Source: Balneola sp.
GTDB lineage: Bacteria > Bacteroidota > Rhodothermia > Balneolales > Balneolaceae
Length of the DNA stretch: 62,529 nt
Assembly: GCA_002696035.1 (NCBI GenBank)
Contig: NZQV01000025.1
Coordinates: 62,700 to 125,228, forward strand
Reading direction: 5' to 3'
The translations under genes were made by a program, and so were the position numbers. The notes under the pieces are model-generated. The model was not told the origin of the DNA and searched no databases. It saw nothing but the letters and a program-made list of their open reading frames with translations. The number at the start of each line of letters is the position of its first letter. Within the stretch, counting starts at the first letter, position 1. Below, one piece after another: positions 1 to 62,529 of the stretch.

Positions 1-2
1 CT

Positions 3-41
3 GATGGATTTTACACGATTGAACAAGCCTTAAAAGCGTAG
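3..41 (+). CDS. C-terminal tail of an upstream cassette gene (partial)
   Basis: The first reading frame that looks like coding sequence at the window edge ends in ...YTIEQALKA and a TAG stop. Only 12 codons are visible, so no function can be given. The 50 bases after the stop (42-96) run up to the next cassette gene and contain a weak R'-like GCTAACT, so this is probably the tail of another gene cassette and the array continues to the left of the window. The frame choice is inference from the plausible C-terminus only. Confidence 0.3.
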   Translation, partial: DGFYTIEQALKA

Positions 42-96
42 GGTTTATAACGGTGAAAGTTTAAGCGGCTTGCTAACTCGAAAAGACTAAGTGATT

Positions 97-282
97 ATGA
101 GCGTAAAACATTGTGATAACTGCCAACATTTTGTAGCGAACCGAAAAGGCGAGTGCGCACCTGTTTGTAGTAAGTGGCATAAGCCAAGATTTATAGGGCC
201 GAAAAGCCCAGTTGACACAGATTACGGATATAGACGAACCTGTGATGATTTTGAACAGCGGGCAGGAAGCAAGTCCGCTTGA
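97..282 (+). CDS. Small cysteine-rich cassette protein
   Basis: A 61-residue protein of unknown function. It has CxxC near the N-terminus (CDNC), further cysteines spaced as CAPVC and a last one in RRTCDDF, which suggests a small zinc-binding fold of the type seen in many short phage and cassette proteins. ATG at 97 is preferred over a GTG at 91 because the protein then begins directly at the conserved core (MSVKHC). Its last third overlaps the attC site at 233-296, so the gene has no room for a separate 3' region, as is usual in integron cassettes. I do not recognise a named family. Confidence 0.6.
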   Translation: MSVKHCDNCQHFVANRKGECAPVCSKWHKPRFIGPKSPVDTDYGYRRTCDDFEQRAGSKSA

Positions 283-296
283 AACTATTGTTAAGT
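233..296 (+). other. Integron attC site (short, about 64 bp)
   Basis: The right core GTTAAGT (290-296) fits the R' consensus GTTRRRY. Upstream the site can fold on itself: GCGGGC near 258 pairs with GTCCGC near 273 around an unpaired loop, and the TTTTGAA/TTGAAA flanks pair outside it. The left core GACGAAC (233-239) is a diverged R''. The right half (CCGCTTGA..ATTGTTA) closely resembles that of the site ending at 751 and of classical attC sites. The diverged left core is the weak point. Confidence 0.65.
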
Positions 297-301
297 GTAC
301 G

Positions 302-634
302 ATGATGAAAAAGGCAAATAAAGCCCCAGCATATGCGGTTATTTACAACGGACTTGCTGAAGTAGCAAGAAAGCACGGTTACGCATTAGCGATACATGGT
401 AGTGTGGTAACTGACCTTGATTTAATAGCTATACCGTGGATTAAAGAAGCGGATGATATGGAAACTTTAGTACAGGCTATTATAGAGCATTGCGGGGCTT
501 GTGGTATTAACTTGGATCAATATGGTAACGAGCAGGAACCGGAAGAAAAACCCCATGGGAGAATAGCTTGGAAACTATTTATGGGTGCTGGTGGGGCAGT
601 AGATTTGAGCGTATTACCTAAAAAGTACACTTAA
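302..634 (+). CDS. Cassette-encoded nucleotidyltransferase-fold protein
   Basis: A 110-residue protein. Residues around 30-45 read HGSVVTDLDLIAIPW, the GS...DLDL signature of the minimal nucleotidyltransferase superfamily, and the C-terminal KPHGRIAWKLF...VDLSV stretch matches small NTase-like proteins that are frequent in tailed-phage genomes. Target and reaction are unknown. ATG at 302 (or 305) follows closely after the attC R' core at 290-296, so the gene fills its cassette. The stop codon TAA lies inside the R'' core of its own attC. It could be a DNA or RNA modifier, or a phage counter-defence or regulatory protein; the family assignment is recognition from memory, not a search. Confidence 0.75.
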   Translation: MMKKANKAPAYAVIYNGLAEVARKHGYALAIHGSVVTDLDLIAIPWIKEADDMETLVQAIIEHCGACGINLDQYGNEQEPEEKPHGRIAWKLFMGAGGAVDLSVLPKKYT

Positions 635-751
635 CGTGTGATGTATAAGGGGCGCGGAAGATTAGGCGCTCTTTAGAAGCAAAATTTTGAACTAAAACTG
701 AAACCATCGAACGGGACTTTAACCGCGTCCCGCTTGATACAATTGTTAGGT
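629..751 (+). other. Integron attC site (123 bp)
   Basis: Left core ACTTAAC (629-635, R'' consensus RYYYAAC) and right core GTTAGGT (745-751, GTTRRRY). TACACTTAAC at 626-635 is an exact 10-base complement of the first bases of the same cassette (GTTAAGTGTA, 290-299), the pairing expected when an excised cassette circle regenerates its attC. The interior has a clean stem CGGGAC (712-717)/GTCCCG (727-732), and the right half CCGCTTGATACAATTG is typical of attC L'-R'. The length is inside the known attC range. Confidence 0.85.
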
Positions 752-756
752 ACACG

Positions 757-1044
757 ATGTTTGAACAGGAAATATTTGGAACCCGAATAGTGCAATCTAA
801 TGACTTAGTTGATTTTAAGTTGGTGAATCATCCAAAGTACAGGAGTTACAAGTGGCTTCGAAAATTTGAGGTTTGGAGGATTTTAAGAATAAAATATTTG
901 AACTGGTTGCGAAAGCGCTACAGAGAGAAGGATAGTAATTGGATTAAAAAACCATCTACGAAAGCTATAAAAATGCCTGATGGAACTTTGGTAGTTCATC
1001 CAACGATGTACGCTAAAATTAAAGCAAGCACCAAGTGTACCTAA
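757..1044 (+). CDS. Cassette-encoded small basic protein
   Basis: A 95-residue, strongly basic protein rich in Arg, Lys and Trp (for example RKFEVWRILRIKYLNWLRKR), with a short C-terminal segment PDGTLVVHPTMYAKI. No signal peptide or membrane segment is evident and I do not recognise a family; nucleic-acid binding is a guess from the charge. The ATG lies 5 bases after the attC core GTTAGGT and the TAA stop is inside the R'' core ACCTAAC (1039-1045), so the gene and its cassette share both borders. Confidence 0.65.
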   Translation: MFEQEIFGTRIVQSNDLVDFKLVNHPKYRSYKWLRKFEVWRILRIKYLNWLRKRYREKDSNWIKKPSTKAIKMPDGTLVVHPTMYAKIKASTKCT

Positions 1045-1084
1045 CATAACATTAACCCGATCCGATTAAACTCGAAAATTAAGT
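1035..1084 (+). other. Left half of a terminal attC with degenerate right core
   Basis: GTGTACCTAAC (1035-1045) is the exact 11-base complement of the start of the same cassette (GTTAGGTACAC, 745-755), so the left R'' core is secure. The right side is unclear: the best R' candidate is ATTAAGT at 1078-1084, which lacks the initial G of GTTRRRY, and the interior does not fold well. This is either a decayed last attC of the array or a junction with an attI or target sequence just upstream of intI. Confidence 0.55.
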
Positions 1085-1092
1085 GTAAGGAA

Positions 1093-1119
1093 TTGTGCTG
1101 TAAGCGCTCTTACTATAAA
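1093..1119 (+). promoter_or_regulatory. Possible intI promoter and hairpin
   Basis: A TTGTGC / TATAAA pair with about 15 bp spacing lies 25-50 bases before intI. Overlapping it is a small hairpin, GTAAG (1100-1104) and CTTAC (1109-1113) around CGCT. Spacing is short for a canonical promoter, and no LexA-type box that I can name is present. Weak evidence. Confidence 0.25.
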
Positions 1120-1143
1120 CGATAACTGAAAAATGATTGAATC

Positions 1144-2118
1144 ATGAAAACGAATGATGAGGTTTTACGGGAATTGAAAAACAAAATCCGTCGTAAAAGT
1201 ATGGCGTATAAGACGGAGCAGAATTATATGCAGTGGGCCCGGAGGTTCGCGGGGTTCCATTCCGGGGCGAGAATTACGGATATGGGTAAGCAGGAGATTG
1301 AAGAATATCTGAATCACCTGGTGAATGAGCGTGATGTGGCATCTTCCACTCATAACCAGGCGCTTTCGGCGTTGGTGCTGATGTTTCGGGACGTGTTGGG
1401 TAAAGATACATCGAATATGAAGCTGGATTATGCTAAGAAGTCGAAGTCGCTTCCATCGGTGCTTTCCAAGCGGGAAGTGAAGGAGATCATATCTGCTATG
1501 CCGGATGGAAGGGCGAAGCGGATCGTGTGGGTGATGTATGGCACCGGGATGCGTGTCAATGAAGTACTTAGGCTCAGGATCACTGATCTGGACTTTGATA
1601 ATCAGAGTATCTACGTGCGGAAAGCGAAGGGAGCCAAAGACCGGGTGGTTATGATGCCGAAAGTATTGATCACGATGCTGCGCAACCAGATAGGCCGGGC
1701 GAAGGAACAGCACAGAAAGGATCTCGCTATAGGAGAGGGCAAAGCCAATCTTCCCAAGGCCCTGAAAGATAAATACCCCAATGCAGATAAGGAGATTGGA
1801 TGGCAGTTTCTGTTTCCATCGGATAACCTTTCCCAGTGCCCACGCAAAGGTACTACCCACCGGCACCACCTTTCTTCCAGTACGGTGAATAAAGCGATCA
1901 AACGCGCAAAATGGCGGTGCAAAATTGATAAGAGAGTTACGGCTCACACGTTCCGGCATTCTTTTGCTACGCATACGCTGGAGAATGGGTGTGATATCCG
2001 AACGCTTCAGCAACTATTGGGGCATAAACATCTCAAAACTACCATGAAGTACACGCATGTACTGGAGCCTCAGAAGACGGCTTCGCCGGCTGACTCTTTG
2101 ATGAGTGAGGTTGCTTAG
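1144..2118 (+). CDS. intI: Integron integrase (IntI-type tyrosine recombinase)
   Basis: A 324-residue site-specific recombinase that integrates and excises gene cassettes between attI and folded single-stranded attC sites. The core-binding domain occupies roughly residues 5-95 and the catalytic domain 105-310. The active-site residues are visible as R137 (GTGMRVNEVLRL), H268 and R271 (HTFRHSFATH), H294 (LLGHKHLKTTMKYTH) and nucleophile Y303. The insertion at about 195-245 (LPKALKDKYPNAD ... RHHL) is the IntI-specific patch that separates IntI from XerC/D and phage integrases. It is co-directional with, and directly upstream of, phage capsid genes, and co-directional with the cassettes to its left, which is not the classical divergent layout. 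No other recombinase is visible, so it might also serve element mobility. Family call is firm; role with the phage is inference. Confidence 0.93.
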   Translation: MKTNDEVLRELKNKIRRKSMAYKTEQNYMQWARRFAGFHSGARITDMGKQEIEEYLNHLVNERDVASSTHNQALSALVLMFRDVLGKDTSNMKLDYAKKSKSLPSVLSKREVKEIISAMPDGRAKRIVWVMYGTGMRVNEVLRLRITDLDFDNQSIYVRKAKGAKDRVVMMPKVLITMLRNQIGRAKEQHRKDLAIGEGKANLPKALKDKYPNADKEIGWQFLFPSDNLSQCPRKGTTHRHHLSSSTVNKAIKRAKWRCKIDKRVTAHTFRHSFATHTLENGCDIRTLQQLLGHKHLKTTMKYTHVLEPQKTASPADSLMSEVA

Positions 2119-2217
2119 GGGGTTTTGAATGTTGAATGTTGAATTATAAATTAGGTGAAATGGGAAAAGTGAAAGGTGAAAGGGTAATTCAAAATTATAA
2201 ATTCAAAATGAAAAATT
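2119..2217 (+). repeat. AT-rich junction filler with short tandem TTGAATG repeats
   Basis: The gap between intI and the next gene carries reiterated TTGAATG/TTGAATTATAAAT words and a GTGAAAGGTGAAAGG repeat. The 12-mer AATGTTGAATTA recurs in the gap at 7484-7515, which also precedes an apparently inserted accessory gene. It could be a recombination scar or simple low-complexity sequence; no promoter is clear. Confidence 0.45.
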
Positions 2218-2553
2218 ATGGGAAGCACTAACGGAAGTGATCTGAATATATTTATTGGTGATACTTTGGTTGCTACATCAAAAGAGTTTAGTAGTGAAAA
2301 ACCTCCTGCGGCTGATGTTGTTAGGGAGCTGAATATTGAGGAGGGTAAAGATTATGATAACATAGATTGGGGTATAGTTTATGATCCTTTCCGTCTGTAT
2401 TTAGTAAGAAATGGGAAAATGTATTTCAGAAATTCACAAGCTAAAATAATGCTTGAAGCTTCAGATCATGCTGAATTATACAATGAACTAAAAGAGAGTG
2501 GTTTAAAATCAGGGTATAAACATGGATCTCTTTTCAACATAAATCTCCATTGA
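2218..2553 (+). CDS. Hypothetical protein between intI and portal
   Basis: A 111-residue acidic protein that I do not recognise. The N-terminus (GSDLNIFIGDTLVATSKEF) resembles the opening strands of small phage tail or structural proteins, but this is not enough for a call. It has no signal peptide or membrane segment. It is more AT-rich than the phage genes that follow and is preceded by low-complexity filler, which suggests recent insertion. No attC is recognisable on either side, so I do not call it a cassette. It occupies the place where a terminase large subunit usually precedes portal. Confidence 0.55.
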   Translation: MGSTNGSDLNIFIGDTLVATSKEFSSEKPPAADVVRELNIEEGKDYDNIDWGIVYDPFRLYLVRNGKMYFRNSQAKIMLEASDHAELYNELKESGLKSGYKHGSLFNINLH

Positions 2554-2628
2554 AAAAGTGTAACCTTGTTACATAACGATTAGGGGGATTATTTCTTAGC
2601 CTGTTTGTGAATCATTTACAGACGGGAT

Positions 2629-3891
2629 ATGACTTCATTACTTCGAGTTTATAATCAGGCGAGTGCTAAGATCCAGAATTTGGGTGGACGGCAGTATGAT
2701 CTGAAGGGGACTCCTCCTGAATGGTGGCCTACCTTTACGAGTAATGACAGTGGTATCCATATCTCGGAGAAGTCGGCGCTTACGCATATGGCTTATCTTC
2801 GGGGTATTAATTTGCTTGCCGGCTCTATTGCTACCCAGCCGAAGCATTTGTTTTTCAGGGGCGAGAATGGGAAGGAAGTCGCAAGGAATAAGAGGGCGCA
2901 TAAGCTTATCAGTAAGACGCCTAATCAGTTTCAGAATAGTTATCAATTTCATTTCTATATGGTGACCATGCTGCTGATGCATGGTAATTTTTATGCGTAC
3001 ATCAACCGGGATGCTTTTTATGAGCCGGTGAGTTTGCGCCCGATCTATCCTTCTATGGTGGAGCCGAAGGTTCGGAAGGATGGGGTGAAGGAGTTTCATG
3101 TGCGCGGGGAGAATATCAATAAGGTTTTTTCGAATAACGAGATCTTTCATGTGTATGGATTGTCGCTTGATGGGGTTATGGGTATCAATCCGATCAAGTA
3201 TGCGGCGGAGACACTGGGTTTGGGTTTGGCTGCGAAGAAGATGCAGAGTTCGGCTTTTGGCAAGGGATTGCATGCCGGCGGGGTTATTCACATCCCGGAG
3301 GAGTACAAGGGAGTGATGGGTTCTACGGATGAAGAGTCTGAGCAGTTTATGGAGGCGGTGCGTAAGTCCTTCCGCAAGCTGTACCAAAACGGACCGGATA
3401 GCTGGCATGAGATGATGTTCCTGGAGCCGGGGTGGAAGTTTGAGCAATTTAAGTTAAACCTGGAGACGGCGAAGATCATTGAGACCCGCAAGTTTGATGT
3501 GGCTGATATTGCCCGATTGCTTGGAATCCCGTTGCATAAGCTTATGGAGATGGATAAGGCTACGGAAAGCAATATTGAGCAGCAGGGAATTGAGTATGTG
3601 CAGGACGGGGTGATGCCAATCACGTTGAATATTGAGGCTGAGGCAGATGCTAAACTGCTGAAGACGAGTGAACAGGATGATTATTTCTACAAGTATAACC
3701 TGGACGGCCTGATGCGCGGAACACTGAAAGAGCGATTTGAGGCATATAGTACAGCTCTTGGTAAAAATGCGCCCGGCTTTATGACTCCGGCCGAGATCCG
3801 TGACCTGGAAGATCTTGGGCCAGCCGATGAAAGCGAGCTGTTTAAGCCGGATAACATGAATAAACAAAATTTCACACCGGAGACGGCATGA
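2629..3891 (+). CDS. Phage portal protein (HK97 family)
   Basis: A 420-residue portal subunit; twelve copies form the ring through which DNA is packaged and to which the tail joins. The family signature is seen along its length: AYLRGINLLAGSIATQPKHL near 55-75, NSYQFHFYMVTMLLMHGNFY near 105, FSNNEIFHVYGLS and GINPIKYAAETLGLG around 165-200, and the C-terminal FDVADIARLLGIPLHKL with a following IEQQGIEYVQDGVMPI stretch. The length matches HK97-type portals. It overlaps the protease gene by 4 bases, indicating one morphogenesis operon. No terminase gene precedes it in the window. Confidence 0.93.
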   Translation: MTSLLRVYNQASAKIQNLGGRQYDLKGTPPEWWPTFTSNDSGIHISEKSALTHMAYLRGINLLAGSIATQPKHLFFRGENGKEVARNKRAHKLISKTPNQFQNSYQFHFYMVTMLLMHGNFYAYINRDAFYEPVSLRPIYPSMVEPKVRKDGVKEFHVRGENINKVFSNNEIFHVYGLSLDGVMGINPIKYAAETLGLGLAAKKMQSSAFGKGLHAGGVIHIPEEYKGVMGSTDEESEQFMEAVRKSFRKLYQNGPDSWHEMMFLEPGWKFEQFKLNLETAKIIETRKFDVADIARLLGIPLHKLMEMDKATESNIEQQGIEYVQDGVMPITLNIEAEADAKLLKTSEQDDYFYKYNLDGLMRGTLKERFEAYSTALGKNAPGFMTPAEIRDLEDLGPADESELFKPDNMNKQNFTPETA

Positions 3892-4745
3892 TGAATACGA
3901 ATGGAGCATACCGACCACTGAATTTCAATATCAAGAATGCGGCTGATGATACAGCGGTGATTGACATCGATGGTTTTATCGGGAGGGATATTTTTGAGGA
4001 GTGGATGACCGGAAAACCTTCCCCGAATACGGTGGAGAACCTTAAAAATAAGCTACGGGAGATCACGGCTAAGAAGGTGATCGTGAATATCAATTCCCCA
4101 GGTGGAGATCTGAATGATGGGTTGGTGATCATGGAGATGCTGCAGAGTAAGAGTGCGGAAGTGGTGACTAACATACAGGGTTTTAGTGCGAGTGCGGCTA
4201 CGGTTATAGGGCAGGCCGGTACAACGAGGCGAATGAGTGAGAATGCGTTCATGCTTATCCACCGGGTGATGTTTGGTTTTTGCGGGTATCTGAATCAGAA
4301 TACGATGTATGACATGATACAGGATGCTGAGGTTATAGATACTCAGCTGATAAAGATGTACCGCAAGCAGAGTTCACTTAAGGAAGATGAGATCGCTGAC
4401 CTAATGGATGAAGGTGGCGGGTATGGCCGGTGGATCACGGCGGAGGATGCGCTGGAGTTCGGTTTTATTGATGAGATCTATGATCCGGCTGATGAGAGTG
4501 ATGAGGATGTGGATCGCCTGGAAGGTGAGGATGTGGAGAATATGAAGAGGAATGTACGAGAACTGGCTATTCAGGGAATGAAGGGTAGTGAGGAGTTTGT
4601 GAATGCGTTTTTTGGGAAAGAGTTGCAAAGTGGCAAAGTGACAGAGAAAAAGAGTAACAAAGTAAAAGAACTTCAAGAAGAAGCGGATTCCGCTGGAGAG
4701 GCGCGAACCCGAAATTTAATTATAAAACAAAAACTAGAGGTATAA
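3888..4745 (+). CDS. ClpP-like prohead (capsid maturation) protease
   Basis: A 285-residue serine protease of the ClpP/S14 fold, which trims the capsid scaffold domain during head maturation. Visible elements are NINSPGGDLNDGLVIMEML (oxyanion-hole region), GFSASAATVIGQAG with the nucleophile serine, and ENAFMLIHR with the histidine, followed by an acid-rich stretch. The last 60 residues (Lys/Glu-rich, QSGKVTEKKSNKVKEL) may act as an assembly or scaffold tail. It overlaps portal by 4 bases and is followed after 4 bases by the capsid gene, the classical portal-protease-capsid order. The ATG at 3888 is the first of two adjacent methionines. Confidence 0.9.
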   Translation: MMNTNGAYRPLNFNIKNAADDTAVIDIDGFIGRDIFEEWMTGKPSPNTVENLKNKLREITAKKVIVNINSPGGDLNDGLVIMEMLQSKSAEVVTNIQGFSASAATVIGQAGTTRRMSENAFMLIHRVMFGFCGYLNQNTMYDMIQDAEVIDTQLIKMYRKQSSLKEDEIADLMDEGGGYGRWITAEDALEFGFIDEIYDPADESDEDVDRLEGEDVENMKRNVRELAIQGMKGSEEFVNAFFGKELQSGKVTEKKSNKVKELQEEADSAGEARTRNLIIKQKLEV

Positions 4746-4749
4746 ACAT

Positions 4750-6135
4750 ATGTTTACACTCAAGCAATTAAACGAGAAGCTGGGAGATGCGCGGAAGCGG
4801 AAATCCAATCTCGTTAACGACCGCGCCTCCAAGCTCAATGAACTGGAGACGCTTATGAACGCCGATACTCCTGATCAGGATGCTATCGAGGCGAAGCAGA
4901 AAGAGATCAATAATCTGAAGGCTGATATTCAGAAGTCAGAGCAGATGATCGAGAATTACACGGATCAGATCGCTGACCTGAATGATGTTCAGAGCTTTGA
5001 GCCGATGAACGGTGGATTTGATTTCAGTTCTGGTAAAAAGAATGAGCATGAAGAAATAGCTGATTTCAGTTTTGTGAAGATGTTCCGTGAGGCTATTGAA
5101 AGTGGCCCACAAGGATTGACCGGACTGGAGAAAGAGATGCATCAGGAGGCTATTAATGATGCCAAGGAAAAAGGCATTAAACTGAACGGTAATCTTCACG
5201 TACCTACCATTGTAATGGAAGCGCGGCGCGGCATGCGTAATGATGTGACTGTTACCGGAGGTTCCGGTGGTGATCAGGGTGGACTTACGGTTCAAACCGA
5301 TAAGATGCCATTGATCGACATCCTGAAAGCGAAGCTTCCCTTTGTGGATAGTAATGCTTCTAGCCGTGACGGACTGGGTGCGACGTTCTTCACTGATCTG
5401 AGTGGTGATCTTAGCTTTCCACGTGCGGAAGAAGATGCCAGTGATCCTGCTGTTAAGGGTGAGACTGTTGCTGGGGATGAAATGAGTCCGACTCTTGGAG
5501 AATTGACGCTTTCTCCGAATCGCTTGCCAACCTTTGTGGAGGTCTCCCGACAGACCTTAATGCAGAGTTCTGTGGCCATCGAAAACTGGTTGCGTAACTA
5601 TCTTGGTTACAAGATCGCGAAGCCTATGCATGCAGGTATCATTCAGGCTATTCTGGATGCTTCCGGTACAAATGCTCAGGCTCACGGTACCGATGGCGGT
5701 GTTGAGGACTGGGAATCTATTGTGAAGTATGAAACCGATGTACTGGATTCTGATTCAGCGATGGAAGATGATCCACGATTGGCATGGCTTACAAATAGTA
5801 AGCTTCGCGGTAAGCTCAAAACTACCGAGCGTGAGACGGGAACCGGACAGTATCTATATGATCTGCAAACCGGCACTGTGAATAACTACGACATGCTGGT
5901 AAGCAGCCTTGTTCCTTCTGATCTGACCAAAGGAACCGGTACAGACCTTTCTGCAAATATCTTTGCGAACTGGGCTTCTCTGTACATCGCCATGTGGGGC
6001 GGAATCAGTTTCTTAGTGAACCCTTACAGCAAGGACACTGAGGGCTTAATCCGAATTAATGCCTGGACTTTCTACGATAGCGGATTGCGACATGCTTCTG
6101 CCTTCTCAGTAGGTAAAGACATTATCACATCGTAA
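4750..6135 (+). CDS. Major capsid protein (HK97 fold)
   Basis: A 461-residue capsid subunit. Residues 1-140 are charged and helical (coiled-coil delta/scaffold domain, LNEKLGDARKRKSNL onward), which the upstream protease would be expected to remove. The shell domain follows: GGSGGDQGGLTVQTDK, the E-loop/A-domain region with TLGELTLSPNRLPTFVEVS, SVAIENWLRNYLGYKIAK and the C-terminal LVNPYSKDTEGLIRINAWTF. This order matches Phage_capsid-family proteins. A strong hairpin terminator follows within 10 bases of the stop, which probably sets a higher transcript level for capsid than for the genes behind it. Confidence 0.92.
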   Translation: MFTLKQLNEKLGDARKRKSNLVNDRASKLNELETLMNADTPDQDAIEAKQKEINNLKADIQKSEQMIENYTDQIADLNDVQSFEPMNGGFDFSSGKKNEHEEIADFSFVKMFREAIESGPQGLTGLEKEMHQEAINDAKEKGIKLNGNLHVPTIVMEARRGMRNDVTVTGGSGGDQGGLTVQTDKMPLIDILKAKLPFVDSNASSRDGLGATFFTDLSGDLSFPRAEEDASDPAVKGETVAGDEMSPTLGELTLSPNRLPTFVEVSRQTLMQSSVAIENWLRNYLGYKIAKPMHAGIIQAILDASGTNAQAHGTDGGVEDWESIVKYETDVLDSDSAMEDDPRLAWLTNSKLRGKLKTTERETGTGQYLYDLQTGTVNNYDMLVSSLVPSDLTKGTGTDLSANIFANWASLYIAMWGGISFLVNPYSKDTEGLIRINAWTFYDSGLRHASAFSVGKDIITS

Positions 6136-6143
6136 ATCTAATT

Positions 6144-6170
6144 CCGCACCCTTGATGGGTGCGGTTTCTT
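6144..6170 (+). terminator. Intrinsic terminator/attenuator after the capsid gene
   Basis: A perfect 8-bp GC-rich stem, CCGCACCC (6144-6151) and GGGTGCGG (6157-6164), with a 5-base loop and a TTTCTT tail. It lies between the capsid gene and the next late gene. Partial read-through would explain why downstream structural genes have no visible separate promoter. Confidence 0.85.
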
Positions 6171-6185
6171 AAACGGAGAAAACCA

Positions 6186-6506
6186 ATGGCTAAGAAAAAA
6201 GAAGAAGGAACTAAGGAAGAAGACGTAAAACGAACGAAGCTGTATTTCCTGAAGGCTCCCAAAGGCTACGGCTATCATGCCGGAGAAACTGAGGCGGTCC
6301 CGGAAAAACTAGCATCCGAGTTTGTAAAAGCGGGTGTTGCCCGCGAGGCAACGAAGACTTTACCCGAGGACTTACCAGGGCGTGATGCTTTGATGGAACA
6401 TGGCTGTGAGACAGTGAAGGATGTGAAGGAGATCGAGGATTTTACCACGGTTGACAACATCGGCACGGCTACGGCAAAGGAACTGGAAGTGTATTTCAAG
6501 AAATAA
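6186..6506 (+). CDS. Small helix-hairpin-helix phage protein, copy A
   Basis: A 106-residue protein. After a lysine/glutamate-rich start comes a short beta-type segment (LYFLKAPKGYGYHAGE), then DLPGRDALMEHGCETVKDV and a helix-hairpin-helix-like end, IGTATAKELEVYF. ATG at 6186 is chosen over an earlier in-frame start because GGAGA lies 8 bases upstream and the protein then starts MAKKKE. The C-terminal half is clearly paralogous to the protein at 9302-9613. Position between capsid and connector suggests a head completion or decoration role, but this is inference; helix-hairpin-helix motifs commonly bind DNA backbone. Confidence 0.75.
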   Translation: MAKKKEEGTKEEDVKRTKLYFLKAPKGYGYHAGETEAVPEKLASEFVKAGVAREATKTLPEDLPGRDALMEHGCETVKDVKEIEDFTTVDNIGTATAKELEVYFKK

Positions 6507-6512
6507 TATCGC

Positions 6513-7139
6513 ATGCCGCTGACGTATGACACACCGCCTGCTACTAAACCTCTGGACCTGGATGAGTTGAAAGACCATCTGCGGATCGGGAGTAGTACGG
6601 CGTATGATGACTATCTGAATTTATGTATTGAGGCACTGGCTGAGGAGCTGGATGTTAATAATATGCTTCAGTGGGCTTTCAAACGTCAGCTTATAGAGGC
6701 TACGATTGTTTTTACGCTTTCGGATTTTAAGCGAAAGCTGGAGTTGCCCCGTCCACCATTGCAGTCGGTTAGTTCGGTGGAGTACCGGGATAAGGATGGC
6801 ACCTGGCAGACGGTTGCGACTGATAATTATGAAGTGAATAGTGATGCCGATCCGGGCTTTATCCGGTTCAGTGATGATTATTCGTTTCCTGCTCTCCTGG
6901 GTGATGAAGAGTATCCGGTGCGTATTACCTACGTGGCCGGGTATTCTGATTCAGAAGGGAATAGCACACATCTTCAGGTTCCAGCAAACATTCGTTTGTG
7001 GGGTATGAATGTGATCGGTGACTTATGGCAGAATCGTAAGACGCAGATAGTAGCGAGGAGTTCGGCAGAGGTTGTCCAGCTTGTTCAGCAGATGGGGCGT
7101 TTGAAGGCTCCTCATAATGCAGGGCGGAGGTTCGGATGA
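6513..7139 (+). CDS. Head-tail connector (gp6-like adaptor)
   Basis: A 208-residue protein with the layout of the phage gp6/gp15-like adaptor family that binds under the portal ring: an N-terminal helical block (LDLDELKDHLRIGSSTAYDD ... CIEALAEELDV), a beta-rich middle with LPRPPLQSVSSVEYRD, and the hallmark VRITYVAGY followed by a C-terminal helix (VPANIRLWGMNVIGDLWQNR). It overlaps the next gene by 4 bases. Confidence 0.85.
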   Translation: MPLTYDTPPATKPLDLDELKDHLRIGSSTAYDDYLNLCIEALAEELDVNNMLQWAFKRQLIEATIVFTLSDFKRKLELPRPPLQSVSSVEYRDKDGTWQTVATDNYEVNSDADPGFIRFSDDYSFPALLGDEEYPVRITYVAGYSDSEGNSTHLQVPANIRLWGMNVIGDLWQNRKTQIVARSSAEVVQLVQQMGRLKAPHNAGRRFG

Positions 7140-7483
7140 GCTATTTCATGGATCCGGGCGAAATGGACCGGCACCTTACGGTGGAGAAGAAAACGACTTC
7201 TACCAATGATTATAACGAAGAGGTGGAAAGCTGGGGTACTGATGGCACTATCTGGGCTCGTAAAACGGATCAGCATGGTGATGAGGAAAAGGAAGGCGGT
7301 CAGATAGTGGCTACGGGTCGTACAAAGTGGACGATCTATTTCTATCCGGGTTTGAATGCCAGAGATTATCGCTTTAAGGATGAGTATGGCAACCTGTTTG
7401 ATATTATCGGCGAGCCTATGGAGAAGGGGTTTCGTGAGTTTATGGAGGTTGAGACGGTGCGGAGGGATAATGGTACTGCTTAG
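7136..7483 (+). CDS. Head closure / head-tail joining protein
   Basis: A 115-residue beta-rich protein beginning MDPGEMDRHLTVEKKTTSTN, a typical opening of the SPP1 gp16-like head-tail joining family, followed by W..W and the conserved ending that compares parameters (IIGEPMEKGFREFMEVETVRR). It stoppers the DNA-filled head before tail attachment. It overlaps the connector by 4 bases. The usual next gene of this module, tail completion, is displaced by about 1.4 kb. Confidence 0.82.
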   Translation: MSYFMDPGEMDRHLTVEKKTTSTNDYNEEVESWGTDGTIWARKTDQHGDEEKEGGQIVATGRTKWTIYFYPGLNARDYRFKDEYGNLFDIIGEPMEKGFREFMEVETVRRDNGTA

Positions 7484-7515
7484 CGGAATTTTGAATTTTA
7501 AATGTTGAATTAATT

Positions 7516-8019
7516 ATGACTCTTTACCTGGTTCGATTTAGTAGTGGTGCTGATGATACGCTGGGGATCTTGTTCCTGAATGGTGAGGCTTTTTGCTTTA
7601 CGCTGGAGGATGAGTGGCGTTCCGAGAAGGTGGCAGGTGAGACTCGGATTCCTGATGGGGAGTATGAGATCGAGCTTCGTCAGTATGGTGGGTTCCATAA
7701 TCGGTATAAGGAGCGGTTCGGCACCAAGTTCCATAAAGGAATGCTGGAATTGAAGCATGTGCCGGGATTTACGGACATCCTGATCCATTGCGGTAATAAT
7801 GAGGAGCATACGGCTGGTTGCATTTTGGTGGGTGATACGGTGGATATTAATCGTGATACGAATGGTTACCTGGGTAGAAGTACGGAAGCCTATTTGGCTT
7901 TGTATGAGGAAGTGATCAATGCTATTCAGGCTGGTGAGGATGTGGAAATCATTGTTACGGATGATGTAACGGAAATTTTAAACGGGTCCAAGCGGACGCT
8001 TGAACCAGCTGAAAAATGA
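7516..8019 (+). CDS. DUF5675-family protein, candidate endolysin
   Basis: A 167-residue protein of the DUF5675 family found in phages and phage-like elements. Seen in the sequence: FCFTLEDEWR, IPDGEYEIELRQYGG, and the core HCGNNEEHTAGCILVG, which resembles the His...Ser/Thr-x-Gly-Cys active-site pattern of L,D-transpeptidase-like enzymes, with the cysteine as likely nucleophile. The function of the family is not established; a cell-wall-active lysis role is inferred from that motif and from two small membrane proteins encoded immediately downstream. The gene follows AT-rich filler and interrupts the connector genes, so it looks like an inserted module. Confidence 0.75.
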   Translation: MTLYLVRFSSGADDTLGILFLNGEAFCFTLEDEWRSEKVAGETRIPDGEYEIELRQYGGFHNRYKERFGTKFHKGMLELKHVPGFTDILIHCGNNEEHTAGCILVGDTVDINRDTNGYLGRSTEAYLALYEEVINAIQAGEDVEIIVTDDVTEILNGSKRTLEPAEK

Positions 8020-8031
8020 AAAGGTGTAGTG

Positions 8032-8331
8032 ATGACTGATGCAATTGTAACTAAGGCATTTACCATTATTGGGATTGTGACGGCTTGGATATTTGCCCAG
8101 GCGGAGCAGTTTGGGGGAATTATTGATACGGCTTTTGACCAGATGTTTAGCCTTGGGCTGTTGTTGATCGTGTTGATTGTGCTGTTTAAGGAGTATAAAG
8201 GCACTAAGGCGGATAATGCGGAGCTGGATGAGAAGTTTCAAACGCTTTTACAGGAGAATATTGAGACGAGGCGGGATTTCAGGGATTCAATTGATGCTTT
8301 AACTCAGGTTATATCGAAGATGAATGAGTAA
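8032..8331 (+). CDS. Small membrane protein, holin-like
   Basis: A 99-residue protein with two predicted membrane segments, near residues 9-27 (FTIIGIVTAWIFAQA) and 38-57 (MFSLGLLLIVLIVLF), then a charged coiled-coil tail. Size and topology suit a holin, which would time release of the DUF5675 protein. ATG at 8032 is preferred over the GTG three bases earlier because AAGGTG lies just upstream. It overlaps the next gene by 8 bases. Holins are poorly conserved, so the call is from layout only. Confidence 0.6.
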   Translation: MTDAIVTKAFTIIGIVTAWIFAQAEQFGGIIDTAFDQMFSLGLLLIVLIVLFKEYKGTKADNAELDEKFQTLLQENIETRRDFRDSIDALTQVISKMNE

Positions 8332-8884
8332 TAATAACGTACATAGCGAGCACCCATACCTGTTAGATGATAGTGAATTGAAGGTTCCTTATGGGGATAT
8401 GGACCGTGAGGAGCGGATGGATGCCTTTATGCATGAGGTTCCGAGGAAGAAGTTCAGCGAGACGGCTTTTGGTGAGACGGTTTTGCTTAGAAATAGGACG
8501 GGTAAAACGATCTTAGGAGTGCTTGCCGGAGCGGTGAGTGTGTTTACGGGATTTGATATTCAACCAATCATTAACCCTTTAACGGGAGGAACAGAGATGG
8601 AGTTTTTATTTGATGCGGGATTGATAGAGATAGTGATCACTGCTGTCACCTTTTTGGTGGTTGCGGGTGTTAGCTGGGCTGGTGCTTACTTTAAGCTGCC
8701 ACGTAAGTTTACGGTGAAGATCGAGCGGTTTTTGCATATCGCTTCGGAGGAGCTGGAGAAGGCAGTGGATGAGGAGAGTGAGAAGGGCCGGAAGGTTACG
8801 AAGAATGAAATTTATAACGGGCTGATCACTGCGTTTAAGAAGACGTTTGGTGATGTGCCTGAGAATTTAAAGAGTGCTAAATGA
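8324..8884 (+). CDS. Phage membrane protein of the lysis block
   Basis: A 186-residue protein with a soluble charged N-terminus (about 1-55), a hydrophobic segment around 62-85 (GKTILGVLAGAVSVFTGFDI), another at about 100-125 (LIEIVITAVTFLVVAGVSWAGAYF), and a charged C-terminal helical region. It may be a second holin or a spanin-like or anchoring component. It overlaps neighbours on both sides by a few bases (8 upstream, 4 downstream), so it is co-translated with the holin-like protein and with tail completion. I do not recognise a family. Confidence 0.6.
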   Translation: MSNNNVHSEHPYLLDDSELKVPYGDMDREERMDAFMHEVPRKKFSETAFGETVLLRNRTGKTILGVLAGAVSVFTGFDIQPIINPLTGGTEMEFLFDAGLIEIVITAVTFLVVAGVSWAGAYFKLPRKFTVKIERFLHIASEELEKAVDEESEKGRKVTKNEIYNGLITAFKKTFGDVPENLKSAK

Positions 8885-9297
8885 GCATGAGTGTGATCAC
8901 ACATATCGCTAATAATGCCGCTGACTATAAGGCGGAGATAGGTACGATATCCGGTACTTCAAGGGCTAAGATCTACACGAGTGTAGTGCCCCAGGGAGTA
9001 AAGAAGCCGTATGCGCGGATCACTCTTGTATCACGGCCGGTGGAAAATAACAAGGAAGAGCGTGGTCCAACCAGCTTCCAATATCAGATAGATCATTATG
9101 CGGACACATCTGCAAAGGCGGAGGCGTGTGAAAAGGCTTTTATAGCGGCGATCACCCCGTATCACAATTATAAGAGTACGGTAGCCGGTGAAAATGTGCG
9201 GAGCATACGGCTGATGAATGGAGGTGGTTCCGGTTATAACGAGCCGAACGAGAATAAAGAACGCATGATAGAAATTTCAATACGAATTAACCCATAG
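8881..9297 (+). CDS. Tail completion/terminator protein (DUF3168-like)
   Basis: A 138-residue protein with the fold pattern of DUF3168/gp17-like tail terminators: a helical start (VITHIANNAADYKAEIG), IYTSVVPQGVKKPYARITLV (the conserved PYI-type strand), QYQIDHYADTSAKAEACEKAF and a C-terminal strand (ERMIEISIRINP). These proteins cap the tail tube and join it to the head. ATG overlaps the preceding stop by 4 bases. Confidence 0.8.
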   Translation: MSMSVITHIANNAADYKAEIGTISGTSRAKIYTSVVPQGVKKPYARITLVSRPVENNKEERGPTSFQYQIDHYADTSAKAEACEKAFIAAITPYHNYKSTVAGENVRSIRLMNGGGSGYNEPNENKERMIEISIRINP

Positions 9298-9301
9298 AGC
9301 G

Positions 9302-9613
9302 ATGGCAGAGACAATCATACTTACGGAACCATGGACACTGAAAACAGGCGTGGAAAAAAATGCAGGTACCGAAATCACGTTTTCCCGAAGCTCCGAAGAG
9401 ATGCAAAAGATATTGGATGCCGGTGCAGGACAAGTAAAGCAAGGTTTGCCCGGCGACTTGCCCGGCAGAAAGCATTTTGTGGACGCAGGTTTTGACAGCG
9501 TTCAAAGCCTGGGGGTATTGGAGGAGTGGACACAGGTAAATGGTGTAGGCCCAAAGACGGCAAAAGAACTTGACGAGTATTTTCAAACTAAACAAAACAC
9601 AGAGGTAGAGTAA
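9302..9613 (+). CDS. Small helix-hairpin-helix phage protein, copy B
   Basis: A 103-residue protein. The C-terminal half, LPGDLPGRKHFVDAGFDSVQ followed by NGVGPKTAKELDEYF, repeats the order and spacing of copy A at 6186-6506 (LPEDLPGR...VDNIGTATAKELEVYF). VGPKTA is a recognisable helix-hairpin-helix turn. The N-terminal parts are less alike. One copy follows the capsid gene and the other precedes the tail tube gene, so each may serve one side of head-tail joining. The duplication is seen; the roles are inferred. Confidence 0.75.
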   Translation: MAETIILTEPWTLKTGVEKNAGTEITFSRSSEEMQKILDAGAGQVKQGLPGDLPGRKHFVDAGFDSVQSLGVLEEWTQVNGVGPKTAKELDEYFQTKQNTEVE

Positions 9614-9614
9614 A

Positions 9615-10034
9615 ATGGCGAATACAAGCACAGGATATGTCACAGGTTCCGATTTCGGGATCTATGTGGACGATACGTTAATCGCAGTTGCTTTAGATAA
9701 TCAGCTTCAGCTTACGAAAGATATGATCGAGGTGTCCAGCAAGGACTCCGGTAAAAGCAAAGAGTATATCCCCGGGCGCGGAGATGGTACTGTAATCGGT
9801 TCATGCAGAGTGAAGTATGATGCCGGTTACGGATGGGCTGATCTGTTTGGGGCTTATAATGATGACACTAAAGTCACCGTCCGGTACAGTAATGATACTA
9901 CTGGTGATGATGAGTATTCATTTGAAGCTTACATCAGTGACTTAAGCAGAACAGACCCTGATAATGATAGCTCAACGATCAATTACACCTTCCAGAAGAC
10001 GGGCGATGTAACTGAAACTAATATCACAGCATAA
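9615..10034 (+). CDS. Major tail (tube) protein
   Basis: A 139-residue tube subunit. It opens with GYVTGSDFGIYVDDTLIAVA, continues with LTKDMIEVSSKDSGKSKEYI, a hallmark of TP901-1-like major tail proteins (assignment of metal- or lattice-contact loops), and ends with YEAYISDLSRTDP-type strands and INYTFQKTGDV. It directly precedes the tail chaperone pair, as expected, and its stop overlaps the chaperone ATG by one base. Confidence 0.88.
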   Translation: MANTSTGYVTGSDFGIYVDDTLIAVALDNQLQLTKDMIEVSSKDSGKSKEYIPGRGDGTVIGSCRVKYDAGYGWADLFGAYNDDTKVTVRYSNDTTGDDEYSFEAYISDLSRTDPDNDSSTINYTFQKTGDVTETNITA

Positions 10035-10378
10035 TGAGCGAACGCACATTTAACATCAAGTTGAAAGACGGTGACTCTCATGAATTGCTTTACGATAACC
10101 GTGCTTTGTACGAGTTTGAGGGCATTCATGGAGAAACCGCTATGCGGGTGATGAGTTCCGGTAATATTGGGTTCAGAGCCATTACGCACTTAGTGTGGGC
10201 TGGTTTGATCCATAAGGAAGATGCTCCATCTATTGATGAAGTGATAGACCTTGTGCCTGCAGATGATTTTGAGGGAGTGGTTAAGGTAGTAATTAAGTCT
10301 CTTGAAGATGCGCTTGGGCTCGATAAAAAAGCAAAGGCAAAAGCGGTAAAAAAAGCAAAGGCGGGTCGTCCGGCATAG
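10034..10378 (+). CDS. Tail assembly chaperone, short form (gpG-like)
   Basis: A 114-residue protein that binds tape measure and tube subunits during tail assembly. FNIKLKDGDSHELLYDNRAL and EFEGIHGETAM match the N-terminal domain of phage tail chaperones (gene-transfer-agent gp10/HK97 gp14 type). The C-terminus is a Lys/Ala-rich linker (KAKAKAVKKAKAGRPA) encoded over the slippery A7 run. It ends 24 bases after the slip site. Confidence 0.85.
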   Translation: MSERTFNIKLKDGDSHELLYDNRALYEFEGIHGETAMRVMSSGNIGFRAITHLVWAGLIHKEDAPSIDEVIDLVPADDFEGVVKVVIKSLEDALGLDKKAKAKAVKKAKAGRPA

Positions 10379-10746
10379 ACTGGCAGGAATGGCAGCGCAT
10401 TGCTTACGGTCCGCTAAGGCTTAAGCCCTGGGAGTTCTGGAAACTACTGCCAAAGGAGTTTACCCTAATGGTGGAAGGGAATTTAATGGTGCGTGAGAAT
10501 GATAGGAGTATGGTGATAGAGCAACTTCATCTGCTTCGGACTATATCAGCAACCATTCAGAATTTAGGGCAATCGTTTTCTAAAAACCCGGAGCCTGTTG
10601 ATGTGCTGGATATCTGGCAGATCCCAGAGATCGATAAGATCATTAAGAAACACCGGGCGAAAGCAGAAGAGCGATTTGAGCAGCGTGCTGAGCAAGTTCT
10701 TGATAAGTATAAACGCATAGGAGAAAAGTATAAAGATGGCGGCTAA
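10034..10746 (+). CDS. Tail assembly chaperone, frameshifted long form (gpGT-like)
   Basis: A -1 slip on A AAA AAA (10348-10354) joins the gpG frame to an open frame without a good start of its own. Reading resumes at 10354 with SKGGSSGIDWQEWQRIAYGP, then the typical T-domain block KPWEFWKLLPKEFTLMVEG and a C-terminal charged helix, ending at 10746. The fused product is about 237 residues. The T domain is known in this family to recruit the tape measure protein, encoded two genes on. Seen: open frame, slippery run and motif. Inferred: efficiency and use. Confidence 0.85.
10348..10354 (+). promoter_or_regulatory. Programmed -1 ribosomal frameshift site
   Basis: Seven consecutive A residues in phase gtA AAA AAA g, the classical A AAA AAG/A AAA AAA type slippery heptamer, lying 24 bases before the zero-frame stop. 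The -1 frame is open from here to 10746. No strong downstream pseudoknot was identified by eye. Confidence 0.85.
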
Positions 10747-11227
10747 TGCGATAGAGTTTAAGATGGATCAGCGGGAGTTCCGTGAGTCGTTGAAGGAGAT
10801 TCAACGCATGGAAAGCTCTATTGATCCTGAGTGGATGAAGTCTACGTTGCGCCGCCGCGCCCGGCCTATAGAAAACAGTATGCGCAGAAATGCGGAAGGC
10901 TATCTGAAGTCAACGCGTATAGCGAAGATGATCGGCATTACTGCTGCCAAAAGCAGGACTGGAGACTGGGGCGCAAAAGTAGGGGTAGTTAAGAATGATC
11001 CCGTCCTTTTCCCTGACTTCTCTGCTCCGGCGCTTGCCTCTGTGTTGGAGTATGGTACGGACGAACGATACCGTACCCTTAAAAAAGGAGTGGTTGTCAC
11101 CGGACGGAAAAGTACCGGCCGCGCTCCTGCCATGCCATTCTTGAGACCTGCCTGGGATGAAAACGTAAATCAGTTCATGAATAAGGTACAAGAAAGCATT
11201 GAACGCAAAGTGTTAAAGGAGAAGTGA
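10736..11227 (+). CDS. HK97 gp10-like tail/neck protein
   Basis: A 163-residue protein of the HK97 gp10-like family of minor tail completion proteins: helical N-terminus (DQREFRESLKEIQRMESSI), LRRRARPIENSMRR, a variable beta section, and the conserved ending with LEYGTDERYRTLKKG and PAMPFLRPAWDEN. The family is normally encoded beside the DUF3168 protein; here it lies after the chaperone pair, overlapping it by 11 bases, so the module order is rearranged. Confidence 0.8.
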   Translation: MAANAIEFKMDQREFRESLKEIQRMESSIDPEWMKSTLRRRARPIENSMRRNAEGYLKSTRIAKMIGITAAKSRTGDWGAKVGVVKNDPVLFPDFSAPALASVLEYGTDERYRTLKKGVVVTGRKSTGRAPAMPFLRPAWDENVNQFMNKVQESIERKVLKEK

Positions 11228-11228
11228 T

Positions 11229-13751
11229 ATGTCAGATCGCAGAGTCACATTTGTTGTAGGTGCCAACGTCAAGAACTTTGTTGACGGGATGGGGAAGGTA
11301 CAAAAGCGATTTGAGCGAATGGGCAAGAAGATGCAGCGCATTGGTTCTGACCTCTCGCAGAAAGTTACGCTTCCTATACTTGGTTTGGGTGCTGCGGTGG
11401 GTAAAACGGCTATTGACTTTGAAAGTGCCTTTGCCGGAGTACGAAAGACCGTAGATGCCACGGAAGAAGAGTTCGGCAGGCTACGGCAGGGTATCCTTGA
11501 TATGAGCAAGGAACTGCCTACCAGTGCCAATGAGATCGCCGGAGTAGCGGAGGCCGCAGGTCAGCTTGGTATTAAGAGTGATGCTATCCTGGAGTTTACA
11601 AAAACCATGGTAATGCTTGGGGACACTACGGATATTGTAGCAAATGATGCAGCTAAAGCCCTTGCCCGGGTAGCAAACATCCTTCAGCTTCCACAGGATC
11701 GATTTGATGAGATGGGGTCCACTATTGTAGATCTCGGTAACAATTTTGCTACTACAGAATCCGAGATCGTGGATATGAGTACACGGATCGCGGCTGCAGG
11801 TAACATTGCTAAGATGAGCGCTTCGGATATCTTTGCGATCTCTACTGCTTTAAGTTCGGTTGGTGTGAATGCGGAAAGCGGGGGTACTGCTGCACAGAAA
11901 GGAATCCTTGCTATTAATGATGCTGTGGCGCGTGGCGGGGAAGCTTTGGAGACGTTTGCTAAAACATCCGGTATGAGTGCCCATCAGTTCAGGGAATCAT
12001 GGAGGCAAGACGCAGGACTGGCTTTTTCTCAATTCATTCAGGGATTGGGGAGTGAAGGAGATAATGCTACTCAGGTGCTGGAGGATGTAGGACTTCAAAG
12101 CGAGCGTACCCGTGCGGCTTTCTTATCTCTGGCGAATAGCGGTGATCTACTCAACAGAACTATTGAAACGGGGAGATCTGCATGGGAGGAGAATAATGCG
12201 TTAACGAAGGAGGCACAACAGCGGTATGAGACCATGGCTTCCGACCTTAGTGAGATGTTTAACAGTTTTAAGGCGGCCGCAGCGAGTTTTCAGGATGTAA
12301 TAAGCCCAGCGATTAAACGCTTCACAGATTATGGTAAAGCACTTGCCCAGGTGTTTGAGGATATGGAGGATGAAACCAAAAAGAGAATATTGGTTATTGC
12401 CGGGCTTCTTGCTGCCAGTGGGCCTTTACTTGTGGCTTTTGGAGGAGTGATGAAGGTTGTTGGGTTATTGGCAAGTACGTTTATGATCAAGTTTGCTGCA
12501 ATAAGTGCTGCAGTTGCAGGAGTTGTTGTAACGGGGCAATGGTTCGTTGATAACTGGGATAAAATGAGCCAGGGTATAGAGAACATCACAGATAGTTATG
12601 TAATAGCCTTCCAAAAAATGGCGCGGGGTATAATGGAAGCCATTCGGGAGATCATAGACTTTGTAGTAAATAGAACCGGTCCCGGATTTGTAGCTGATGT
12701 ATTTGGATGGGACCTGTCTGGATGGGTTAATGATGTGGCTGGGGTTAGTGGTGCTATTGGCGGTTTAACAACTAAGATAGAAAAGAATGAAAAGGAGCTG
12801 GCAGCAGGAATTAAAAAATATACTGACACTGCCTGGGGTAGTTTAAGCGAGTCTGCTCAAAACGCTTTGGACTTAACTAAGCAGGCTTTAAAGAATGGGT
12901 TGAAAAATATTCTAAAAGATTCGGAGATCGCTTCCATTATTTCTCAGATAGAAGAGAAGATGTTAAAAATGGGTGGCGGTGGTGTTAGTACTGGGGCCAG
13001 TAGTGGATCTGCTCAGCAGTCAGCACCTACTAAACCTATTATTGATATGCCCAAAGTTGATGATGAGGTAATCCATAGCTGGGAAGAGCTGGATAATCAG
13101 ATCACTTCTTCTTTCAAGAATATTGATATGGGCAGTAAGATGAGCCTGAGTTCTTGGCAGAAATTTACTATGAAAGCTAAGGAGGCTGGTTTTGATTTCG
13201 TGAACTTCCTTTCCTCTGAGGTGGCCGGCGCTATATCAAGTTTTGCTGAAGGTGTTGGTGAAATGATGGCCGGCGCAGGCAACGAGTTCTCTTCTGGTTT
13301 ACAGGAAGTAATGTTGTTAGTGCTCGATTTTGCTAAGAAACTGGGTGGTATCCTTACCGCGATCGGTACTGCTATCGCTTTCATTCCAGGGCTTCAAGGT
13401 CCGGCGGGTTTGTATATAGCAGGTGGTTCGGCATTAACTATGCTTGCTGCCGGAGGATCAGCCGCCATTCAAAAGAATATAGATCAGAAAAGGGAGAACG
13501 CTCAAAGTAGCAGAAGCGTAAATGATGCTATTATCTCTCCTAACGGTAATGTGATCACTACGCATCCTGAAGATTATTTGATAGCTACTAAGAATCCGGG
13601 GTATTTAGCTGGGCAGGTTGCTGGTGGATCTTATAATGGTGAGGGAATGGAAAAAGCGGTTATGAATGGAATGCAAAAAGCATTTCGGGCGGCCACTGGT
13701 AAAGATCTGTTATTAATGATCAACGACTACCAGGGAGGGGCGGGTAGATAA
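11229..13751 (+). CDS. Tape measure protein
   Basis: An 840-residue tail length determinant. It begins with a helical N-terminus (VKNFVDGMGKVQKRFERMGKKM), followed by the conserved phage tail tape measure domain (TAIDFESAFAGVRKTVDATE, ELPTSANEIAGVAEAAGQLG, residues about 55-330), a hydrophobic stretch near 385-440 with GLLAASGPLLVAFGGVMKVV, Gly/Ser-rich linkers, and a second hydrophobic region near 690-740. By the usual relation of about 0.15 nm per residue, a tail of about 125 nm would be expected, consistent with a siphovirus. The chaperone frameshift product upstream would be its partner. Confidence 0.92.
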   Translation: MSDRRVTFVVGANVKNFVDGMGKVQKRFERMGKKMQRIGSDLSQKVTLPILGLGAAVGKTAIDFESAFAGVRKTVDATEEEFGRLRQGILDMSKELPTSANEIAGVAEAAGQLGIKSDAILEFTKTMVMLGDTTDIVANDAAKALARVANILQLPQDRFDEMGSTIVDLGNNFATTESEIVDMSTRIAAAGNIAKMSASDIFAISTALSSVGVNAESGGTAAQKGILAINDAVARGGEALETFAKTSGMSAHQFRESWRQDAGLAFSQFIQGLGSEGDNATQVLEDVGLQSERTRAAFLSLANSGDLLNRTIETGRSAWEENNALTKEAQQRYETMASDLSEMFNSFKAAAASFQDVISPAIKRFTDYGKALAQVFEDMEDETKKRILVIAGLLAASGPLLVAFGGVMKVVGLLASTFMIKFAAISAAVAGVVVTGQWFVDNWDKMSQGIENITDSYVIAFQKMARGIMEAIREIIDFVVNRTGPGFVADVFGWDLSGWVNDVAGVSGAIGGLTTKIEKNEKELAAGIKKYTDTAWGSLSESAQNALDLTKQALKNGLKNILKDSEIASIISQIEEKMLKMGGGGVSTGASSGSAQQSAPTKPIIDMPKVDDEVIHSWEELDNQITSSFKNIDMGSKMSLSSWQKFTMKAKEAGFDFVNFLSSEVAGAISSFAEGVGEMMAGAGNEFSSGLQEVMLLVLDFAKKLGGILTAIGTAIAFIPGLQGPAGLYIAGGSALTMLAAGGSAAIQKNIDQKRENAQSSRSVNDAIISPNGNVITTHPEDYLIATKNPGYLAGQVAGGSYNGEGMEKAVMNGMQKAFRAATGKDLLLMINDYQGGAGR

Positions 13752-16700
13752 TGGCTTACGGAGTTAAATATAGATGTACCCATAAGCAGAAGACAAATGC
13801 TACTATTACAACCTACGTGGTTGAGCTGCTTAAAAAGGATTACTCTGGCGCTGTCACGGATGTGAAGGGTAATGTTGGAAATGGTGTGGTTGAATTAAGT
13901 TATGATAACCTGAATCCAGCTGATCTCTTTGAAGAGCGAGTCCAAAAGGGCCGGTTGACTTTTCACTTACAAATCCGAGGCACCGGTACTGATCCCGTAC
14001 TGAACTACGATGGCTTATCTATATTGAATGAGATCTTTTCCGGAGATGAGGAAGAGTTTAAAATGCGCCTCAAAATAAACGGAGATGTAGAGTGGACCGG
14101 TTGGGTGCTTACTGATCTTGGGGATTCAACGGATGGAGCCTTTACCTATTCAGGTGAGATCGTTGCGAAGGATTTTACACGGCTTTCAGGTCTATACTTT
14201 CCTCTTACAAATGATCGAAAAAAACTAATCGTAACCTTGGCTGATTTCTTGGATGAGCTGGGGCTTGGGTTGGATATATACTCTTATACAAGCTGGATCA
14301 CCTCAGAAACTACTGATACGGATGATTTCCTGAATCAGATATACAATGAGCGGAAGGCGTTCCGCTCCTATGCAAGTAATGGCGATGAGATAGATCAAAA
14401 AATCACCATAGAAAAAGCGCTGAATATCTTTTTGAATAACTATGGGTTGATATTACGGCAAACCGGTAACGCGTGGAGAGTCTATCAACTCACAACGCTT
14501 AGTGATCCTGCCAGTGTTAAGGAGTTTATTTATAACAGCAGCGGGGTAAAGAAATCCGGCGCCGATACCGATCTCACTGTGGATGTAGACCGTATTAGTA
14601 AATTCATACTTCCGGGTGGGAAGAATAAGCGACTTAAAGCCCTAAAGCAGGTTAAGAACAGATTTAATCACCGGGCTAAGACCTCTGGAATAACACTACC
14701 GGTGCAGATCGATCTGGAAGATTCTCAGACGGAATCATATAGTCAGTTTTTTCTAAGCAGCGGCACTCAGACTATCTCTCTGGGGTTTGATGTATATGCG
14801 GAAACTTCCGAGACTCAAAGCTCCATGAATGCCAGGTTTCGACTTAAAATCGGGAATTATTATCTGCAGGATGATGGCACTCTTTCCACGGATGTAAATA
14901 ATTACTATGAAGTAGAGATGCTTAATGCGAAGAATATTCCGGGAAGTAATATATGGACCGGGTATTTCTCATTACCGCAAATATCAGTACCGGCTGATGC
15001 AGATGGCACACTGGAACTGATATATGCGGGAGCCACCGGTAATATTGATTTCGCAGACGTTACAGAGTACAGTAACCTGTCTTTTAATATCAAGAACAGT
15101 CTTTTAAGTGAGAATTCTACTTCTATAAATTATGAGCTCACTCAAACCGGCACCTTTAGCGTAATAAAGGAAATTGAAGATACCTGGTTTGGTGATGGGC
15201 CTACTGCTTACGCGGACTCTGCGTTACGTTACGGTGAACAGGACAGTAATACTACGGCTGATATCTGGCAATTCCGTGGGGCTACCGGGAATTATAGGAA
15301 TTTCCATGAAAACAGGCTGAAAGAAGATATGGATGTTCAGCGCTCACTGTCTGAAAACTACAAGGGGCAGCTTCTTGGTGAGTATTCTCCGAGTCAAATA
15401 CCGGTGAAGGGATCACAGAATTTGTTTTTCCTGGGGGGTAGCTTAACGGCAGCCGGAGATCCGGGTAATGTATGGGATGCGTTCTTTATTGAGATAACAG
15501 TGGAGAGCGGATCGGATACATTTGAGGATGTGATCGACCTTGATTCATCAACATCGGGTATAGTCGGAGACTCTGCCAGGGATGGGGCGATACTTCAAAG
15601 CCAAAGATTTGATGAATCCCAGAAGATCACCACAATAACCTCTGCTCTAAGCGGTACAGTTACTGAAATCCCTATTGAGTCGGTAGGTGGTGTATTCCTT
15701 CAAAAGGGGGATGTATTCTATGTATTTGATATTGTAACTGCAGATCTAATCTCCTTTGTATTGGATGCTCCTATGTTCCCCGATTCAACCAGCTTAACGG
15801 TGCAGGGTAAGTCGGTGTCTGATGAGATCACGAACGGCAGCTGGATCGTATTTACCGGGGGTATCATTACGAGTCGTTTAACGAGAAGTGATCAAGCTAT
15901 CCGGCTGGGTGTTACGAATGTAGAGTATCTGCAGGACAGTGAGACTGGGGAATACCTGACGGATGAGAATGGAGATGCTATTATAAACGGTGAAAGCGAT
16001 CCCGGCGCTTTTCTGGATATCCTGAAAGATGAGTTAGTCGCCAAGGTGACAGCAGGCGGCTTGCTTGCCCTCGCGAAGCTGAGTGTGGATGTAGAGGAAC
16101 AGAGTTCTACGATTCTTTTGAAGGCGGATAATATAAACCTTGAATCCGTTGTGACTACGCTTAATGCTCAGGAAGAAATAAAGCTGAACGCACCTGCTAT
16201 AAATTTGGAGGGCTTGGTCTCTGCTATCAATGCGGATAATGGTACGGAGACGGAGATAGATGGGGGTAAGATAAAGGCGGATACGCGAATCACTGTGGGG
16301 AGTGGGGATAATGTGGTGGTTCTATCTGGCGAGGAAAATGATTATAGAATATGGGCCGGTAATGCTACTGCTATTGATGATGGAGAAGGGAGTGGTGATG
16401 CTCCTTTCCGCGTGGATCGGTTTGGTAATATATGGGCTAATAAAGTAAACGCTTTATCGGGTGATGGTACTGGTTCTATTAACAATCTAAAGCTGAATAA
16501 TTTAGAAGTTACCGGGACGATAACGGTAACGGATGGGGAGGTTGTCGCTACAGCAGAAGAGACTTTTGATTCTTCTGATTACGAAATAGAAACAGCGTTT
16601 AAAAATGGAGTTATAACGGTTGGTATAAATGTTTCAGGATCTCCGAGAAGTAGGGGCATTGAAATTGGTTACAACTCGTCTATAAATCCAAAAATAAGTT

Positions 16701-16951
16701 TAAACAGGCTTATTAGCCCATTAGGTAAGGATGCTGTTTCTAAGATTGAGGCGGATGGTATATTTATGGATGTAAATGATGGATTGGGCGGTGATTCAAA
16801 TATATCCTTAAGCCCTTCATCCACATCTAATCAACCCTTTATTTCTGTAGGCTCTAACTATCAAACGGCAGGGGCTGGTGTTACAGATGATGGTAATTAT
16901 CTACAGGTAAATGTAGCAGGAGCAACTAAATACTTAAGACTTTATTCATAA
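13751..16951 (+). CDS. Large tail tip/baseplate protein
   Basis: A 1066-residue structural protein encoded right after the tape measure gene, overlapping it by one base. The first 300 residues look like a tail-hub domain (beta-rich, KRGLTF-like strands, then a helical IEKALNIFLNNYGLILRQTG segment). The middle has carbohydrate-binding-like beta-sandwich regions, and the C-terminal third has repeated NLESVV/INLEGLV/INADNG beta-helix-like stretches, as in central tail tip proteins that carry fibre attachment. I cannot name a close family; position and length give the call. Confidence 0.7.
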   Translation: MAYGVKYRCTHKQKTNATITTYVVELLKKDYSGAVTDVKGNVGNGVVELSYDNLNPADLFEERVQKGRLTFHLQIRGTGTDPVLNYDGLSILNEIFSGDEEEFKMRLKINGDVEWTGWVLTDLGDSTDGAFTYSGEIVAKDFTRLSGLYFPLTNDRKKLIVTLADFLDELGLGLDIYSYTSWITSETTDTDDFLNQIYNERKAFRSYASNGDEIDQKITIEKALNIFLNNYGLILRQTGNAWRVYQLTTLSDPASVKEFIYNSSGVKKSGADTDLTVDVDRISKFILPGGKNKRLKALKQVKNRFNHRAKTSGITLPVQIDLEDSQTESYSQFFLSSGTQTISLGFDVYAETSETQSSMNARFRLKIGNYYLQDDGTLSTDVNNYYEVEMLNAKNIPGSNIWTGYFSLPQISVPADADGTLELIYAGATGNIDFADVTEYSNLSFNIKNSLLSENSTSINYELTQTGTFSVIKEIEDTWFGDGPTAYADSALRYGEQDSNTTADIWQFRGATGNYRNFHENRLKEDMDVQRSLSENYKGQLLGEYSPSQIPVKGSQNLFFLGGSLTAAGDPGNVWDAFFIEITVESGSDTFEDVIDLDSSTSGIVGDSARDGAILQSQRFDESQKITTITSALSGTVTEIPIESVGGVFLQKGDVFYVFDIVTADLISFVLDAPMFPDSTSLTVQGKSVSDEITNGSWIVFTGGIITSRLTRSDQAIRLGVTNVEYLQDSETGEYLTDENGDAIINGESDPGAFLDILKDELVAKVTAGGLLALAKLSVDVEEQSSTILLKADNINLESVVTTLNAQEEIKLNAPAINLEGLVSAINADNGTETEIDGGKIKADTRITVGSGDNVVVLSGEENDYRIWAGNATAIDDGEGSGDAPFRVDRFGNIWANKVNALSGDGTGSINNLKLNNLEVTGTITVTDGEVVATAEETFDSSDYEIETAFKNGVITVGINVSGSPRSRGIEIGYNSSINPKISLNRLISPLGKDAVSKIEADGIFMDVNDGLGGDSNISLSPSSTSNQPFISVGSNYQTAGAGVTDDGNYLQVNVAGATKYLRLYS

Positions 16952-17175
16952 TGGAAAGAAACGCACATAAATCGTTACAGAATTTAGAGCAATTGGTGAA
17001 CCGGACACCGTTATCGAGAGCGGAGCGGGAGGCGCTTTCGGGTGATGTGGGGGTGTTGGAACAGGTGCTGGCGGAATTTGTGAAGGCACGTAAGGAGCTT
17101 GATCAGATCAAGGCGCGCGCGGATGAAATGAAGAAGGAAATTGAGAAGAAATCAAAAAAGAAAGAAGGTGAGTAA
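16951..17175 (+). CDS. Small coiled-coil phage protein
   Basis: A 74-residue charged helical protein (RTPLSRAEREALSGDVGVLEQ, then KARKELDQIKARADEMKKE and a lysine-rich end). No membrane segment. It overlaps the tail tip gene by one base. It may be a tail-fibre assembly or adaptor protein, but there is no direct evidence for a function. Confidence 0.6.
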   Translation: MERNAHKSLQNLEQLVNRTPLSRAEREALSGDVGVLEQVLAEFVKARKELDQIKARADEMKKEIEKKSKKKEGE

Positions 17176-17177
17176 TT

Positions 17178-18050
17178 ATGCCAGGTGAATCAGGGTTAAC
17201 GAAGAAGGCGGCGCTTGAAAGCTTAGAACTGGTCCGGGCGGTTACGAAATCCGGGCAGTCTATCAATATATCTAAGAAGGATCTGCTGAAGGAGATTGAT
17301 GCGGCCGTGAAGGCCAGTGGCAATATTGTTCGTTATGAGACACGGACTGAATTAGCAGCGGATACCTCGCAGGATGATAAGACACCGGGGCAGGTGTATA
17401 ATGATACAGGCTATGTCTATGAGTTCACTTCCTCGGATGTGGATACGGGTACCGATAGCATCGATGAGGCCGCCGGGGAGATAAATCCCGGTGATGTGCT
17501 TCGTTTTTCTTCTACAGGGACCTTGCCTGGAGGGTTAAGTGTGGGCGTGGACTATTATGTACTTACGGCGGTGCTGGGTTCTTTTAAGGTTTCTACCACA
17601 CCAGGCGGTAGCGCTGTAAATATAACCTCGGGCGGGGGCGGTACGCATACGGTGAAACGGGTTAATAACGGTCAGTATGTGTGGGATGATGGCAATGGGT
17701 ATTGGTTAAAGGTGGATAGTGAGGTAGCCGCTTCTGTGGATCCGCAGGATTATGTGTTTCCGGTGGCTGGCGGTGGTATTGGGGATTACCTGAACGATAA
17801 AACAGCAAGTGAACTTGATGCTTCGGATACGGAGAAGCTGCAGACGGGGAAGACAGTTGGGGATTATTTTGATGTTAAGACTCCAGAGCTGTTACAGCAA
17901 GCAGCAAGCAATTTGGGCGGACAGGTATTTGTGCTTAGTGAGGGTGATGATTATGTGCGATTAAGTGCTGTGGATGGTGCTTCAAATTTGCAGGATGTAA
18001 GTACTACTGCCGGTGGCATTTCAATAGACGTTTTAAGAATAACAACATAA
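17178..18050 (+). CDS. Putative tail fibre/appendage protein
   Basis: A 290-residue protein between the tip genes and the receptor-binding protein. It has a helical N-terminus (LTKKAALESLELVRAVTKSG), a Gly/Ser/Thr-rich beta section with GDVLRFSSTGTLPGG and GVDYYVLTAVLGSFKVST, the latter typical of phage appendage domains that also occur as repeats, and a helical region near 205-245. It may link the tip to the large fibre protein next to it. No catalytic motif is seen. Confidence 0.6.
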   Translation: MPGESGLTKKAALESLELVRAVTKSGQSINISKKDLLKEIDAAVKASGNIVRYETRTELAADTSQDDKTPGQVYNDTGYVYEFTSSDVDTGTDSIDEAAGEINPGDVLRFSSTGTLPGGLSVGVDYYVLTAVLGSFKVSTTPGGSAVNITSGGGGTHTVKRVNNGQYVWDDGNGYWLKVDSEVAASVDPQDYVFPVAGGGIGDYLNDKTASELDASDTEKLQTGKTVGDYFDVKTPELLQQAASNLGGQVFVLSEGDDYVRLSAVDGASNLQDVSTTAGGISIDVLRITT

Positions 18051-18062
18051 AAGGATAAGACT

Positions 18063-20042
18063 ATGGCAACTTTTGATGTAATTAAGAAATCTTCGTTTCA
18101 GGATGTAGTGGATGCATTACAGACGAATGATGCCCAGGTACAGAGTGCTATCGATGAGGCGTTAACAAACTCTGATGTGGATGCAAACTATATCTCCTAC
18201 ACCGTAGGGACGAAGCCTTCCACTTCGGGGGCTACTGAAGGCACTATTGGGGCTTACTTTACTTCTGATGGTTTGCTTCAGAAGCTGGAGCTTCAAAGTG
18301 GGTCTTGGGTTGATGTTGGGGAGCCGCTTGTAACGAAGCAAGCGCTTGACGATAAGGCCTCATTCTCATCACCGAAAAGATCGGAATTAAATGTTTGGGG
18401 CGGTATGAGTATGGATGATGGCAGGGATGAAAAGCCTTTAGTTACATTCTTTGATGATGATGGACGCATTGAATGTTATAATATTTTAAAACCTATTCTT
18501 GATGCTAAGGGTGTTACGGCAGGAATGGCTATACCTACCGATGCGGTTGGAAATTCAGGTAACATGAGCTATACACAGCTTAGAGAGTTGCAGGCAGACG
18601 GATGGGAAGCACTATCTCACCTTACAACTGGCGGTCTTGGCAGTCAGACAGAATCTATTCAAGAGGCAAGATTGAAAGATTCTCGTGATGCTTTAGAAGC
18701 CGAAAATTTAGACGTGTTTAGTTTAGTTCCTCCTTTTGGAGAAGATGGGGGTGCGGCAGGCAGGAGATTGACTCGCCAATATTATAGATCTGCTTTTATT
18801 ACTCAGGGGGCGATTAATACATATCCGATTAATACATTTAGTATAAAGAGAATTAATTTTGTAGAGCCAAATGCAGTCGATAATCCAACTTTAAGCGAAT
18901 TGAAGGCCTTTGTTGACGAAGCGGTTAGTGAGACAGGTTGGGTTGTTTTTTCAATTCATTCTCAATACGCTGGATTTGATTCAACCCAACAACAAGTCCT
19001 AAGAGACTTAATAGACTATATACAAGGGTTGCCAGTTGATATCGTCAACCCAAATGATGCGTTAAATATAGTTGGTAATTACCTTGATGTTGGAGATCAG
19101 ACATTGAATAATTACACAAGAATTGATAATAATGGAGAAATTGATTCAAGTGGAATTGGTTATGTGTTAAAAAGAGGTTTTGATGCCGAATCTCCAATAA
19201 CTGATTTTAGAGATCAAAAAATTACATCTTCATTAATTCAGTCAGGTGACAATCAATCAGGATTACCATCAGGCGGTAGCTTTGGAGTTCTTGAGACACA
19301 TTATAGAACTGCTGACTTTGGATATCAGAAGTTTTATTCTATTCAAAACAAGCACATATATTTCAGGGTTTGGGATGATGATACAAATGATTGGGATGGT
19401 TGGATTCGAATTGATGATACAAATAGTTTAGGTGGCGTTTCTCCAAATGCTGCCCCCACAGATTTTAAACATGCTTTCGTCGTTCAGGCTTTTAATTCGA
19501 CAACTGCATCTGATAATAGTATGCCTGAAGGTAAATCAGGTACACTTATCAGCTATACTCGAGGAAGCACGTTTAATGCTTTTCAAGAGTATTATGTTTT
19601 TAGGTCTCATCGTAAATTTTTGCGCTACTATGATGATCAAGCTGGTGCTTGGTCTGATTGGGAAGAAAATAGTCAAGAAATAATAAACTTAGGCAATGAT
19701 TATTCAGGCGGGGCAGCAAACCCTAATGCTCTTTTAGCTACGAATTATCCTGATGCGGGTAAAATATTCGTTACAAACATTTGGACTGGTTCAGATACTA
19801 CAGGGCTACCAGAGTCAAGCCTTGGAAGCCTTGTAACCTATATAAACAGGCTATCAGATTACACGTTGTCCTATCAGGAATATCACGTTCGTAACTCAAA
19901 AAATGTGTACAGAAGAACTTTTGATTCAGGGGCGGTATGGAGTGATTGGTATCAAATTGCAGGTGGAGCGAGTGGAAGCTTTACTGCAAGCTCAGGAGAG
20001 ACTGTTACCGTTGAAGATGGATTAATAACCGACATTACATAA
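18063..20042 (+). CDS. Receptor-binding tail spike with NodB-like domain and knob repeats
   Basis: A 659-residue protein with four parts. Residues 1-100 form a phage-attachment segment. About 115-340 is a polysaccharide-deacetylase (NodB) fold: VTFFDDDGRIECYNILKPIL (motif 1 aspartates), MSYTQLRELQADGWEALSHL (motif 2 region), then VFSIHSQY and VDIVNPNDALN. Motif 2 normally reads H(S/T)xxH but here HLTTG, so the second metal histidine is missing. From about 385 on, three repeats each ending in W.DW (DWDGWIRI, AWSDWEEN, VWSDWYQI) match the pyocin knob/tail-fibre pattern. A short GSFTASSGETVTVEDG tail ends it. From about 18400 on the gene is clearly more AT-rich than the genes before it, fitting exchange of the receptor-binding part. 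Confidence 0.75.
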   Translation: MATFDVIKKSSFQDVVDALQTNDAQVQSAIDEALTNSDVDANYISYTVGTKPSTSGATEGTIGAYFTSDGLLQKLELQSGSWVDVGEPLVTKQALDDKASFSSPKRSELNVWGGMSMDDGRDEKPLVTFFDDDGRIECYNILKPILDAKGVTAGMAIPTDAVGNSGNMSYTQLRELQADGWEALSHLTTGGLGSQTESIQEARLKDSRDALEAENLDVFSLVPPFGEDGGAAGRRLTRQYYRSAFITQGAINTYPINTFSIKRINFVEPNAVDNPTLSELKAFVDEAVSETGWVVFSIHSQYAGFDSTQQQVLRDLIDYIQGLPVDIVNPNDALNIVGNYLDVGDQTLNNYTRIDNNGEIDSSGIGYVLKRGFDAESPITDFRDQKITSSLIQSGDNQSGLPSGGSFGVLETHYRTADFGYQKFYSIQNKHIYFRVWDDDTNDWDGWIRIDDTNSLGGVSPNAAPTDFKHAFVVQAFNSTTASDNSMPEGKSGTLISYTRGSTFNAFQEYYVFRSHRKFLRYYDDQAGAWSDWEENSQEIINLGNDYSGGAANPNALLATNYPDAGKIFVTNIWTGSDTTGLPESSLGSLVTYINRLSDYTLSYQEYHVRNSKNVYRRTFDSGAVWSDWYQIAGGASGSFTASSGETVTVEDGLITDIT

Positions 20043-20071
20043 CACCTCGTTATCAGTGAGAAAATCACCAT

Positions 20072-20476
20072 TTAATAAAGCACCTTAACCCTATACCTAC
20101 CTTCTATAAAATCACTTTGAAAGAAGTTATTGTAAGAAGATATATGGTAGATGGTAAGAGTGCCCGGAGAGAGTGAGTAGGTGAGCTCTACAGTCTGGTC
20201 CACGTTAAGGGATTGATTGATGTCATAGCTCATGGTGTAAGGCAAAGGATACCATTTGCCATCTATATTTACCGTTACATTTACCACACCTGTCCCGATT
20301 ATTTCTGCGGTAAGCTCCGGTAGGTCAACGCTGTTACTTGCGGTGTTTCCGTTTACCGTGGCCTCTTCCCAGGTAATTTGAAAGTCTCTGGTTAATATCT
20401 CTATTTCACTCCCGGTTGGCTTGGAGCAGGATGTGAAGAGTAGCAGAAGCAGGATCAGGTATTTCATTTTTTCCAT
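20072..20476 (-). CDS. Putative lipoprotein next to the prophage end
   Basis: A 134-residue protein beginning MEKMKYLILLLLLFTSCSK, a clear lipoprotein signal with lipobox LFTSC, then a beta-rich domain (ITWEEATVNGNTASNSVDLP, YEVKV-type strands) with no recognised family. ATG at 20476 (or 20467) is chosen over an upstream start because the signal peptide begins there. It is antisense to the phage operon and convergent with it, so it could be the first host gene or a late prophage moron that alters the cell surface. Confidence 0.65.
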   Translation of the reverse strand: MEKMKYLILLLLLFTSCSKPTGSEIEILTRDFQITWEEATVNGNTASNSVDLPELTAEIIGTGVVNVTVNIDGKWYPLPYTMSYDINQSLNVDQTVELTYSLSPGTLTIYHISSYNNFFQSDFIEGRYRVKVLY

Positions 20477-20540
20477 AGATATATTGGTTGAGTAAATGTA
20501 AAAGAAAAAACCGCGGTATATTTGTGATTTATCGTAACAC

Positions 20541-20588
20541 ACTTTTAACACACTTTGTATGTTAACTTTGCTAATAGTGTTAAAAAGT
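20541..20588. repeat. Inverted repeat at the likely right prophage boundary
   Basis: ACTTTTAACAC (20541-20551) and GTGTTAAAAAGT (20577-20588) are complementary except for one extra A, around a 25-base spacer that contains a further AACACACTTT-like word. No T-tract follows the stem in either direction. It could be a regulatory site for the lipoprotein gene, or a core or arm site of integration; neither is proved. Confidence 0.4.
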
Positions 20589-20622
20589 AGTACGAAAAGT
20601 ATAATGCTGGATAGTAATCAAA

Positions 20623-21321
20623 TCACCTTTTATCGACTATATCAAGCAATAAAGGCATGTATTCGGTGATTTGTTCGGAGGGGTAACCTTTGCGCATCAA
20701 AAAGTCGAACATCTTTTTTTTGCGTTTTTCTGCCGGTTCTCGCTGATAGCGTTTCTTCTTTTTTTTAATGAGTTCGACGATGCTTTCCTTGATCGCCTTA
20801 TCTCCAAAAACCTGTTGGATACAATTTTCAGCTACGGACTTTGAAATGCCTTTTTTAAAAAGATGATTCCGGACTTTATATGGACCCCAATTATTGAATT
20901 CGAATTTTTCCTGTGTGTAGGTAAGGGCGAATTTCTGGTCGTCAATGTATTCCTTTGCTTCAAACTCATCGAGTATTTCTTCAACGTAGTGGCCAGAATA
21001 GCCTTTTTTCCAGGCCTTGTCTTTGAGTTCTTTTCTGGAGTGATCGCGTCGGGAAAGGATACGAAATAAATATTCACGGGCGGCCCAGTGGTCTTCGGCT
21101 TCCGCAATTCGGTCAAATAAAGAAGGCGTTATTTCAACGCCTTTTTTTAGATTAAGTTTGGTAAGTGTGGATTCGGAAACACCGATCAGAAATTGGTTAT
21201 CCGCGAAAAGTGAAAATCGGGTGGCATTCTTTTTCTGGACCTGGATCTCAGAAATAGTAGCCGGAAGAAGCCTTCTGGCTTCCTCCAGCTTTTCCTCTTT
21301 TGACTTCCGCTTATTCTTCAA
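20623..21321 (-). CDS. recX: RecX, regulator of RecA
   Basis: A 232-residue RecX-type protein, which binds RecA filaments and limits their activity. It has the three-helix tandem repeats of the family: [40 protein letters not shown], and [19 protein letters not shown], and a C-terminal repeat ending in [14 protein letters not shown]. It starts with TTG inside the 3' end of recA (11-base overlap) so translation is coupled. Longer than the E. coli protein (about 166) through an added N-terminal basic segment. Confidence 0.92.
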
Positions 21322-22375
21322 CTTCTGCTTTTTCCTTTTTCTTCTTGTCTTTTCCGTCCTCTTTCTCGTCTTCTTCGAGCTCTTTACCCATCAGTTTGGC
21401 ACGAACTTTCTTCTCGATCTTCTCAGCGAGTTCCGGATCTTCCTCGAGGAACTGCATGGCAGCATCTGATCCCTGACCAATTGGCTCGCCACCATAACGG
21501 AACCAGCTCCCGCGTTTCTCAATGATGTCGTATTCCACCGACAGATCCAGGATCTCAGAAATTCGCGAGATCCCTTTTCCATACATAATGTTGAATTCAA
21601 CCACTTTGAAAGGAGGGGCCACCTTGTTTTTGGCTATTTTTACTTTGGTACGGTTTCCAACTACCTCATCGCCACTTTTGATAGAACCTATTCGCCGGAT
21701 ATCTATACGTACGGAAGAATAGAATTTAAGTGCGCGTCCACCAGTTGTGGTCTCGGGATTGCCAAACATCACCCCGATTTTTTCACGAACCTGGTTAATG
21801 AAGATACAGGAAGTCCGGCTCTTATTAATGATACCGGTGATCTTACGCATCGCCTGAGACATCAACCGTGCCTGGAGGCCCATGTGTGAGTCACCCATTT
21901 CACCTTCAAGCTCTGCGCGGGGTACAAGGGCCGCAACGGAGTCAATCACAACCACATCAAGGGCACCCGAGCGAATAAGGGTTTCAGTGATCTCTAACGC
22001 CTGCTCTCCGCTGTCGGGTTGAGAAACCAGCAGCTCCTCCACATTGATTCCCAATGCTTTTGCGTAACGTGGGTCAAAAGCATGCTCTGCATCGATGAAT
22101 GCGGCGTAGCCTCCGGCTTTTTGTGCCTGGGCAATTACCTGTAGAGCGAGCGTCGTTTTACCACTGGCTTCCGGACCGTAGATCTCGGTAACACGTCCGC
22201 GGGGAATACCTTGCACCCCAAGGGCGTAATCCACCATAATGGAGCCCGTTGAAATTACATCAATATCCTGAACGGACTCTGAGCCCAGCTTCATGATGGT
22301 TCCTTTGCCGTGTTGTTTTTCAATTTGCCCCACAGCCATGTCGAGGGCTTTTTGTCGATCGTTTGATTTAGCCAT
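21311..22375 (-). CDS. recA: RecA recombinase
   Basis: A 354-residue ATP-dependent strand-exchange protein of homologous recombination and SOS signalling. Walker [12 protein letters not shown] lies at about residues 66-76, Walker [11 protein letters not shown] near 140, loop L1 [17 protein letters not shown] and L2 [24 protein letters not shown] near 205. The C-terminal 35 residues are a strongly charged Lys/Glu tail, as in many RecA proteins. It is followed by overlapping recX. No LexA-type operator that I can name stands in front of it; the upstream gap holds one end of the repeat-flanked element at 22415-22841. Confidence 0.98.
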
Positions 22376-22414
22376 GATTGTTCTCTTTTTTTATGATTGA
22401 TATTCTTTTAAGGC

Positions 22415-22446
22415 AAAATTCCAAGAACCAAGCTCCAAGTGTCAAT
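22415..22446 (+). repeat. Left inverted repeat of four-helix-bundle element
   Basis: A 32-base sequence beginning AAAATTCCAAGAACCAAG. Its reverse complement matches 22810-22841 at 26 of 32 positions. It ends on the stop codon of the enclosed gene. Confidence 0.7.
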
Positions 22447-22811
22447 TAACTTGCCTTCTGAGATTTTGCGATGGATGAAAATATTTTGATCATTTCTTCT
22501 GCTTCGTCTATAAGTTGAGTACGAATTTCATTTAGATCTTTTTTATCAAATAAATATAATAATCGTAACCAATAGGCTGATTCTTTAGATTCTTTTCTGC
22601 ATACTTTAATTCGATAAAAGAAATCTTTCCTGCTTAATGCTTCATTAGCTTCAATATAATTTGCGCCTACTGATCCAGAACTTTTCACCAATTGCTTAAC
22701 ATCCTCAATATTACAAACATCTTTCGGAACTCGTCGAGCAAATTTTCTGACATCGCGAGCAAAAGTATACGTGCGTTTTGCAAGGTCAAATATTTTATTC
22801 GATTGAGCCAT
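22446..22811 (-). CDS. Four-helix-bundle protein (S23/23S-IVS family)
   Basis: A 121-residue all-helical protein of the family first seen in 23S rRNA intervening sequences and common as a dispersed gene in Bacteroidota. Family marks are FARRVPKDVCN, a VKQLVKSSGSVGANYIEANEA stretch (the conserved S.S..ANY.EA), RKDFFYRIKVCRKESKESAYW and a C-terminal RTQLIDEAEEMIKIF. The proteins form pentamers in solved structures; a cell role is not established. Perfect fit of the gene between two imperfect inverted repeats, with repeats touching start and stop, suggests that the gene travels as a small unit. Confidence 0.88.
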   Translation of the reverse strand: MAQSNKIFDLAKRTYTFARDVRKFARRVPKDVCNIEDVKQLVKSSGSVGANYIEANEALSRKDFFYRIKVCRKESKESAYWLRLLYLFDKKDLNEIRTQLIDEAEEMIKIFSSIAKSQKAS

Positions 22812-22841
22812 TGGTACTTGTAATTTGGTTTTTGGAATTTT
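22810..22841 (+). repeat. Right inverted repeat of four-helix-bundle element
   Basis: A 32-base sequence ATTGGTACTTGTAATTTGG and onward, reverse complementary to 22415-22446 at 26 of 32 positions, and overlapping the ATG of the four-helix-bundle gene. Confidence 0.7.
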
Positions 22842-23033
22842 TCATTCACTCAAATATAAGACCAGGGTATGTCAATTCATGTCACCCTTATGGTGGTGAA
22901 TGAATATATGTTCAATATATGTGATAGACAAACTACACTTGAACCTTTTTCATATTTCCCCAAAAAATGTTTTCTGTTTGTATAGTAAGAGGGGTGAAAA
23001 TGGAATTCCTTACAAAATATTTTTAAAAAGGGA

Positions 23034-24203
23034 TCAATCTTGAATTTTGAAATTGATAGGAATCAGGTCTGCAAGGCGATGGAAGGCCCAATATCCGCCG
23101 ACCATATAATTTGTGGGATCATATATGTAACCGGACTTGTGAATGAGTAATGAGTCGCTGGTCAATGTCAGGATGGAGTTCTGAGGAAAAGTAATTTCAG
23201 GATCTCTTTCAGCGAGCATTCCCTGATCCCATTTCCGGTATTCATAGGATTCCTTTTCTTTGGTATATGTGACATTCAGGTAATTCACAAAACGCAGTTC
23301 ATAGGTTTGATCGTCTACCCGGGAGAAAATATCAGCCACTCGTATGGTATCTCTTGAAAGGTAGCGTGCTCCGCCGCCAATAATTTTTTGCCGATGATAT
23401 CTGGATCCAATTTCCGAAGGCTGCACGTTGTCTTGATTGAGTTCTTCCTGTGTTTTGCGCATCTCTGCCCTGATCTCATACCCATTCTCATCATAAGTTC
23501 CCTCTATTAATGTACTCACGAAATGTTCGAATGAGCCTCTGTAGGTTTCTTCACGGTTTCGATTCCATCGCCGGTTTTTTCTCCTCCGGTTTGATGACAT
23601 TTCCGTAAAAATGGGAAAGCCAAAATAGGAAGACACATCATTTCTTGGGTCAAATGAAAAATGCTTTAGGTAGAATTCAATGCGGTAGCCCAAGGCGTCA
23701 TTCCTTATGCGAAGGCTTTGTTCTGCTTCTGCCGTTAGTATCCCCGTGTTTGGAGCTTCATCAAAACTCAGAACTTCCGGGTTCAGGATCTCGCTGTCTT
23801 TGGCATTTCGGCTGGTTCCCAAAAAATGATCTTCAAAGATCTCAAACTGTTTTTTCCACTGCTTACGGTCAGATACCACGGTGATCTCCTCCATAGCATA
23901 AACATCTTCCTCCAACTGAATTTTTAAAGGTGCCGCACCGGAAGCGGTATTGATCTGCAGAAAGAAATCCTTGTATCCCAAAAACTTTACAACCAACTGA
24001 TATACTCCATCCGGAACATCATCCAGCTCAAATGAACCATTCTTGTCGGTGAGCGTGCCATAAGTTGTACCGTTCAGAAATACATGAGCACCCGGTACGG
24101 TGGTTGCTGTTTCGTCGTAAACGGTACCGGAGATAACATTTTGAGCCTCAGCCGTTAATGGCAGAATGGCTGTCAATAATAGGGCCAATAATAGTAATCG
24201 CAC
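23034..24203 (-). CDS. Secreted protein with CarboxypepD_reg-like domain
   Basis: A 389-residue envelope protein. Residues 1-20 are a signal peptide (LLLLALLLTAILPLTAEAQN). About 21-105 is a carboxypeptidase-regulatory-like beta-sandwich (VISGTVYDETATTVPGAHVF, YGTLTDKNGSFELDDVPDGV), the same module found at the start of TonB-dependent receptors. The remainder is a soluble beta-rich domain of a type found in Bacteroidota surface proteins (SYEYRKWDQGML; a C-terminal YMVGGYWAF). It lacks an outer-membrane barrel. GTG start at 24203 overlaps the TAG stop of the upstream gene by one base, so the two are translationally coupled. Confidence 0.8.
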   Translation of the reverse strand: MRLLLLALLLTAILPLTAEAQNVISGTVYDETATTVPGAHVFLNGTTYGTLTDKNGSFELDDVPDGVYQLVVKFLGYKDFFLQINTASGAAPLKIQLEEDVYAMEEITVVSDRKQWKKQFEIFEDHFLGTSRNAKDSEILNPEVLSFDEAPNTGILTAEAEQSLRIRNDALGYRIEFYLKHFSFDPRNDVSSYFGFPIFTEMSSNRRRKNRRWNRNREETYRGSFEHFVSTLIEGTYDENGYEIRAEMRKTQEELNQDNVQPSEIGSRYHRQKIIGGGARYLSRDTIRVADIFSRVDDQTYELRFVNYLNVTYTKEKESYEYRKWDQGMLAERDPEITFPQNSILTLTSDSLLIHKSGYIYDPTNYMVGGYWAFHRLADLIPINFKIQD

Positions 24204-25387
24204 TATAGTTCTTTTATGACGTTTTCGAGTTGATCTATAGCCTGTTCAATTTGGGATGTGGTGATGTAGGGGGCAGGACCAAATCGTAAGATTTCCCCAC
24301 GGGCATCAGTAAACACACCGTTATCCAAGAGTCGGGCACGGATGTCCCGGGCGTGGGGTGAGGTCAGCGACAAGAACCCTCCATTCTTTTCAAGTGGTTC
24401 TTCGTGGGTGAGCTTAATTATGGAATGGTCAAAATTCTTGGATAGAAACCGTTCCCGTAAAAGACCAACCTGCGCTTTGTATTGTTCGCGTAAAACATCG
24501 GGAGTTAATCCCTGTTCCTGGAAAAATTCTACCACTTTGGCGGCGCGAAATTGGGAGGAAGGATCATAGGTTGCACTCGCAAAACGTTGGTTTCCATTGT
24601 CATATTCAACGGGATCATCGTTGCGGGGTTTGTCAAGGGAGCTGAATGCAGCAAACCATCCCGTTATGGCGGGACGATAATCGCAGTCTTTGGGAAAACG
24701 CAGAAAGCAATTCGCCTCGCCCCATTGCAGATATTTGTACCCGCCGATCAGGATAAAGCAATCTTCCAGGCCGGCTTCCCGTACCGATAATGGAACCACA
24801 TTCGTGCCGTGGTAATCATCGATCAAAACGGGAATTCCTTTTTTACGGGCTGCCGCGGCAATTTCGGTCAAATGTGTGTTGATCAGGCAAGTCTCAAAAT
24901 AAACCCGAGAGAGCATCACCGCCGAGGTTTGTTCGTCCATCTCGCCGATAATGCGTTCGGCAAAGGTGTTGTCGGGTTGAACCGGAACCTGTACAAACTC
25001 AAGGCCTTCTTCCTCGAAGCGTTTAAGCTGACGAAACAAAGAATGAAATTCACGATCTGTGGTAATGATCTTGGGCTTGTTCTTCAGGTCCAGGCTGCTC
25101 ATCCAGCTTACAAATAAGATATGGGTGCTTTCTTCCCGGCAGTAAAGGCCATCGGGATCGTCATAAAAATCCCGAAGGTAATTGCGCAGAATTTCTGTTT
25201 TTTCAGCAGCAGCTTCCCATTTATTGTCCACTTCGCGGGCACAGACGTCAAAATATTCGGTTTGTCCATCGCGGGCTACATCGGGCCAGGCCTGGTGAGA
25301 ATGACCGGTAAAGAGGAGACGGTTAGCGACATTAAACCGTGAATAATGCGGGGCAAGCTTATTTGCTAGAGTATTAATTTCTGACAT
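24203..25387 (-). CDS. Kynureninase-like PLP enzyme (class V aminotransferase fold)
   Basis: A 394-residue pyridoxal-phosphate enzyme. Kynureninase cleaves kynurenine or 3-hydroxykynurenine to alanine and an anthranilate. PLP-binding residues can be seen: D190 in VLIDDYHGTNVVPL and the Schiff-base lysine K218 in GGYKYLQWGEAN. FTGHSHQAWPDVAR at about 26-40 and the C-terminal LRFGPAPYITTSQIE are also kynureninase-like, and length is close to that family (400-420). The canonical kynureninase lysine region (YKYLN.GPG) is altered here, so substrate is not certain; the tryptophan dioxygenase gene 1 kb away favours the kynurenine pathway. No formamidase gene is in this window. Confidence 0.7.
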   Translation of the reverse strand: MSEINTLANKLAPHYSRFNVANRLLFTGHSHQAWPDVARDGQTEYFDVCAREVDNKWEAAAEKTEILRNYLRDFYDDPDGLYCREESTHILFVSWMSSLDLKNKPKIITTDREFHSLFRQLKRFEEEGLEFVQVPVQPDNTFAERIIGEMDEQTSAVMLSRVYFETCLINTHLTEIAAAARKKGIPVLIDDYHGTNVVPLSVREAGLEDCFILIGGYKYLQWGEANCFLRFPKDCDYRPAITGWFAAFSSLDKPRNDDPVEYDNGNQRFASATYDPSSQFRAAKVVEFFQEQGLTPDVLREQYKAQVGLLRERFLSKNFDHSIIKLTHEEPLEKNGGFLSLTSPHARDIRARLLDNGVFTDARGEILRFGPAPYITTSQIEQAIDQLENVIKEL

Positions 25388-25476
25388 TCGGAATCTGTAA
25401 TTGGTTATTGCTCTGAAACCTTAAACAAGATAGCAGGAGCAGCGTTCTTTTGCTGACTAGAATTTCAGGAATAAAG

Positions 25477-26076
25477 TTATTCCTGCTGTTTTTTAAAAAG
25501 CGATGAGTTCATCATCTTCAGCGCAATTATGGAGACAACGGCCAGGTAAACCAAAGTACCACCTACGTATATATAAGGGCTTAGTGATTGATCATTGGCC
25601 CATTTGCTCAGGAATCCAAACCCAAAGATAGCAAGGATGGCATAGGACATGAACACGATCATTCCTGTAACCGATTTTTTTTGAAGTTTCTCCTCTTTTT
25701 CGGAATCGTATATTTCGAGGATAACATATTTTCTGGCTAGTGCTCCGCCACCCAAACCGATTGCTAAAGTAGCGGTAAAGAGTAACGCCATAGAAATTGC
25801 AGGAGAGGAAAAGGTAAAAATATCATCCATATTTATAATGACAGCCCAGGTCAGAGTAAGGATCAAAATGATCAGGATGCTTAGAATCACGTAGAACTCA
25901 GATTTAAAATCAAAGAATCCGTATTGGTTCTTTTTATAGGTTAAGACCGTTCCACAACTCCGGCAGGTATATTGACCTTTAAAATTTCTTTTGAATTCCT
26001 CTTTTCCGGGAAATAAAGATTCTAAAAAAGTGTACGGCTGTTCGCCACAGTTTGGACAGTTCATAAAGTACCCCAA
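25477..26076 (-). CDS. Zinc-ribbon membrane protein
   Basis: A 199-residue protein. The N-terminal 45 residues form a zinc ribbon (CPNCGEQP ... YTCRSCGTVL, two CxxC pairs), followed by four hydrophobic segments at about 58-80 (FYVILSILIILILTLTWAV), 90-112, 135-158 and 165-185. Function unknown; similar small zinc-ribbon membrane proteins are common in Bacteroidota. ATG at 26076 lies one codon group before the first cysteine pair; MNCP at 26064 is an alternative start. Confidence 0.7.
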   Translation of the reverse strand: MGYFMNCPNCGEQPYTFLESLFPGKEEFKRNFKGQYTCRSCGTVLTYKKNQYGFFDFKSEFYVILSILIILILTLTWAVIINMDDIFTFSSPAISMALLFTATLAIGLGGGALARKYVILEIYDSEKEEKLQKKSVTGMIVFMSYAILAIFGFGFLSKWANDQSLSPYIYVGGTLVYLAVVSIIALKMMNSSLFKKQQE

Positions 26077-26299
26077 TTATTTTAACTTGAATTGAAGCAG
26101 CAACTTAGGAATGCACGTTTTAAAATAAAAATATCAAAACCTACATCCTTGCTATCAACACCTATCATCCGGGGGCGGGCGAAGAACTGACTTGATGAAC
26201 TTGTATAGACAAATTTTCCAGACATTATTTGGCAAATCAGAGACTACAGCTCCGATCCGTATTATCAATGGTCCAGTTTAGTTCCTTTTTAGGTGAATC

Positions 26300-27079
26300 T
26301 TAGAATTTAGATCTGATGGCCCAAAGGTCGGGGAAGATAGGATGGTTCAGCGTTTTATGGAGGTATTTCGCTCCGTCCGAGCCCCCGGTTCCCTTTTTGG
26401 TGCCGATGGTCCGCTCTACCATTTTAACGTGCCGATACCGCCATTCCTGTAACCCCTCATCATAATCCACAAAAAGTTCAGCTACCATGGCAGCTTCGGG
26501 ATCGTTTTTCATCGCCTCCACCAGTATCTCCTGGTCGGCATCATTGGGCTCATGGATCAATCCCTTTTCGTTTTCTCTTTGGGGATGAAGGTCGTAGCCA
26601 CGGCTTCGCATATAGGCACAAAAACTTTCCCAAAGCGTAGCTTCTGCCATGCGCTCTTCCAGTACTTCAATATGTTTGGGCTGATCTTTATGAGCTTCTT
26701 TCATCAGCGGAAAACGAAGTCCGCATACGATCTCCATCTCTCGAAACTGCAAAGACTGAAATCCACTGGATTGCCCTAAAAACTTCCGGAAGCTGTTGAA
26801 TTCCAGGGGAGTCATAGTCTCCAGGATATCGATCTGTGAGACCATGGTCTTTAAAATGGTCAAGATCCTGCGCATGGTTTTGATGGAGCCCCAGGTTTCT
26901 CCTTTTTCCAGATCATGCCGAAGTTTTCCGAACTCGTGCAAGATCTGCTTAAACCACAATTCATAAGTTTGATGGATGATGATGAACAGCATTTCGTCAT
27001 GCTCGGGCGGATCCGATTTAAATTGCTGAAGATCGGTGAGTTCATCTATTTTGAGATAGCTGGTGTAGGTCAGGCTCAT
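26300..27079 (-). CDS. kynA: Tryptophan 2,3-dioxygenase
   Basis: A 259-residue haem enzyme that opens the indole ring of tryptophan to N-formylkynurenine, the first step of the kynurenine pathway. Visible motifs are SYLKIDELTDLQ at the N-terminus, MLFIIIHQTYELWFKQILHE with the distal histidine, SGFQSLQFREME, and the GTGGSDGAKYL loop preceded by HVKMVERTIGTKKG with the proximal histidine. The start at 27079 (MSLTYTSYLK) is chosen over one 14 codons upstream because the family begins there. It is in line with the kynureninase-like gene, with an unrelated gene between them. Confidence 0.93.
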   Translation of the reverse strand: MSLTYTSYLKIDELTDLQQFKSDPPEHDEMLFIIIHQTYELWFKQILHEFGKLRHDLEKGETWGSIKTMRRILTILKTMVSQIDILETMTPLEFNSFRKFLGQSSGFQSLQFREMEIVCGLRFPLMKEAHKDQPKHIEVLEERMAEATLWESFCAYMRSRGYDLHPQRENEKGLIHEPNDADQEILVEAMKNDPEAAMVAELFVDYDEGLQEWRYRHVKMVERTIGTKKGTGGSDGAKYLHKTLNHPIFPDLWAIRSKF

Positions 27080-27230
27080 AACTAACAGGTTTTTGGTGAG
27101 CTTCAATAATAGGGAGTACAAGAACCTTTTGCTAAGTATGTTTATAATTATGCATCTTATTGAAAGCGATCGAGTTAGCTGAGAAGGAGTTGTGATTTCG
27201 GAGTTTTAAAAAAATCAGTACTATTGGCGC

Positions 27231-28076
27231 ATGAATATTTTAATTGCGGATAGCGGAGCTACAAAATCTGACTGGGTGTTGCTGGGAGAGGGTTCCCCTC
27301 AATTCATACAAACCGAGGGACTGAATCCCCACCTTGTCTCTGCTTCCGATTTCCTGAACATCCTTACCCGGGAATTGAAGCCAAACCTGGCAGGCAATGC
27401 CATAGGGGAGATCCGGTTTTTTGGCTCGGGTTGCGGTTCACCCCAAAAGAAGAAAGAGGTGAGTGCTTTTTTACAGGAGGTTTTTGAATTTGCCGAAATC
27501 ACCGTCCAAACCGATCTGGACGCAGCCGGATTAGCTCTGTTCGGAGACCGTGCCGGAATGGTGTGTATTCTGGGGACAGGATCGAGCGCGGGCTTTTATG
27601 AGCACGGAGAAATTGCAGCTCAGATGCCTTCAGTCGGGTATCCACACGGGGATGAAGGCAGCGGGACAGATATCGGGAAGCGAATTATGATGGCTTACCT
27701 GCAGGATGAACTGCCCAAAAAGCTGGTTGAATTCCTGGAATCTGAACTGCCGGTATCGATGGATGACATTTTTGAGCGAATTCAAACCTCTAAAGAAGCA
27801 AAGATATTTCTGAGTGAAGTCTGTAAAGCCATGAGCTCCAAGTCGCGTCATTCGAAAATGCAGCAGATCATCTACGACGGATTCTCAGATTTTTTGGATA
27901 AGGTTGTGGAAACCTTTCCGGAGAAAAGCTCAACCCTTGAGTTGGGATTCGTAGGCTCGGTGGCCTCGGTGTATGAAGGGGAACTCCGGGCCTGCGCCAA
28001 ACAAAAGGGACTGGAAATAGCATCTGTGGTTCGCAGTCCCATTGAGCATATCGCTCTTCATTTTTCTAAGAAGTAA
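27231..28076 (+). CDS. BadF/BadG-type ATPase, N-acetylglucosamine kinase-like
   Basis: A 281-residue member of the ASKHA fold (BadF/BadG/BcrA/BcrD). The first phosphate loop is IADSGATKSDWVL (residues about 4-16), the second ILGTGSSAGFY near 105, and the adenosine motif GFVGSVASVYEG near 245. SVGYPHGDEGSGTDIGKR is the sugar-kinase signature that resembles N-acetylglucosamine and muramic acid kinases. A role in recycling amino sugars from the cell wall is likely, but substrate is not proved. Divergent from the dioxygenase gene. Confidence 0.85.
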   Translation: MNILIADSGATKSDWVLLGEGSPQFIQTEGLNPHLVSASDFLNILTRELKPNLAGNAIGEIRFFGSGCGSPQKKKEVSAFLQEVFEFAEITVQTDLDAAGLALFGDRAGMVCILGTGSSAGFYEHGEIAAQMPSVGYPHGDEGSGTDIGKRIMMAYLQDELPKKLVEFLESELPVSMDDIFERIQTSKEAKIFLSEVCKAMSSKSRHSKMQQIIYDGFSDFLDKVVETFPEKSSTLELGFVGSVASVYEGELRACAKQKGLEIASVVRSPIEHIALHFSKK

Positions 28077-28369
28077 GCCTGTTCAAGCATTTTAATAGAA
28101 CACGGATAACACAGATCTTGTTAGCGTAGCTTTTTCCCTAAACCCCTTCGCAAATCTAAAATCGCTGATCGATCATTCGAAGATCATGGCAGGATCTTTG
28201 CCCAATTTTCGGAACGCATGGTTCCCTGCCGGTCATCCGGGTGAAAATTTCTCTGTCTTTCTCCTTCTATTTCGATAAACATATTGATCCTGCGGAGCAG
28301 GTTCGTTTTTCTCACACACGGTTCATTTTATACTGAAAACATAATCCTGGACAAAATATAGCCATGGTC

Positions 28370-28389
28370 ATTCCCGTGAAGACGGGAAT
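28370..28389. repeat. Perfect palindromic hairpin ATTCCCGT-GAAG-ACGGGAAT
   Basis: An 8-bp perfect stem with a 4-base loop, in the REP-like spacer between the sugar kinase gene and tatD. The sequence word is familiar from dispersed intergenic repeats in other bacteria. Confidence 0.6.
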
Positions 28390-28490
28390 CCAATTATTGT
28401 CAGAGCATACTTTGGTGATAGCAAACCATAATGCACCTACGGAGCAGAATCATTTCATCAGATCCTACGCAAATCTTGTTAGAGCTTGCT

Positions 28491-28549
28491 CTCGTTCCCA
28501 AGCTCCTTAGCCTCTCCATCCTCGTTCCCAAGCTCCTGCTTGGCGAACG
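28491..28549. repeat. Direct repeat pair with a stem-loop
   Basis: CTCGTTCCCAAGCTCCT occurs at 28491-28507 and again at 28521-28537. The second copy continues into a stem, CCAAGC (28528-28533)/GCTTGG (28538-28543) with CGTTC/GAACG outside it (one bulged C). The first copy lacks the right arm, so it looks like a partial copy. Confidence 0.6.
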
Positions 28550-28738
28550 AATGTTTTGAAGCTCCTGCTTCACACTTCCTTTTCACGGCACAAATGTATC
28601 TAGATCAGCTTTCCCCATCCGTTTCATCCATGTTCAATTCTCGGAGCACATGAAAACCGGTGAAAGTATTTTTCAGCGTTAAAGATCGCAGTTAATAAGC
28701 TCCATTTATAATTCCTACCTTAAAAGAAAAAAAATTTC

Positions 28739-29509
28739 ATGCTCGATACCCACTCCCACATATACCTCCCCAAATTTGATGAAGACCGTGATGCCGTTAA
28801 TCAAAGAGCGTTAGAAGCCGGGGTGAAGGGTATTTTCATGCCGGCCATCGACTTTGATTCCATTCCCCAGATGGAAAAGCTGCATCATCCGGAGATCAAC
28901 TTCTATAAAATGGCAGGCGTACATCCCTGTGAGGTAAAAGAAGAGATTCCTGGAGACCTTGAAGATGAATTACTCGAATTCTGCGGAAAAGATGACTTCT
29001 ACGGAGTCGGCGAAACCGGCCTCGATTATTACTGGAGCACCGAGCTGGTAGAGCAACAAAAAGAAAGCTTTCGCATACACTGCAAAGTAGCCAAACAGGT
29101 GCAAAAGCCCATTATCATTCACAACCGTGAAAGTACCGAAGATATGCTGGAGATGATTGACCAGGAACAGGACGGAAGCTTAACTGGCATCTGGCACTGT
29201 TTTAATGGAAGCTTGGAGGAAGGCAGGCGAGCCCTGGATCTTGGATTGCATCTCGGAATCGGCGGTGTGGCTACCTTTAAAAATGCCGGAGTTGATAAAA
29301 CCGTAGCCCAACTTCCCGTAGAAAAAATGGTACTGGAGACCGACGCACCCTATCTATCTCCAACGCCCAAAAGAGGAAAACGAAATGAGCCGGCGTTCAT
29401 GAAATTCACCTCCCAAAAACTCGCCGATATTTTTGGAATGAGCCTTGAAGAAATTGATGCAACAACTACGGAGACTGCAGAGCGATTATTCAAGATTCCT
29501 ACAAGTTGA
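28739..29509 (+). CDS. tatD: TatD-family metal-dependent DNase
   Basis: A 256-residue TIM-barrel hydrolase with metal ligands typical of TatD: LDTHSHIY at residues 2-9, GVGETGLDYYW near 90-100, IIHNRES near 125, IWHCFNGSL near 155 and the C-terminal LETDAPYLSPTPKRGKRNEP. TatD enzymes are Mg-dependent 3'-5' DNases involved in repair and in DNA turnover. It is expressed from its own unit, after the repeat-rich spacer. Confidence 0.92.
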   Translation: MLDTHSHIYLPKFDEDRDAVNQRALEAGVKGIFMPAIDFDSIPQMEKLHHPEINFYKMAGVHPCEVKEEIPGDLEDELLEFCGKDDFYGVGETGLDYYWSTELVEQQKESFRIHCKVAKQVQKPIIIHNRESTEDMLEMIDQEQDGSLTGIWHCFNGSLEEGRRALDLGLHLGIGGVATFKNAGVDKTVAQLPVEKMVLETDAPYLSPTPKRGKRNEPAFMKFTSQKLADIFGMSLEEIDATTTETAERLFKIPTS

Positions 29510-29511
29510 TA

Positions 29512-29530
29512 ATAACAGGTAAGCTGTTAT
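29512..29530 (+). terminator. Short hairpin after tatD
   Basis: ATAACAG (29512-29518) pairs with CTGTTAT (29524-29530) around GTAAG, directly behind the tatD stop. There is only a weak T-rich tail, so termination would be modest. Confidence 0.45.
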
Positions 29531-29583
29531 ATTAGGTGAACTTATTTGGATCTTAAACGAACCGCTTAGGCGAACGATGGTTC

Positions 29584-29697
29584 AGATAACATCCCAAAAT
29601 CATATTATACGAAAAAGAAGGTGCAGGAAAGCGCGTAAAGGTGGTTTCGGCTCGTTCGCCCTAAAAGTGCCTTTGTTCGGATAATATAATGTTATGT
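29584..29697 (+). other. attC-like site before the DUF4160 gene
   Basis: R''-like AGATAAC (29584-29590) and R'-like GTTATGT (29691-29697) flank matching arms: CATATTATACGAA (29601-29613) against TTCGGATAATATAAT (29676-29690), and GAAGGTGC against GTGCCTTT just inside. The middle contains GGTGGTTTCGG, a word also found in Vibrio attC repeats. The R' core differs from GTTRRRY at one position. A second, overlapping inverted repeat (TTAGGCGAACGA 29567-29578/TCGTTCGCCCTAA 29653-29665) complicates folding. Confidence 0.6.
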
Positions 29698-29709
29698 ACC
29701 ATTTCAATC

Positions 29710-30132
29710 ATGAGTTTACCTAAAGAATTTGCTAGAAAACATGATAGATTCCATTTGGTATCCCCTGATGAGTTGGATGGTCTTGATGAACATGCGGAGC
29801 GGTTAGAAGCTATTTTACATAAAAACTGTTACGTCATAGAAGAGGATGGAGAATTAATCTTAATACGAGCTAAACAGCTTGTTGATAGATTAAACGGACT
29901 TAAAATTGAGATTTATCCCAATGAACATCCACCTCCTCATTTCCATTTAAAGTCACCTAAAGTTGACGCAAGTTTCACTATTGAAGATTGTTTACTTTTA
30001 AAAGGAGACATTTCAGGCAAAGATCATAATAAGATTAGATACTGGCATAACTCTTCGAAAGATTTATTAATTGAAGTTTGGGACTCTACTCGACCATACC
30101 AATGCCAAGTTGGAAAATACACTGGTACATAA
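29710..30132 (+). CDS. DUF4160 protein in a probable stray integron cassette
   Basis: A 140-residue protein. The C-terminal 75 residues match DUF4160: LKIEIYPNEHPPPHFHLKSP, ASFTIEDCLLLKGDIS, and KIRYWHNSSKDLLIEVWDS. DUF4160 genes often pair with DUF2442 in toxin-antitoxin-like loci; here no partner is present. The N-terminal 55 residues (FARKHDRFHLVSPDELDGLD) are an addition not usual for the short family members. ATG at 29710 is preferred to an earlier in-frame ATG at 29689 that lies within the attC core. The stop TAA at 30130-30132 lies in an R''-like ACATAAA, as in the cassettes near intI. Confidence 0.75.
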   Translation: MSLPKEFARKHDRFHLVSPDELDGLDEHAERLEAILHKNCYVIEEDGELILIRAKQLVDRLNGLKIEIYPNEHPPPHFHLKSPKVDASFTIEDCLLLKGDISGKDHNKIRYWHNSSKDLLIEVWDSTRPYQCQVGKYTGT

Positions 30133-30250
30133 AAAGGCGTTTTAAATCGGACACGGACGGAGTGCGATGGAAACTTGCTTGCCAGGAATTAATTTCGCTA
30201 CTTCAAAGAGAATCTAATCCCCGCGCCGCTTATTTGTCAAACCGTTATTC
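30127..30250 (+). other. Degenerate attC-like site after the DUF4160 gene
   Basis: ACATAAAAAGGCGTTTTAAATCGGAC at the left follows the pattern of an attC left half (R'' core then AAGGCGTT..AA..CGGAC), and GGTACATAA (30124-30132) is complementary to the cassette start TTATGTACC (29692-29700). The right end, GCCGCTTATTTGTCAAACCGTTATTC, looks like an attC right half, but GTTATTC is not a consensus core. Probably decayed, or fused with a secondary insertion site. Confidence 0.5.
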
Positions 30251-30304
30251 TAACACTATATAAACTGCAACTAAGTTTTCAATTCCCCGTATCGACCGCA
30301 GAAT

Positions 30305-31459
30305 TTGAAAACAGTTATATCATCCTTGCAATACATATTTTTAGCGGTACTTTTATCCCTTCCATCCATAGCAATTTCTCAAAATGTTAGTCAACCAAAT
30401 GATACTGAGTACTTCTTTGAGAAATTCTCCATTGAATTAGATTCTTTGCGAAAAGCCAATCACATTCCGGGCCTAGCTGTTGCCGTGGTAAAAGATCAAG
30501 AGCTCGCATGGTCAAATGGCTATGGTAACTCCCATTTTGATACTGGAGACGGTGCTTCTTTTAAAGCTGTTACGCCAGACACTCCATTCTGGATTGCATC
30601 TGTCACAAAAACATTTTTAGGGCTACTATTTCTTCAACTCGAAGAACAGGACAAAATGGACCTTAATAATGAGATCAACGATATGCCGGGCTGGGACAAT
30701 TTTTGCGATTGGCTCTCAAACTCTGAAATTGTTTTTGGCCAGGATCTTCACTGTGATAAGCCGATTACCATCCGAAACGTTCTTAACCACACCGTTAATG
30801 GTGATCCTGGAACCGAGTTTATGTATAATCCTCTCATGTATTCCCGGCTTTCGCGATACATTGAATATGTATACGGTCGTCCTATATCAGATGCAGAAGG
30901 TCGCCACAATACAATGGCAAGACTTATTCAGGAAAATATTCTTGGTCCTGCAGGCATGGATCGAACGATGTCCAGCATGTGGCAGCGCGAAAAAGCACTG
31001 GTATTTTTTGATATGGCGCAAGGGTTTGAATATTCCAACGGCAGGTATATTAGAAAAAAGCACATTGAACGCCATTTGGCAGGGGGTGCGGGCATCGTCT
31101 CAACGGTCAATGATCTTGCCAAATATGACATCGCAATTGATAAAGGTATACTTGCCTCTGATCAGGTAATGAAAAAACTCTTCACACCTGCCCTAGTTCC
31201 AGATGGTACAACGCTTCCTTATGCATTTGGATGGTATGTGCAGGAATATAAAGGTGAAAAACTGATCTGGCATTCCGGTTGGGATGAAAAAGCAGGATTT
31301 TCTGCACTTTATCTAAAGGTGCCTGAACAAAACTTGACGCTAATTTTATTAGCGAATAGCGAAGGGATGTGGTGGGGCAATCCGCTGGATGATGCAGAAG
31401 TTGAAGGGGCGCTCTTTGCACAATTATTTTTGGATCATTTTGTCTTTACCGCCAAATAA
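30305..31459 (+). CDS. Serine hydrolase of the beta-lactamase/class C family
   Basis: A 384-residue exported protein. The signal peptide is residues 1-24 (SLQYIFLAVLLSLPSIAIS). The catalytic domain has the S-x-x-K motif in WIASVTKTFLG, a tyrosine motif region at FMYNPLMYSRL, and HSGWDEKAGFSA near the C-terminus corresponding to the third (K/H)-x-G motif. Such proteins include esterases, D-aminopeptidases and peptidoglycan-active enzymes, and substrate cannot be told. TTG at 30305 is taken as the start because it opens directly into the signal peptide. Confidence 0.85.
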   Translation: MKTVISSLQYIFLAVLLSLPSIAISQNVSQPNDTEYFFEKFSIELDSLRKANHIPGLAVAVVKDQELAWSNGYGNSHFDTGDGASFKAVTPDTPFWIASVTKTFLGLLFLQLEEQDKMDLNNEINDMPGWDNFCDWLSNSEIVFGQDLHCDKPITIRNVLNHTVNGDPGTEFMYNPLMYSRLSRYIEYVYGRPISDAEGRHNTMARLIQENILGPAGMDRTMSSMWQREKALVFFDMAQGFEYSNGRYIRKKHIERHLAGGAGIVSTVNDLAKYDIAIDKGILASDQVMKKLFTPALVPDGTTLPYAFGWYVQEYKGEKLIWHSGWDEKAGFSALYLKVPEQNLTLILLANSEGMWWGNPLDDAEVEGALFAQLFLDHFVFTAK

Positions 31460-31798
31460 GAACTGACTGCTTTGAAAGAATCCAGTTTAGGTTTTTGCTT
31501 TGCTTGTACTTAGTACCGTTGAAATAGTCAATCCATACACTGTTATCCACTAAGATCACTTCATGTCATTCCTGATCTATACCAAATCACCTTTCTAGTG
31601 TAATTTCACGTGCAAGTCTTTGATGACTTACTGTTTCTTGCGTTGTACTAATAACTTTAAGCCTTCTTAAACAGCGTATTTTTCCGTCGGCGGTTAAGCA
31701 TTTCATGTTACATCTTAAAATTTTTAGTCAAGAAACAGAGATGCTACACCCTTTCACGTAATGGCTCGCGCCAGCCCCAATAATGATTTAATGAAATC
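31460..31798. other. Gene-free gap, 339 bases
   Basis: Convergent intergenic region between the serine hydrolase and the YbaK-like gene. I see no convincing gene, strong hairpin or repeat in it. Confidence 0.6.
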
Positions 31799-32266
31799 CT
31801 AAGCCCGAACACCAACCGGCAGTATTTTGGGCTGTACCAATTCCTCAAAATCGCTGTAATTCATTTTCACCAATTCTTTGTGGGTTCCGGCATTAAAGGC
31901 GATCTCTTCGTCTTCGCTTAGTGATTCAGCAACCAGGGTGTCCATATCGTAAAAATTACCAAATGGGGGCATGGCACCTAATTCACATCCTTCGAACATC
32001 TCTTCGAATTCAGCTTCTGAAGCCAGTTCTGCCTCATCGGCTCCAACCGCTTCCTTGATGGCTTCGAAATCTACGTTGTGGGTTGAGGGGAGTACTACCA
32101 TTTTCATCTCTCCATCCACTTTAACGATGACGGTTTTGGCCATCTCTTTTCCCGGAATATGGGCAGAAGCCGCTACTTCCAGTGCAGTAAATTTAGGGGA
32201 GTGTTTAACCACTATATATTTCTTGTCGTTTTCATCCAGATAATTGATCAACTTGGTCAATGGCAT
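31799..32266 (-). CDS. YbaK/ProX-type aminoacyl-tRNA deacylase
   Basis: A 155-residue protein of the YbaK/ProRS-editing fold, which hydrolyses wrongly charged tRNA. It shows YIVVKHSPKFTALEVAASAHIPGKEMAKTVIVKVD with the conserved lysine, LPSTHNVDF, and GAMPPFGNFYDMDTLVAES with the family's G.(I/M)PPFG motif. It may be specific for one mischarged tRNA, but which one cannot be told. ATG at 32266. Confidence 0.88.
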   Translation of the reverse strand: MPLTKLINYLDENDKKYIVVKHSPKFTALEVAASAHIPGKEMAKTVIVKVDGEMKMVVLPSTHNVDFEAIKEAVGADEAELASEAEFEEMFEGCELGAMPPFGNFYDMDTLVAESLSEDEEIAFNAGTHKELVKMNYSDFEELVQPKILPVGVRA

Positions 32267-32502
32267 AAGGTCCTCCTGATTTGATTTAGTTTTTAAGTAT
32301 CACTAAAACTAAAAAACGGCCAATAGCATTCAAAAACGCCTTTAATGACCGGGAATTGGTGTACTGATTTTATTTTCTGTCAGTTGCATTCCTTTCGGTT
32401 AAAAGGAACACCAGCCCATTTATATCGTCCGGTTTATTTAAAAATGATGTGGTACTATGGAGTTGTTGTTTTAACAAAAACCAATGTAAAAAGGGGATCA
32501 CA

Positions 32503-32790
32503 ATGAAGAACTTTATGCTTTTACACTACGGATTTGAAAAACCTACGGCTGAAGATATGGCTGCCTGGAAATCATGGTTTGAATTGATCGGGGATATTCA
32601 GGTTGAAAGAGGTGGATTCAGAGGCGGTAAGGAGATCACAGATTCAGGAGTTGAGGATCTGCCTTTTGGCAGCAATTCTATCACTGGCTACACCATCATA
32701 ACAGCAAATGACCTTGAGGAAGCAGTGGTCATTGCTCAAAAATGTCCCATTGTGGATAGCACCTGCGTTTATGAAATTCATAAGGGGTGA
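32503..32790 (+). CDS. YCII-like small protein
   Basis: A 95-residue protein starting MKNFMLLHYGFEKPTAEDMA, then GYTIITANDLEEAVVIAQKCPIVD, the layout of YCII-related ferredoxin-fold proteins (known as possible dioxygenase- or PhnB-like small enzymes). An upstream in-frame ATG exists at 32449, but GGGG eight bases before 32503 supports the later start. Function unknown. Confidence 0.7.
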   Translation: MKNFMLLHYGFEKPTAEDMAAWKSWFELIGDIQVERGGFRGGKEITDSGVEDLPFGSNSITGYTIITANDLEEAVVIAQKCPIVDSTCVYEIHKG

Positions 32791-32971
32791 ATTGAATAGA
32801 TCACTTTGACCAATAACCCGGAATTTCATAAAAAAGAAACGGTTTAATTAGATCGTAATTTAATCTGTATTCACCTCCAAATGGATTTCGATAGGAGGTA
32901 TACATATTGCTTTTTTAAGCTTTTTATTGATTCAAGAACTTCAGTCAAGATCATCAAAGAAATAGAATGCT

Positions 32972-33529
32972 ATGAGTAAAGAAATATCTTCAGAACAAAA
33001 AGGACAGCTTCTCAATACCCTTCAAGATCGGTTTAAGGAAAATATGGATCGTCACGAAAACCTGGAATGGAGGGAGGTGCAGTCGAGGCTGGAAGCGAAT
33101 CCCGATGCATTATGGTCACTGAAGGAAATGGAAGAAACCGGGGGAGAACCGGATGTGATCAGGCAAGATGTGGACACAGGTGAATTCATTTTCTATGATT
33201 GCTCCCCTGAAAGTCCGGATGGCCGAAGAAAAGTATGTTATGACAAGGAAGGACTGGAATCCCGCAAAAAATACAAACCCGACAATAATGCTGTTGATAT
33301 GGCTGCGAAAATGGGCATCGAGTTGCTGACGGAAGCGCAGTATCGGGAGATTCAGGAGTTAGGAGACTTCGACACTAAAACGTCAAGCTGGCTGAAAACA
33401 CCGGCAGAGATGCGAGATCTGGGTGGGGCCCTTTTTGGTGACTTTCGCTTTGGGCGGACGTTCATTTACCACAATGGAGCCCAATCCTATTACGGTGCCA
33501 GGGGATTCCGGGGCTGCTTGCGCGTGTAA
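32972..33529 (+). CDS. DUF4256 protein
   Basis: A 185-residue protein that matches DUF4256 along its length: TLQDRFKENMDRHENLEWRE, NPDALWSLKEMEETGGEPDV, FIFYDCSPESPDGRRKVCYD, DFDTKTSSWLKTPAEMRDLG and YHNGAQSYYGARGFRG. The family is soluble, unstudied and common in many bacteria. No signal peptide. No partner gene is evident; the phosphate transporter on the other strand ends 15 bases further on. Confidence 0.88.
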   Translation: MSKEISSEQKGQLLNTLQDRFKENMDRHENLEWREVQSRLEANPDALWSLKEMEETGGEPDVIRQDVDTGEFIFYDCSPESPDGRRKVCYDKEGLESRKKYKPDNNAVDMAAKMGIELLTEAQYREIQELGDFDTKTSSWLKTPAEMRDLGGALFGDFRFGRTFIYHNGAQSYYGARGFRGCLRV

Positions 33530-33543
33530 GAAGAGTCTGGATG

Positions 33544-35289
33544 CTATCCTCGCTCTTCTACCACTCTTTCGTATGCAGCTTTTACTTTTACGCCGGCAAG
33601 GGCTTCATTCACGTTAAATAAATGGTCCCCGATCTTTTCAAGGCGATTCAGATAATCGAGGAAGATAAATCCTACTTTATTATTGTAAGCATTTGTTTCC
33701 AGCTGATGATAGTGGAATTCCAGCAGTTCATCCCGGTAAGAATTTATGGCATGTTCCAGTTCCATAGCCTTCTCCAGATCTATAGAACCAGGATCTTTTT
33801 CGAGATTGGATCGAACCAACCTAATGTTTTCATGGATCAGATCCAGCATTTCACGCAACCTCACCATCACTGGCTCCTGAAGTTCGGTACCCTCTGACTG
33901 CATGCGCTCGAACGTCTTGGACATCTGGTAATAGATATCGCCCACCCGTTCCAGGTCATTGATCATGCTATGCATTCCGCGAATGCGACGGGTAGCTTCT
34001 TCGGTGATGTTAAAACTCGAGATCTTGGTAAGGTATTCAGCTACTTCCAGTTCAATGGTGTCAGTGATCTCTTCACGTTTCTTCAATTTCTTCAGGAATT
34101 TATCCTGCTTCTTCTGTTTGTTGAATAGGAGCCCCTGAAAGCTGAAATGCATCTTCTCGATCAGCTTGGCAAAAAGTTCAATTTCTTTGTGAGCCTGTGA
34201 GATCGAAAGCTCCGGAGACGACATCATTCCCGATGAAATATACTGGAGGCGGTGTGTGCTATCCTCGCCTTCTTTCTCGGTTTGATATTTCTCGATCAAT
34301 CGAACCAGATGAGGTACAAATCCAACTAATAGAAGTACATTAATGACATTGAAAGTGGAATGAAATAGCGAAAGTGCCAGGGTAGCGTTTGCCCTGCCAA
34401 TTTCATCGGTGGTATTGAATATGGAACCGGCTTCCGGTGTGAAATAAGTCATAGTGGCATCGATGCCCATCAGGAAGGGCTGCATGAGCAAGAGCATCCA
34501 CAAGACTCCAAATACATTGAAGACGAAGTGGAATCGGGCGGCCCGTTTGGCGTATACATTTCCAACAATGGCGGCGAGATTGGCGGTTACGGTGGTTCCG
34601 ATATTTTCACCCAATACCATGGCAGCGGCGATCGGGAAATCGATCCATCCCTGAAAAAGCATGACTAAAGTGATGGCGGTGGCCGCAGAGGAAGACTGCG
34701 TTAGCAGCGTTAAAATGGTACCTGCAAAAACAAAGATCACGATAGATAAAAACCCAAACTCGGTAAACTGATCCAGGAACATGAACATTTCGGGATTATC
34801 CTGGATGTTGGGTACGGCGTTCTTGATGAAATCCAAACCAATGAATAGGATACCGAATCCGATCATCGCCTCAGAAAGGTTTCTTAGCTTTTCCCTTTGT
34901 ACAAACATAAATGGAAAAAAGATACCTATCAGCATAATGGCAATAGGGGTGATCTGCATCTTGAACCCAAAAATGGAGACCATCCAGGCGGTTACCGTGG
35001 TACCGATATTGGCTCCCATGATCACACCGGTAGATTCTACAAAAGTGATCAACCCGGCATTCACAAAACTAACAACCATAACGGTGGTAGTACTTGATGA
35101 CTGGGTGATGGTGGTGGCTGCAAAACCGGTGAAAATACCCCGAAACCGGGTGGTTGTCATTCCTTTCAGGATGCTTCTGAGTCTGCTCCCGGCTACTTTC
35201 TGAAGTCCGTCACTAAATACCTTCATCCCGTAGATGAAGATCCCTAAAGCACCGATGAGTTGTAGAAAATCAAAGAAATTATACGTCAT
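33544..35289 (-). CDS. Na+/phosphate cotransporter with PhoU-like domain
   Basis: A 581-residue transporter of the NptA/PNaS family. The membrane part (about residues 1-325) carries the twin inverted repeats with GANIGTTVTAWMVSIFG near 95 and GENIGTTVTANLAAIVG near 225, each a QSS-containing helix pair (TQSSSTTTVMVVSFVNAG; TQSSSAATAITLV). The C-terminal 230 residues are a helical PhoU-like regulatory domain (RIRGMHSMINDLERVGDIYY, FLDYLNRLEKIGDHLF). It imports phosphate with sodium; fits a marine organism. Confidence 0.92.
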   Translation of the reverse strand: MTYNFFDFLQLIGALGIFIYGMKVFSDGLQKVAGSRLRSILKGMTTTRFRGIFTGFAATTITQSSSTTTVMVVSFVNAGLITFVESTGVIMGANIGTTVTAWMVSIFGFKMQITPIAIMLIGIFFPFMFVQREKLRNLSEAMIGFGILFIGLDFIKNAVPNIQDNPEMFMFLDQFTEFGFLSIVIFVFAGTILTLLTQSSSAATAITLVMLFQGWIDFPIAAAMVLGENIGTTVTANLAAIVGNVYAKRAARFHFVFNVFGVLWMLLLMQPFLMGIDATMTYFTPEAGSIFNTTDEIGRANATLALSLFHSTFNVINVLLLVGFVPHLVRLIEKYQTEKEGEDSTHRLQYISSGMMSSPELSISQAHKEIELFAKLIEKMHFSFQGLLFNKQKKQDKFLKKLKKREEITDTIELEVAEYLTKISSFNITEEATRRIRGMHSMINDLERVGDIYYQMSKTFERMQSEGTELQEPVMVRLREMLDLIHENIRLVRSNLEKDPGSIDLEKAMELEHAINSYRDELLEFHYHQLETNAYNNKVGFIFLDYLNRLEKIGDHLFNVNEALAGVKVKAAYERVVEERG

Positions 35290-35446
35290 GACCTGTGTCT
35301 TTTTTCAGTCTTATTGGAACGCTTTGAATGTATGCTGATCAATTTTTATCGCTCAAAGGTAATAATCATCTGCGTGTTCAATGTTAACTAATGGTTAACA
35401 TCTGCAAACAAGTAAGCTGTTTGGTGAAAAGTGGTTAAGGTGGCTC

Positions 35447-36559
35447 TTAGTGAGCACGGATACCCAGTTTGCTCAGCTCAGGGAATTCATCCAAATACAT
35501 AGCAGGAATTTTCAGGGATGGATACTCAAGACGATAAGGCCAGTTATTTCTAAGTTCACGGAATTGAATATCCTTATCGGGTTGATCCAGTAGTTCACGA
35601 AGCGCTTCATCGTACCCGGAAATAGGATGCAGGTGATTCAGGATCTCAGAGAGGTCGTTCTTAATGCCGGCAAGTTGTTCTGTGCGGAAGTCGATCTTAA
35701 ATGGAACAGAGGGTTGCTCTAAACCGAAAAAATCCATCATTTTTTGGCAGACTATTCGCGTGGCATTCACTTTAGCCTGTTCGGAATATCCCGCAATGTG
35801 GGGAGTAGCAATAAACGCGTGTTTAGCAATTTCGGGGTTGAGGTTTGGCTCGCCTTCCCAAACATCCAGCACGTACTGTTGGGTATTTCCTTGCTCGTAA
35901 GATCTTTTCAAGGCTGTTTCGTCAATCACTCCACCACGCGCCGCATTTATGATGAGCTTGTACTTTTGTCCGCTTAATTTCTTCTCATTCAGCCAGTGGT
36001 AGGTGGGATAGTTTCCTTTTCGGTTCAAGGGAACGTGAAAAGTAAGGATATCGCAATCGAGAACTTCCTCCAGCGAGGCCGATCTGAAATCAGGGTCACG
36101 TTCTTCGCGGGGAGGATCGAATTCAACACTTTCAATATTACATTCCGAAAGTAATTGCACGACAGCAGAGCCGGCTTTCCCAACTCCGATCACCCCAACT
36201 TTGCCAAAGTTTTGTTTGGGTTGATATTTCTCTCTCCAGAGAAGGAGGGAAGTAAGCACATATTCTGCAACAGCGCGGGCATTGCATCCGTTTGCGTTGG
36301 CCAGGGTGATCCCTTGAGATTCCAGATACTCGTTATCCAGATGATCGGTTCCGGATGAGCCGGTTCCAATGAACTTCAGTGAATTCGGAATGGAAGGGAT
36401 GGTCTGCTCATTTAAATGAGTGACGGTTCGAACTAAAAGTGCATCAAAGCCTTTGGGATCAGGGATTCCTTGTGAAGGATCATACAGGGATAGGTCAGCT
36501 TCCGGAGGTATAAGGTCCTCGATCTTATAAAGATTTTGATCAGCTAATACGTGTATCAA
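35447..36559 (-). CDS. pdxB: 4-phosphoerythronate dehydrogenase
   Basis: A 370-residue D-2-hydroxyacid dehydrogenase of the PdxB type, which oxidises 4-phosphoerythronate in vitamin B6 synthesis. The substrate domain includes LVRTVTHLNEQTI and FIGTGSSGTDHLDNEYL; the NAD domain has VGVIGVGKAGSAVV; catalytic residues are in NAARGGVIDE and ATPHIAGYSEQAK. A C-terminal extension of about 90 residues (HPISGYDEALRELL) is the PdxB dimerisation domain, which separates it from SerA. TTG start at 36559. It lies 51 bases from the divergent thymidine phosphorylase gene. Confidence 0.9.
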   Translation of the reverse strand: MIHVLADQNLYKIEDLIPPEADLSLYDPSQGIPDPKGFDALLVRTVTHLNEQTIPSIPNSLKFIGTGSSGTDHLDNEYLESQGITLANANGCNARAVAEYVLTSLLLWREKYQPKQNFGKVGVIGVGKAGSAVVQLLSECNIESVEFDPPREERDPDFRSASLEEVLDCDILTFHVPLNRKGNYPTYHWLNEKKLSGQKYKLIINAARGGVIDETALKRSYEQGNTQQYVLDVWEGEPNLNPEIAKHAFIATPHIAGYSEQAKVNATRIVCQKMMDFFGLEQPSVPFKIDFRTEQLAGIKNDLSEILNHLHPISGYDEALRELLDQPDKDIQFRELRNNWPYRLEYPSLKIPAMYLDEFPELSKLGIRAH

Positions 36560-36610
36560 AAAGTGTAATTAGAGTGAGAAAAAAAGTGCTGTAAAGGCTA
36601 TACTTGAACC

Positions 36611-37954
36611 ATGGATTTAAAATACAATATAGTTTCGATCATACGCAAAAAACGAGATGGACAAACTCTGGAAAAAGAGGAAATTCAACATCTCATTAAC
36701 CAATATACCGAAGACGAGATCCCGGATTACCAGGTCAGTGCTTTTCTGATGGCTTGTTATCTGAATGGAATGAATGACGAGGAATCTGCGGCTTTAACGG
36801 AGTCGATGTTGCATTCAGGCATCATTGTAGATCTCTCTCACGTTTCGGGCAAGAAAGTGGATAAGCACTCAACAGGTGGCGTTGGCGATAAGCTTTCGCT
36901 GATACTTGCGCCTGTGGTTGCAGCAGCCGGCGTCCCCGTTCCCATGATCTCTGGGCGAGGATTAGGTCACACCGGTGGCACGCTGGATAAGCTTGAATCC
37001 ATTCCCGGGTTCGAGGTAGATATGGATCTGGCTCGTTATAAAGAAATTATTGGGAAACACGATCTGGTGCTGGCTGGACAAACTGCAGAAATTGCCCCGG
37101 CGGACAAACGACTGTACGCACTTAGAGATGTGACTGCCACGGTGGAATCTATTCCACTTATAGCCGGAAGTATTATGAGTAAGAAACTGGCGGAAGGAAT
37201 TGATGCTCTTGTCTTGGATGTAAAAGCCGGTTCTGGTGCTTTCATGAAGACTACGGAAGATGCCATCAAGCTGGGAGAGGCTTTGGTGGGCATCGGTACG
37301 CAGTTTGAAAAGGAAACGATCGCGTATGTGACGAATATGAATCAGCCACTCGGTTTTAAGATCGGTAACTGGCTGGAAGTGGAAGAATGTATAGACGCCA
37401 TGCATGGGAATGGTCCTGATGACATCATGGAGATCACCCATTTGCTTTCCGGGACGATGATCTATTTAGGCGGAAAAGCAGACACCGTGAAAGAAGGAAT
37501 TGAGGTCAGTAAGGAAATGATCAAGAGCGGTGCGGCCTTCCAGAAATGGCTGGATATTGTGGAAGAGCAAGGCGGCGATGTGGAGATGATCAAATCCCCG
37601 GAAAAATACCCCAAAGCGAAGTATGAATTTGAGGTCAAGTCCGACCGGGATGGATATCTAACCGAGATGAATTCCTTTGAAATTGGTATGGCTTCGGTAG
37701 AGATGGGAGCCGGTCGCAGGAAGAAAGAAGATGATGTAGATCCTCAAGCCGGAATTGTACTGAAAAAGAAAATCGGGGATAAAATCTCGAAAGGTGAAAC
37801 AATTTTAGTGGGATATACGAACAAGCCATCAGCAATAGAAGCTGCAAGCGATCAATTATTCGGGGCAGTAACTATTGCAGAGACTAAACCCGAGGAAGTG
37901 AATTTGGTAAGTCATACTATCGATAAAAACGGTAGCAGGGCATTTGAGCTTTAA
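36611..37954 (+). CDS. deoA: Thymidine/pyrimidine-nucleoside phosphorylase
   Basis: A 447-residue nucleoside phosphorylase that converts thymidine (and perhaps uridine) with phosphate to base and (deoxy)ribose 1-phosphate. The phosphate-binding block KVDKHSTGGVGDKLSLILAP is near 80-100, then SGRGLGHTGGTLDKLESIPG, and DVKAGSGAFMKT near 200. The C-terminal domain ends AEAASDQLFGAVTIAE-like. Length is right for the pyrimidine-nucleoside phosphorylase/DeoA group; whether it also uses uridine cannot be told from sequence. Confidence 0.9.
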   Translation: MDLKYNIVSIIRKKRDGQTLEKEEIQHLINQYTEDEIPDYQVSAFLMACYLNGMNDEESAALTESMLHSGIIVDLSHVSGKKVDKHSTGGVGDKLSLILAPVVAAAGVPVPMISGRGLGHTGGTLDKLESIPGFEVDMDLARYKEIIGKHDLVLAGQTAEIAPADKRLYALRDVTATVESIPLIAGSIMSKKLAEGIDALVLDVKAGSGAFMKTTEDAIKLGEALVGIGTQFEKETIAYVTNMNQPLGFKIGNWLEVEECIDAMHGNGPDDIMEITHLLSGTMIYLGGKADTVKEGIEVSKEMIKSGAAFQKWLDIVEEQGGDVEMIKSPEKYPKAKYEFEVKSDRDGYLTEMNSFEIGMASVEMGAGRRKKEDDVDPQAGIVLKKKIGDKISKGETILVGYTNKPSAIEAASDQLFGAVTIAETKPEEVNLVSHTIDKNGSRAFEL

Positions 37955-38029
37955 CCGCTTGAAATACACTAAGAATCGGTTAATTTAGTTTATACATAAA
38001 CAGGGCATTTAAAAATAAAGGAAAGTATT

Positions 38030-38785
38030 ATGTTTCAACGATTTATGCGCGCTATAAAATCTATGTTCGGTGGTCTTATCAGCTCCATGGAGGACCCAAA
38101 ACTCATTCTTGAGCAAAATATTCGGGAATTAAATGATCAGATTCCTCAAATGAATGAGAACATCGCGACGGTGAAAGCCAATATGCTGATGCTTCAGAAA
38201 GAGCAAAAACGAAACGAGAAGAATATTCAGGATCTCACCAATAAAGTGAAATCCGCTATTCAGGCCGACCGTGATGATCTTGCTGAGGGATATGCCCTTC
38301 AGCTGGAAAAGGCTAAAGAGAGTCATGCACACACGCAGGAACAACTCGAATTTGCCGAAAAAGCCTACGAAAAAGCGCTGAAGGTGAAGAAGGTCTTTAT
38401 GAAAGAAAAGGACAAGAAAATTCAGCAGGCCAAAGAAGCATTGCGAGCCAGTGAGCGCTCTGAATGGCAAGCCAAAATTGCTGACACCCTGGAACAGTTT
38501 GAAGTAGGCGGCATCGATCAAACTCATGATGAGATGATCACGCGGCTGAACGAACGTACTGCGAAGAATGAAGCCCGCATGGAGATCGCTCTTGACAGCA
38601 TCGACACGGAAACCATGGAAATTGAGGCGAATGCAGAGAAACTTCGAGCGAAATCTCTGGTAGAGCAGTTCAAGATGGATATGGGTGAGAAGAGCGGCTC
38701 CATCAACATGGATGAAGAAGAGCCTGCAAAAGAAGATGGTTCCAAAACTGTTGGAAGCAAGAACAAAGAAAAGAGTAGTTCATAG
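38030..38785 (+). CDS. pspA: PspA/IM30-family membrane-stress protein
   Basis: A 251-residue coiled-coil protein of the PspA/Vipp1 family, now known to belong to the ESCRT-III superfamily and to bind and remodel damaged membrane. Family features are FRAIKSMFGGLISSMEDPKLIL at the start, an amphipathic N-terminal helix, a long hairpin of helices (ILEQNIRELNDQIPQMNENI) and a basic/acidic C-terminal tail with GSINMDEEEP. Two further coiled-coil proteins follow within 10 bases and with overlap, which suggests a membrane-stress unit. Confidence 0.88.
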   Translation: MFQRFMRAIKSMFGGLISSMEDPKLILEQNIRELNDQIPQMNENIATVKANMLMLQKEQKRNEKNIQDLTNKVKSAIQADRDDLAEGYALQLEKAKESHAHTQEQLEFAEKAYEKALKVKKVFMKEKDKKIQQAKEALRASERSEWQAKIADTLEQFEVGGIDQTHDEMITRLNERTAKNEARMEIALDSIDTETMEIEANAEKLRAKSLVEQFKMDMGEKSGSINMDEEEPAKEDGSKTVGSKNKEKSSS

Positions 38786-38794
38786 GATCCGGCC

Positions 38795-39259
38795 ATGAGC
38801 AACGAAGGTGAACAAGAACGCGAACGGCTCAAAGAAGAATACAAGGAGCATTATCGCCGAATTAAGGAAGCCAAGGAACGGCTGAAGCAAGCTGAGCAGA
38901 AAGGGAAGATCTCCCGGGCGGTTCAGAACATGAATGCGGATAATTTGCTGGAAACCATGGATGAATTTCTGGGCAAAGTTCGTGATAAAGTAACGCATGT
39001 TGAAGCCCGACTCGATGTTGCCATGGATAGCCTTGAAGATGAAGATTCAACTGCCGGAAGCAAGGTAAAGCAGCAGGAAATGGATGAGGAACTGAAGCGC
39101 CAAAAAGCCAAACAGACCCTCAAGCAAGTGAAAGCCGAAATGGGCATGCTCTATAATGAGATCGAGAAACATGCGGATGAGATTCACGCTGAAAAAACCA
39201 TAGGCAACAAGAAAGTGCCTGCGGATAACCAAGACAAGCCATCAGAACCTGAATCATGA
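38795..39259 (+). CDS. Small coiled-coil partner of PspA
   Basis: A 154-residue, highly charged helical protein (REEYKEHYRRIKEAKERLKQ, LETMDEFLGKVRDKVTHVEA, KQTLKQVKAEMGMLYNEIEK). No membrane segment or known domain. It begins 10 bases after pspA and its stop overlaps the next gene by 4 bases, so it is co-translated with both. Likely an interaction partner of PspA; inference from context. Confidence 0.75.
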   Translation: MSNEGEQERERLKEEYKEHYRRIKEAKERLKQAEQKGKISRAVQNMNADNLLETMDEFLGKVRDKVTHVEARLDVAMDSLEDEDSTAGSKVKQQEMDEELKRQKAKQTLKQVKAEMGMLYNEIEKHADEIHAEKTIGNKKVPADNQDKPSEPES

Positions 39260-40140
39260 GTGACGAACTAAACATCAATTATACCCGCGAAGCTTTTATG
39301 AATCCCATTAACCTGGGTGTTCTGCTGGTTTCTACGCTCACCGCCTTTTTTATGTCGGGTATGGGAGATGTTTCAAGCTTGCTGCTTACCACCGTGTTTG
39401 GTCTGGAGTTGATGTACCTGGGCATTGTGCCCAAACTCCCCCGCTTCCGTAAAAAGCTGGAGCTGAAGAAGATCAAAGAACGACATGCAGCCAATAATGA
39501 AAAGGAACTGTTCCAGTCGCTGGATAATAAATCCCAGAAACGATTTTTGGTGCTCAAACATCTGGCCAAGTTGGTACAGGAGAATTTCGAGAAGTTACCA
39601 TACAGTTCGCAGGGACTATTAGATAACATCGGTAAGAAGATCGATGAGTTGCTTGGAAACTATCTGACCTTACTGGACCTGATCAAACGATATGAGGTGT
39701 ATTTAAATACCTCGCTGGAAAGCAATCTGAAGGAAGAGGTGAGACGACAGATCGAGGAGATCAAGGAACTGGAATCGGAGAAGCTTAAGCGCACAAAAGC
39801 ACGCCGTGTGGCCATCATGCAAAAACGGTTGAAGAAATTCAGCGTTGCCAAAGAAAAATATTTAGTGTGCGAGACGCACCTGGAAACCATCGAAGATGCC
39901 GTTCGCTACATCTACGAGCAGTCTATGACCATGAGTAACCCTGAAGAAATTGGCTTCCAGCTCGATAATTTACTTACTGAAGTAGAAGAAACTTCACAAT
40001 TGATTGATGACTTAGATCAGGATATTTTACCGGAGTATAATACCGAATGGGAAAATGATCTGGATTTCGACTCCATTTTAGATGAACTCTCAGACGATGT
40101 ACAAACGGAAATCAAACCTTCGAAGAAAGTCAAAAATTAG
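39256..40140 (+). CDS. Membrane-anchored coiled-coil protein of the PspA unit
   Basis: A 294-residue protein with two hydrophobic segments close to the N-terminus (about 19-58: LGVLLVSTLTAFFMSGMGDVSSLLLTTVFGLELMYLG), then a long helical/coiled-coil cytoplasmic part (KKLELKKIKERHAANNEKEL, SNLKEEVRRQIEEIKELESE) and an acidic tail. I know no family name. It could dock PspA to the membrane. It is followed after 3 bases by the enoyl-CoA hydratase gene. Confidence 0.75.
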   Translation: MSDELNINYTREAFMNPINLGVLLVSTLTAFFMSGMGDVSSLLLTTVFGLELMYLGIVPKLPRFRKKLELKKIKERHAANNEKELFQSLDNKSQKRFLVLKHLAKLVQENFEKLPYSSQGLLDNIGKKIDELLGNYLTLLDLIKRYEVYLNTSLESNLKEEVRRQIEEIKELESEKLKRTKARRVAIMQKRLKKFSVAKEKYLVCETHLETIEDAVRYIYEQSMTMSNPEEIGFQLDNLLTEVEETSQLIDDLDQDILPEYNTEWENDLDFDSILDELSDDVQTEIKPSKKVKN

Positions 40141-40143
40141 ACG

Positions 40144-40923
40144 ATGAATCAAGATTTTGAAACGCTGCTTCTGTCAACAGACGAGAACGGAATTTGCACG
40201 CTCACCATCAACCGCCCCGATAAACTGAATTCCCTTAACAATAAGGTATTTGATGAATTAGATTCAGCGGTTAAAGTGATCAAAGATGATCTCAAGATCA
40301 AAGCCGTAGTGATAACCGGAGCAGGCGAAAAAGCTTTTGTTGCCGGAGCCGATATCAAAGAACTGAGTTCACTCGACCCTGCTTCAGGAGAGAGAGTTTC
40401 GAAAAAAGGGCAGCAGGTTTTCCAGAAAATTGAAAACCTGACCATCCCCGTGATCGCTGCTGTAAACGGATATGCGCTCGGCGGAGGCTGTGAACTGGCT
40501 CTTGCTTGTCACCTCCGCATTGCCTCCGACAACGCAGCACTTGGGCTTCCGGAAGTTTCCCTGGGATTGATTCCCGGTTACGGAGGAACGCAACGATTGA
40601 CGCAAGCCATTGGCCGAGCCAAAGCACTGGAATGCATTATGACCGGTCGGCAGATCAAGGCCGATGAAGCTTTTGAAATTGGATTAGTGAATCAGGTGGT
40701 AGAGGGCAATCCCGTTGAGGAAGCTAAAGCCATGTTGCACAAAATTTTGAAACAAGGCCCCATCGCTATTAAAAATGCTATTCTCGCAGTACAAGAAGCC
40801 GGATCTGAGGAAGGTTTTGACAACGAAGCCAAATTATTTGGAGAATTGTGTGGCACCGCCGATTTTAAAGAAGGAACAACGGCATTCCTTGAAAAACGGA
40901 AGCCTAATTTTTCCGGCAAATAG
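40144..40923 (+). CDS. Enoyl-CoA hydratase/isomerase
   Basis: A 259-residue crotonase-fold protein. Residues about 60-70 give the oxyanion-hole element AFVAGADIKEL and GYALGGGCELALACH; the catalytic glutamates fit enoyl-CoA hydratase (GLPEVSLGLIPGYGGTQRL with a Glu, plus the Glu in GGGCELAL). It adds water to trans-2-enoyl-CoA in fatty acid beta-oxidation. Substrate length is not known. It follows the membrane protein by 3 bases, though the functional link is not clear. Confidence 0.88.
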   Translation: MNQDFETLLLSTDENGICTLTINRPDKLNSLNNKVFDELDSAVKVIKDDLKIKAVVITGAGEKAFVAGADIKELSSLDPASGERVSKKGQQVFQKIENLTIPVIAAVNGYALGGGCELALACHLRIASDNAALGLPEVSLGLIPGYGGTQRLTQAIGRAKALECIMTGRQIKADEAFEIGLVNQVVEGNPVEEAKAMLHKILKQGPIAIKNAILAVQEAGSEEGFDNEAKLFGELCGTADFKEGTTAFLEKRKPNFSGK

Positions 40924-41005
40924 GAATCAATCAAATCTGCATGAACGACGAGCCTCCATCGGGTAGTTACACATCACAAACACTTAGCAAAAACAAAGGG
41001 AATCT

Positions 41006-42283
41006 ATGATCGAATTGATTCTCATTTTGCTTACCATATTGTTGAGTGGCTTCTTTTCCGGTTCCGAAATTGCATTCGTAACGGCCAACAAGCTGAAACT
41101 TGAAGTGGCCTCGCGAAAGAATAACTTTGTGTCAAATTCCATTGAATTCTTTACGCGAAAACCTGAGACGTTCCTGACCACTACCCTGGTTGGAAATAAC
41201 ATCGTGAATGTACTTTATGCTACCTTCATGGCCATATTTTTGGTTGAACCGATTCAGTCTTACTCTCAACTTTGGTTTGATTTCACTCCATCAGAGATCG
41301 AGATCCTGTTTATTCAAACCATCATTGCATCGGTAGTCATCATGTTGTTTGGTGAGATCCTGCCAAAGGCCATTTTCCGGGCCCTCGCTGATAATATGAT
41401 CGGAATTATTTCTGTTCCCCTTCGAATTTCGTACTACGTTTTCCGCCCTTTGATCGAGATCGCAAAAGGATCCTCCAATGTGTTGATCCGTTTTCTGGTG
41501 AAGGATGCCGAAGTGGTAGAACAATATTATCGACGGCAGGATGTGGAGATGATCTTTAAGGAACTGCGAGACAGCGGGGGTAGTGAAGACATCGACGAAG
41601 ATGATTCTGAGATTCTGCATAATGTGCTTGAGCTTTCCAACAAGCGGGTGAAGGACTCCATGATCCCGCGTATTGAGATCGAGGCGGTACAAAAAGATGC
41701 ACCTATTGAAGATGTACGAGATGTATTCATTCAATCGGGGCACTCCAAATTACCGGTATATCGAAACTCCATTGACGATGTGATAGGAGTGGTTTTTGCC
41801 CATGATTTCTTCCATGATCCCCAATCCTTGAATGAGATCATTCGCCCAGTCAAGCTGGTTCCTTCCAGTAAAAAATCCAAAGACCTTCTTACTGAATTCA
41901 GACATTCCAACATGTCGGTAGCCATTGTGTTGGATGAATATGGTGGAACGGCTGGAATGGTGACCATAGAAGACCTATTGGAAGAGGTTGTAGGAGACAT
42001 TCAGGATGAGTATGATGTGGAAGATGAGATCATGAAACGACTTTCGGAGAACACGTTTGTGGTAAGTGGGAATGTAGAGATCGAAGAATTGTCTGAGAAA
42101 TTTTCAGAAATTGAACTTCCGCTGGAACCTTCTGAGTATGATACCGTAGCGGGTTTTATAATCAATCATTTGGGGCGTATTCCTAAAGTAAATGAGGAGG
42201 TGGTGGTTGAGGGCAAAAAGTTTATCATCAGTAAAGCCACTCCAAGTCGCATTGAAACGGTGAAGCTCATAATTATTGAATAA
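41006..42283 (+). CDS. CNNM/CorC-type membrane protein (hemolysin-like)
   Basis: A 425-residue protein. The N-terminal DUF21/CNNM membrane domain (about 1-190) has SGFFSGSEIAFVTANKLKLE and PETFLTTTLVGNNIVNVLYA; a CBS pair (about 205-330) follows with MIPRIEIEAVQKDA and SGHSKLPVYRNSIDDVIGVV, and the C-terminal CorC_HlyC domain ends with DTVAGFIINHLGRIPKVNEE. These proteins are Mg2+/Co2+ exporters or sensors; the common name hemolysin is historical. It stands alone, with a hairpin behind it. Confidence 0.9.
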   Translation: MIELILILLTILLSGFFSGSEIAFVTANKLKLEVASRKNNFVSNSIEFFTRKPETFLTTTLVGNNIVNVLYATFMAIFLVEPIQSYSQLWFDFTPSEIEILFIQTIIASVVIMLFGEILPKAIFRALADNMIGIISVPLRISYYVFRPLIEIAKGSSNVLIRFLVKDAEVVEQYYRRQDVEMIFKELRDSGGSEDIDEDDSEILHNVLELSNKRVKDSMIPRIEIEAVQKDAPIEDVRDVFIQSGHSKLPVYRNSIDDVIGVVFAHDFFHDPQSLNEIIRPVKLVPSSKKSKDLLTEFRHSNMSVAIVLDEYGGTAGMVTIEDLLEEVVGDIQDEYDVEDEIMKRLSENTFVVSGNVEIEELSEKFSEIELPLEPSEYDTVAGFIINHLGRIPKVNEEVVVEGKKFIISKATPSRIETVKLIIIE

Positions 42284-42285
42284 GC

Positions 42286-42304
42286 TTTCAGCTGATAGCT
42301 GAAA
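42286..42304 (+). terminator. Hairpin after the CNNM gene
   Basis: TTTCAGCT (42286-42293) pairs exactly with AGCTGAAA (42297-42304) around GAT, just behind the stop codon. A real T-tract is missing, so this is a weak or RNA-stabilising hairpin. Confidence 0.45.
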
Positions 42305-42367
42305 TCTGATTGCTTTGTCACAAACAGCAGAAGATTTACATTCCATATTAAAATCATTTAAAAAGCC

Positions 42368-44080
42368 ATGTTTGATCACTATCCAAAATGGTCGCAGGAA
42401 TTTGCGAGAAAGTACCTAAGTCGAACCATCAATCAGTTCATACTGCATGGCAATGTCCATGATCTGGTTTCACTGAAAGAAGAGAACGGCACGAAATTCA
42501 ATCGCTTGAAATCCTTTCTGTCGGAGGAGTTTTTTGGAGCTCGTGATTATGTGATCTTCTATGACAGGGCTTCAGGTATTTATTTTCGGGATAAAGAATC
42601 TCAGAAGGATTTCAACCAGGCCATTGCCGGCAGAGATAGCCTTGTAGGAACCGATTATGCCAATAAAATGCCCAAGGATCCTGTTCGGGTGATGTCGCTG
42701 CTGGAGCAGTATTTCCGTCTTCGTCTCGACCAAAAGGAAAGCGTGGCATTGATCATCGATTATGCAGAAACCATTGTGCCGATGAATGATGCAGCTTCTA
42801 CCGGAAATGAAGATCGAACCTCTCTCGTATATCTTTCCCGCTGGGCACATGACCCCATGTTCCTCGCTTCAGATTTTACCACGGTTCTCATCACCGAAAA
42901 TCTTTCAGACCTGAACAAAACATTGGTTCAGAATCCCTACACCACAGACATTAAGATCAATATTCCCGAAGAAGAAGATCGGCTGGAATTCATTAAATAT
43001 GAGACAGAAAATGATGAATGGAAATCACTGTCTGCTGTAAAGCCGGAGATCATTGCACAGCAAACAGCAGGATTGAATTTTGTGAATATCCGCAGCGTCC
43101 TCTCTCATGCCCGGGAAAATAAAGACAAGATCACTTTTGAAGGGCTTTCCGAGACCAAGAAAGAACTTATTGAAGCAGAAGCTTATGGCTTACTGGAATT
43201 TGTTGAAACCCAGTACACGCTCGATAATGTAGCCGGACATAAGCAAGTGAAAAGACACTTACGGCAAGCTGTGCATGCACTGAAAGCCGGCCGTCAGGAT
43301 GTGATGCCAATGGGCTATCTGGTTTGCGGTCCGGTGGGAACCGGAAAGACTTTTATGGTGACTTGCTTTGCCAGCGAAGTGGGTATCCCGATGGTGAAGT
43401 TGAAGAATTTTCGAAGTCAGTGGCAGGGGGTCACAGAAGGGAATCTTGAAAAGATCCTGACGCTGCTTAAAGCCATGGCTCCTGTGGCTGTAATGATCGA
43501 CGAAGCCGATGCATATTTAGGAGATAGAGATGCAAGTGGCGACAGTGGTGTTTCCAGTCGGGTGTTTTCGCAGATCGCAACGTTTATGAGTGATACAGCC
43601 AATCGCGGTCGAATTCTTTGGTTTTTGATGACAGCCCGGCCGGATCTTATGCCCATAGATCTAAAAAGACAGGGAAGAGCTGAAGAGCATCTCGCTCTAT
43701 TTCCGCCTCACACCAGTGATGAACGGGTTGAACTTTACGAAGCCATGGCCAAGAAAACCGGCTTAAAAATGACGGAAGAGTATATTCCTGAGTCCATCAA
43801 AACTGAAGATAAACGTCTTTCCGGTGCTGATATGGAAGCCGCGCTGACACGTGCCAAATTCCGGGCCGCAGCTGATGGAAAAGTGAAAGTTACACCAGAA
43901 ATACTAGACGCAGCACTCGCAGATTTTCTTCCCCCAACCTATCCGGAAGAAGTAGAACTGCAAACACTGAGTGCGGTCATTGAGTGCACTTCCAAAGAGT
44001 TACTACCCGAACAATACCGTGATATGGACCGGGATGAGATCTTGTCTACAATTGAGGAGCTGAAGTTTAGAGTTGGATAG
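42368..44080 (+). CDS. AAA+ ATPase with a degenerate first module
   Basis: A 570-residue AAA+ protein. The C-terminal module is complete: Walker A GPVGTGKT (321-328), Walker B VAVMIDEAD (about 374-382), sensor-like LMTARPDLMP and an arginine finger region near DLKRQGRAEEHL. The N-terminal module (about 1-260) lacks a P-loop but keeps a Walker-B-like ALIIDYAE near 127-134, so it looks like an inactive ATPase. No membrane segment. Its target is unknown; the pspA unit lies 3.5 kb upstream on the same strand and AAA+ proteins often service PspA/ESCRT-III-type polymers, so a membrane-remodelling role is possible but inferred. Confidence 0.8.
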   Translation: MFDHYPKWSQEFARKYLSRTINQFILHGNVHDLVSLKEENGTKFNRLKSFLSEEFFGARDYVIFYDRASGIYFRDKESQKDFNQAIAGRDSLVGTDYANKMPKDPVRVMSLLEQYFRLRLDQKESVALIIDYAETIVPMNDAASTGNEDRTSLVYLSRWAHDPMFLASDFTTVLITENLSDLNKTLVQNPYTTDIKINIPEEEDRLEFIKYETENDEWKSLSAVKPEIIAQQTAGLNFVNIRSVLSHARENKDKITFEGLSETKKELIEAEAYGLLEFVETQYTLDNVAGHKQVKRHLRQAVHALKAGRQDVMPMGYLVCGPVGTGKTFMVTCFASEVGIPMVKLKNFRSQWQGVTEGNLEKILTLLKAMAPVAVMIDEADAYLGDRDASGDSGVSSRVFSQIATFMSDTANRGRILWFLMTARPDLMPIDLKRQGRAEEHLALFPPHTSDERVELYEAMAKKTGLKMTEEYIPESIKTEDKRLSGADMEAALTRAKFRAAADGKVKVTPEILDAALADFLPPTYPEEVELQTLSAVIECTSKELLPEQYRDMDRDEILSTIEELKFRVG

Positions 44081-44211
44081 ATATAGATTTATATAAGGAA
44101 TTCCAGCCCTTGCACATACATCTTTATGGTTCTGACAAACCTCGCTCTTTTTGTTGTTTGATCGAACACCGGGTAGAATCACCTTCTGTGATTGATGTCA
44201 CTATTCTCTAT

Positions 44212-44290
44212 ATATCGGTAAATAAGCCGATATTTAGTTTTATAGGCTTTATACCCGATATTTGTATATATCGGTTTAATGATCTATAAT
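44212..44290 (+). promoter_or_regulatory. ATATCGG operator array and promoter of the satD-like gene
   Basis: Two inverted pairs of a 7-base half site: ATATCGG (44212-44218)/CCGATAT (44227-44233) with an 8-base spacer, and CCGATAT (44255-44261)/ATATCGG (44268-44274) with a 6-base spacer. A sigma70-like promoter, TTGTAT (44262-44267) and TATAAT (44285-44290) with 17 bp between, overlaps the second pair, so a bound regulator would block it. Transcription would start at about the ATG (44296), giving a leaderless mRNA. Confidence 0.7.
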
Positions 44291-44295
44291 AAAGT

Positions 44296-44913
44296 ATGAC
44301 AAGTGTACTTACCGGAGATATCATTAATTCCCGAAATGCGGAAACCGACAAGTGGCTGAAGCTGTTAAAGCAAGCCCTTGATGAAATAGGTTCGTCCCCA
44401 AAAAGCTGGGAAATTTATCGTGGAGATAGTTTTCAGGCTGAGGTGGCAAACCCAGTGGAAGCACTGCGACATGCTATTGATATCAAAGCATCGGTGAAGC
44501 AAATGAAGGGCGTGGATGTACGTTTGTGCATTGGTATTGGCACCAAAGCATTTGATGCACCAAGCATTAGTGAGTCCAACGGCGATGCCTTTATTCGGTC
44601 TGGTGAGGGCTATGAGCAGTTATCATCCCAAAAACAAAACCTGCTTATAAAAAGTCCAAATACGGCATTTGACGAAGAAATGAATTTGTATATACGGCTG
44701 CTCCTTATTGTAATGGACAACTGGACACAAAAATCAGCAGAATATGTTAAGTTAAGTTTCACAGGAAATTTAAAGCAAGAGGAAATTGCTAAACGTCTGG
44801 GTATTTCACAGTCTTCGGTAAGTGAGAGGCATAAGCGAGCATATCTGGATGAAGTTCGTTCGGTTGAAAAGCGATACAGAGAACGCATTGAAAAAGGGGG
44901 ATTGACTGTATGA
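44296..44913 (+). CDS. SatD-family protein with a C-terminal HTH
   Basis: A 205-residue protein. The first 120 residues match the SatD family (MTSVLTGDIINSRNAETDKW, YRGDSFQAEVANPVEALRHA, GIGTKAFDAPSISESNGDAF), and the last 50 form a helix-turn-helix (KQEEIAKRLGISQSSVSERH), which is presumably the DNA-binding part. Its own promoter lies inside an ATATCGG operator pair, so autoregulation is likely. It overlaps the DUF3307 gene by 4 bases. SatD was named in Streptococcus mutans acid tolerance; the biochemical role is not known. Confidence 0.8.
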   Translation: MTSVLTGDIINSRNAETDKWLKLLKQALDEIGSSPKSWEIYRGDSFQAEVANPVEALRHAIDIKASVKQMKGVDVRLCIGIGTKAFDAPSISESNGDAFIRSGEGYEQLSSQKQNLLIKSPNTAFDEEMNLYIRLLLIVMDNWTQKSAEYVKLSFTGNLKQEEIAKRLGISQSSVSERHKRAYLDEVRSVEKRYRERIEKGGLTV

Positions 44914-45671
44914 TCATACTGATCAAACTCTTGCTGGCACATCTTATTGGAGATTTTGGGCTTCAGTTCAAATCCTGGGTGGCTCATAAACAAAAGCACA
45001 AGATTCGCTCGGGGTATCTATACCTGCACGTGGGCATTCATGCAGTTGTAACCACATTATTGTTGTTGCCGGAAATTATGGCTGAGCCTTTATATCTCTG
45101 GATCCCGGTAATAATCCTGCTCACCCACTTTGCCATTGATGCCACTAAGTTAACGATGGGAGGTAAAACCAATCCCTCAAATTTTGACACAAATATGTTG
45201 CGGCAGCAGATCTTGTTTTTTGCAGATCAGTTGCTGCATCTGTTGGTAATTTTTGGGATCTGGATCTGGGTTGATGAAAACGCATTATCCTATATTTCGG
45301 ACCTATTCAGTCAACAAAATTTATGGCTTCTTCTTTGCCTGTTTGTACTTACGCAACCGGCTGCTATCATCATCAAAGTTTTGATAGCCGGCTGGCTTCC
45401 TGAAAATAATAGTAAGGAAAAGAAAACCTTAGCCAATGCCGGAAGAATAATTGGTATCCTGGAAAGACTATTTGTTTTCGGTTTTGTGGTAACTGGAAAT
45501 TGGTCTGGAATTGGATTTTTACTGGCAGCAAAGTCTGTATTTCGTTTCGGAGACTTAAAAGAAAAAGAGGGAATCAAACTAACAGAATATATTTTGATCG
45601 GTACGCTGTTAAGTCTTGGTTTCGCGATGTTGGTTAGTTTGCTCTATTTAAAACTACGGGTTCTCGTGTAA
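44910..45671 (+). CDS. DUF3307 membrane protein
   Basis: A 253-residue membrane protein of the DUF3307 family. Its opening, LLLAHLIGDFGLQFKSWVAHK, is the family signature, followed by LHVGIHAVVTTLLLLPEIM, LTHFAIDATKLTMGGK and about seven hydrophobic segments in all. Translationally coupled to the SatD-like protein, a pairing recurring in Bacteroidota and elsewhere. Function unknown; the conserved His/Asp residues within membrane segments suggest metal or small-molecule binding. Convergent with the phosphofructokinase gene 8 bases later. Confidence 0.85.
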   Translation: MIILIKLLLAHLIGDFGLQFKSWVAHKQKHKIRSGYLYLHVGIHAVVTTLLLLPEIMAEPLYLWIPVIILLTHFAIDATKLTMGGKTNPSNFDTNMLRQQILFFADQLLHLLVIFGIWIWVDENALSYISDLFSQQNLWLLLCLFVLTQPAAIIIKVLIAGWLPENNSKEKKTLANAGRIIGILERLFVFGFVVTGNWSGIGFLLAAKSVFRFGDLKEKEGIKLTEYILIGTLLSLGFAMLVSLLYLKLRVLV

Positions 45672-45679
45672 CCTGGTAC

Positions 45680-46774
45680 TCAATCCCCAAAACTAATTCC
45701 AACGCCTTTTGCGGTTTGTACCATAAATCCTTCCGGATCCACCAGATTTTGTCCGTCTGTGGCTGTTTCAAGTGAAACAGAAGTGATCTCATGATCCAGA
45801 AAAGAAACCATGCGTCCATACTCTTTGTTGATAGCCATTTCCATTGCTTTCACCCCAAACTGAGTTGCAAGTACGCGGTCGTAGGCAATGGGAGTTCCGC
45901 CCCGTTGTAAATGCCCAAGTACCATTTCCCGGATGTCATGCTTAAAACCAGCTGCCTTAAGCTGATCGGAAAGCTGGTAAGCCACACCGCCAAGCCGAGG
46001 ATTTTTGTATCCAACTTCGTCGCTTTCCCGGGCAACTACCGTTCCATCCTTGGGCTTTGCGCCCTCGGCGATTACAATAATGGCAAATCCACGTCCACCC
46101 ACATATCGTTCATTCAACCGCTCCATCACTTCGTTGATATCATATGGGATCTCGGGAATGAGACAAACTTCAGCCCCTCCGCCAATTGCTGAATGCAGGG
46201 CGATCCATCCGGCGCCACGTCCCATTACTTCCAGGATCATCAGCCGGTGGTGACTCTCAGCCGTGGTTACTAGTTTATCCACAGCATCGGTGGCAATGTC
46301 TACAGCGGTTTGGAAACCAAAGGTGTAATCGGTACAGGCAAGATCGTTATCTATGGTTTTGGGGACACCGATCATATTGAGGCCCTTTTTATACAGCTCG
46401 TAGCTGATCTTTTGCGAACCGTCTCCGCCAATACTTATAACTGCATCGTATCCTTCACGCGCCAGATATTCGATCATCTCATCGGAGCGGTCTTCGGTCG
46501 TCCAGGTGCCATCCTCTTGTTGTACCGGCCAGTCGAAAGGTCCACCTTTATTTGTAGTTTGAAGGATAGTTCCACCTTTATGATGGATCCCGGCTACTTT
46601 TTCATCATCCAGCCGAATGATCTCTTTTGGGGAGCGCAACACGCCGTTAAAGGCTTCCATGCTGCCATAGACTTCCCATTTGGCCGTTTGATTGGCTCGC
46701 TTTACAATAGCTCGGATTACGGCATTTAGTCCGGGGCAATCCCCGCCGCCGGTAGTTATAAGAACTTTGGGCAT
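45680..46774 (-). CDS. pfkA: 6-phosphofructokinase
   Basis: A 364-residue phosphofructokinase (fructose 6-phosphate to fructose 1,6-bisphosphate). The N-terminal TTGGGDCPGLNAVIRAIVK binds ATP; catalytic PKTIDNDLACTDYTFGF follows, then MEVMGRGAGW (seen as ILEVMGRGAGWIALHSAIGG) and HLQRGGTPIAYDR. The phosphate donor pocket reads GGDG (as in ATP enzymes) but PKTIDND has lysine where bacterial ATP enzymes have glycine, a combination seen in group III PFKs. ATP use is favoured by GGDG; a PPi preference usually goes with GGDD. Starts MPKVLITTGGGD. Confidence 0.9.
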   Translation of the reverse strand: MPKVLITTGGGDCPGLNAVIRAIVKRANQTAKWEVYGSMEAFNGVLRSPKEIIRLDDEKVAGIHHKGGTILQTTNKGGPFDWPVQQEDGTWTTEDRSDEMIEYLAREGYDAVISIGGDGSQKISYELYKKGLNMIGVPKTIDNDLACTDYTFGFQTAVDIATDAVDKLVTTAESHHRLMILEVMGRGAGWIALHSAIGGGAEVCLIPEIPYDINEVMERLNERYVGGRGFAIIVIAEGAKPKDGTVVARESDEVGYKNPRLGGVAYQLSDQLKAAGFKHDIREMVLGHLQRGGTPIAYDRVLATQFGVKAMEMAINKEYGRMVSFLDHEITSVSLETATDGQNLVDPEGFMVQTAKGVGISFGD

Positions 46775-46944
46775 ATTATTTTTGATCTTGATTAACAGGT
46801 GCTCAAAAGTATTACATATCCTGCACTTTGATAAATTTTTCTTCAGAGGATAATAGAGATTTTAAATTTCGGGAATAGCGGGAAAAGAAACGATTTACTC
46901 AGCAGTATTTTTGAGTAGTTGAATCATAACAAAACAGAACAAGT

Positions 46945-47592
46945 ATGAACGTATTGATCATAGGAGCAAACGGACAAATTGGAACCCGACTTTCTAAGCA
47001 GCTAAAGAAAAGTGATCACAAGCCGATCGCAATGGTACGGAAAGAAGAGCAGGTAGATAAATTCCGAGAAAAAGACATTGAAACGGTGTTGGGAGATCTG
47101 GAAGAAGATTTCAGTCATGCTTTTGAAAATGTAGATGCAGTGGTATTTACAGCCGGATCAGGAGGAGATACTCCAAAATCTCAGACCAAAGTAATAGATG
47201 AGCAGGGTGCAAAGAAAGCTATAGATAAGGCAAAAAATGCCGGAGTGAACCGATTCATTATGGTGAGTGCATTGAAAGCAAACAGAGATCAGGATTTATG
47301 GTCAGAGCCTATGCAGCATTACTACGAAGCTAAATCAAATGCGGATGAATATCTGAGAGCTTCAGGTCTGGATTATACCATATTGATGCCAGGAAGACTC
47401 ACCAACGAAGAAGGCACCGGCAAGGTAGAATTAAGCGGGCATATTGAAAAGCTGGAAGGCCGGGATATCACCAGAGATGATGTAGCTTCTGTGATCGTTC
47501 AGCTATTAGAGGCAGAAAATACGGTAGCAAAAAGCCTCGATCTGCTTCAGGGAGAAACCCCAATAGATGAGGCAGTATCCCAAATATCATAA
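46945..47592 (+). CDS. NAD(P)-binding epimerase-like (NmrA/SDR) protein
   Basis: A 215-residue Rossmann-fold protein beginning MNVLIIGANGQIGTRLSKQL (dinucleotide loop GANGQIG), with VDAVVFTAGSGGDTPKSQTK, FIMVSALKANRDQD and the C-terminal YTILMPGRLTNEEGTGKVEL. It belongs to the atypical SDR-a5/YwnB-like group, in which the catalytic tyrosine triad is missing. Such proteins bind NAD(P) and act as sensors or poorly known reductases. The promoter side is shared with nothing; converges with azurin at a strong terminator. Confidence 0.82.
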   Translation: MNVLIIGANGQIGTRLSKQLKKSDHKPIAMVRKEEQVDKFREKDIETVLGDLEEDFSHAFENVDAVVFTAGSGGDTPKSQTKVIDEQGAKKAIDKAKNAGVNRFIMVSALKANRDQDLWSEPMQHYYEAKSNADEYLRASGLDYTILMPGRLTNEEGTGKVELSGHIEKLEGRDITRDDVASVIVQLLEAENTVAKSLDLLQGETPIDEAVSQIS

Positions 47593-47601
47593 ACATAAAA
47601 A

Positions 47602-47631
47602 AACCCCGGAGTAGGTCAGTAATCCGGGGTT
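47602..47631 (-). terminator. Intrinsic terminator between the SDR and azurin genes
   Basis: AACCCCGGA (47602-47610) and TCCGGGGTT (47623-47631) form a perfect 9-bp stem with a 12-base loop. On the minus strand the stem is followed by eight T residues, so it ends azurin transcription; on the plus strand the stem is followed by only TCTC, so it works mainly in the azurin direction. Confidence 0.88.
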
Positions 47632-47673
47632 CTCGGGTACAATATGTTAGTTTAGATGTGCTATAACTAACTA

Positions 47674-48114
47674 CTATTCAACAATAAATTTTCCTTTCAT
47701 CATGGCGTAGTGGCCTGGGAAACTGCAAATGAAGTCATACGTTCCGGCTTCAGGTGCTGTAAACTCGATCGTTGTTTCCTGTCCGCCACCAATGAGTTTA
47801 GTAGCTGCCAGAACTTGATCTGAATCTTTTGGCAGGTAATCATTGTCAGCGAATTTTGAAGCAGCAGCACCAAATTTGTTGATGTCTGTGCCTTGCGCAA
47901 GCAGAACCCAGTTGTGGCCCATTGCAGCTTTAGGAAGCTTTCCGGTATGTACGAGTGTAAGTACTACCGTTTGACCGGCTTCCACTTTAATTTCGTCCAT
48001 GTTGAACTGCATTTTGTCGTTACTTTCAATGGTGATCTCAACTTTGTCCTGTGCCATTACAGAACTTGAAAATGCAAGTGTTAAAATTGTGATAATGGAT
48101 AATAGGTATCTCAT
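47674..48114 (-). CDS. Azurin (periplasmic blue copper protein)
   Basis: A 146-residue exported electron carrier. Signal peptide 1-21 (YLLSIITILTLAFSSSVMAQ). Copper ligands are visible as histidine in MGHNWVLL, then CSFPGHYAMMKG near the C-terminus with Cys, His and Met. It shuttles electrons between c-type cytochrome and periplasmic reductases or oxidases. It stands alone on its strand; the upstream 220 bases are shared with the divergent oxidoreductase gene. Confidence 0.92.
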   Translation of the reverse strand: MRYLLSIITILTLAFSSSVMAQDKVEITIESNDKMQFNMDEIKVEAGQTVVLTLVHTGKLPKAAMGHNWVLLAQGTDINKFGAAASKFADNDYLPKDSDQVLAATKLIGGGQETTIEFTAPEAGTYDFICSFPGHYAMMKGKFIVE

Positions 48115-48338
48115 AGTTTTTTGGGTTTGGTTAAAGCGAGCCGACCTCTTAATTTCGGATACGCTTGTCTTAAATGTTTCAGTTTAAATATCACGGTTCA
48201 ATGTGAAGGTTATGTGAAGGATGTCATAAAACAATTCAACGGTTATGATGATTCAATAAAAGATTGTCAGAAGGGCTTTGTTTCTGTTATTTTAAATGCT
48301 GTAATCAGAATAAAAAATTCATTCAGTTTAGATTAGAT

Positions 48339-49301
48339 ATGTCAAAGAAAGTACGATGGGGAGTGTTAAGTACAGCCAGTATTGGAACCGATCTCGTAAT
48401 TCCAGCCATGCAGAAAGGAGCATATACCAAGGTCGTTGGAATTTCCTCGAGAAGTAAGGAGAAGGCTGAAAAGGCAGCTAATGAACTTGGCATCTCGGCT
48501 TCATATGGTTCTTATGAAGAACTTCTGGCCGATGAAGAAATTGATGCCATCTACAATCCACTTCCCAATCACCTGCACGTTCCGATGACGATAAAAGCGT
48601 TAGAAGCAGGAAAACACGTGTTGTGTGAAAAGCCTGTGGCCATGAATGCAGAAGAGGCGGAAGAACTGGTAGAAACCTCAAGAAAGTATCCCAATTTAAA
48701 AGTGATGGAGGCCTTTATGTATCGGTTTCATCCACAGTGGGAATTGGTGAAAAAATGGATCGAAGAAGGGGAGATCGGCGAAGTTAATACCGTTCAGTCG
48801 GTGTTCACCTATTTCAACGATGACCCGGATGACATTCGTAATAAAGAAGGAATTGGAGGGGGCGGACTTATGGATATTGGCTGCTATTGTATTTCTGCTT
48901 CGCGGTATATTTTTGGGGATGAACCGATTGAGGTATTAGGTGAGGTTGAGCTTGATCCCGAGTTTGGGGTAGACAGGCTGGCCTCGGGAATTCTGAAATT
49001 ACCAAACGGCACAGCTTCTTTTATCTGTGGAACGCAAACAAGTCCAGAGCAGCATCTGCAGGTTTTTGGAACAAAAGGTATCATTGAAATGGATATCCCT
49101 TTCAACCCACTTGAGAATGTGGCTACGGTTCGGCTCAAGAAAGAGGGAAAAGTGGAGAAAGAAAAAGAGACTCAAGCCAATCACTACACGCTGCAGGGCG
49201 ATGCTTTTTCGAAGGCTATTCTGGAAGACACGCCCGTCCCAACTCCACTTGAAGATGCCGTAGGTAATATGCGCATCATCGAGGCACTTTTGGAAAAATA
49301 G
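48339..49301 (+). CDS. Gfo/Idh/MocA-type oxidoreductase
   Basis: A 320-residue NAD(P)-dependent dehydrogenase. Residues 1-120 are a Rossmann domain: RWGVLSTASIGTDLVIPAMQ and EKPVAMNAEEAEELVE (the catalytic lysine region). The C-terminal Gfo/Idh domain contains YRFHPQWELVKKWIEEGEIGE, GGGGLMDIGCYCISASRYIF (substrate-binding Asp/His-type residues) and a beta-sheet with GTKGIIEMDIPFNP. ATG at 48339 is chosen over an upstream start because MSKKVRWGVLST begins the domain. The substrate is likely a sugar or polyol, unknown. Confidence 0.88.
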   Translation: MSKKVRWGVLSTASIGTDLVIPAMQKGAYTKVVGISSRSKEKAEKAANELGISASYGSYEELLADEEIDAIYNPLPNHLHVPMTIKALEAGKHVLCEKPVAMNAEEAEELVETSRKYPNLKVMEAFMYRFHPQWELVKKWIEEGEIGEVNTVQSVFTYFNDDPDDIRNKEGIGGGGLMDIGCYCISASRYIFGDEPIEVLGEVELDPEFGVDRLASGILKLPNGTASFICGTQTSPEQHLQVFGTKGIIEMDIPFNPLENVATVRLKKEGKVEKEKETQANHYTLQGDAFSKAILEDTPVPTPLEDAVGNMRIIEALLEK

Positions 49302-49395
49302 AGAACCTTTTTTCATTTGTTCGGGAATAAGTAGTAGCTGCATGTAGTAGTTCAAGTCATTGATTTTCATGCATTAATTTCGATTTATTTTTGCT

Positions 49396-49433
49396 AACCA
49401 ATTAATTCAACCAAATGGTTGAAACGTATGGTT
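49396..49433 (+). promoter_or_regulatory. Nested palindromic TetR operator
   Basis: Perfect 8-base arms TTCAACCA (49406-49413) and TGGTTGAA (49416-49423) around AA, with AACCA (49396-49400) and TGGTT (49429-49433) placed symmetrically outside about the same centre. The site ends 40 bases before the TetR gene ATG, the position of a self-binding operator. Confidence 0.8.
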
Positions 49434-49472
49434 GTCTTTGCTAAACTGTGATGAATCAAAAAAACACAGTCC

Positions 49473-50081
49473 ATGGCACTAGAAAAAGAAACAGAAGAGA
49501 AGATCTTTAAAGCAGCTCAGTCAATATTCCAAAAAAGGGGATTTGAAGGAGCCCGCATGCAGGAGATCGCCGATGAAGCTGAGATCAACAAGTCGATGTT
49601 GCATTACTATTTCAGGAGCAAAGACAAGTTATTTCAGGAGGTATTTCAGGCCGGCATTAAAAAAGTGATGCCCCAGCTATTCGGGATCCTTAAATCGGAG
49701 ATGGGGTTATCGGAAAAAGTGAATGAGATCGTGAATTTTTATCACGATATGTTTAGGGAAAATCAGCATCTGCCAACATTCGTGGTTTACGAGATGAACC
49801 AGCATCCCGAACGATTCAAGGAATTTTTAGGGGTGATGAACATTGAGCTGCCCGATGTATTCCGGGAGCAGGTCAACACGGAAGTCAGCGAAGGGAGAAT
49901 GAAGCCAATCTCAGCGGAGCAGTTCCTGTTGAATATTGTAAGTATGTGCATGATGCCCATGTTGGCCAAGACCATGGTGAAAACGATATTTGCTTTGGAT
50001 GAAGTCGCTTATGCCAATTTTTTGGAAGAACGAAGAGCACTCATTCCGGAGATCATTCTAAACGGGGTGAAGCCATCATGA
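49473..50081 (+). CDS. TetR/AcrR-family repressor of the efflux operon
   Basis: A 202-residue regulator. The N-terminal TetR HTH is seen: IFKAAQSIFQKRGFEGARMQ, EIADEAEINKSMLHYYFRSK, DKLFQEVFQ. The C-terminal ligand domain is helical. It is the first gene of a seven-gene efflux cluster and overlaps the TolC-like gene by 4 bases. It most likely binds the palindrome at 49396-49433 and represses the whole operon. Arrangement is like the CecR-YbhGFSR system of Escherichia coli. Confidence 0.88.
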   Translation: MALEKETEEKIFKAAQSIFQKRGFEGARMQEIADEAEINKSMLHYYFRSKDKLFQEVFQAGIKKVMPQLFGILKSEMGLSEKVNEIVNFYHDMFRENQHLPTFVVYEMNQHPERFKEFLGVMNIELPDVFREQVNTEVSEGRMKPISAEQFLLNIVSMCMMPMLAKTMVKTIFALDEVAYANFLEERRALIPEIILNGVKPS

Positions 50082-51361
50082 AAACCAAGATTCTGATAAC
50101 GATCGGTTTATTTCTTCCTGCGCTGGTTTTTGGCCGGCAGGGTGACTCCACATTGTCTTTGCAAGAAGTATATGATGAGGTTCAGTCAAATTATCCGGTT
50201 GCAGAAAAACAGGATCTTCAGCAAAAGATCACAGCATTAAAAGATCAAATTGCCCGGTCTGGGATCTTTCCGGAAATAAGCCTGCATGCAGATGCGACCT
50301 ATCAGTCGGAAGTGACAACGCTCCCGTTTTCGAATCCGGGAATCACTACGCCAGAACTCAGCAAAGATCATTATTCTATTTCAATGGAGGTTTCACAGCC
50401 GATCTATGATGGCGGACTTACAAATTCTCGCCGAAAACTTACATCTGGTGAAAGTGAAGTCGAAGATAGTCGGGTTGAAGTCACGATGTGGGAAATCAGA
50501 AGTCAGGCTCAGCAGGTATATTTCGGTATTCTGAATTTGCAAAAAAGACAGGCAACAGTATCCGTTTTGATGCAAGACCTGGAGGAGCAACTGGAATCGG
50601 TTCAAACCAAAGTAAAAAATGGGGTAATGCTTCCGGGATCGGCCATGGTGTTGAAAGCCGAGCTGCTGAAGGTCAGGCAGTCTCATCTTCAGTTTCAATA
50701 TGAGATCAAAGCGGCATATGAGGTGCTGGGTGAATTGATGGGACGACAAATAAAGGCTCAACCCAATTTAAGCTTGCCGAAAATAGATCTGAATAAGATC
50801 GAAGAATTGGAAATAACTCGTCCTGAGCTGAAGCTATTTGAAGCACGATCCCAAGTATTTGACCTGAAACAGGATCTGACGCTAACCGATCGAAACCCAA
50901 AGGTTTCAGCCTTTGCAAAAGGAGCGTATGGTCGGCCGGGTTTTAATGTGTTTGATGATGATCTGCATCCATATTGGATGGTGGGAGTTCGGGCAAGTTG
51001 GAGTTTTCGTAATTGGGACAATGCGGGAAAACAAGTGGAAGTAGAGAAACTTCAACAAAAAAAAGTGAGGCTGGATGAACAAGCATTTCTTATCGGTGTA
51101 CGCGCAGAGTTGGCGGAGATCTCTAAAAGAATAGAACAATCTCAGGAGCAAATGATCCTGGACGAACAAATACTGGAGCTAAGAGAACAAGTGGCAGAAG
51201 AAAAGAAGAATCAGCTTGAACAAGGAGTGATAACCGCTACTGAATATATCTCCGAACTAAATCAGGAAGCGCAGGCTCGGCTAAATGTTGAGATAAGGAA
51301 GCTACAGCTCATCCAGTATCAGATCGAATACTTAACTAAAAAGGGAATTTCATGGAACTGA
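50078..51361 (+). CDS. TolC-like outer-membrane efflux protein
   Basis: A 427-residue outer-membrane factor. Signal peptide 1-20 (ILITIGLFLPALVFG). The protein is made of two long alpha-helical hairpin repeats with beta strands, as in the OEP family: SLQEVYDEVQSNYPVAEKQD, ISMEVSQPIYDGGLTNSRRK and VGVRASWSFRNWDNAGKQVE near the end. It would be the outer-membrane duct for the HlyD/ABC complex encoded downstream. Overlaps the next gene by 10 bases. Confidence 0.88.
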   Translation: MKTKILITIGLFLPALVFGRQGDSTLSLQEVYDEVQSNYPVAEKQDLQQKITALKDQIARSGIFPEISLHADATYQSEVTTLPFSNPGITTPELSKDHYSISMEVSQPIYDGGLTNSRRKLTSGESEVEDSRVEVTMWEIRSQAQQVYFGILNLQKRQATVSVLMQDLEEQLESVQTKVKNGVMLPGSAMVLKAELLKVRQSHLQFQYEIKAAYEVLGELMGRQIKAQPNLSLPKIDLNKIEELEITRPELKLFEARSQVFDLKQDLTLTDRNPKVSAFAKGAYGRPGFNVFDDDLHPYWMVGVRASWSFRNWDNAGKQVEVEKLQQKKVRLDEQAFLIGVRAELAEISKRIEQSQEQMILDEQILELREQVAEEKKNQLEQGVITATEYISELNQEAQARLNVEIRKLQLIQYQIEYLTKKGISWN

Positions 51362-52245
51362 GAATAACAATTGTCGGAATGATATTAACACTGCTTTTTG
51401 GCGGCTGTGAAAATGGTGAGAAAGCGGATGCTTATGGACAATTTGAGGCCCGGGAAGTCATGATCTCTGCAGAAGTTCCGGGCATCCTGCAACAGTTTGA
51501 TGTAAAAGAAGGACAAACGCTGAGGTCAGGCGAGCAAGTTGGGTTGATCGACACCACGCAATGGAGTCTTCAAAAGAACGAATTGAAGTCGACGATCACC
51601 GCGGTTCGAACAAACATTCAAAAGCTGGATGCACAAGCTGACGTATATAGAGAACAACTGGTAACGGCTCAGAAAGAACTGAATCGATTTCAAGATCTAA
51701 AGCAAGAAAACGCGGCAACCCAGCAACAGATCGACCAGGCAGAAGGACAGGTAAACGTGCTCAAAAAGCAGATCGAGTCGGTTGAGGTACAAAAGAGATC
51801 AGTATTTGCTGAACTGGAAACTATCCGTTCCAGGATCGCTCAGGTGCAGGATCAGCTTGAACGTGCCATAGTCATAAATCCCATTGCCGGTGTGGTGTTA
51901 GAGCGTTATGCAGAACCCGATGAGTTGGTGAATACCGGCAAACCACTGTATGAAGTTGCCGATCTGAAACGGATGGAGCTGCGGGTATATATCTCCGGCG
52001 CACAGCTACCGCGCGTTACACTTGGTCAGCAGGTTGAGATCGTAATAGATAAAGACGCGAAGACTACAGAATCCTTAACCGGAACGGTGAGCTGGATCGC
52101 TTCGGAAGCTGAATTTGCCCCTCGGATGATCCAAACAAAAGAGGAGCGAGTAACCCAGGTTTATGCCGTTAAAGTGAGTGTTGAAAATCCCGATGGAAAG
52201 CTGAAGATCGGAATGCCCGGGGAAGTGAATTTTGATATCAATTGA
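51352..52245 (+). CDS. HlyD-like periplasmic adaptor
   Basis: A 297-residue membrane fusion protein. Lipoprotein-like signal peptide with LLFGGCENG (cysteine about residue 19). The hairpin is a long coiled coil (KNELKSTITAVRTNIQKLDA to LETIRSRIAQVQDQLERAIV) flanked by the lipoyl halves (GQFEAREVMISAEVPGILQ, VINPIAGVVLERYAEPDELV), and a beta-barrel with GEVNFD ends it. It connects the ABC-2 permeases to the TolC-like protein; counterpart of YbhG. Confidence 0.88.
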   Translation: MELRITIVGMILTLLFGGCENGEKADAYGQFEAREVMISAEVPGILQQFDVKEGQTLRSGEQVGLIDTTQWSLQKNELKSTITAVRTNIQKLDAQADVYREQLVTAQKELNRFQDLKQENAATQQQIDQAEGQVNVLKKQIESVEVQKRSVFAELETIRSRIAQVQDQLERAIVINPIAGVVLERYAEPDELVNTGKPLYEVADLKRMELRVYISGAQLPRVTLGQQVEIVIDKDAKTTESLTGTVSWIASEAEFAPRMIQTKEERVTQVYAVKVSVENPDGKLKIGMPGEVNFDIN

Positions 52246-52261
52246 TCTGGAGGAGCCTTTT

Positions 52262-52414
52262 ATGATACAGCTCGTTGAATATAGACTGGAGGAAGTCCGA
52301 ATGGCATTTGCAGAATATATACAGGAACTCGATCTCCGGATAGAGCAAAATCTTCAGAGTTGGGTTGATCACATCGAAGAGGTGTATGATAATGAAGAAG
52401 GGATACAGAAATGA
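52262..52414 (+). CDS. 50-residue conserved-looking protein within the efflux operon
   Basis: A 50-residue acidic helical protein (MIQLVEYRLEEVRMAFAEYI..). A strong ribosome-binding site, GGAGGAG at 52249-52255, sits 6 bases before this ATG and supports real translation. It overlaps the first ATPase gene by 4 bases. No known domain; likely an operon-specific accessory subunit, or only a translation-coupling leader. Confidence 0.6.
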   Translation: MIQLVEYRLEEVRMAFAEYIQELDLRIEQNLQSWVDHIEEVYDNEEGIQK

Positions 52415-53340
52415 AAAGTACCATAGTAGTTGAGATCAACAACGTTTCCAAATCTTTCAGACAGCTTAAAGCCCTGAAGCAGGTTTCCTTCGCAGTGGAA
52501 GAAGGAGAGTTATTTGGAGTGATTGGTCCTGACGGGGCGGGGAAAACGACTCTATTTCGACTCATAAATACCTTGCTTATTCCCGATGAGGGAACACTCT
52601 CTGTGCTGGGATATGATACGGTTAATGAGTACAAACAGATCCGGCCACTTTTAGGATATATGCCCGGAAAATTTTCGCTGTACCAGGATCTTACTGTGGA
52701 GGAAAACCTGCAATTTTTTGCATCGGTATTTGGTACGAGCGTTGCTTCAAATTATGAGCTCATCAAACCTATCTATCATCAGCTGGAACCCTTTAAGAAC
52801 AGACTTTCCGGTGCTCTGTCAGGCGGGATGAAACAGAAGCTGGCATTGAGCTGCGCCCTCATCCATAAACCCAAACTTTTGTTACTGGACGAACCTACAA
52901 CGGGTGTGGATGCAGTTTCCCGAAAAGAGTTTTGGGATATGCTGAAGATGCTGAAACAGGAAGGCATCTCAATTATCGTTTCTACTCCCTATATGGATGA
53001 AGCTAATTTGTGTGACCGGGTTGCATTGATTCAAAAAGGAAGCATTCTTCAGATCGATACACCGACATCAGTAGTAAATGGATTTACAAAACCACTGTTG
53101 GGTGTAAAAGCCTCTAATACGTATCAGCTTTTGAAAGCACTCAAGTCTTTTCCGGGATCTGATTCGGTTCATCCATTTGGAGAGTATGTTCATTATACCG
53201 AGAAGGACGGAGAACCGGATCCGAAAGTACTGCAGGACTATTTAGAACAGCAGGGACTTCAAAATGTGCAGATCAAATTAATGGATCCTGCCATCGAAGA
53301 TCGGTTTATGGATCTGATGCACACAGCAGAGGAGGTTTAG
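52411..53340 (+). CDS. ABC transporter ATPase 1 (efflux)
   Basis: A 309-residue ATP-binding subunit. Walker A GPDGAGKTTLFRL near 42-54, Q-loop-type YMPGKFSLYQDLTVEENL, signature SGALSGGMKQKLALSCAL near 135-150, Walker B LLLLDEPTTGVDAVSR. A C-terminal extension of about 90 residues is unusual for this fold and resembles the ATPase of ABC-2 drug exporters. E. coli YbhF carries two nucleotide-binding domains in one chain; here they are separate genes. Confidence 0.92.
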   Translation: MKSTIVVEINNVSKSFRQLKALKQVSFAVEEGELFGVIGPDGAGKTTLFRLINTLLIPDEGTLSVLGYDTVNEYKQIRPLLGYMPGKFSLYQDLTVEENLQFFASVFGTSVASNYELIKPIYHQLEPFKNRLSGALSGGMKQKLALSCALIHKPKLLLLDEPTTGVDAVSRKEFWDMLKMLKQEGISIIVSTPYMDEANLCDRVALIQKGSILQIDTPTSVVNGFTKPLLGVKASNTYQLLKALKSFPGSDSVHPFGEYVHYTEKDGEPDPKVLQDYLEQQGLQNVQIKLMDPAIEDRFMDLMHTAEEV

Positions 53341-53341
53341 G

Positions 53342-54085
53342 ATGCCTGAATATGCCATTCAAACCGAAAACCTGACACGTAAATTTGGTGATTTCATTGC
53401 CGTCGATCACATTTCCTTTGAGGTACAGAAGGGAGAGATTTTTGGTTTTCTTGGGGCAAATGGGGCGGGTAAGACAACGGCCATGAAGATGCTGACTGGT
53501 TTGCTTACACCCACATCCGGAAAGGCTTTGGTAACAGGAAGGGATGTATATACTGAAGCGGAATTCATCAAAAAACAGATCGGATATATGAGCCAGAAGT
53601 TTTCACTATATGATGATCTGACGCCCAGGGAAAATATTCGGTTTTATGGAGGTATTTACGGTATCTCCGAGGAGTATTTATCACAAAAGATCGATGAAGT
53701 ACTGGAAGGAACCGGCCTAAAAGATCAGGGAGATAAGCTAGTTCAGGCTTTACCGCTTGGCTGGAAACAGAAACTGGCCTTTTCGATCGCGATTCTTCAT
53801 AACCCGAAGATCGTTTTTTTAGATGAACCCACAGGTGGTGTGGACCCGGTGACACGGCGGGCATTTTGGGAGCAGATCTATGAAGTAGCAGAACAAGGGA
53901 TTACGGTATTTGTAACCACTCATTATATGGATGAGGCAGAATATTGCGACCGGCTCTCGATCATGGTGGATGGCAGGATGGATGCTATTGGCTCGCCGGA
54001 GGACCTGAAGCATGAGTTCTCGGCATCATCTGTGGAAGAGATCTTCATTAAGCTGGCCCGAAGCGCAAAAAGGGGAGACGGATGA
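53342..54085 (+). CDS. ABC transporter ATPase 2 (efflux)
   Basis: A 247-residue ATP-binding subunit, with Walker A GANGAGKTTAMKMLTG near 40-55, YMSQKFSLYDDLTPRENIRF near 85, Walker B KIVFLDEPTGGVDPVTRR near 160 and the H-loop in TVFVTTHYMDEAEYC. The signature motif is altered: LPLGWKQKLAFS instead of LSGGMKQK, which may make one ATP site degenerate, as in asymmetric exporters. It overlaps the permease gene by 4 bases. Confidence 0.92.
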   Translation: MPEYAIQTENLTRKFGDFIAVDHISFEVQKGEIFGFLGANGAGKTTAMKMLTGLLTPTSGKALVTGRDVYTEAEFIKKQIGYMSQKFSLYDDLTPRENIRFYGGIYGISEEYLSQKIDEVLEGTGLKDQGDKLVQALPLGWKQKLAFSIAILHNPKIVFLDEPTGGVDPVTRRAFWEQIYEVAEQGITVFVTTHYMDEAEYCDRLSIMVDGRMDAIGSPEDLKHEFSASSVEEIFIKLARSAKRGDG

Positions 54086-55191
54086 ACTCATTTGCAGGAT
54101 TTGTAATCAAGGAATTCAAGCAGATATACCGGGATAAACGCACTCTGACGGTTTTATTTGGCATGCCGGTCATTATGATGATCCTGTTTGGTTTTGCCAT
54201 CCGGAATGAGATCTCGAATGCTGAGATCGGGATCCTGGATCGGTCAAAAGATGAGGTAACCCATCAGATCATTCAAAAACTGGAAGCAACGGATGCATTT
54301 CAGGTGCGGGCTTATTTACAGGATGTGAACGAGATCGAAGCGCTGTTCCGGGAGGGAGATATTAAAGAGGTGGTGGTTTTTGAAGCGAACTTCAGGCAAA
54401 AGCTGGTCAGAGAACAAAGAGCAGACATCCAGATAATTACAGATGCTACCAATCCCAATCTTGCAAACCTGGTGCAATCCTATACAGCCAATATCATCCA
54501 GGATTATGTGAAGGCTCTCAACAGCGAAGACCAAATAGAACAGGCCGGGATCATGCCGAAAGTACGAATGATGTACAATCCTGAATTGCGCAGCGTTAAT
54601 CTATTTGTACCGGGTTTGATCGCAGTGATCCTGATGCTGGTGTCTACTTTAATGACTTCCATATCCATCACGCGTGAAAAGGAGATGGGAAACATGGAAA
54701 TACTATTGGTGTCTCCCTTGAAGCCCTATCATATAATTATTGGAAAGGTACTTCCATACCTGGTGCTGTCGGTGGTGAATGTCATCACAATCTTAATTCT
54801 GGCTATATTTGTTTTCCAGGTTCCGTTTGAAGGATCCTATCTGCTGTTTTTTGCAGAAGCCGGACTTTTTACGCTGACTGCATTGGCCTTAGGCGTTTTT
54901 ATTTCATCGGTTGCCAGTGATCAGCAAACGGCAATGATGATCTCGCTGGCCGGATTATTATTACCCACGGTGCTGTTGTCAGGATTTATCTTTCCGGTTC
55001 AGAGTATGCCGGAAGTTCTGCAGTGGATCTCACATATCATTCCCGCAAAGTGGTTTCTGATTATCGTTCGGGGCATAATGCTCAAAGGATCAGAGTTGTT
55101 GATGGTCTGGAAAGAGACGCTGATCCTGATAGGAATGACCGTGTTTTTCATCGCATTAAGTCTCAAAAAATTTAAAGTGAGGCTACAATGA
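54082..55191 (+). CDS. ABC-2 type permease 1
   Basis: A 369-residue permease of the ABC-2 family (YbhS/YbhR-like). N-terminal membrane helix (LTVLFGMPVIMMILFGFAI), a periplasmic region of about 130 residues (with EISNAEIGILDRSKDEVTHQ), then five C-terminal membrane segments with LFVPGLIAVILMLVSTLMTS and EKEMGNMEILLVSPLKPYHI, the hallmark of the family. Exports hydrophobic substrates; substrate is unknown. Overlaps the next gene by 4 bases. Confidence 0.9.
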   Translation: MNSFAGFVIKEFKQIYRDKRTLTVLFGMPVIMMILFGFAIRNEISNAEIGILDRSKDEVTHQIIQKLEATDAFQVRAYLQDVNEIEALFREGDIKEVVVFEANFRQKLVREQRADIQIITDATNPNLANLVQSYTANIIQDYVKALNSEDQIEQAGIMPKVRMMYNPELRSVNLFVPGLIAVILMLVSTLMTSISITREKEMGNMEILLVSPLKPYHIIIGKVLPYLVLSVVNVITILILAIFVFQVPFEGSYLLFFAEAGLFTLTALALGVFISSVASDQQTAMMISLAGLLLPTVLLSGFIFPVQSMPEVLQWISHIIPAKWFLIIVRGIMLKGSELLMVWKETLILIGMTVFFIALSLKKFKVRLQ

Positions 55192-56318
55192 AGATCATCC
55201 GGGTTTTATTGCAGAAGGAGTTTCTCCAGATCTTTAGGAACAAGTCGATGCTGCCAATCCTGTTTGTGATGCCGGTTGTTCAGTTGCTGGTGTTGTCGTT
55301 TGCAGCCACGTATGAACTCAAAGAAGTGGATGTAGCTTTGATAGACAACGATCAGTCAGCATTGTCCAGAGAAGTGATGTCCAGGTTTCAGGCTACCGGG
55401 TATTTTAATTTGGAGCTGGAGACGTTTCATTATGCGGAAGCAATGATGGCCATGGATCAGGGAGAGGTGAGTTTGATCCTTGAGATTCCTTCAGGATTCC
55501 AGACAAGGGTACGGGAGGGCAGGGTAGCTGACCTTCAGCTTGTGATAGATGCGGTGGATGGGAGCACTGCAGGACTCATACAATCGTACAGCACTTCGAT
55601 CCTCAAAGACCTGAATGCCGAGCAGATGAGAAAAATACAGATGGAGTCATATTCTCCTCAGGTTCAAAAGGTAAAATCCATTCAGGTTATTCCCCAAAAT
55701 TGGTACAATCCTGACCTGGACTACATCACGTTTATGGTGCCGGGTATTTTAGTGGTGCTGGTGTCCATGATCGGGTTATTTCTCTCAGGGATGAATATTG
55801 TACGGGAGCAGGAGATCGGAACCATCGAACAGTTGAATGTTACTCCCATTCGAAAATATCAGTTCATGATCGGGAAGTTACTTCCCTTCTGGGTTATAGG
55901 GATGATCGATCTGCTTATTGGATTGATTTTGGCCCGCTATGGATTCAATATTCCTTTCCTGGGGAGCCTGATTACCGTTTTGATCGTAGCAGGAATTTTT
56001 CTGATTACCATACAATCGCTGGGACTTTTAATATCAACCATCACACATACGCAACAACAAGCGATGTTCATTGCATGGTTTTTGATGGTGATCTTTATCC
56101 TGATGGGCGGACTTTTTACACCTATCGAAAGCATGCCGATGTGGGCTCAGAACCTGACGTATATAAATCCCGTGGCCTATTTTATCAAGATCATGCGGAT
56201 GGTTCTATTGAAAGGAGCAGGTTGGCCGGAGATTCAATTCATGGTATATGGAATCACCGCTATGGGAAGTGCGCTTTTGCTCATCTCCATTAACAAATAC
56301 AAGAAAACGGTAGCTTAA
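55188..56318 (+). CDS. ABC-2 type permease 2
   Basis: A 376-residue paralogue of the preceding permease, with the same arrangement: N-terminal helix (MLPILFVMPVVQLLVLSFAA), large periplasmic region, then ITFMVPGILVVLVSMIGLFL and EQEIGTIEQLNVTPIRKYQF, and further membrane helices. The two probably form a heterodimer with the two different ATPases. It is the last gene of the operon; its stop overlaps the end of the convergent histidine kinase gene by 4 bases. Confidence 0.9.
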   Translation: MKIIRVLLQKEFLQIFRNKSMLPILFVMPVVQLLVLSFAATYELKEVDVALIDNDQSALSREVMSRFQATGYFNLELETFHYAEAMMAMDQGEVSLILEIPSGFQTRVREGRVADLQLVIDAVDGSTAGLIQSYSTSILKDLNAEQMRKIQMESYSPQVQKVKSIQVIPQNWYNPDLDYITFMVPGILVVLVSMIGLFLSGMNIVREQEIGTIEQLNVTPIRKYQFMIGKLLPFWVIGMIDLLIGLILARYGFNIPFLGSLITVLIVAGIFLITIQSLGLLISTITHTQQQAMFIAWFLMVIFILMGGLFTPIESMPMWAQNLTYINPVAYFIKIMRMVLLKGAGWPEIQFMVYGITAMGSALLLISINKYKKTVA

Positions 56319-57526
56319 TCCAAAGGAACTTGAATGGTAACCTTGGTGCCCTCTCCCTCTGATGAATCTATGTTCAGCGTTCCTTTCATGGTCTCAACCA
56401 AGTGTCGTACCAGCTGAAATCCAAATCCAAATCCACGTTCATCTTTGGTTCCCGCTGTAGATTTGGCTTTACCTGAAAGTATCTCATCCAGTTTCTTACG
56501 ATCCATGCCCACGCCCGTGTCCTTGATCACAAAATGGAGAGTATGGTCTGGCTGACGGTTAAGTGAAAGGTCAATTGTTACAGACCCATTTTTAGGGGTG
56601 AACTTGATGGCATTGGTTATCAGGTTACCAAAGATCTGGAGGAGTTTGTATTTGGAGAACGTTACATCAGCTTTATCCGAGTTTAGATTTACGGAAAAAT
56701 CTATGGATTTAGATTTGGCCTGAGGGCCGTATAAATTTATCAGCTTTGCTTTTAAAGTATTCAGGTTCAATTGATGTTCGAGAACTTTCGCACTTTCTGA
56801 AGTTTCTTTAAAATTGGAAAGAATTTCATCTGCCAGATCCAGTACAGACCTTCCGCCTTTATTAATGAGCTCCAGAAGTTGCATGAACTCATCCATTTTT
56901 TGTTCTTGGGCCTGATCTCTGAGGATCTCTGCAATACCAATGATTCCACCGATGGGGCCCCGAATGTCGTGGCTTACCTTGCGTTGGATCTCCTTTAATT
57001 CGTCTACGTTCTGTCGCATTAATTTCAGCTTATGCTCATATTCTATGCGGGTGATCACCTCGCTTGCGATGATTTTCAGGAATTCTTCTTTCTCTGGCGA
57101 CAGATCATTCTTCTTGGTATCCATTACACACATTGCTCCAATTCGAATACCATCTGGTGAGGTTAATGGAATCCCATAATAATAGCGGATACTGGGATCT
57201 TCCAGAACGTAATCCTTATCCCGAAACCGGTCATCCTCCGTCATATCTTCTATCTCAAACGGTTTATCATCGAGTATCACATACTGGCAAGCGGTATCCT
57301 TCCGAGGGGTATTTTTGACATCCAACCCATAGTTTGAGATCGTCCATTGCGTATTTGCTTCCAATAAATTGACCAGGGAAATTGGGGTTCCGGTTACATA
57401 AGCCGCCAGTTTGGTGAGATCATCCAGTTTACCATATATCTGAGTATAATCGATATCATATTCTGAAAGCTTAAGAAGTCGTTCAAATTCATTATCGGGT
57501 ACAGGTGCAATGTTATTATTCATCAA
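56315..57526 (-). CDS. GAF-domain sensor histidine kinase
   Basis: A 403-residue cytoplasmic kinase. N-terminal GAF domain (about 25-165: TPISLVNLLEANTQWTISNY, DTACQYVILDDKPFEIEDM), then the dimerisation helix with the phospho-acceptor histidine (IQRKVSHDIRGPIGGIIGIA, about residue 190), and a HATPase domain with NLITNAIKFTPKNG, DTGVGMDRKK and GFGFGFQLVRHLVETMKGT. No membrane segment, so it senses an internal signal. No response regulator is encoded beside it. Confidence 0.92.
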   Translation of the reverse strand: MMNNNIAPVPDNEFERLLKLSEYDIDYTQIYGKLDDLTKLAAYVTGTPISLVNLLEANTQWTISNYGLDVKNTPRKDTACQYVILDDKPFEIEDMTEDDRFRDKDYVLEDPSIRYYYGIPLTSPDGIRIGAMCVMDTKKNDLSPEKEEFLKIIASEVITRIEYEHKLKLMRQNVDELKEIQRKVSHDIRGPIGGIIGIAEILRDQAQEQKMDEFMQLLELINKGGRSVLDLADEILSNFKETSESAKVLEHQLNLNTLKAKLINLYGPQAKSKSIDFSVNLNSDKADVTFSKYKLLQIFGNLITNAIKFTPKNGSVTIDLSLNRQPDHTLHFVIKDTGVGMDRKKLDEILSGKAKSTAGTKDERGFGFGFQLVRHLVETMKGTLNIDSSEGEGTKVTIQVPLD

Positions 57527-58429
57527 CTATTGATTAGATATATCCCAAATTTCAACTTTATCGAGCGCAATATAAGGTACTGCAATATGATTTTTGTGGA
57601 TGTTTATCCCGATATCAGCTGGCCGGCCGGTAGTTTTGATGAGTACTTTTTCCTTCATGGGGCGGTAAATGCGAATAGAAGAATCGGCCTGACTGGCGGA
57701 AAATAAATGAGTCCCAATAAATTCTATGCCGTCAAAATATCCACCTTGCAGGGTGGCGAATTCTTCAAGTTCTCCGGCTGAGTTGAACTCATAAAAGGTT
57801 TGTCCGCCATTCCAGGGAGCTAACAAGAATTTACCGCTGTTAGGGTTTAATGTGATTCCATTCGGAGCATGCGCAAGATCTTCAAGAAATACAGATACCT
57901 CAGTACCGTCTATCTCATATACTTTGGAAGTGCCGGTATCTGTGACATACAGAACTCCATTCTGGTCAGCCACAACATCATTCAAAAAGCCGATCTGAAA
58001 TTCAGAAAAGTCAATGAAGTCAGTTTGTGAACCGGTGCTGGTGTTGAAGCCATGAATGCCAAGAACATCTGCCACCCAAAGAGTTTCGCCTGTAATATAC
58101 ATCCCGCGAGGTGCATGGAGAGGAGCATCTTCGGTTCCAGTCATGAACTTGAGCTCTGTGACCCTTCCTTCCGAATTTGCTTTGGTAATGAAACCGGTTG
58201 AATCCTGAGTGTTCCCTCCGCCTGTGAAGTTGGATATGAAATACACATTCTGATCAGGATCAAAACGTACGGCTTCCGGGCCATCCAGCCCGGTGATAGT
58301 ATAGATAATGCTGGTGGAATCCTGAACGGTGGTCAGGTCAATTCCGATATTATCTTCTTGTGCCGTACATCCCCAAAACAGGAAAATAAACAAGAGTGCT
58401 GGTGTGACTATATATTTCATCAGATACAT
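57527..58429 (-). CDS. SMP-30/NHL-like beta-propeller lipoprotein
   Basis: A 300-residue lipoprotein: signal peptide with lipobox FWGCT, then a six-bladed propeller of the SMP-30/gluconolactonase or NHL kind (GPEAVRFDPDQNVYFISNFT, APRGMYITGETLWVADVLGI, DVVADQNGVLYVTDTGTSKV, APNGITLNPNSGKFLLAPWN). It lacks an evident metal site, so may be a binding protein rather than a lactonase. ATG at 58429 overlaps the stop of the LCIB-like gene by one base (TAATG) and is kept for that reason; an ATG 9 bases on (58420) is the alternative. Confidence 0.8.
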   Translation of the reverse strand: MYLMKYIVTPALLFIFLFWGCTAQEDNIGIDLTTVQDSTSIIYTITGLDGPEAVRFDPDQNVYFISNFTGGGNTQDSTGFITKANSEGRVTELKFMTGTEDAPLHAPRGMYITGETLWVADVLGIHGFNTSTGSQTDFIDFSEFQIGFLNDVVADQNGVLYVTDTGTSKVYEIDGTEVSVFLEDLAHAPNGITLNPNSGKFLLAPWNGGQTFYEFNSAGELEEFATLQGGYFDGIEFIGTHLFSASQADSSIRIYRPMKEKVLIKTTGRPADIGINIHKNHIAVPYIALDKVEIWDISNQ

Positions 58430-59115
58430 TATTTGTTGAACCAGGACACATCACGAACTTCAAACATGTCGTCCTGATCCCAATCTGTGTTAATGATAAT
58501 TCCGCCTATAAGAAGGAGAGGGTGGTCACCGAGGGACTCAATATTTTCTCCGATGATATCTGTAAGCTCACGTTTAATTTGGTTGTATCCAATTTCAGTT
58601 GTGGCAATTACATCATTGTCTGCTTCTTTGATCTGCTCATAATTTTCGATCAGAACTTTGTTTACCTGTCCCTGCTGATAATCATTATGGGAGATGTTCA
58701 GCACATTGCCTTTCTTCACACTTTCCAGCCCTGCAATGAGAGATCCACAGCTTGATGAAGGATTTGATTGTCCCTCACGGAGTACTTTCCCGGGAGTACC
58801 ATCTTTAGTGATGCCTATGTGTGGACCATAAAGTATTACGGCAGCTCCATCATCAGGGATGTGACTTGAGAAAGCACCGAATCCTGTTTTTCCGGTAAAG
58901 GGAATTCCGGAAATTCCCCCAAAAAAGAAGGGGCCGGGTGCTTTAAAATGTTTTCCGAGTTCGAGAAAGGTATTGTTGATCTCATCGCTGCAAACAGAGG
59001 TTCCCCAGATACAATCAGAGGGAGAGATGTTGGATTGTTTGAGCTCATCCAGCATGACTTGCTCAAGTGCAGTTAATGAATCGGCTTTGGGGTATAGATC
59101 AGTTATATGCTTCAT
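58429..59115 (-). CDS. LCIB-like putative carbonic anhydrase
   Basis: A 228-residue protein that matches the LCIB (limiting-CO2-inducible B) family, which includes functional beta-type carbonic anhydrases in algae. Candidate zinc ligands follow the family pattern: C42 (SVCSDEIN) with D44 two residues later, H85 (AFSSHIPDDG) and C123 (PSSSCGSLIAG); R113 (KVLREGQ) could pair with D44. GPFFFGGISGIPFTGKTGFG and YGPHIGITKDG are the surrounding conserved blocks. Interconversion of CO2 and bicarbonate is expected if active. Translationally coupled to the propeller lipoprotein. The family call comes from pattern memory, not a search. Confidence 0.72.
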   Translation of the reverse strand: MKHITDLYPKADSLTALEQVMLDELKQSNISPSDCIWGTSVCSDEINNTFLELGKHFKAPGPFFFGGISGIPFTGKTGFGAFSSHIPDDGAAVILYGPHIGITKDGTPGKVLREGQSNPSSSCGSLIAGLESVKKGNVLNISHNDYQQGQVNKVLIENYEQIKEADNDVIATTEIGYNQIKRELTDIIGENIESLGDHPLLLIGGIIINTDWDQDDMFEVRDVSWFNK

Positions 59116-59506
59116 AAATCTATTTTTTAAAATTTGTGGCTTGAATATAAAGAATTAAAGATTCCAATTTTCGCTCTCAAAAACCTCATTTAATGAGGCT
59201 GAGAGATGTTTATGGAACCGCTTTGAGAAGCGGTTCCATGAATTTTTTAATATTAATTTTTTGTAAAGAACTGATTAAACCTGCCTTATGGTACCGCTTT
59301 TTACAAGAGCTCAGGGCATATCAATAAACCAAAGTTGGGCGATAAATTTCATCTATATCAAAACGTGTGATAGTACTTAGAAAGGTTCATAGCTTATGAG
59401 TGTCATCAAAGCAGTAAAGAAGATCTCAAACACAGATCCTTTGATCTGAATTCTGATCTTCATTTTGATTCATAAATCACTTACTTATATATATAATTCC
59501 ACTATT
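59116..59506. other. Gene-free divergent gap with two hairpins
   Basis: A 391-base region between divergent starts. Beyond the two hairpins at 59184-59239 it has no gene-like frame of any quality. Promoters for the LCIB-like and GIN-domain genes must lie here, but none could be picked out with confidence. Confidence 0.6.
59184..59239. repeat. Two perfect hairpins between divergent genes
   Basis: CCTCATT/AATGAGG (59184-59198, 1-base loop; effective loop larger) and a 12-bp perfect stem ATGGAACCGCTT (59212-59223)/AAGCGGTTCCAT (59228-59239) with a 4-base loop, followed by GAATTTTTTAA. The second would be a fair terminator on the plus strand but lies ahead of, not behind, both flanking genes. 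Could be a regulatory or small-RNA terminator. Confidence 0.65.
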
Positions 59507-60031
59507 ATGAAACCTACCATTACAACTCTAGTATCAGCGTTAGTTTTGGCACTTGTATTTACAATGCCATCAATAGCTCAAAAAACATCAAACATCCAGT
59601 CACAGGATCTGCAATCATTTGATGAAATCAGGGTGATTGCCGATGCAGAAGTTATCATCACTAAAAGTAATAGAAACCATATTAAACTGATTGGTGAATC
59701 AACATACATCGGAAGCTCGCCTTATTCCATTGAAGACAGTACTTTAAAGTTTGTGTATGTAGAAGATGGCCTCAAAAAACTTGAAAAAGTAGTTATTGAA
59801 TATAAAGATATCAATCGGATCGTTACCGGAGGCAATGGCAACTTTCTGATTGAAGGCCTGGAAGAAGATCAGTTAGATATTTTCAACCAGTCCGCAAACC
59901 TTACCCTAAAGGGACAAATTAACAATGGCAGAATTTATTCCCCGAACGGAGCCAATGATATCACAGGCCTGAGAGGACTCAATATAATGGCTTACATTGG
60001 AGAAGATGCTGTACTAAAAAAAGCAGAGTAA
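59507..60031 (+). CDS. GIN-domain (DUF2807-like) secreted protein
   Basis: A 174-residue exported protein. Signal peptide 1-25 (TITTLVSALVLALVFTMPSIAQ). The rest is a right-handed beta-solenoid typical of the head-GIN/DUF2807 group: FDEIRVIADAEVIITKSNRN, YIGSSPYSIEDSTLKFVYVE, GNGNFLIEGLEEDQLDIFNQ and NARI-type turns. The family is common on the surface of Bacteroidota and is possibly adhesive; function is not proved. The start at 59507 is taken because it opens the signal peptide. Confidence 0.75.
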   Translation: MKPTITTLVSALVLALVFTMPSIAQKTSNIQSQDLQSFDEIRVIADAEVIITKSNRNHIKLIGESTYIGSSPYSIEDSTLKFVYVEDGLKKLEKVVIEYKDINRIVTGGNGNFLIEGLEEDQLDIFNQSANLTLKGQINNGRIYSPNGANDITGLRGLNIMAYIGEDAVLKKAE

Positions 60032-60062
60032 AAAACTGAAAGGTATCATCAATACTATAGAG

Positions 60063-60103
60063 CCACAGCTTTTTGGAGAAGAAATAAAGCTGTGGTTTTG
60101 TAT
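60063..60103 (+). terminator. Intrinsic terminator after the GIN-domain gene
   Basis: CCACAGCTTT (60063-60072) and AAAGCTGTGG (60086-60095) form a perfect 10-bp stem, followed by TTTTGTATTT. Confidence 0.85.
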
Positions 60104-60454
60104 TTATTGAAATAAATTCAGATCGGCAATTCCTGAAATGCTCTCCATAAAATGCTGTAAACGCGAGATATGCGAAAGGAGAGAGCACTTTCTCTATCAC
60201 CCCGATCAGAAAGAAATTTCATGCTGATCTCATAACAGAAGCTTTTTATACGTATCTTTAAGGCTTACTAAAAATCGTGAGTTCGCGATAAGACTGGAAT
60301 ACCATAACTTTTCAGGTTTATAGAACCTTGCTGGCCTTTGTAAATCAAGCAGTCGTGCTTGCCTCTTGTCCATAGCTCACCTCAAATTGATACCCGACAA
60401 GAAGCAGTGCAGCACAAATTTCTATACGGGATTATAACGACTAAAAAATACTAT
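60104..60454 (+). promoter_or_regulatory. Long leader of the DEAD-box helicase gene
   Basis: About 350 bases separate the terminator from the helicase ATG and contain no gene. Near the end is a hairpin CAAGCA/TGCTTG (about 60347-60362) and CTTGTC/GACAAG arms further apart (about 60364 and 60397). A structured long 5' UTR is usual for cold-shock-type helicase mRNAs that control their own level; here that is inference. Confidence 0.5.
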
Positions 60455-62317
60455 ATGTCAACCTTTCAAGAATTGGGCCTCTCGCCCGAAATATGTCAAG
60501 CCGTTGAAGATCTTGGCTTTGATACCCCCACAGAAGTTCAGGAACGAGCTATTCCTACCATTTTAGCTTCTCAAAGAGATCTTGTGGCTTTGGCCCAAAC
60601 CGGAACAGGGAAAACAGGTGCATTTGGAATGCCCGTGCTCCAGCAAGTAGATGCCAGCTCAAGTAATGTTCAGGTTTTGGTGCTTTCACCAACCCGCGAA
60701 CTGGCTATCCAGATAGAAAGAGATCTGAAAGATTTCTCCAAGCATCAGAAAGGAATTAAAACCTTGGCTGTGTATGGCGGAACAAATATCTCCACGCAGA
60801 TACGCGGACTTAAAAACGGTGCGCAGGTAGTAATAGGAACTCCGGGACGGATGCTGGATCTTATTCGCCGCCGCAAACTGGATGTAACCAATGTTCGGTC
60901 TTTGGTTTTAGATGAAGCCGATGAAATGCTGAACATGGGATTCCAGGAAGACCTTGATGCAATTCTTCGTGATACGCCAAAGGAGAAGCAAACACTGTTG
61001 TTCTCGGCAACCATGCCTAATCAGATCTCCAAGATCGCTAACAAATACATGAATAATCCTGAAGAAATTCAGGTAAGTGCCCGAAATTCCGGCGCGTTGA
61101 ATGTAGAGCACCATTTCTATATGGTTCAGGCTAAAAACCGTTATGACGCACTGAAGCGTATTGCAGACGTAAACCCTGATATTTACGGGATCATCTTTTG
61201 CAGAACTCGCAGAGAGACCGCTGATATTGCTTCAAAACTTACCAAAGAAGGCTACAATGCTGATCTATTGAATGGAGACTTGTCTCAAAGTCAGCGTGAC
61301 GAAGTTATGAACCGATTCCGATCTGGCGAATTACAACTATTGGTTGCTACTGATGTTGCTGCCCGCGGACTCGATGTGGATAGCCTGACACATGTTATCA
61401 ACTATAACCTTCCGGATGACCTGGAAGTATATATTCACCGAAGTGGCCGTACCGGTCGTGCAGGGAATAGCGGAATTTCCGTTTCTATTATTCACACCCG
61501 TGAGATGAACAAAATTCGCTCACTTGAGAAAATGTCCGGTAAAGATTTTATCAAACAGGATGTACCGAAAGGGGAAGAAGTTTGTGGGGTCCGTATGATG
61601 GACATGGTTGAAAAACTTAGAACCACAGAGGTTAACGAAAAGCAGATCGAGAAGTACTTGCCGCAAGTATATGAGCGACTTGCTGATTTAGGCTGGCAAG
61701 ATCTGATCAAGCATTTTGTATCCATGGAATTCAATCAGATCCTGGAATATTATGAGCAGGCCGGTGATATCAATGCAACGGCAGGAAAGTCTAAGAATAA
61801 CAACAACCGCAAGAATTCTTCGAACCGTAAAAGCAATCGAAATTCAGGTGGTGGAAGCAGCAATCGTACTGCCGAAGCTGGCTTTACCCGCTATTTCCTG
61901 AATGTAGGCGGTAGAGATGGCTTGAATCCGGCCCGATTGATGGGTGTGGTAAACGAACAAATGAATGGCAAGAAGCCTGATTTTGGCAAGATCGACATTC
62001 AGAATAACTTCTCATTCTTTGAAGTGGAAGAAGGTTTTGATTCGAAATTATTTGAGTCGATGAATGGAACTAAATTTGAAGGCCGTGACATTTCCGTTGA
62101 ATTGGCTAAGCCCGATACCAATGGTTCTTCCGCTTCTTCCTCGTCCAATGGATCTTCATCCGGTGGTGGATATAAAGGAAAAGGCAGATCTGGATCCAAG
62201 AGTAAAAGCTCTTCTGGTTCCAAAAAAGGAAGCCGCAAGTCTAAAGGTGAAGAGCCTTTCAGTAAATCCAGAGGCGGACGGATCAAGAAGAAGAGAAAAG
62301 AAGAGCTTTATTCTTAA
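60455..62317 (+). CDS. deaD: DEAD-box RNA helicase (DeaD/CsdA-like)
   Basis: A 620-residue ATP-dependent RNA helicase. Q motif region FDTPTEVQERAIP, motif I AQTGTGKTGAF, motif Ia PTRELAIQ, motif II DEAD (VLDEADEMLNMG), motif III SATMP, and VI HRSGRTGRAGNSG are seen in the first 365 residues. After a linker follows the DbpA/CsdA-type RNA-binding domain (about 470-570: FTRYFLNVGGRDGLNPARLM, KIDIQNNFSFFEVEEGFDSK) and a Gly/Ser/Lys-rich tail with RGGRIKKKR. Roles in ribosome assembly and cold adaptation are known for this group. ATG at 60455 is chosen over an upstream frame start because it opens the Q motif domain. Confidence 0.93.
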   Translation: MSTFQELGLSPEICQAVEDLGFDTPTEVQERAIPTILASQRDLVALAQTGTGKTGAFGMPVLQQVDASSSNVQVLVLSPTRELAIQIERDLKDFSKHQKGIKTLAVYGGTNISTQIRGLKNGAQVVIGTPGRMLDLIRRRKLDVTNVRSLVLDEADEMLNMGFQEDLDAILRDTPKEKQTLLFSATMPNQISKIANKYMNNPEEIQVSARNSGALNVEHHFYMVQAKNRYDALKRIADVNPDIYGIIFCRTRRETADIASKLTKEGYNADLLNGDLSQSQRDEVMNRFRSGELQLLVATDVAARGLDVDSLTHVINYNLPDDLEVYIHRSGRTGRAGNSGISVSIIHTREMNKIRSLEKMSGKDFIKQDVPKGEEVCGVRMMDMVEKLRTTEVNEKQIEKYLPQVYERLADLGWQDLIKHFVSMEFNQILEYYEQAGDINATAGKSKNNNNRKNSSNRKSNRNSGGGSSNRTAEAGFTRYFLNVGGRDGLNPARLMGVVNEQMNGKKPDFGKIDIQNNFSFFEVEEGFDSKLFESMNGTKFEGRDISVELAKPDTNGSSASSSSNGSSSGGGYKGKGRSGSKSKSSSGSKKGSRKSKGEEPFSKSRGGRIKKKRKEELYS

Positions 62318-62406
62318 GGAATTGGTTCCGACGCAGAGCGTGGGTAACCAGTCTTTATCTTAGAATAATTGCTGCTGACATTATAAGTCGGAGCGAGTAA
62401 GAATGT

Positions 62407-62446
62407 AAGCCTAAGATCAGCGATGGTCTTAGGCTTTTATTTTATC
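62407..62446 (+). terminator. Intrinsic terminator after the helicase gene
   Basis: AAGCCTAAGA (62407-62416) and TCTTAGGCTT (62427-62436) form a perfect 10-bp stem followed by TTATTTTAT. About 90 bases after the gene stop. Confidence 0.85.
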
Positions 62447-62529
62447 CAGACGTGTTGAAAGGTCAGTATATTGTATGTTTATACATCACGTATTGACTGG
62501 TGTACGAGGTCGAGTCGGGCTTGATAAGT

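Follow-up and report, generated by a model that had tools for sequence, protein, structure and literature searches.

A mobile origin has already been suggested for the intervening sequences (IVS) of rRNA that carry an S23 ORF. The cyanobacterial STRR are heptamer repeats, and the attC cassettes of integrons are single genes beside variable imperfect inverted repeats. The 23S IVS of Coxiella burnetii was described as a 428-nt sequence with an S23 ORF and a 28-bp terminal stem, from which it is excised by RNase III (PMC4990558). In a review of diversity-generating retroelements (DGR), PF05635 is stated to resemble Avd (PMC10053308). Direct repeats of the heptamer TAACTGA, arranged in arrays and in most cases preceding a start codon, were described in Beggiatoaceae; heptamer arrays occur sporadically in Gammaproteobacteria, Cyanobacteria and Bacteroidetes, and no mechanism for their spread was found as far as that account goes (PMC4679880).

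The stretch of DNA analysed here, the window, comprises 62,529 nucleotides of a Balneola sp. contig (NZQV01000025.1). It contains an intact gene for a four-helix-bundle protein of 121 aa (S23/IVP, PF05635, TIGR02436) at 22446..22811 on the minus strand, flanked by a stop-codon-side arm at 22410..22446 (core 22415-22446) and a start-codon-side arm at 22810..22846 (core 22810-22841). The initial annotation had described 32-bp imperfect inverted repeats that touch the two codons, and this was borne out: the cores match at 26 of 32 positions, the left arm shares the last base of the stop codon, and the right arm shares two bases of the ATG. Extended to 37 nt, the arms 22410-22446 and 22810-22846 are 78% complementary and 363 nt apart. 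In an ungapped scan of the 62.5 kb, this pair was the top inverted repeat with a score of 34 (runner-up 30), and the same scan of five Markov controls gave 0, 2, 1, 0 and 0 repeats scoring at least 28. Local alignment of the 300-nt flanks also scored 34, a value reached by 1 of 5000 dinucleotide shuffles. The four-helix-bundle gene between the repeats was likewise upheld: the protein passes the cut-offs of PF05635 (43.7 bits against 33.8) and TIGR02436 (62.5 bits against 24), and its AlphaFold model has four helices at a mean pLDDT of 91.8. The modelled structure matches the S23-family entries 2rld and 2gsc, which hold five chains each. The unit encodes a single ORF with PF05635 only, and no transposase was found inside it by ORF list and profile search. 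As in the rRNA IVS, a single S23/IVP ORF fills a unit about 430 nt long whose termini are complementary, over 28 bp there and 37 nt here.

The unit is not an insertion in an rRNA helix, since it sits between recA and a promoter-like motif. The recA gene (21311..22375, minus strand) lies directly downstream of the unit and has orthologues in all ten genus genomes. The motif, TGTAAGG-N16-CTCTTAC, stands at 22985..23014 on the minus strand, upstream of the recA leader, and the leader contains a box, TTGTCTATCACATATATTGAACATATATT (22903..22931, minus strand), that was recognised by eye with minor variation in 10 recA leaders. The unit is inserted between this box and recA. A check for empty sites, as proposed by the initial annotation, was run and found the recA leader empty in eight of the ten genus genomes, the unit being present in the window's own genome and in genome G003. 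The four-helix proteins of these two recA-leader units are 61% identical, and the RecA proteins 93%. Because the motif precedes recA in all ten genomes, with or without the unit, it is native to recA and lies outside the unit. In the own genome, three four-helix genes are located directly upstream of DNA-maintenance genes: L013 upstream of recA, and L004 and L005 upstream of genes that we take, by eye, to be recN and smc. The sites upstream of recN and smc are each common to nine genomes and are old sites.

The same motif accompanies other genes of the genus. It was found at most 260 nt from the start codon in 46 of 115 genus copies of the four-helix gene, leaving 69 without it; it lies between arm and gene in 18 of the 46, outside the arm in 13, and beside weak arms in 15. 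It also precedes 9 of 20 Y1 transposase genes in addition to the ten recA genes. The background rate in 600 kb was three matches for a wider form of the motif and two for a narrower form, the latter standing before a four-helix gene and before a Y1-type gene (Y1_Tnp 24.2 bits against 23; a REP-associated transposase profile 55 against 80, below cut-off). An integron integrase gene, IntI, at 1144-2118 of the window on the plus strand (TIGR02249, 361 bits against a cut-off of 265) is followed by a phage portal gene at 2629-3891 and is preceded by the motif at 1084-1113. The motif was absent from the 80 loci of a wide survey and from 30 loci of a search with the L108 protein, and all six strict matches in the L092 search were genus copies; its absence beyond genus loci marks it as a genus-level feature. 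A conserved RNA hairpin was considered for TGTAAGG...CTCTTAC and rejected; as the motif precedes recA without a unit, and as CTCTAAC variants break the pairing, it is treated as promoter-like. A search of the 11 own loci against Rfam gave four weak matches, none near the gathering score. The company of recA and recombinases suggests that the units may be regulated by DNA damage.

Paired arms are a common property of these genes. The own genome contains 13 matches at 11 loci. At 10 of these loci the arm score is higher than 26, which is the 95th percentile for mismatched pairings; the one miss, L005, scores 21. The count of 115 distinct copies in the ten genus genomes leaves out L118 and L119 (unmatched by the profile of own-genome proteins), L006/L007 (duplicates of L010/L011) and L120/L121 (repeats of the recA copies). 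Against mismatched arm pairings, 85 of the 115 exceed the 95th percentile and 39 the 99th, so that 30 copies failed the arm test. The wide survey, a scan of named genomes of which many are metagenome-assembled, yielded 80 relatives, by title from Bacteroidota, Balneolota, Patescibacteria, Chloroflexota, Clostridia, Proteobacteria, Planctomycetes, Methanophagales and others, and includes L193, a repeat of genus locus L033. Three of the 80 loci had too little flank; among the remaining 77 copies, the arms of 57 exceed the 95th and of 29 the 99th percentile of cross pairs, compared with 13 and 3 of 183 control ORFs in the survey loci. In many copies the arms adjoin start or stop codons. The arm sequences differ between copies and match within a copy. 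A 32-mer shared among copies, as the initial annotation had expected, was therefore rejected, each copy having arms of a different sequence; on the grounds that it had itself named against its reading, unrelated or low-complexity flanks, the idea of a common 32-mer fails when these grounds are taken literally. What stood of the repeat architecture is a pair of matching arms peculiar to each copy, in 85 of 115, in the form of quasi-tandem heptamers.

The arms are arrays of words of about 7 nt, mostly read inward. At a shift of 7 the self-match of the arms is 0.57 in the genus and 0.56 in the survey, and at a shift of 14 it is 0.56 and 0.52, against about 0.3 for shuffled arms; the 7-nt period that defines heptamer repeats is thus present, although some words, such as GTGATATG, have a period of 8. 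The similarity of arms was compared with the similarity of proteins in 9939 pairs from 144 of 237 units, those with an arm score of at least 30, after 13 duplicate and 5 short-flank loci were dropped and with the pairs limited to units without a common flanking protein. Read inward, the arms gave r = 0.251 (0 of 1000 permutations), and read outward, r = 0.004. Mean arm similarity rose with protein similarity, from 0.40 where the latter was low, through 0.44 at 0.3-0.5, 0.56 at 0.5-0.6 and 0.70 at 0.6-0.7, to 1.24 above. Since the mean at 0.3-0.5 barely exceeds the baseline (0.44 against 0.40), close relatives account for much of the correlation, which could reflect plain co-inheritance. When each unit was compared with its nearest relative at another site, the inward score exceeded the outward one in 51 units against 10, with 7 ties, at a protein similarity of at least 0.6; in 72 against 23, with 11 ties, at 0.5-0.6; and in 82 against 30, with 15 ties, at 0.35-0.5. 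When own and cross arms at the same site were compared, 208 of 358 pairs favoured the own arms and 98 the cross arms, with 52 equal, which indicates that at many sites the word is simply inherited.

Individual clades follow the same pattern with exceptions. In the L092 clade, arms score at least 30 at 13 of 19 loci; GTGA-type words occur in the genus, the family and two loci of another family (proteins 51-52% identical), and two more distant loci (43-47%) have GTGCGTA- or TGCGTAA-type words. In the L108 clade, GAATATCGAAT-type words were found at three loci of families f18 and f40 (L319, L322 and L323); L328 carries another word, and L318 and L326 are reversed, with arms far upstream. Six word families of the genus each occupy 2 to 4 distinct sites, some with one flank in common. 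Units with the GTGATAT word, at a site called A in both orientations and at L093 elsewhere, align from arm to arm, and their flanks are unrelated; in the GAATTCAG family, among the alignments listed, homology continues beyond the left arm up to the motif. Same-word sites that neighbour each other within one genome lie partly inside a duplicated gene region, so local or tandem gene duplication may contribute to the likeness of their words. The reversed exceptions and the overlap with site A weaken single lines of this evidence, and the nearest-relative test strengthens another.

The words also occur without a gene. A search of 600 kb from two sister genomes yielded 44 short hairpins, which are interdependent because several sites are counted in both sisters. 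Half of them (22) are word-periodic, and 21 of these fit the arm library of the four-helix units better inward, with a mean of 30.4 against 18.7 outward and 18.2 when shuffled; the 22 non-periodic hairpins divided into 12 inward and 8 outward, with 2 ties. Word arrays were further counted in 296 genomes of the phylum, where a protein was called cognate by hand-set limits of E about 1e-33 or lower for L092 and 1e-20 or lower for L108; G131 and G271 (E 4e-22 and 9e-20) were left out as L092 cognates. Of the 43 genomes that encode the cognate protein, 29 contained GAAYRTY arrays, compared with 35 of the 253 that lack it (Fisher p 1e-12, uncorrected for kinship); within the family the counts were 21 of 25 against 2 of 11, and outside it 8 of 18 against 33 of 242. 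GTGAT arrays were present in 8 of 19 genomes with the cognate and in 19 of 277 without; within the family the figures were 8 of 15 against 5 of 21 (p 0.09), and outside the family no link was found (0 of 4 against 14 of 256). The GAAYRTY pattern matched 64 of the 296 genomes and its reversed control 20, and the GTGAT pattern matched 27 and its control 12. Arrays thus stand without a cognate match in 35 genomes for GAAYRTY and in 19 for GTGAT. In G020 and G025, which belong to one family, the reversed control of GAAYRTY matches 79 and 62 times; different heptamer words may thus be abundant in other lineages. G137 contains 73 GTGAT-array matches, and its best match to the L092 protein is only 3.7e-7. 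In the window, a mosaic of about 100 bp at 2126-2230, right after the integrase, combines three arm words, GAATGTT, GTGAAAGG and AATTCAAAAT, with no four-helix gene.

Orthologous sites differ in their occupants, as read by eye in ten genus genomes per site. Site A lies between two genes that, to judge by their sequence, are presumably of the CoA-binding type and, in convergent orientation, YajQ-like; it holds the four-helix gene in one orientation in three genomes and reversed in two, hairpins with two different words in three, and nothing in two. At site E, two genomes have the gene, three a hairpin with an unrelated word, three one-arm remnants, and two nothing. At site C, the gene was found in three genomes (G006, G004 and G008, the last taken from the shared-site comparison), remnants in two, a hairpin in one, nothing in three, and a toxin pair in G003. 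This pair (L141:2738-3246, minus strand), a PemK-like toxin with a DUF2281 partner, stands where the sister genome holds a word-armed gene; its left edge resembles the arm word by eye. The sisters G006 and G003 were aligned over 119 kb at about 95% identity, in 24 synteny blocks longer than 300 bp. Among 14 listed gaps, chosen by size limits, seven concern word hairpins or armed genes: six of these gaps are swaps, and in the seventh a single arm was gained. With the hairpins that were aligned through, eight sites are swapped, eight conserved (0.77-1.00) and one unclear; two of the eight swapped sites keep a residual similarity of 0.40-0.44, and at one of the eight G003 carries TTCCAAG, the word of the window's own unit, where G006 carries AACATTGA. 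From one sister species to the other, a given intergenic site can thus hold a different word, a member of a different protein clade, a gene in reverse, a hairpin lacking the gene, or nothing. Many sites are common to up to nine genomes, which means that movement is infrequent at some places. Among the copies compared, none recurred in near-identical form at a new site. No target-site duplication was evident by eye at site C and the G006/G003 junctions, and the recA junction offers at most TTG/TTTG.

The recurrence of this layout, both around related genes and where no gene is present, suggests minimal mobile DNA of a kind so far unrecognised. Our main reading, to which we give a probability of about one half, is that they are minimal mobile units whose ends are protein-specific word arrays, accompanied by non-autonomous siblings. 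Most likely, the protein would form an oligomer that recognises the word array of its own unit at either end, an idea based on the five chains in each of the S23-family entries, and would bring the element ends together. Either the recombination or replication enzymes of the host or a recombinase acting in trans could then carry out strand exchange. A copy that has lost its gene would persist as a short hairpin of the same word and act as a non-autonomous sibling, and newly arriving units would preferentially settle in, or displace, hairpins already present at a restricted number of intergenic positions. We infer the binding of nucleic acid by the protein and its need in movement, as well as the order of occupants at a site and the mechanism of replacement. 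Of the mobility proposed in the initial annotation, a repeat-bounded unit that comes and goes with no transposase of its own found support, and a shared 32-mer did not. A role in defence was rejected, as no PADLOC match was found.

The strongest rival, itself unlikely, holds that mutation alone makes the palindromes: template switching homogenises the arms, slippage lengthens them, and the genes are passengers in the loop with no part for the protein. Template switching was described to homogenise arms and to invert spacers (PMC8604942), and it would account both for arms that match and for the gene found reversed at site A; in addition, gene-less hairpins are common and no clear strand asymmetry is seen. 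However, mutation of this kind leaves unexplained why words follow protein clades and are predominantly read inward, why GAAYRTY arrays are associated with the cognate protein, and how one word is replaced by an unrelated one between flanks about 95% identical. Template switching may nevertheless help to keep the arms matched and explain the reversals, and it would be the main rival if the protein binds no words. An improbable reading takes the arrays as operators or RNA sites for autoregulation, the gene-less hairpins as the regulon, and movement as incidental. It agrees with the link between word and clade, with the many arms that adjoin start or stop codons, and with the proposal of TAACTGA arrays as post-transcriptional sites (PMC4679880), but autoregulation needs no matching arms at both gene ends, the words and occupants differ at sites between sister species, and the neighbouring ORFs at 11 loci look unrelated by eye. 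Least probable of all is an RNA element whose arms form the cut stem of a transcript, as in RNase III-excised rRNA IVS, with the intergenic copies as relocated IVS: the layout equals that of the Coxiella 23S IVS (PMC4990558), and with the motif outside the upstream arm in 13 copies both arms could be transcribed, but sense-strand G-U-type mismatches are in no clear excess (131 against 118; 88 against 79 in the genus alone), a stem needs no repeated word within its arm, and in 18 of the 31 genus copies with the motif and arms scoring at least 30 the motif is situated on the gene side of the upstream arm, ahead of the ATG, which would put that arm outside the transcript. For the same reasons, the unclear G-U asymmetry and the motif inside the arm, the RNA fold for processing suggested in the initial annotation found no support. 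Minimal mobile units with word-array ends remain the preferred reading, and it is more likely that the arms act on the DNA level than as an RNA stem.

Several known systems share features with these units. Like integron cassettes, the unit consists of a single gene with imperfect inverted repeats, and the window has an IntI gene; unlike attC cassettes, it has arms at both gene ends that are made of heptamer arrays. The resemblance to REP/RAYT systems and MITEs lies in the short, palindromic, intergenic copies without a gene beside gene-bearing ones and, for REP/RAYT, in the upstream motif common to nine of the 20 Y1 transposase genes of the genus, whereas the gene here encodes a four-helix bundle and not an HUH nuclease. 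Y1 transposases are present in all ten genus genomes. Palindromes were found at 14 of the 20 Y1 loci and not at the other six, and their match to the arm library scored 11-18, the shuffle level; action of a Y1 transposase in trans was rejected, as the palindromes at these loci, where found, are other sequences. Palindromes of this other kind frame Y1 genes at L330, L335, L347 and others, with arms about 500 nt apart. The modelled fold appears similar to Avd of DGR (4dwl and 8ub7, TM about 0.65), but at a Foldseek E of about 0.1, a weaker likeness than that to the S23-family entries. Unlike in DGR, RVT_1 was unmatched in eight of the ten genus genomes, the window's own included, and matched in two (the genomes searched being drafts); a reverse transcriptase in trans was rejected on this count.

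The closest likeness is to the rRNA IVS, which also share a sporadic distribution and for which no transposase has been described. The units here differ in that they lie between protein genes, have heptamer-array arms that follow the protein clade, and occur in many dispersed copies with gene-less hairpins and turnover at sites. A literature search in PMC brought up no inverted-repeat-bounded intergenic S23 genes that we recognised, weak evidence as subscription journals and preprints lay outside its scope; we regard the unit as a new form of a known kind, and there is a considerable probability that the kind, too, is new. If the main reading is true, a helical bundle of 120 residues, in which no catalytic domain is known, determines the termini of a mobile element, the element occurs across bacteria and some archaea, and the matter can be tested in a culturable genus with closely related species that differ at sites. 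It is possible, though doubtful, that S23/IVP genes in general form a widespread class of mobile elements without a known recombinase, with ends of their own words that the protein recognises, autonomous and non-autonomous pairs, and replacement of hairpins at intergenic sites defined by structure, of which the rRNA IVS and many heptamer arrays would be special cases. As in the TAACTGA arrays and STRR, the heptamers here are tandem and mainly intergenic, while unlike TAACTGA the words of the four-helix units stand as paired arms and not as direct repeats. The arms of these units thereby offer a lead to how heptamer arrays spread, and may give one possible answer to three puzzles together: the function of S23/IVP proteins, the movement of rRNA IVS and the origin of heptamer repeats.
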